Shown here: positions 1-23,075 of the stretch, one piece after another
How positions within the stretch are numbered: the first letter of the stretch is position 1
Layout: every line of letters starts with the position of its first letter
Assembly: GCA_903932755.1 (NCBI GenBank)
Contig: CAIZHL010000156.1
Location: forward strand, 1-23,075
DNA length: 23,075 nucleotides
DNA from: an uncultured beta proteobacterium
GTDB lineage: Bacteria; Pseudomonadota; Gammaproteobacteria; Burkholderiales; Rhodocyclaceae
Direction: 5' to 3'
Notes under the pieces: model-generated
The model's input: only the letters and a program-made list of their open reading frames with translations
Told to the model about the DNA's origin: nothing
The model's database searches: none
Program-made: the position numbers and the translations under genes

Positions 1-96
1 GATGCAGCTGGTTTGCCGCCGGGCCGCCCCAAGGCAGACCCGTAAAAAGACCGCGAGCGCAGCGAGCCGTGGTCACCCCTTCTCCTGGAGAAGGGC
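1..96 (+). other. window edge: possible 3' tail of an upstream gene, then intergenic repeat
   Basis: The first 45 bases read as 14 codons ending in TAA (43-45), with a peptide ending in GRPKADP. This may be the C-terminus of a gene that starts outside the window, but it is too short to identify. From base 46 to the next start there is repeat-like sequence: GCGAGCGCAGCGAGCC followed by a 9-bp hairpin. I looked for a cobalamin riboswitch because the next gene is BtuF-like, and saw no convincing B12 box. Confidence 0.3.
77..95. repeat. perfect 9-bp inverted repeat covering the Shine-Dalgarno of the BtuF-like gene
   Basis: CCCTTCTCC (77-85) and GGAGAAGGG (87-95) are exact reverse complements separated by one base. 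The GGAG that would serve as ribosome binding site for the TTG start at 97 lies in the right arm, so the hairpin could mask it. It may instead be a genomic filler repeat that lies at a gene start by chance. Confidence 0.6.
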
Positions 97-900
97 TTGG
101 GGGATGAGTTGTTGATCGATGCGCTCGGCCGCGAACACCGGCGCTTCGAAGGCGCGCCGCGCATCGTCAGCCTGGTGCCGAGCCTGACCGAACTGGTCTG
201 CGACCTCGGCCTTGCCGGGCGACTGGTCGGCCGCACCGGATTCTGCGTGCACCCGCGCGAAATCCTGCGCGGCATCGCCAAGGTCGGCGGCACCAAGGAC
301 GTCAAGCTCGATGTCGTCCGCAGCCTGGCGCCGACCCACGTCATCGCCGACATCGACGAAAACCGGCGCGATGCGGTGCACGCCATCATGGAGTTCGTGC
401 CGCATGTCGTCGTCGTGCATCCGCGCACCGTCGCCGACAACCTCGGTTTATATGCGCTGCTGGGCGGCATTTTCGGCCGCGACGAAGACGCCGCGCGCCT
501 CGCCGCCGGCTTCGGCCAGGCGAGCGCCGAGCTGGCCGCGGTCGCCGCGCGCCTGCCGCGCGAAGCCGTGCTCTACCCGATCTGGCGCGAACCGTGGATG
601 ACGGTGCGGCGCGACACCTACATCGCCTCCATGCTCGCCGCCGCCGGCTGGGACACCCTGCCGGAATTCGCCGACCTGCGTTTCCCCGAGTTCAGCTGGA
701 ATGCGCCCTGGCTGGCCGGCGTCGAGCGCGTACTGCTGCCCTCGGAACCCTATGCCTTCAGCGACCGGCACCTGGACGAAGTCGGCCGCCTGGCGCAGCG
801 GCCGGTCACCCGCATCGACGGCGAAATGGTTTCCTGGTACGGCAGCCGGGCGATTCCCGGCCTGCGCTACCTGGCCGCACTGCGCGGGCAGCCCGCATGA
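97..900 (+). CDS. TroA/BtuF-like periplasmic-binding-fold protein (cobalamin or metal-chelate binding)
   Basis: The 267-residue product has the helical-backbone metal receptor fold signature. It opens with RIVSLVPSLTELVCDLGLAGRLVGRT, split by a short gap from a cysteine segment (FCVHP), then KVGGTKDVKLDVVRSLAPTHVIAD, as in BtuF and related ABC-transporter binding proteins. No signal peptide or lipobox is visible, so either the true N-terminus differs or this is a cytoplasmic or solitary member. The start taken is TTG at 97, with GGAG six bases upstream; in-frame TTG codons at 109 and 112 are alternatives. The frame is closed upstream by TAA at 43. The stop overlaps the ATG of the next gene, so the two are probably co-translated. 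No permease or ATPase gene lies nearby in the window. Family assignment is firm; the ligand (cobalamin, haem or iron chelate) is not shown. Confidence 0.8.
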   Translation: MGDELLIDALGREHRRFEGAPRIVSLVPSLTELVCDLGLAGRLVGRTGFCVHPREILRGIAKVGGTKDVKLDVVRSLAPTHVIADIDENRRDAVHAIMEFVPHVVVVHPRTVADNLGLYALLGGIFGRDEDAARLAAGFGQASAELAAVAARLPREAVLYPIWREPWMTVRRDTYIASMLAAAGWDTLPEFADLRFPEFSWNAPWLAGVERVLLPSEPYAFSDRHLDEVGRLAQRPVTRIDGEMVSWYGSRAIPGLRYLAALRGQPA

Positions 901-1490
901 TGCGCGCCGTCCTTCAAGGATTTCTGGCAGCACTCCTGCTGTCGGCGAGCATCGCTGCGCACGCCGCGACGCCCTTCAAGGGCGCCGACATCAGCCATGC
1001 CAAAAGCTTCGCGCAGGATTTCCGCCTCAGCGACCACGACGGCCGCACGCGGACCCTGGCGGATTTTCGCGGCAAGGCGGTGGTGCTCTTCTTCGGCTAC
1101 CTGCAATGCCCGAACTTCTGCCCGCTCGCCCTGGCGCGTTACGCCGAAGCCATGGCACTGCTCGGCGCCGACGCACAGCGGGTGCAGGTCCTCTGCGTCA
1201 CGCTCGACCCGGAGCGCGACCCCCCCCCGGCGCTCAAGGAATACGTCAGCAACTTCCATCCCGCCTTCCTCGGCCTCTACACCACGGCGGCGGCCACGCC
1301 CGACCTGGCGCTCAAGTTTCGGATTTATTACGAAAAAGTTGCAGGCCCGACGCCGACCAGCTACGGCATCGACCATGCCGTGTTCGCCTACGCCTACGAC
1401 CCGCGCGGCCGCCTGCGCCTGCGCCTCGGCGACGGGCTTGCCGCCGCCGACCTGGCCGCCGACCTGCGGCGCCTGCTGGCGACACCCTGA
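897..1490 (+). CDS. SCO1/SenC/PrrC-family thioredoxin-fold protein, exported
   Basis: SCO proteins deliver copper to the CuA centre of cytochrome c oxidase or act as periplasmic thiol reductases. This 197-residue protein has an N-terminal signal peptide (hydrophobic core about residues 5-20, likely cleavage after AHA near residue 23). The SCO signature follows: CPNFCP with Cys71 and Cys75 (CxxxC), the downstream VTLDPERD block, and His160 in GIDHAVF, giving the three copper ligands. The start is ATG at 897, sharing 4 bases with the stop of the upstream gene; a second ATG at 900 would give one residue less. The usual YTHCPDVCP box reads YLQCPNFCP here, a tolerated variation. A run of nine C lies in codons 107-110. 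No oxidase genes are adjacent, so a role in oxidase assembly is inferred from family only. Confidence 0.9.
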   Translation: MMRAVLQGFLAALLLSASIAAHAATPFKGADISHAKSFAQDFRLSDHDGRTRTLADFRGKAVVLFFGYLQCPNFCPLALARYAEAMALLGADAQRVQVLCVTLDPERDPPPALKEYVSNFHPAFLGLYTTAAATPDLALKFRIYYEKVAGPTPTSYGIDHAVFAYAYDPRGRLRLRLGDGLAAADLAADLRRLLATP

Positions 1491-1671
1491 AACCGCCCAA
1501 TTCCGCCGCTTGCCTGTTGCACTGCAAAAAATTTGTCGTCCGTGACTAAAGTCCATGGCGGAGTAATTGATTCAAACCTATACTTCCGCGTTCGCACCGA
1601 ATCGCACTGCCGATTTGCCGTCCGCATCAACAAACACCTCGAACAAACACCTCGAATAAGGGAGCAAGACC
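1491..1671 (+). promoter_or_regulatory. leader and promoter region of the giant RTX gene
   Basis: This 181-bp gap is AT-richer than its surroundings, as expected for a promoter. The best -10 candidate is TATACT (1579-1584), but the hexamer 17 bases upstream (TGGCGG, 1556-1561) is a poor -35, so an activator or alternative sigma factor may be needed. A small inverted repeat GACTAAAGTC lies at 1544-1553. The Shine-Dalgarno is AAGGGAG (1658-1664), seven bases before the ATG at 1672. No terminator for the upstream gene is visible. Confidence 0.35.
1631..1656 (+). repeat. 13-bp perfect tandem duplication in the 5' leader of the RTX gene
   Basis: CAAACACCTCGAA occurs at 1631-1643 and again, with no gap, at 1644-1656. 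The copies end two bases before the Shine-Dalgarno. The sequence is C/A-rich and unstructured, so it would extend a single-stranded ribosome entry region. It probably arose by slippage. Confidence 0.9.
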
Positions 1672-4600
1672 ATGGCCATCATCAACAACATCAACGCCCT
1701 CGTCACTGGCACCAATACCGATGACCTGATCCAGTCCTTTGTCGATCTTTCCGTCTGGGCCAGCGGTAGCGGCGGCAACCAGACCCTGTACGGCGGCCTT
1801 GGCAACGACACCTACATCATCGGCAACACCGGGGCCGGGGCGGCGGGCGACATCACCATCGAACTGTACGGCGAGGGCACCGATACGGTCGTCCTCTACA
1901 CCTTGGTCAATGGCTCTTACCAGCTTTCGGAACAGATCGAAAATCTGGTATCTCGCCGCATGACGCCATCCGGCACAACGGGGTCGGCGGCAACCAACCT
2001 CACCGGCAACACGCTCAACAACGTCATCACCGTCGACGACGGCAACCTGCTCACCACAGGTCTCTCAGAGACGCTCGACGGCGGGCTCGGCAACGACACC
2101 ATGAGCGCCGGCCACGGCAACGACAACTACGTCGTCGATTCCGCGTCCGACATCATCATCGAGTCGAACACTGCGATCATCAATGGCGTCGTGGTCAACG
2201 GCTTTGTCAATGGCGTGGTGCAGTCCGGATTCGTCGACACCGTCACGGCCTCGGTCAGCTACGTCCTTGGGATCAACGTCGAGAACCTGACCCTCGCCGC
2301 CCCTCCCGCCAACACCAACGGCAACATTAACGCCACCGGCAACCTGCTGGGCAACACGCTCACCGGCAATGCCTTCAACAACGTCCTCGACGGCCTTGAC
2401 GGCAACGACATGCTCCTCGGCAATGCCGGCAACGACCGCCTGCTCGGCGGCGGCGGCAACGACCTGCTCGACGGCGGCTCGGGCAACGACAGCATGGACG
2501 GCGGCCTCGGCGACGACACCTACCGCATGGACAGCGCCCTCGATGTCATCGTCGCCGACGCCGGCGGCATCGACAGCGTGCAGCTCACCAACAACGCGAC
2601 CTTCAATGCCTACGTTTTGCCCACTTTCATCGAGAACGTCTTCGCCCTCGGTGCCTTTAGCGTCACCCTCACCGGCAACGCGCTGGACAACCAGTTGTTC
2701 GGTAACACCCAAAACGACACCTTGATCGGTGGTGACGGCAACGACATCCTCGACGGCGGCTTAGGTACCGACACCCTCAACGGCGGCAAGGGCAACGACG
2801 TCTACGTGCTCGACTCGACCAGCGACGTCATCGTCGCGGAAAAGGCGGCGGAAGGCATCGACACGGTCTTCGTCACGGTCGGTGCAGGCCTGACCTACAC
2901 CCTCGCCGGCGAACTGGAACGCCTCAACCTGACCGGCACGGCCAACGCCAACGGCACCGGCAATGCGCTGGACAACGGCATCCTCGGCAACAGCGGCAAC
3001 AACACGCTGCTCGGCCTCGCAGGTAACGACAACATCAGCGGCATGGCCGGCAACGACATGCTCTCGGGTGGCGCCGGCAACGACAACGTGGAGGGCGGCG
3101 CCGGCAACGACATGCTTTCCGGTGGCGCGGGCAACGACCTGCTGTTCGGCGGCAGCGACAACGACATCCTGGACGGCGGCGACGGCGCAGATACGCTCAC
3201 CGGCGGCGCGGGCTTCGACAGCATGTCCGGCGGCCTGGGCAACGACATCTACTTCGTCACCGACCTCACCGGCACCAACCCGCAGACGCGCGACATCGTG
3301 TACGAACTGGGCGGCACCGGCAGCGGCATCGACACGGTCAATTCCACGGTCTCGATCAACGAGCTGTTCGCCAACGTCGAGAACCTCAACCTGACCGGTT
3401 TCGCCAACATCGACGGCATCGGCAACGCGCTGTCCAACATCATCAACGGCAATGCCGGCGACAACACGCTCGACGCCGGCCGCGACACCCTGAACGACAC
3501 CCTGGCCGGCGGCCTCGGCAACGACACCTACATCATCTACGGCACCAACGACGTCGTCACCGAAGTGCCGAACGTGCCGGTTCCGGCGCCCGGCAGCGGC
3601 CTGCTGCCCGGCTTCACCGACACCGTCATCTACCGCGGCACCGCGAACTACACGCTGGCGGCCAACGTCGAGAACCTGGCCCTCGACAGCGGCCTCGGCA
3701 ACGTCAACGGCGCCGGCAACGCGCTGGACAACTTCATCTTCGGCTCTTCCGGCAACAACACCCTCGACGGCGGCCTCGGCAACGACATCATCATGGGCGG
3801 CGACGGCGCCGACCTACTGTTCGGCGGTGCCGGCAACGACATGCTCGACGGCAACCTCGGCGCCGACTTCATGGCCGGCGGCGCCGGCGACGACATGTAC
3901 ACCGTCGAGAGCGTGGACGACTTCGTAAACGAGACGATCTTCGGCGGCGCCGGCAACGACACCGTGGTGTCCTTCCTGCGCGACATCAGCATCGTCACCA
4001 GCCTCAACATGGTGGGCGCCATCGAGAACGTCACCCTCGGCGGCGGCGCCCTCAACGCCACCGGCAACGATCTGGCCAACATCCTGCGCGGCAATGCGCT
4101 GGCCAACGAACTGGTCGGCGGCAAGGGCAACGACACCTACTTCGCCGACCTGACCGACCAGATCCGGGAAACCAGCGACGCGGCCGCCAACGGCACCGAC
4201 ACGGTCAACCTCGACGTCGGCAGCAATGCCCTGAACATCAACGTGCTTGTCGGCACGGCACCGATGGCGCCATTGCCGATCCCGCGCGGCCAGTTGTGGA
4301 ACGTCGAGAACGTGACCCTGCTCGGCACCGGCAATTCCAATATCATGTTCCAGCACTACACTTCGACCAACCCACTGGTCAATACCCCGGTCAACACCCA
4401 GGCCAACACCCTGGTCGGCAACGACGGCAACAACATCCTCGACGGCGCCGGCGGCGCCGACAGCATGACCGGCGGCAAGGGCAGCGATACCTACTACGTG
4501 GACAACGTCGGCGACAAGACCCTCGAACTGCTCGACCAGGGCAACGACACGGTGTTCAGCACCGTGACCTGGACCCTGGCGGCGGACACCGAGAACCTGA

Positions 4601-7600
4601 CTCTGATCGGCACCGGCACCCTCAACGGCACCGGCAACGCGCTGGACAATGTGCTGCGCGGCAACGACCTGGCCAACGTCCTGACCGGCCTCGCCGGCAA
4701 CGACACGCTGATCGGCGGCGGCGGCAACGACACCATGAACGGCGGTGACGGCGACGACACCTACCATGTGAACAGCGCCGGCGACATCGTGACGGACAGC
4801 TCGGGCGTCGACAACGTGGTCAGCTACATCACCGGCGCCACCGCCTACACCCTGGCGACCGGGGTGGAGAACCTGAGCTTCTACAACGGCTATGCCCTGA
4901 CGCCGGCGGTGATGAACGGCAACGGCAACACGCTCGACAACCGCATCACCGCCAACCTCTCGGCCAACGCCATCGACGGCGGCGCCGGCAACGACACGCT
5001 CGACTTCAACCTGCTCGGCTCGCTGACGACGGCCGACACCCTGATCGGCGGCGCCGGCAACGACAGTCTGTCCAACGACACGCTGCTGGCCGACATCACC
5101 GGCAGCCTCACGCTCGACAAGATGTTCTTCATCGAAACCGCGGTGCTGCGCGCCGCGGGCGTCGGCAACGGCAGCATCGACTTCGGCGACACCGGTTGGG
5201 ACAGCCTGCGCGAGGTGGATTTCACCGGTTCTTCGGGCAAAACCTTGACGGTGATCGGTGCGCACAACACCGGCTTCGTGAATAACCTCGGATCCGGTAC
5301 GCCGCTGGTCTTCGGCCTCACGGATTACGACGGCACCGGCGTGACCATCAACGGCTTGAACGTTTCCGGCGATGCCGATGTGCTCAATCTGGCGATCCGC
5401 GATTCCGGCCTCAGCACCGCGCTGACCACCGCCGACTGGGAAACCATCCGCATCAACAACCAGCCTTCGGCCGACGGCTCCTTTGCTGCCAACACGCTGA
5501 ACATGGCCAACCTGACGGCCACGACCTCGCTAACCCCCGGCGTAGTGACGGTGCTGGAAGTCACCGGCATGGGCGGCAGCCAGCTAAACCTGACCGGGCT
5601 CAAGACGGCCGATCTTGCTGGCGGCAGCGCCTTCAGCCGCGAGCTGCAGGTGACGGCGGTCAATTACGACGGCCGCCTGCAACTGACGTCCGACGGCGCC
5701 GGCATCGCCCAAGTCAATGTCCAGGATTCGTCCTTCTGGCTCGATACCGTCACCATCAACGCGCTGGAAATCTTCGCCAAGGGACCGGCGGGCGGCGCGC
5801 TGACATCGACCGGCCAGGTGCACCTGAATGAGGCTGGAACCAACATCGCCACGCTTAACGTCGGCGGCGCCGCGGGCAGCACCCTCACCGTGGACGGCAT
5901 CCGCGCCGCCACCATCAACGCTTCGACCTTCAACGGCGCCAACCTGTTCGTCACCGCGGAAGGCACCACCGCCGGCACTTGGACCGGGCCGTCCAGCGGG
6001 GCGGTGAACTTCAGCTTTACCGGTGGTGGCGGTGGCGACACCTTCAACTTCAACACTGCCGGGATGGTCGATGGCTTCGACATCGTCGACGGCGGTGCCA
6101 ACACAGACATCGTCAACGTCAATATCACCGGCATGGGCGTGTCCGGCACGGCGATGAGCGGCGGCCTGCACTTCGAGAATACCGAAACCATCAACTTCAC
6201 CAACACCGGTACCGCGGTGGTCGACGCCTCGATGATGGACGGCAATGTGCTCATGACCGGCCTCCCCGGCACCGCCACCACCATCCACGGTCTGGGCGGC
6301 AGCTTCAACGGCGGCGGCCTCCCCGGCACCGTGACCATCTACGCCGATCCCGCCGCCCTGGCTGCGACCTACACCAGTTTCGGCAGCGGCCAGCAGATCA
6401 TCTACGGCAGCCAGGCGCAGGGCGTGGTCAACACCTTCACTTTCGGCAGCCAGCTCGACAGCTCCGACTTCGTCCAGGCCTGGGACTTCGATACCGTCGC
6501 GCCGGACGTGCTCACCGCCACCCTGTTCGGCGTCACCATCGCGCCGCAGATCATGGGCGTCGAGAACCTGACCATCACCTCCAGTACCGCGCCCAACACC
6601 ATTCACGCCGGCAACATCGTCGGCGCGGTCAATTGGACGCTGACCGGCACGGCGGCGCTCACCCTCGATGGCTTCGGCGCAACCAGCCCGATGTACGGTG
6701 CAACCGGCACGACCATCAATGCGGGCGGGCTGTCCGGCCTGTTCAACCTCGACGCCTCGGACACGGCCGAGACGATCACCATCGGCAGCGGCGGCAGTTT
6801 CGTCGATGCCTGGGGTGGTGACGACACCATCATTGGTGGCAGCGGCATCGACACCATACGCGGCGACGACGGCAACGACACCATCACCGGCGGCGGCAGT
6901 GCAGACGAACTCTACGGTGGCGACGGCAGCGACACCTTCCTGCTCGGTCAGGCCAACGCCGGCGCCGATTCGCAGAACGACACGGTGAACGGCGACCAGG
7001 GCAACAACGACGCGGCGGATTACGCCGGCACGACGGCGGTCACGGTGCTGATGTCGGGTGCGGGTAACGGTTCGGCGCAGCAGACCGCCGGCATAACCCT
7101 GGGTGTCGATGTGCTTATCAGCATCGAGCGCGTGCTCGGCTCCAGCGCGGTGGATACCTTCACCGGCGACCACAGCTACTTCATGACCAACACCAGTCAG
7201 GACGCCAGCAGAACCTATGTCGGCCGCGCCGGCAACGACATCATCAACGGCGGCGGCAGCGAGGCCGGTTACAACGATCTGGTGGACTACTCGGTGTCGA
7301 CCACCTTCGGTGTGATCGTGAACCTCGGCACGCCCAGCGTGACGATTACCGGGCAGGCGCTCGTCGCCGGCGGCAGCGCGACCGACATCGCGGGCGGCTC
7401 GGGCATCGGTACCGACCAGCTGACCAACGTCGACGGCGCTTACGGCACCGCCGTCGCCGACATTTTTGTCGGCGGCAGCAACAGCGTCGCCTACAACGGC
7501 AGCCTGTTCGAGTACTGGATGGGCAATGGCGGCAACGACATCATCGCCGGCAGTGTCGCCGCATTGAGTTCGACCCTGAGTCCCGGCAGTACCGGGCAGG

Positions 7601-8850
7601 TGAACATTCTCGATTACGACATGGCCAGCTACCAGTCCTCCACTTCCGGCGTGCGCGTCAACCTCAACCTCGGCACCGCGCAGGACGGACTCGGCGGCAG
7701 CGACCTGCTGTTCGACATCAACCAGGTGCGCGGTTCCAACTACGACGACTACATGTTTGGCGGCAACGTGCAGAACGACTACTTCGAGTCCTTCGAAGGG
7801 CGCGCGGGCGACGACTACATCAACGGCGGCTCGGGCTACGATTCGGCGCGCTACCAGAACGCCGCCTCCCGGATCATCGCCGATCTGTCCACCGGCATCG
7901 TCGAGGACGGCGACGGCGGCACCGACGTGCTGCTCAACATCGAGCACATCCGTGGCTCGGACTTCGCCGACATCATGACCGGCTCGACCGGCAACGATGC
8001 CTTCGAAGGCCGCATGGGCAACGATACGATCAACGGCGGCGCCGGCATCGACCGCGTCGAGTACAGCAACGACATCGACAACAACGGCCCCGGTGTTGGC
8101 GTGACGGTCAACCTTGCCGGCACGGCGACCGACGGCTGGGGCGGCACCGACACGCTGATCTCGATCGAGTCGGTGCGCGGTTCGATCCACAACGACACAC
8201 TGATCGGTACCGGCGCCAACGAGTTCTTCGACGGCCGCCAAGGCGCTGACAGCATCGACGGCGGCCTCGGCATCGATACCGTCATATATGCGGGCGAGAT
8301 CGGCTCGGGGGTTACGGTGAGCTTGATTACCAACATCGCCGCCCACGCCGACGGCACCGACACCCTGAGCGGCATCGAGAACATCATCGGTTCCTTCTAC
8401 GGCGACACCCTGAGCGGCGACGGGGGTGCCAACCGCTTGCAGGGCGCGGGAAGCAACCTCTGGACCTGGGCCAACACCGGTGCCGACGACGGCGACGTGC
8501 TGGAGGGTGACTTCGGCAACGATGTCTTCGTCTTCAATTCGGCGCTCGATGCGACCCACAACCTCGACACCATCGTCGACTTTAAATCTGTCCTTTTGAA
8601 CGTCGTGGGCAATGTCGACAAGATCGAACTCGACGACGCGATCTTCACCGGGCTGGCGCTGGGTGCGCTCAATGCGGCGAATTTCGTGGATGTGGGAATA
8701 GACTCGATTACTGCCACCGACCGCATCATCTTCGATTCCGGCGCCTTGTACTACGACGCAGACGGCAGCGGCCTCGACTTCACGCAGGTGCAGTTCGCCC
8801 TGCTCTCCGGCGTGACGGCGGTGTCCGCGGCGGACTTCATCATCGCCTGA
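1672..8850 (+). CDS. giant RTX calcium-binding protein, predicted type I secretion substrate
   Basis: The 2392-residue protein has no signal peptide and I found no cysteine in it. Residues 40-1120 hold GGxGxD nonapeptides (first at 41-46) in about ten larger modules. Each module has a NVENLTL-type strand, a NGTGNALDN turn, then GNDTL/GGAGNDTY repeats that bind calcium as parallel beta-rolls. Residues about 1123-1713 lack RTX repeats and read as a Thr/Asn/Gly-rich beta-strand domain. RTX repeats resume (about 1713-1790), followed by about five modules of another kind (VNLxxGTAxDGxGGTD, IExVRGS, GRxGND, INGGxG). The last ~110 residues (DTIVDF, DRIIFDSGALYYDADGSG, ending AADFIIA) match the serralysin/RTX C-terminal secretion region. 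No catalytic motif was seen. S-layer, adhesin or bulk matrix protein are possible roles. No ABC or membrane-fusion exporter gene lies nearby. Start ATG 1672 has AAGGGAG seven bases upstream. Confidence 0.93.
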   Translation: MAIINNINALVTGTNTDDLIQSFVDLSVWASGSGGNQTLYGGLGNDTYIIGNTGAGAAGDITIELYGEGTDTVVLYTLVNGSYQLSEQIENLVSRRMTPSGTTGSAATNLTGNTLNNVITVDDGNLLTTGLSETLDGGLGNDTMSAGHGNDNYVVDSASDIIIESNTAIINGVVVNGFVNGVVQSGFVDTVTASVSYVLGINVENLTLAAPPANTNGNINATGNLLGNTLTGNAFNNVLDGLDGNDMLLGNAGNDRLLGGGGNDLLDGGSGNDSMDGGLGDDTYRMDSALDVIVADAGGIDSVQLTNNATFNAYVLPTFIENVFALGAFSVTLTGNALDNQLFGNTQNDTLIGGDGNDILDGGLGTDTLNGGKGNDVYVLDSTSDVIVAEKAAEGIDTVFVTVGAGLTYTLAGELERLNLTGTANANGTGNALDNGILGNSGNNTLLGLAGNDNISGMAGNDMLSGGAGNDNVEGGAGNDMLSGGAGNDLLFGGSDNDILDGGDGADTLTGGAGFDSMSGGLGNDIYFVTDLTGTNPQTRDIVYELGGTGSGIDTVNSTVSINELFANVENLNLTGFANIDGIGNALSNIINGNAGDNTLDAGRDTLNDTLAGGLGNDTYIIYGTNDVVTEVPNVPVPAPGSGLLPGFTDTVIYRGTANYTLAANVENLALDSGLGNVNGAGNALDNFIFGSSGNNTLDGGLGNDIIMGGDGADLLFGGAGNDMLDGNLGADFMAGGAGDDMYTVESVDDFVNETIFGGAGNDTVVSFLRDISIVTSLNMVGAIENVTLGGGALNATGNDLANILRGNALANELVGGKGNDTYFADLTDQIRETSDAAANGTDTVNLDVGSNALNINVLVGTAPMAPLPIPRGQLWNVENVTLLGTGNSNIMFQHYTSTNPLVNTPVNTQANTLVGNDGNNILDGAGGADSMTGGKGSDTYYVDNVGDKTLELLDQGNDTVFSTVTWTLAADTENLTLIGTGTLNGTGNALDNVLRGNDLANVLTGLAGNDTLIGGGGNDTMNGGDGDDTYHVNSAGDIVTDSSGVDNVVSYITGATAYTLATGVENLSFYNGYALTPAVMNGNGNTLDNRITANLSANAIDGGAGNDTLDFNLLGSLTTADTLIGGAGNDSLSNDTLLADITGSLTLDKMFFIETAVLRAAGVGNGSIDFGDTGWDSLREVDFTGSSGKTLTVIGAHNTGFVNNLGSGTPLVFGLTDYDGTGVTINGLNVSGDADVLNLAIRDSGLSTALTTADWETIRINNQPSADGSFAANTLNMANLTATTSLTPGVVTVLEVTGMGGSQLNLTGLKTADLAGGSAFSRELQVTAVNYDGRLQLTSDGAGIAQVNVQDSSFWLDTVTINALEIFAKGPAGGALTSTGQVHLNEAGTNIATLNVGGAAGSTLTVDGIRAATINASTFNGANLFVTAEGTTAGTWTGPSSGAVNFSFTGGGGGDTFNFNTAGMVDGFDIVDGGANTDIVNVNITGMGVSGTAMSGGLHFENTETINFTNTGTAVVDASMMDGNVLMTGLPGTATTIHGLGGSFNGGGLPGTVTIYADPAALAATYTSFGSGQQIIYGSQAQGVVNTFTFGSQLDSSDFVQAWDFDTVAPDVLTATLFGVTIAPQIMGVENLTITSSTAPNTIHAGNIVGAVNWTLTGTAALTLDGFGATSPMYGATGTTINAGGLSGLFNLDASDTAETITIGSGGSFVDAWGGDDTIIGGSGIDTIRGDDGNDTITGGGSADELYGGDGSDTFLLGQANAGADSQNDTVNGDQGNNDAADYAGTTAVTVLMSGAGNGSAQQTAGITLGVDVLISIERVLGSSAVDTFTGDHSYFMTNTSQDASRTYVGRAGNDIINGGGSEAGYNDLVDYSVSTTFGVIVNLGTPSVTITGQALVAGGSATDIAGGSGIGTDQLTNVDGAYGTAVADIFVGGSNSVAYNGSLFEYWMGNGGNDIIAGSVAALSSTLSPGSTGQVNILDYDMASYQSSTSGVRVNLNLGTAQDGLGGSDLLFDINQVRGSNYDDYMFGGNVQNDYFESFEGRAGDDYINGGSGYDSARYQNAASRIIADLSTGIVEDGDGGTDVLLNIEHIRGSDFADIMTGSTGNDAFEGRMGNDTINGGAGIDRVEYSNDIDNNGPGVGVTVNLAGTATDGWGGTDTLISIESVRGSIHNDTLIGTGANEFFDGRQGADSIDGGLGIDTVIYAGEIGSGVTVSLITNIAAHADGTDTLSGIENIIGSFYGDTLSGDGGANRLQGAGSNLWTWANTGADDGDVLEGDFGNDVFVFNSALDATHNLDTIVDFKSVLLNVVGNVDKIELDDAIFTGLALGALNAANFVDVGIDSITATDRIIFDSGALYYDADGSGLDFTQVQFALLSGVTAVSAADFIIA

Positions 8851-8888
8851 TGGGGTGCTGAAGCAGCCGAAGCGCAAGCCTTCCGCTC

Positions 8889-8958
8889 CGTCATTCCGGC
8901 GCACGCCGGAATCCAGTCGGCGGCCCTTACTGGATCCCGGGTCAAGCCCGGGATGACG
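8889..8958. repeat. REP-like palindromic element, copy 1
   Basis: The outer ends CGTCAT and ATGACG and the inner ATCCAGT and ACTGGAT are reverse complements. Each arm carries its own hairpin (ATTCCGGC-GCAC-GCCGGAAT on the left, TCCCGGG-TCAA-CCCGGGA type on the right). The left 28 bases are identical to those of the element at 13259. It lies 38 bp after the RTX stop and before the terminator. Confidence 0.85.
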
Positions 8959-8984
8959 ATGCGGCGGGTGTTCTGCCTCGAAAC

Positions 8985-9015
8985 GGGGTGCGGGTTTTCC
9001 CGCACCCCTTTTTTT
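8985..9015 (+). terminator. intrinsic terminator of the RTX gene
   Basis: A perfect 10-bp stem, GGGGTGCGGG (8985-8994) and CCCGCACCCC (8999-9008), has a TTTT loop and is followed by seven T. It lies about 135 bp beyond the RTX stop codon and is oriented for + strand transcription. It would isolate the giant gene from the convergent gene at 9111. Confidence 0.95.
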
Positions 9016-9074
9016 ATGTCCGCGCCGCAGGCGCGGACGCTATCCTCTTGCGGGATTTGCCCGTATGAAGTCGG

Positions 9075-9099
9075 TCGCCGTCCCGCCAGCGCCGAGTTT
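9075..9099. repeat. dispersed 25-bp repeat, copy 1
   Basis: The pattern is TCGCCGT-NN-CGCCAGCGCC-GASTTT. Related copies are at 11042-11066 and 17229-17253; 22 of 25 positions agree in all three. This copy lies just downstream of the stop of the minus-strand gene at 9111. Confidence 0.7.
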
Positions 9100-9110
9100 T
9101 TGTGCCGGGC

Positions 9111-10832
9111 TCAGTCGCGCGGGTAAAGGCTGCAGCGTTCGAATTCGATGCCGCGATCGAGGACGCGGAACAGCTTCACGATCTGCGGCTGGTGATCCAC
9201 CATGACTTCGACGCGGCGGTCGATGCGGAAGCTGCCGGCCGGCACGATCAGGCTGGGCGGCATCCGCAGGGCGGGAATTTCCGGCAGCAGCAGGCCCTGG
9301 CGCCAGAGGCCGGGCGGCTCGCCCGGCTCGATGGCGCGCATCGCCACGGCGCGCGCTTCGCCTGGAAAAAGCTGGATCCCGGCCTGCAGCGTGTCGTTCT
9401 CGCCGTGCAGGGCCCAGCGCACGCAGGCCAGCATGTAACGCCGGGCGCTGCCGATCCTGACCGCGATCAGCATGCCGGTGCCGATGCGCACGCCGGCGCG
9501 CAGCGGCCGCGCGATGCACAGCCCGGCGGCCGATTCGTTCATCACCCGCCAGTCGTCCGTCACCAGCCAGTCTTCGACATGCGTGTCGTCCTCGGCGGCC
9601 GCGGCGGCGACGCTGTGGCGGCGGTCGCCGAAGGTTTCGAATTCCTCGCGCTCGCGGCGCAGCGTGGCGTCGTCGCGCGAGGGTGCGCGGAAGGGCTGGC
9701 GGTCGCCGAGGTGGAAGTGCACCGCCTCGAAGCCGGCCACCACGTTGCAGCCGCCGCTGGCGCTTTGGCGCTCTTCGCGCCGCTTGGCGCCGCCCGCGCA
9801 CCAGCGCTGCAGCACCCGCTGCAGCAACGGGCCGGCCGCCGGCTGGGTGACGTCGTCGCCCAGCTGCAGGTCGGCCGGGGAGCTGCCCCGTTCGAGCAGG
9901 GCGATGCGGGTGTTGAGGCTGGTGCGCAGCTCGGTGGTGTCCAGCCAGCGGCCGTTGCCGCCCGGCTGCGGCGCATGGCTGGGCGGCCGCTGCGAGTCGA
10001 GGTCCACCCAGAGCGGCACGGCGCGATTGCGAATGTCTTCCGGCGGCGCCTTGAGCAGGACCAGCTTGGCGCCCCAGCGCCGCGCCCAGCGGGCAACCCA
10101 GACCATGTGCCGCGGCGGGAGTTCGTAGGCGCTGGCGGTGGAGAGCAGGTTGCATTCGCCATAGGCGGCCAGGGCGCTGGTCGGCGTCGCGCCGTGGCGC
10201 ACCGGGTCGCTGACGGCGAGTGCTTCGACGCCGAGGCGTTCCGCGGCGGAGAATACCCGGTGCAGTTGCAGCCAGTAGGCCGCATCGGGCAGTTCCTCGC
10301 CGCGGCACAGGTCGACTTGCCAGTCGGCGAATACCGAGAGGGTGCGCTGCGCCAGCAGGGCCGGCAGCGCCGGCAGGCGGCGGCTGCGCCCGGTCTGGTC
10401 GTCGCACACGGCGAAGAAGCAGCGCAGGTAGCCTTGCGCCAGCGTCTGCCAGAGGTCCAGCGTGCGCTCGAGGGCAGCCTGCTCCGGCGGCGCCAGGGGC
10501 AGCGGCCGCCCGGCGAAAAGGCTTGCCGCATCGGCCTGCACGGCGATCACCGGGCGGCGCAAGGCTTCGAGGATCGCGGCGCGCTCGCCGGGCAGCAGGT
10601 CATGGCGATGCAGCAGTTTTAGCTGGCGCAGCAGTATCGGTTGCGCCAGCGAGACATTCGCCAGCGGCACCCGCTGCAGCCAGGCCGCGCATTCGGCGGC
10701 GTCGATGAAGGAGGGTGCCTGCTCGGCCCCGGCGGCGGGCGCCTGCCGGGTCGCGGCGGTATCGATGCTGCGGGGGAGGTTTGCGGCCGCCGGCGTGTCG
10801 GACGTGCGGCTCGGGCTGATGGATGTGGCCAT
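9111..10832 (-). CDS. hypothetical protein with degenerate PilZ-like C-terminal region, under a c-di-GMP riboswitch
   Basis: The 573-residue protein is probably cytosolic, with no signal peptide or membrane segment. The N-terminal ~60 residues are Ala/Pro/Ser-rich and low in complexity; the middle (about 60-400) is helical and I recognise no family. In the C-terminal part, VMNESAAGLCIARP at 430-443 supplies the (D/N)xSxxG motif of PilZ domains (N432, S434, G437). It is followed by a beta-rich stretch (GMLIAVRIG, YMLACVRWAL, LQAGIQLFPGEA) like the PilZ barrel. The preceding RxxxR motif that holds c-di-GMP in canonical PilZ is not clearly present. The start ATG at 10832 has AGGAG six bases upstream; the frame stays open to 10976 but those codons fall inside the riboswitch. 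Function is unknown; a c-di-GMP effector role is inferred from the PilZ-like region plus the riboswitch in its leader. Confidence 0.7.
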   Translation of the reverse strand: MATSISPSRTSDTPAAANLPRSIDTAATRQAPAAGAEQAPSFIDAAECAAWLQRVPLANVSLAQPILLRQLKLLHRHDLLPGERAAILEALRRPVIAVQADAASLFAGRPLPLAPPEQAALERTLDLWQTLAQGYLRCFFAVCDDQTGRSRRLPALPALLAQRTLSVFADWQVDLCRGEELPDAAYWLQLHRVFSAAERLGVEALAVSDPVRHGATPTSALAAYGECNLLSTASAYELPPRHMVWVARWARRWGAKLVLLKAPPEDIRNRAVPLWVDLDSQRPPSHAPQPGGNGRWLDTTELRTSLNTRIALLERGSSPADLQLGDDVTQPAAGPLLQRVLQRWCAGGAKRREERQSASGGCNVVAGFEAVHFHLGDRQPFRAPSRDDATLRREREEFETFGDRRHSVAAAAAEDDTHVEDWLVTDDWRVMNESAAGLCIARPLRAGVRIGTGMLIAVRIGSARRYMLACVRWALHGENDTLQAGIQLFPGEARAVAMRAIEPGEPPGLWRQGLLLPEIPALRMPPSLIVPAGSFRIDRRVEVMVDHQPQIVKLFRVLDRGIEFERCSLYPRD

Positions 10833-10842
10833 ATCGATCTCC

Positions 10843-10940
10843 TGGTGATCCCGCTGCCTTGGGACGCCAGGTTTGGCGTCCGGTAGGCCGGTGATTTTGC
10901 GTCTCCGCCTTTCAGCGGATTTGCCTTGTTTCAGAACCAA
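10843..10940 (-). promoter_or_regulatory. c-di-GMP-I (GEMM-I) riboswitch
   Basis: Read on the minus strand, the leader matches the GEMM-I core of the Vibrio Vc2 type in order. First comes ACAAGGCAAA (conserved GGCAAA with the ligand-contacting G). Then P2 is TCCGCT-GAAA-GGCGGA, six pairs closed by a GAAA tetraloop, followed by the joining strand GACGCAAAA. P3 begins CACCGGCCTA, has a perfect apical stem GGACGCC/GGCGTCC, and returns through AAGG to GCAGCGGGATCACC, close to GTAGCGGGGTTACC of Vc2. A short P1 pairs TTGGT (10936-10940) with ACCAG (10842-10846). The P1 3' strand overlaps the AGGAG Shine-Dalgarno (10839-10843), which suggests control of translation initiation with ligand folding the site away. 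No terminator hairpin lies in the leader. Class assignment is from visible motifs, not a covariance search. Confidence 0.88.
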
Positions 10941-10947
10941 TGATTGC

Positions 10948-10976
10948 TTTATATGGCAAGCATGCTGCCCTCGCAA
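10948..10976 (-). promoter_or_regulatory. sigma-70 promoter for the riboswitch transcript
   Basis: On the minus strand, -35 TTGCGA (10971-10976) and -10 TATAAA (10948-10953) are exactly 17 bases apart. The predicted start, A at about 10941, lies directly before the riboswitch P1 strand at 10940, so promoter and aptamer positions support each other. Confidence 0.75.
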
Positions 10977-11031
10977 GGCACTATTTCACGCTCGCCAAAG
11001 TCATCGTGTCGGCGACAGGCACTATTTCACG
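10976..11031. repeat. 15-bp direct repeat upstream of the riboswitch promoter
   Basis: AGGCACTATTTCACG occurs at 10976-10990 and again at 11017-11031, 41 bp apart (close to four helical turns). The nearer copy abuts the -35 hexamer. This is a layout typical of activator sites, but the cognate regulator is unknown and it could also be a fragment of a small tandem repeat. Confidence 0.8.
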
Positions 11032-11041
11032 GTCATGCCAT

Positions 11042-11066
11042 TCGCCGTGTCGCCAGCGCCGACTTT
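11042..11066. repeat. dispersed 25-bp repeat, copy 2
   Basis: Same pattern as 9075-9099 and 17229-17253: TCGCCGT, two variable bases, CGCCAGCGCC, then GACTTT. This copy is intergenic, between the divergent riboswitch-controlled gene and the MFS gene. The remaining bases up to 11165 show a possible TATAAG -10 near 11108 and nothing else clear. Confidence 0.7.
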
Positions 11067-11165
11067 TCGCGCCTGCGCCTGGCCTGCCGCAATCGTCGTT
11101 CTGCGGGTATAAGGTGAACGCATGGCCGTCCCGCCATCGTCACGAAAGTTCGCCCCGGCCCCGCC

Positions 11166-12437
11166 ATGAATCATCCGTCGCCCGCCCATCCCTCGCCCGA
11201 GCCCCTCGATCCGGCGCGCGAACGCGTGTTGCTGGTGACGCTGGCCGGCATCCAGTTCGCCCACATCCTCGACTTCATGATCATGATGCCGCTGGGCCCG
11301 GTCCTGATGCAGGAGTTCGGCGTCGGCACCCACGAGTTCGGCCTGCTGGTTTCCTCCTACACGTTTTCCGCGGCCTTCACCGGCCTCCTGGCGGCGATGT
11401 TCGTCGACCGCTTCGAGCGCAAGCGCCTCTTGCTGACCATGTTCGCCCTGTTCGCCGTGGCGACCCTGGCCTGCGGCCTGGCGCCGGGCTACTGGACGCT
11501 GCTGGTGGCGCGCGGCACGGCGGGCGCCTTCGGCGGCGTGCTCGGCTCGATGGTGCAAACCATGGTCGGCGACCTGATTCCCTTCGAGCGGCGCGGCCGC
11601 GCCAGCGGCACCGTGATGTCGGCCTTTTCGCTGTCGACCGTGGCCGGCGTGCCGCTGTCGCTGTTCCTCGCCAACCACTTCGGCTGGCGCGCGCCCTTCT
11701 TCCTGATTGCGCTGCTGTCCTGCGGCCTGCTGCTGCTGGGCTGGAAGAAGCTGCCGGTGCTGCGCGGGCACCTGCCGACGGCCACCGTCTCCGAGGCCGA
11801 GCGCGCCCATCCGCTGGCGGCCATGGCGGCCGTGCTGCGCGACCCCAACCACCTGCGCGCGCTGCTGTTCATGGCCCTGATCATGGTCTCCGGCTTCAGC
11901 GTGATTCCCTACATCACGATTTACCTGACGGCGAATGTCGGCGTGCGCCTGGAAGACATTCCGCTGATCTACCTGTGCGGCGGCTGCGCCACCTTCTTCA
12001 CCTCGCGCCTGGTGGGCCGCCTGGCCGATGCTTACGGCAAGGTCCGCACCTACCGCGCCGTGGCGCTGTGTTCGGTGCTGCCGCTGCTGGTGCAGACCCA
12101 CCTCTGGCCGGTGGCGCTGTGGGTCGCGGTGTTCTGGTCGACCGTGTTCTTTATCCTGGTGCCGGGGCGCATGGTGCCGGCGATGGCGATCGTCACCTCG
12201 GCGGTGCAGCCGCGCCTGCGCGGCACCTTCCTTTCGATGAACGGCGCCGTGCAGCAACTGGCGTCGGGCACGGCGTCCTGGCTGGGCGGCGCGATGATCG
12301 CCGCCGATGCCTCGGGACGCATCGTCGGCTACGACAGGGTCGGCTGGGTTGCCGTCGGCGCCACCCTGATCGCCATCGCCTTCGTCGGCCGGATCCACAT
12401 GCACACGGGTTTGCCGCCCGGCGCCGGCAAGGGCTAG
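11166..12437 (+). CDS. MFS transporter, DHA1-like exporter
   Basis: The 423-residue inner-membrane protein has twelve hydrophobic segments with a central hydrophilic loop (about residues 200-225), the 6+6 layout of the major facilitator superfamily. The loop after segment 2 carries VDRFERKRLLL, a weak form of MFS motif A (GxxxDRxGRRxxL); the matching loop in the second half reads VGRLADAYGKVRTYR. The N-terminal ~20 residues are Pro-rich and cytosolic. By family resemblance (AraJ-like permeases) it is a proton-coupled exporter of sugars or drugs; the substrate cannot be read from sequence. ATG 11166 is the first in-frame start after the promoter region and has no strong Shine-Dalgarno. It is divergent from the riboswitch-controlled gene and ends 2 bp from the stop of a convergent gene. 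Confidence 0.9.
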   Translation: MNHPSPAHPSPEPLDPARERVLLVTLAGIQFAHILDFMIMMPLGPVLMQEFGVGTHEFGLLVSSYTFSAAFTGLLAAMFVDRFERKRLLLTMFALFAVATLACGLAPGYWTLLVARGTAGAFGGVLGSMVQTMVGDLIPFERRGRASGTVMSAFSLSTVAGVPLSLFLANHFGWRAPFFLIALLSCGLLLLGWKKLPVLRGHLPTATVSEAERAHPLAAMAAVLRDPNHLRALLFMALIMVSGFSVIPYITIYLTANVGVRLEDIPLIYLCGGCATFFTSRLVGRLADAYGKVRTYRAVALCSVLPLLVQTHLWPVALWVAVFWSTVFFILVPGRMVPAMAIVTSAVQPRLRGTFLSMNGAVQQLASGTASWLGGAMIAADASGRIVGYDRVGWVAVGATLIAIAFVGRIHMHTGLPPGAGKG

Positions 12438-12439
12438 CG

Positions 12440-12745
12440 TCAGTCCGGCGAACGCCGCATTCCGGCGCCGCGCTTCCACTTCGAATACGCGACCAGCGCC
12501 AGCACCGATACGAGCAGCAGCAGCGGATAGAACAGCAGCAGGTCGACGCGGATGTTGCATTCGCCGGAACAGAGTATGCGCAGCTTCATCGCCTGTTCGT
12601 AAGGGAAGTAGGCGAGCCAGGCAAGCGCCGCGACCAAGGCGACCGTGCGCCGGCAGCGGACGTAGAGCACGGCGAAAACCGCGGCCGGCACCAGGGCGAG
12701 GAAAGGCCAGCCGATAAACACGCCGAGGATGACGCCGATGTCCAT
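12440..12745 (-). CDS. small integral membrane protein, function unknown
   Basis: The 101-residue protein has three hydrophobic stretches: about residues 3-28, 34-50 and 70-92. A short Cys-containing loop (CSGEC) precedes the last helix and the tail is basic. The start ATG at 12745 is chosen over an upstream extension because GGAGC sits about seven bases before it, and because the upstream extension would run into the preceding gene in another frame. It follows the 139-residue membrane protein by 10 bp, so the two probably form an operon. I do not recognise a family. Confidence 0.7.
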   Translation of the reverse strand: MDIGVILGVFIGWPFLALVPAAVFAVLYVRCRRTVALVAALAWLAYFPYEQAMKLRILCSGECNIRVDLLLFYPLLLLVSVLALVAYSKWKRGAGMRRSPD

Positions 12746-12755
12746 CTGCTTGCTC

Positions 12756-13175
12756 CTATTGACCGCCGGCCGCGCCCGGGCGCCGGGCCGGACCCGCTTG
12801 AATGCGCCACAGCGTTGCGCCGCCGGCCAGCGCCGCCGCAGCCACCGGCAGCCAGAATCCGTGCAGCAGCCAGTATGCCGCAGCGGCCAGCCCGCCGGCA
12901 TAGGCGAGTTGCGCGACCCGGTGGCGGTGCGCGGGGGCGATCAGGGCCGGCAGCAGCACGGTCAGGCAACCGCACACCAGCGAACCCGTCACCAGCGCGA
13001 AATCCGTGACGAAGGACGACCAGGGCGCATGACACAGGCCGGAGACGATGTACTCGACCGGGCACAGGCGCTCGCCGAGTTGATGCATGCCCAGCGCCGC
13101 GATCACCCCGAGGTACCAGCCGGCGACGGCGGCGGGGACGGCGAGAATCCAGCGCATGGTGCGCACGATTTCCAT
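12756..13175 (-). CDS. integral membrane protein, function unknown
   Basis: The 139-residue protein has four hydrophobic segments (about 7-28, 50-75, 83-105, 108-125). The first external loop carries two cysteines (LCPVEYIVSGLCHAPW) that could form a disulfide. The tail is Pro/Gly/Arg-rich. The start ATG at 13175 is followed by a second in-frame ATG six codons later; neither has a strong ribosome site. It is the first gene of a probable two-gene operon with the 101-residue membrane protein. No family was recognised. Confidence 0.7.
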   Translation of the reverse strand: MEIVRTMRWILAVPAAVAGWYLGVIAALGMHQLGERLCPVEYIVSGLCHAPWSSFVTDFALVTGSLVCGCLTVLLPALIAPAHRHRVAQLAYAGGLAAAAYWLLHGFWLPVAAAALAGGATLWRIQAGPARRPGAAGGQ

Positions 13176-13258
13176 GACCGAAGCTCAGCGCCGCCCGCGC
13201 ATCTTGCGGCGGCCCCACCCGGACGGCTGACTGGGAAAACCCCGATCAGGCAGCGCGT

Positions 13259-13327
13259 CGTCATTCCGGCGCACGCCGGAATCCAGGCAACTTAAGCCAC
13301 TGGACACCGGCGTTCGCCGGTGTGACG
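13259..13327. repeat. REP-like palindromic element, copy 2
   Basis: The left arm (13259-13286) is identical over 28 bases to 8889-8916. The right arm ends CTGGACACCGGCG-TTCG-CCGGTGTGACG-like, giving an outer CGTCA/TGACG pair and an internal hairpin ACACCGGCG/CGCCGGTGT. It ends three bases from the stop codon of the minus-strand gene at 13330. Apart from this element the 13176-13329 gap shows no gene. Confidence 0.85.
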
Positions 13328-13329
13328 GA

Positions 13330-13716
13330 TTATTCGGCGCGTTCCTGGCCGCGCGCATTGCGCGATACCCAGAGGGCGAGCGGCAACAAGACGACATAGG
13401 CGATGCCCTGAAAAAGCGGAACCAGAAGGATGGCGATGGCGCCTTGTGCGTCCTTGTGCCAGAACATGACGACCGCCAGCATGAGCATGCCGGCGACGGT
13501 CACCAGCGCCGCGACGGCGAACCACTGCAACGGCGCCCCGCTTTTCGAGCCCTGCACTATCAGCGCCGCGATGAATATTACGTAAGGGGCGACCAGCCAG
13601 GTGGCGAAGAACATGAAGGCGCCGACGCTGGTCGGCTTGGCGATGCTGACGGTCCACACGGAAAAGCACGCGGCGCCGGCCATCAGGATGAAGGTCAATG
13701 GCTTGATGATTTTCAT
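13330..13716 (-). CDS. four-helix membrane protein, function unknown
   Basis: The 128-residue protein has four clear transmembrane helices (about 5-25, 32-54, 64-86, 92-115). The first overlaps a possible signal-anchor and the C-terminus is charged (NARGQERAE). No cofactor or catalytic residues stand out, and I do not recognise a family. The start ATG at 13716 has GGAGG twelve bases upstream, farther than usual and inside a small hairpin. It lies 61 bp downstream of the acyltransferase gene on the same strand and could share its transcript. Confidence 0.75.
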   Translation of the reverse strand: MKIIKPLTFILMAGAACFSVWTVSIAKPTSVGAFMFFATWLVAPYVIFIAALIVQGSKSGAPLQWFAVAALVTVAGMLMLAVVMFWHKDAQGAIAILLVPLFQGIAYVVLLPLALWVSRNARGQERAE

Positions 13717-13721
13717 CGTTG

Positions 13722-13735
13722 CCGGAGTCCTCCGG
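13722..13735. repeat. 6-bp inverted repeat over the ribosome site of the gene at 13330-13716
   Basis: CCGGAG and CTCCGG are exact reverse complements with a two-base spacer. On the minus-strand transcript the GGAGG that would bind the ribosome is within this stem. It could lower translation or be incidental. Confidence 0.4.
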
Positions 13736-13777
13736 TGATCCTCGCGGATTCCGGCCTGCGCCTGCGTGGCGGCATGC

Positions 13778-16432
13778 TCACTTCGCCTGGGCCGCGGGCG
13801 GATGCAGCGTCATATGCATTTCGACCACGCCGGGGCCGGTCTTCAGCGTGAAGCCGAGTTTGCGCGCGAGGTCCTGCATGCGCTGGTTTTCGTTCAGGGT
13901 TTCGCCGTGCAGGACGCCGATGCCGCGCTTGCGCGCACAGTCGATCAGGCTTTCCATGAGGATCCGGCCGAGGCCGCCGCCCTTGACGTCGGAGGCGACC
14001 AGGATGGCGAATTCGGCCGCCGCGTTGTCCGGGTCGGCCACCATGCGCGCTTCGCCCAGCGAGCGTTCGACGCCGCCGGCATCGCGCTCGATGGCCACCA
14101 GCGCGATCTCGCGGTCGTAGTCGATCTGGGTAAAGCGCGCCAGCTGCGAGCGCGGCAGCTTGCGCATGGTGCCGAAGAAGCGCATGCGCGAATCCTCGGG
14201 GTCGAGCGAAACGATCAGGTCGGCCAGCGTGGTTTCGTCCTCGGGCCGGATCGGCCGGATCAGCAGCTGGCGGCCGCGCCAGTCGATGTGCTGTTCCAGT
14301 TCGCGCGGGTAGGGGCGGATGGCGAAGCGGCGGAAGCCGACGCGGCGGCCGCGCTGCTCGACGTGGATGTGCCGTTCGCGCGCCACCACGCCGCTGGCTT
14401 CGACGTGGATCGGGTCGAGCTCGATGGCGGTGATTTCGTCGATGTCGGTGAGCAGTTGCGACAGGCGCAGCAGCACCGTCGCCAGCTCGGCCTCGATGGC
14501 GTCGCGTTCGCCGGCGGCGGCGTCGCTGGCGAAGCCGCCGCGGGTGACCAGGTCCATCGCCAGGCGCCGGTTGAGCGGCGGCAGCGCGACCAGGTTGCGC
14601 GGCTTGCCGCCGCCGGCCTCGCCGAGGTAGATCACCGGGCCGAACACCGGGTCGTCGGTGACGCCCAGGCGCAAGGCCGGCAGGCCGCTGCGCGCCACGC
14701 TGGGCCGCAGGCGGTAGCCGCTCACGCGCAGCCCGCGGAATTCGTGGCGGGCGCGGGCGCGCAGGCCGCGCACGGCGAAGCGGATGTCCTCCGGCGAGCG
14801 CAGCTCGCGCGCCACCAGCCCGTGCTCGGCCTCGCTGGCCAGCGCCAGCGCGACGTCGACCGGGTAGCCGCAGGCGTCGGCGGCGGCGATCGCCTCGTCG
14901 ATGTTGCCCGCCGCCGCGTCCTCGCCGGTTTCGATGCCGTAGGCCTGCAGCAGCTGGCGCGCCTCGCGCGGCGGCAGCAGGTGGACGCCGGCGGCGAGCG
15001 CATCGGCCACGGCGCTGCGGGCGCGGCCGATGTCGGGGACGAATTCCTCGGCCACCGAGGGCGGCATCTGCAGCAGCAGGTCGCGGTTGCGCCAGTAGTT
15101 GACGATGCCGAGGAAGACCCCGATCGCCTTTTCCGGCGAGTCGTGCGCCAGCAGGCCTTTGGCGGCGGCGACCTGCTGCGCTTCCTGCATCGCGGCGCCG
15201 CCGACCCAGCAGCTGAAGATGTTCTTCGCGGTCTGCGCCGCGGCGACGCCGATCGCGGCGGCGACGTCGCTGCCGGCGGCGAAGGGCGAGGGCGAATACA
15301 CGGTGAGCACGGCGTCGATGCCCGCGTCCGCGGCCAGCGCGTCGAGCGCGGCGGTCCAGCTGGCGGGGCTCAAGTCGGGCGGCAGGGCCAGCGGATTTTC
15401 CGGCGGCGTGCCGGTGCGCATCAATCCGGCAAGCTTCTGCACGGTTTCCGGGGCGAACCGGGCCAGGGTGCCGCCGTAGTTCAGCAGCGTGCCGGCGGCG
15501 ATGCGGCCCAGCCCCCTGCCGTTGCCGACGATGGCCAGGCGTTCGCCGCCCAGCGGGCGCACCCGCGCCATGGCCTCGGCGGCGTCGAACAGGTCGTCCA
15601 GCGTGTTGATGCGGATCCAGCCGGCGCGGCGCAGCGCCGATTCGTAGACGTCGTCGCTGCGAAACGGCAGGGCCTTGTCCGCGCGGCTGTCGAGCTGCTT
15701 GCCGCGCATGGCGACGACAGGTTTGTTGCGCGCCGCCGCGCGCGCCGCCGACATGAACTTGCGCCCCGCCGGCGCCGTTTCGAACTGCACCAGGATGGCT
15801 TCGGTTTCGGGGTCTTCGGCCAGCCAGTCGAGCACGTCGGCGAGGTCGATGTCGAGGCTGGCGCCAAGGTGCACCACGGCCGAGAAGCCGATGCCCTTGC
15901 CCGCCGCGCGATCCAGCGCGGCGGCGGCGATGGCGGCGGACTGCACCACCAGCGCCACCTTGCCGCGGCCGGCCATCACCGGCGCGACGCTGGCGTTGAG
16001 CCGGCAGGACGGCACCAAGAGGCCGCCGCTGCCGGGGCCGAGTACGCGCACCAGCGTCGGCCGCGCCGCGTCGAGGATGGCCTTGCGCGCTTCCGCCACC
16101 TGGAGTGCGGTCAGCTTTTCGTGCAGAGACGGCCCGATGATCACCGCGCGCGTGCCGCGCTTGCCCAGCTCGGCGACGATGCCGGCGACGTCGCGCAGGG
16201 GCGCGCAAACGATGGCGAGGTCGGGCGCCTTGGCCAGCTCCGAAAGATGGACGTGGCTGCCGATGCCGAACAGCGATTGCTTCTTCGCCGTCACCTGCGT
16301 CACCGTGCCGGAAAACCCGCCCGCCGCGAGGTTGCGCAGCACCACGTCGGCATAGCAGCCCTGCTCGGCCGGTTCGGCGACGACGGCGACCGAGCGGGGG
16401 CGGAAGAGGAAGTCGAGATTGCGGACGGTCAT
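13778..16432 (-). CDS. Pat/YfiQ-type protein: NDP-forming acyl-CoA synthetase-like domains fused to GNAT acetyltransferase
   Basis: The 884-residue protein is laid out in the order of bacterial protein lysine acetyltransferases such as Salmonella Pat/E. coli PatZ. There is an N-terminal CoA-binding Rossmann domain (LFRPRSVAVV near residue 8), succinyl-CoA-ligase-like flavodoxin domains, an ATP-grasp domain (about 475-690), and a C-terminal GNAT domain (about 715-875). The GNAT acetyl-CoA loop is VKGGGLGR. At the place where active synthetases carry the phosphorylated His of a SHTG box, this protein reads SRADKALPFRSDDVYESALRRAG, split here only for description, with no His. So the synthetase part is probably regulatory, as in Pat. 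Pat acetylates and silences acetyl-CoA synthetase and other enzymes. The start ATG 16432 begins the family N-terminus; upstream codons to 16486 are Pro-rich and unlikely. No acs gene is in the window. Confidence 0.88.
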   Translation of the reverse strand: MTVRNLDFLFRPRSVAVVAEPAEQGCYADVVLRNLAAGGFSGTVTQVTAKKQSLFGIGSHVHLSELAKAPDLAIVCAPLRDVAGIVAELGKRGTRAVIIGPSLHEKLTALQVAEARKAILDAARPTLVRVLGPGSGGLLVPSCRLNASVAPVMAGRGKVALVVQSAAIAAAALDRAAGKGIGFSAVVHLGASLDIDLADVLDWLAEDPETEAILVQFETAPAGRKFMSAARAAARNKPVVAMRGKQLDSRADKALPFRSDDVYESALRRAGWIRINTLDDLFDAAEAMARVRPLGGERLAIVGNGRGLGRIAAGTLLNYGGTLARFAPETVQKLAGLMRTGTPPENPLALPPDLSPASWTAALDALAADAGIDAVLTVYSPSPFAAGSDVAAAIGVAAAQTAKNIFSCWVGGAAMQEAQQVAAAKGLLAHDSPEKAIGVFLGIVNYWRNRDLLLQMPPSVAEEFVPDIGRARSAVADALAAGVHLLPPREARQLLQAYGIETGEDAAAGNIDEAIAAADACGYPVDVALALASEAEHGLVARELRSPEDIRFAVRGLRARARHEFRGLRVSGYRLRPSVARSGLPALRLGVTDDPVFGPVIYLGEAGGGKPRNLVALPPLNRRLAMDLVTRGGFASDAAAGERDAIEAELATVLLRLSQLLTDIDEITAIELDPIHVEASGVVARERHIHVEQRGRRVGFRRFAIRPYPRELEQHIDWRGRQLLIRPIRPEDETTLADLIVSLDPEDSRMRFFGTMRKLPRSQLARFTQIDYDREIALVAIERDAGGVERSLGEARMVADPDNAAAEFAILVASDVKGGGLGRILMESLIDCARKRGIGVLHGETLNENQRMQDLARKLGFTLKTGPGVVEMHMTLHPPAAQAK

Positions 16433-16525
16433 GGCGGAAGTGGCGGGAGGCGGCGGGAGGTGACCAGGGGCCGACGGGCGGCACAAGCCGATTCTGCCAC
16501 AGGGCTGCAGCGCGACGGGCGGGGG

Positions 16526-16566
16526 ATGGATCGAGCCCTGCGGCTTTGGCTTGATGGCCGATCCAT
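16526..16566. repeat. 8-bp perfect inverted repeat upstream of the nucleotidyltransferase gene
   Basis: ATGGATCG (16526-16533) and CGATCCAT (16559-16566) are exact reverse complements 25 bases apart. Between them AGCC and GGCT extend a possible stem. The element ends 15 bp before the ATG at 16582 and lies in the short divergent gap to the Pat-like gene, a plausible operator. Confidence 0.55.
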
Positions 16567-16581
16567 GCGATCATCCGCGCC

Positions 16582-17082
16582 ATGAAGATTGCCGAACTGC
16601 TCCAGTCGCTGACCGACGCAAAGGTTGACTACGTGCTTGTCGGCGGCTTGGCCATTCAGCTGCACGGCTATATGCGCAGCACCTTCGACATCGATCTGGT
16701 GCTGGCGATGAACGACGCCAACCTGGCGCGCTTCATCGAGGTCGCAAAGCGGCACGCGCTGACACCGGGCATTCCGGTGCCGATCGATGCGCTGCGCGAT
16801 GCCGGCCAGATCGAACGCTGGCATCGCGAAAAGGGCATGCTGGCATTCTCCCTGCGCGAGCCGCAGGCCGGTGGCGGCGTGGTTGATGTGATCGTGCGAC
16901 CGGAAGTGTCCTTCGACATGCTGATGGCCAATGCGGTCGCCGGCGACCTGTTCGGACGGTATGTGCCGGTCGCCTCCATCGACGACCTGCTGGTGATGAA
17001 GCGCGCCGCCAACCGGCCCAAGGACCGGCTGGACATCGAGGCGCTGGAGAAGATCAGGCGCGGGGAGGACCCGAATGCCTGA
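16582..17082 (+). CDS. nucleotidyltransferase of the AbiEii/DUF6036-like class
   Basis: The 166-residue protein has the minimal nucleotidyltransferase core. VGGLAIQLHG (20-29) supplies the GG turn, STFDIDL (33-39) the metal-binding pair D36 and D38, and VVDVIV (100-105) the third acidic residue D102. The C-terminal SIDDLLVMKRAANRPKDRLDIEAL is the usual helix of this class, with the conserved Lys and the RxKD pair. Relatives transfer nucleotides to RNA or protein and include toxins of type IV or type II abortive-infection pairs as well as antibiotic resistance enzymes. The start ATG at 16582 gives the complete family N-terminus; the Shine-Dalgarno is weak. The stop overlaps the next ORF by 8 bases, indicating translational coupling. 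The class is well supported; substrate and toxin activity are not shown. Confidence 0.82.
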   Translation: MKIAELLQSLTDAKVDYVLVGGLAIQLHGYMRSTFDIDLVLAMNDANLARFIEVAKRHALTPGIPVPIDALRDAGQIERWHREKGMLAFSLREPQAGGGVVDVIVRPEVSFDMLMANAVAGDLFGRYVPVASIDDLLVMKRAANRPKDRLDIEALEKIRRGEDPNA

Positions 17083-17284
17083 AGCCCTCCGCCCGCCCAT
17101 CGCGATCCCGCAGGAGCTGATGCTGGCGCGCCTGGCTCAATCCGAACAGATGCGCGCATTCTTCATCCAGATGTGGCTGCAGAATCCCGCGCTGGCAAAG
17201 CAGGGCGGCGCGCGCGTGGCCGAACTTCTCGCCGTTGCGCCAGCGCCGACTTTCGCGCCGGGCGCGCCGGCGAAGCTGCCCTAG
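17075..17284 (+). CDS. 69-residue hypothetical protein, coupled to the nucleotidyltransferase
   Basis: The ORF starts at ATG 17075, eight bases inside the end of the nucleotidyltransferase gene, and ends at TAG 17284. Residues 1-50 look like a real small helical protein (QELMLARLAQSEQ, RAFFIQMWLQNPALAK, ARVAELL), mixed acidic and basic. The last ~17 residues are Ala/Pro-rich and are encoded by a dispersed 25-bp repeat, so the C-terminus may have been extended by repeat insertion. By position it could be a partner (antitoxin, adaptor) of the nucleotidyltransferase, but I recognise no family. It ends four bp before the stop of the convergent EF-hand gene. Confidence 0.6.
   Translation: MPEALRPPIAIPQELMLARLAQSEQMRAFFIQMWLQNPALAKQGGARVAELLAVAPAPTFAPGAPAKLP
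17229..17253. repeat. dispersed 25-bp repeat, copy 3, inside a coding region
   Basis: This copy matches those at 9075 and 11042, here TCGCCGTTGCGCCAGCGCC followed by GACTTT, then CGCGCCGGGC as in copy 1's TGTGCCGGGC. It encodes part of the C-terminal tail AVAPAPTFAPG of the 69-residue ORF. Confidence 0.7.
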
Positions 17285-17288
17285 GCGT

Positions 17289-19130
17289 TCAGCGCGTCAG
17301 CCACACCAGCGCCGCGAACAGCACGACGGCGAGGAAGGCATAGGTCTTCCACGGCTGTTCCTTTTCCGCATACGGGTCGGCGAGCGCGCGCTCGGCGCCT
17401 TCCGGCAGGCGCGCGAGTTGCGTCAGCGAGGTGCCGAAGGGGATGTTGATGCACGCCCGGGCATTGATTGCCCAGCCGTTGGCGTCGAGTATCGGCCCGA
17501 GGGTGCGGCTCCTCAGTTTGAACCAGGCGACGATCACCGCCGGCAGGGAGATCACCAGCAGCAGGGCGGCGATCGCCAGCGGGATCTGCCAGGCCTTGAG
17601 GCCGAGCAGGCCGGTGAGCATCGCGGCCAGCGCGGTGCCGATGGCGCCGATGGCGAGGCCGATGGCGGCGAAGATGCCGGCGAACTTGCCGGCGTCGAAT
17701 GGCGCCTTGGGCGGAGGCGGAGGCGCGCCCTTGGCCACGCTGGCGACAGCGGCTTCGGCCGCCTTGGCTTCGGCCGCCGCGGCGCGGCTGGCGGCCATCT
17801 TCTGCATCTGCTCGGAGACCATGCGGCCGAGCTTCTTGTAGGGCGACCAGAAGGCCTGGCGCAGGCTGATCGGGTGGTCCAGCACCTTGGTGATGGTGGC
17901 GTCCCAGTCGCGTCCCTGGCGGTCGTAGAACACGCCGTTGCGCAGCGCCATCAGCTGGTCCGAGTCGCCCGCGGTGAAGGCGGCGGCGATCGACAGCTTC
18001 TCGCCGCCATTGCCGCCGACCCGCACGCAGTCGCAATAGACCAGGCAGATGCGCGACAGCGATGCCAGCGCCGCGTGCCTGGCGGCATCATTGACGGCGA
18101 CGCAGAGTTCGGCGGCGCGGCCGTCGAGGTAGAGGGTGCCGATCTGGAAAGTGGCCTTGCCCTGGCGCGCGTAGAAGTTGCGGAAGGCGACGAAGTTGTT
18201 GGCCAGCGTCATCAGGTCGCGCACGTAGCGGGAAAGGCGTTCCAGGTCGCGCACGGCCTCGGCTTCGGCCGGCAGGCCGGCGGGCCTGGCGGCCTGCCAG
18301 GCGGTGAAGGGGGCGAGCCTGGCCTGCAGTTCGGCCCAGTCGGCTTCGCTGAGGGACTCGCGCGCGCCCAGCACGGGCGTCACGGCGGCGTCGCGCAGCG
18401 TCGCCATGCGCGCTGCCCAGGCGGGATTGACGCCGGCTGCCAGCGGCGCCGTGCCGCCAGCGCCAGCGCTCTGCGTCCCGCTGGGAACTTTTGCCAGCGG
18501 CAGCGCGGCGATGTCGGCGTGCTCGGCCGACAGCGTTGCCGCGCCGAGGGATTTCAGGCTGTCGTCGGAGGCATTCATGGCGCCGCCGGCGCGGTCGTCG
18601 AATGCCGCGAGGCGGCAGCGGACGAAGAAGTCGTCGAGCTTTTCCTTGACCGCGGCAAGGGCGGCGCAGGCGGCTTCGGTCGCCTCGCCCAGCGGCTTTG
18701 AGTCGGCGCCGGAGGCTTCCCACGCCGCCAGGGCGCGCGCGGAGTATTCGGCTTCGGCCGCACTCGCGGCTTCCACGGTGACCATGGCTTCGCCCGCGGG
18801 CAGCAAGCCCTTTGCCGCGGCCAGGATGGTTTCGTCCTTGATCGCGGCCAGCGGCACGCCGGCCAGCGCCTGTTCGAGCACGGCGGCATCGGTCAGGCGC
18901 GCGGCGGCCCAGTCGATGGCGCCGAGCAGTTCCGGGGCGCGGATATGGCCGTCGCCGTCGCTGTCGATCAGGGCCAGCGTGCGCGCATCGAACTCGATGC
19001 CGGTGGTCGGGCAGGACAGCGCCACCCACAGTTTCTGGTCAAGCTCCCTCAGGTTGAGCAGGTCGGCGGCGGTGTCGATGCGGACCTGATCGAAGCCGCC
19101 GGTGCGAAAGAATTTCCAGGTGTGGCTCAT
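17289..19130 (-). CDS. EF-hand-containing membrane protein of unknown function
   Basis: The 613-residue protein has one canonical EF-hand loop, [12 protein letters not shown] at 56-67, with Asp at 1, 3, 5, Gly at 6, Ile at 8 and Glu at 12. It should bind calcium. A long helical Ala/Glu-rich soluble part follows (about 70-460), then an Ala-rich and Pro-rich linker ([12 protein letters not shown] near 475). Hydrophobic segments are at about 483-512 and 514-535, with a final one at 597-612. There is no N-terminal signal peptide, so the large domain is predicted cytosolic and anchored by the C-terminal helices. The start ATG 19130 overlaps the stop of the metallo-hydrolase gene (ATGA), so the two are co-translated. 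I know no function for this architecture. Confidence 0.8.
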
Positions 19131-19765
19131 GCGTTGTCTCCAACGAAGGGGTTGCTGCGGCGCTCGTCGCCGAAGGTGGACATCGGGCCGTGGCCGGAAA
19201 TGAATTCGACATCGTCGCCCAGCGGCCAGAGCTTGCGCCTGATCGAGTCGATCAGCGCCGGGTGGCTGCCGCGCGGGAAATCGGTGCGGCCGATGCTGCC
19301 GGCGAAGAGCACGTCGCCGACCAGGGCCAGCTTCGACGGCGCGTGGAAGAACACCACGTGCCCCGGCGTGTGGCCTGGGGTATGCAGCACCTGCAGGGTT
19401 TCCTTGCCGACGCTGACGGTGTCGCCGTCCTCCAGCCAGCGATCCGGCGTGAAGGTTTGCGCCGGCGGGAAGCCGAAGCTGCGGCTTTGCGCGGCGAGCT
19501 GGTCGATCCAGAAGCTCTCTTCGCGCTGCGGGCCTTCGATCGGCACGCCCAGCTGCTGCGCCAGTTCGCCGGCGCCGCCGGCATGGTCGATGTGGCCGTG
19601 GGTGAGCAGGATCTTTTCGACATGGACGCCCAGCCGCGCCGCGGCATCGGTCAGTCGTTCGAGGTCGCCGCCGGGATCGACCAGGGCGCCTTTCATGGTT
19701 TCGGTGCACCAGAGCAGGGTGCAGTTCTGCTCGAAAGGGGTGACGGGGATGATGCGGTATTTCAT
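19127..19765 (-). CDS. MBL-fold metallo-hydrolase, GloC/YcbL-type (glyoxalase II-like)
   Basis: The 212-residue protein has the full metallo-beta-lactamase metal set: [10 protein letters not shown] near residue 55 (HxHxDH), HTPGHTPGH near 130, [14 protein letters not shown] near 150, and the terminal [18 protein letters not shown]. The last motif and the ~210-residue length, without the extra C-terminal domain of classical GloB, fit the YcbL/GloC subgroup. That subgroup hydrolyses S-lactoylglutathione and similar thioesters in methylglyoxal detoxification. The start ATG at 19765 has AGGAG eight bases upstream. It lies 36 bp downstream of the hybrid kinase gene and overlaps the EF-hand gene by four bases, so all three may be one transcript. 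The exact thioester is not determined from sequence. Confidence 0.9.
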
Positions 19766-19801
19766 GGGAAGGGCTCCTGGGCGCCGCTTGGGCGGGGAAT
19801 T

Positions 19802-22186
<2,385 letters not shown>

Positions 22187-22443
22187 GGACGATTCCTTAG
22201 CTTGAAATGGCACTGCAGGCGCACTTGGTAACAGTCGAGCGCAGCGAGCCAATCAGTAGCCTCCCCGCGAGGGGGCGAGGCGGGGTTTCGCAACGCAAGC
22301 GTTGCGCCGCCGCAGCCGGCTGGCTGTGCAAAGCCAGCCGTGGGCCGCGTAGCGGATGGGAGGGGCGGGCCCATTTACCAGCCCGTGGCGCAACGATGGC
22401 TAAGAATTTCATAAGTCCGGGCTATTCATCGAAGCCAAGGGCG
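22187..22443. repeat. 257-bp intergenic region with stacked inverted repeats
   Basis: No gene is seen here. Perfect hairpins are CGCAACGC-AA-GCGTTGCG (22289-22306) and CGGCTGGCT-N6-AGCCAGCCG (22317-22340). A C/G-rich imperfect one, CCCCGC/GCGGGG, lies near 22263-22285. The 15-mer CGAGCGCAGCGAGCC (22236-22250) also occurs at 54-68. There are no T-tracts, so these are not typical terminators; they look like a composite dispersed repeat between comM-like and kinase genes. Confidence 0.7.
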
Positions 22444-23075
22444 TCAGTTGGCGAGGCCGCGCCGGTAGTGCACGGCCTCGGCGATGTGGGCGGCGGATAG
22501 CGGCGCGCCGTCGGGCAGGCCGGCCAGATCGGCGATGGTGCGCGCTACCTTGAGGATGCGATGATAAGCCCGGGCGCTGAGCCCGAGCTGCTGCATCGCA
22601 CGCTTGAGCAGGGCCGCGCCGGCGCAGTCGGGCAGGCAATGCACATCGACTTCGGCGGGCGAGAGCAGGGCGTTGGGCTTGCCCTGCCGCGCCTGCTGCC
22701 GCGCCCGCGCTTCGGCCACGCGTGCGCGCACCGTGGCCGAATCTTCGCCGTCGCCGCGCGCGGCGAGATCGGACTCGGCGACCGCCGGCACCTCGAGCAT
22801 CAGGTCGATGCGGTCGAGCAGCGGCCCGGAAAGCTTGCCGCGGTAGCGTGCGACCTGGTCCGGCGTGCAGCGGCATTTGCCGGAGCTGTGGCCGAGCCAG
22901 CCGCAGGGACAGGGGTTCATCGCCGCCACGAGCTGGAAGCGCGCCGGGAATTCGGCGCGGCGCGCGGCGCGGGCGATGTGGATGTGCCCGGTTTCCAGCG
23001 GTTCGCGCAGGGCTTCCAGCACGCCGCGCTGGAACTCGGACAGTTCGTCGAGAAACAGGGTGCCGTTGTGGGCCA
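22444..23075 (-). CDS. comM: ComM/YifB-family Mg-chelatase-like AAA ATPase, C-terminal part (cut by window edge)
   Basis: About 210 codons of the C-terminal part are present; the 5' end lies beyond base 23075. The visible part begins just before Walker B (GTLFLDEL) and continues with FQRGVLEALREPLETG. Then come the NPCPCG and CxC cysteines (NPCPCGWLGHSSGKCRCTP, a probable zinc site), LSGPLLDRIDL with the arginine finger region, and the C-terminal SARAYHRILKVARTIADLAG and AVHYRRG. These are family hallmarks. ComM is a hexameric DNA helicase that promotes branch migration during natural transformation in Vibrio and Haemophilus. Identification is firm; that this strain is naturally competent is inference. 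It stops at TGA 22444. Confidence 0.92.
   Translation of the reverse strand, partial: AHNGTLFLDELSEFQRGVLEALREPLETGHIHIARAARRAEFPARFQLVAAMNPCPCGWLGHSSGKCRCTPDQVARYRGKLSGPLLDRIDLMLEVPAVAESDLAARGDGEDSATVRARVAEARARQQARQGKPNALLSPAEVDVHCLPDCAGAALLKRAMQQLGLSARAYHRILKVARTIADLAGLPDGAPLSAAHIAEAVHYRRGLAN

Follow-up and report, generated by a model that had tools for sequence, protein, structure and literature searches.

The window analysed here, a stretch of 23,075 nucleotides from a bacterium related to Sulfuritalea, carries on its minus strand a c-di-GMP-I riboswitch and, immediately behind it, a gene (10832-9111) encoding a protein of 573 amino acids, P0001, in which searches and structure models delineate a helical N-terminal domain, a domain that very likely adopts the PilZ fold and is interrupted by an insert, and a C-terminal beta domain. 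An earlier note on this DNA had proposed a c-di-GMP-I riboswitch controlling a PilZ-like protein, and this reading is supported by the RNA match, the fold, the PilZ motifs and the conservation of the arrangement within a single clade. One gene here combines an RNA that senses a second messenger with a protein that probably senses it too. As a riboswitch the RNA is ordinary for its class; what makes the locus interesting is the control specific to one of two duplicates, together with a hidden PilZ domain. Elsewhere on the minus strand, the translated frame at 22252-19802 resembles, by eye, a hybrid histidine kinase of PAS type that carries two receiver domains.

The aptamer and its presumed promoter

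The assignment of the RNA to the c-di-GMP-I family is certain. The comparison with RF01051 by Infernal that the earlier note had suggested was run, and cmscan matched positions 10935-10841 of the minus strand to the full length of the model (1-87) with 68.5 bits and an E-value of 9.4e-12, where the gathering score is 35 bits. The ordered GEMM-I core described in that note is present, each element at its place: GGCAAA, a P2 hairpin of 6 bp with a GAAA tetraloop (10919-10904; sequence, cmscan alignment and pair counting), GACGCAAA, CCGGCCTA, a 7-bp apical stem of P3 (10881-10875 with 10868-10862; sequence and fold calculation) and GCAGCGGGATCACC. The structure expected of RF01051, namely P2 with its tetraloop, GACGCAAA, P3 with CCGGCCUA and a closing P1, is complete. 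This is the sole RF01051 match in its genome (a 2.8 Mb draft, 70% complete), and a chance match is ruled out by the E-value and by nine conserved loci. As in Vc2 of Vibrio cholerae, a translational GEMM-I riboswitch, all consensus elements are present, the covariance match is full length and P1 is likely the switching helix.

Nine leaders with a PilZ-fold gene behind them were compared side by side. The first G of GGC, which probably corresponds to the ligand-selecting G20 of Vc2, is G in all nine. When pairs were counted over the nine leaders, 87% of the cells were paired, compared with 36-53% once the partners had been slid, and the covariation score was matched by 5 of 500 shuffles. Pairs changed on both sides numbered four over the whole structure, showing no excess (168 of 500 shuffles reach this figure); none of the four falls in P1, whose 3′ strand is invariant.

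Upstream of the aptamer, a –10-like hexamer TATAAA (10953-10948), invariant in the nine leaders, and a –35-like hexamer TTGCGA (10976-10971) 17 bases before it, with TTGnnn at 17 or 18 bases in 9/9 leaders, form a putative promoter. Because the –10 element ends so near the aptamer, transcription is expected to start near 10941, at the 5′ strand of P1. A scan for the standard promoter consensus reported no promoter at the leader, since it requires the second hexamer to end in T. In the nine leaders the ATG lies 107-112 bases past the presumed start of the RNA, which would therefore have a leader little larger than the aptamer. A transcription terminator as expression platform was considered and rejected: just 8 bases separate aptamer and ATG, leaving no room for it, and the sole terminator-like call in 10700-11200 corresponds to the P2 stem in plus-strand orientation.

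At and just upstream of the promoter, GTGAAATAGTGCCT occurs twice on the minus strand (10989-10976 and 11030-11017), 41 bases apart and with no further copy in the available genome sequence, while a single related copy, GTGAAATAKTACCT, is located at about –48 in three other genomes (G012, G029 and G020); these repeats are a possible regulator site. In the four leaders of the other subclade (L017, L020, L021 and L066), a GTGA-N6-TCAC palindrome upstream of the riboswitch is centred at about –60.5 or –61.5, a placement that would suit a CRP-type activator site.

Helix P1 and the Shine-Dalgarno sequence

The overlap of P1 with the Shine-Dalgarno sequence, also claimed earlier, was confirmed. The 5′ strand AUUGGU-UCUG (10941-10932) can form four inner and six outer pairs with the 3′ strand CAGG-AG-AUCGAU (10844-10833): UCUG (10935-10932) with CAGG (10844-10841) and AUUGGU (10941-10936) with AUCGAU (10838-10833) enclose the Shine-Dalgarno AGGAG (10843-10839), which ends six bases before the ATG (10832). 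CAGGAGATCG is invariant in 9/9 leaders, and the invariant AUCG after AGGAG ends two bases before the ATG. The inner pairs are possible in all nine leaders; the four adjacent outer pairs are possible in the eight leaders scored by script and, judged by eye with a one-base shift, in G026. Of the two outermost pairs, one cannot form in 4 and the other in 5 of those eight leaders. The Shine-Dalgarno thus lies within P1 in every one of the nine.

Energy calculations, which take no account of the ligand, give for the leader alone a difference of at most 1.5 kcal/mol between folds with P1 forced and folds with AGGA forced open in 9/9 leaders (–41.3 versus –40.0 kcal/mol in the window). The P1-type fold is the lowest in six of them, and P1 is absent from the lowest-energy fold in G009, G019 and G026. 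With 30 extra coding bases, AGGA is largely free in the window (probabilities 0.01 to 0.18) and, on our reading, P1 persists in the lowest fold of G020 only, while the ligand-free calculations for G006, G009 and G026 show parts of AGGAG mainly paired. The calculated folds of the window suit a switch that would be open when free and closed once c-di-GMP locks P1, a picture that is not uniform across the leaders. The 5′ strand of P1 (10939-10932) also has a possible alternative partner in CGGGAUCA, the CGGGAUC(A) stretch at 10853-10846, with 7-8 contiguous pairs possible in 9/9 leaders. This is a weak hint, because the leaders are related and shuffles of the window letters reach it, with at least 8 such pairs in 3.4% of trials and at least 7 in 10.8%.

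A PilZ-fold protein with an insert

The N-terminal domain of P0001 (residues 45-345, 10700-9798) is mostly helical in the structure models, gave no significant fold match in a structure search and probably binds a partner. It is followed by the PilZ-fold domain (residues 350-492, 9785-9357), in which the NxSxxG motif noticed earlier at 432-437 is real (N432-E-S-A-A-G437, 9539-9522; sequence and alignment) and is accompanied by a matching RxxxR motif, not mentioned before, at residues 351-355 (9782-9768). Between them the model places a mostly helical insert (residues 367-423, 9734-9564), poorly modelled at 406-420. The structure prediction of this region suggested in the earlier note agrees with a PilZ barrel, the model superposing at 1.6-2.3 Å on the seven best chains, all of them PilZ. 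In the model the PilZ site is intact, with R351, R355, N432, S434 and G437 in a barrel interrupted by the insert, and P0001 is predicted to sense c-di-GMP.

Sequence models reach this domain poorly. Pfam, PF07238 included, reported no family for P0001 at E 1, and PF07238 matches two of 84 family members, weakly (best E 0.017), so that we file P0001 as a PilZ-fold protein and not as a member of PF07238. Comparison of the P0001 profile with those of PilZ domains gave a modest match (E 0.0012, probability 19%), and precomputed database labels assign both PF27125 and PF27104 to all 120 relatives listed of 379. P0001 shares the barrel fold, RxxxR and [D/N]xSxxG with the PilZ domains of YcgR, VCA0042, PA0012, BcsA and Alg44; unlike these, it carries about 57 inserted residues behind strand 1, a helical N-terminal domain and additional C-terminal beta strands, and is not reached by PF07238. 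In the YcgR-GAZ proteins of Leptospirales, a GAF-like insert after RxxxR is reported to leave c-di-GMP binding intact; these proteins differ from P0001 in the GAF-like nature of the insert and in their outer domains, and the single mention of riboswitches in the accessible part of that paper is general (PMC11800159). P0001 gives a functional lead for a betaproteobacterial family mostly labelled ‘hypothetical’, and suggests that sequence models miss part of the PilZ receptors that contain inserts.

The motifs are widely kept among homologues, in alignments from which four rows are omitted (L002, the window's own copy, and the fragments L030, L069 and L070). Over the 71 aligned rows R351 is kept 66 times and R355 67 times, the spacing from R355 to position 432 has a median of 71 (range 36-82), and both motifs occur together in 58 rows: 8/9 with the riboswitch, 26/27 of the same genus without it and 24/35 of the more distant ones. 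The sole exception among the riboswitch-bearing rows is G020, where Q351 replaces one Arg of RxxxR. Position 432 is N in all nine of these rows and D in 26 of the 27 riboswitch-free rows of the same genus, the one N among the latter belonging to G017, the sister of the riboswitch clade. Both D and N are allowed at this position of the PilZ motif.

Gene duplication and the direction of control

At E 0.001 the protein is matched in 50 of the 61 genomes searched, in some of them just by a more distant family member, and among 31 genomes of the window's genus the riboswitch lies directly before a homologue in nine. On a tree built from 45 of the 71 aligned rows, leaving out the distant ones, the nine riboswitch-bearing genes form one clade (support 100/98), and the riboswitch label requires one change, against a mean of 8.4 for shuffles. 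That the whole protein family keeps the riboswitch was rejected: it was found at eight of 60 homologue loci scanned, plus the window. All nine genomes also carry another close homologue, and no riboswitch precedes it in eight of them, where the upstream side was read; the second copy of G026 starts off the contig, and that of G006 appears as fragments, one with its upstream side. For the homologue loci L093-L101, a whole-genome search with stricter filters that may lose weak matches gave no adjacent RF01051 match. A homologous copy without the RNA persists alongside in the cell and offers a natural control for judging what the riboswitch contributes.

The two kinds of copy have different surroundings. 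In G000, G012, G020, G029 and G030 the riboswitch-free copy lies behind the end of a frame that resembles, by eye, a HIT-family gene, as does the only close copy in G017; a gene for a PhoR-type histidine kinase is the neighbour on the other side in G002 and G030. The riboswitch copies of the window and of G012 are flanked by MFS and CoA-ligase genes and, at the opposite end, by a periplasmic-binding-protein gene (97-900 in the window, identified by eye), and that of G006 adjoins the same kind of binding-protein gene. As the riboswitch copies lie elsewhere than the riboswitch-free ones, it would most simply be a duplicate that moved and gained a promoter and the riboswitch once, in the ancestor of the nine sampled genomes. 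In the window, the plus-strand gene at 1672-8850, convergent to the riboswitch gene, encodes a protein of 2392 amino acids with 23 stretches of RTX-type calcium-binding nonapeptide repeats and is followed by a strong terminator-like site (8985-9008); in G012 about 1.3 kb separates the riboswitch gene from the binding-protein gene, too little to accommodate it.

The explanation that we consider probable for the locus as a whole is OFF control, by a c-di-GMP-I riboswitch, of a duplicated gene for a PilZ-type c-di-GMP receptor. The riboswitch would be nearly the entire 5′ leader of this duplicate, which would have gained its own promoter together with it, the other copy having no riboswitch. At low c-di-GMP P1 would be loose and the Shine-Dalgarno open, and the protein would be made; with c-di-GMP bound, P1 (UCUG/CAGG and the outer helix with AUCG) would be locked over the Shine-Dalgarno and translation would fall. 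Ligand binding, the direction of control and function are what we infer in this scheme. Since the riboswitch stands before the gene of a predicted c-di-GMP sensor, one signal would probably set both the amount of the sensor and its activity.

The direction of control cannot be read from the RNA family, because Vc2, described as a translational OFF switch dependent on P1 (PMC9262584), is also termed a gene-on switch in a review (PMC12564702). An ON switch, in which binding of c-di-GMP would raise translation of the PilZ protein in a coherent loop, the receptor being present only with its ligand, draws on the alternative helix that the 5′ strand of P1 can form with CGGRRU(C/U) in 9/9 leaders, on the three lowest-energy leader folds without P1 and on the report that cyclic-dinucleotide riboswitches of this aptamer type act both ways (PMC9262584). 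It nevertheless appears unlikely, as in 9/9 leaders the Shine-Dalgarno is inside the very helix that the ligand should stabilise, and the free-state fold of the window with coding sequence, though not that of every leader, leaves AGGA largely unpaired.

It is also rather improbable that the riboswitch controls a gene whose degenerate PilZ domain no longer binds c-di-GMP and serves as a structural or partner-binding module. An insert at a like site is tolerated in YcgR of Leptospira (PMC11800159), and R351, R355, [D/N]432, S434 and G437 are kept together in 8/9 riboswitch copies and 26/27 riboswitch-free copies of the same genus; set against this are the interruption of the barrel, the failure of PF07238 to recognise P0001, the Q351 of G020 and the fact that not every PilZ domain binds c-di-GMP. 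Very remote, finally, is the sensing of 3′,3′-cGAMP rather than c-di-GMP by the RNA, given a G in 9/9 leaders at the position that we presume to be G20, and a genome rich in GGDEF domains (19). Some GEMM-I RNAs do sense cGAMP (PMC7266159), a G20A variant is reported to bind 3′,3′-cGAMP (PMC6274999), and G20 is described as a selectivity factor and not a hard filter (PMC9262584).

With one copy placed, after gene duplication, under an RNA sensor of the receptor's own ligand, a two-threshold loop may be put forward tentatively, although we regard it as doubtful: a tight RNA sensor would stop synthesis while the weaker PilZ site is still mostly empty, so that the duplicate would act, in pulses, only in cells leaving the low-c-di-GMP state, the riboswitch-free copy covering the steady state. 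The affinities given are about 1 nM for Vc2 and about 840 nM for an E. coli PilZ domain (PMC12564702).

c-di-GMP-I riboswitches are described as preceding genes for motility, for chemotaxis and for adherence, but seldom those of c-di-GMP turnover (PMC6366702). In the accessible parts of the literature searched, which comprised work other than the original 2007/2008 GEMM papers, none was found named before a PilZ gene, and a prior mention is possible. Our survey of 101 related genomes gave 91 RF01051 rows, two of them under the gathering score and with filters that may lose weak matches; nine belong to the P0001 family. Among the other 82, a PilZ profile of our own matches the chosen downstream frame in three, all passing the Pfam PilZ cut-off. 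The aptamer is followed after 108 bases by a REC-PilZ protein in L053 (G094) and after 8 bases by a PilZ protein of 157 amino acids in L169 (G070); in L183 (G094), where the riboswitch match is weaker, a type IV pilus-like PilZ protein comes after 193 bases. These frames were chosen by a scoring rule, not by annotation, and single assignments may err; the stretches L152 and L185 end at contig ends. The resulting 12 of 91 rows suggest that the link between this RNA and PilZ proteins may have arisen more than once. In three genomes of different families (L032, L052 and L055), c-di-GMP-I riboswitches precede DUF1631 proteins, and several more downstream frames resemble, by eye, the N-terminus of DUF1631. 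A c-di-GMP-I-like element, under the gathering score in L194 (G029), also lies in L176 (G022), L189 (G020) and L194 before a conserved small protein starting YRKT(E/D)KGR.
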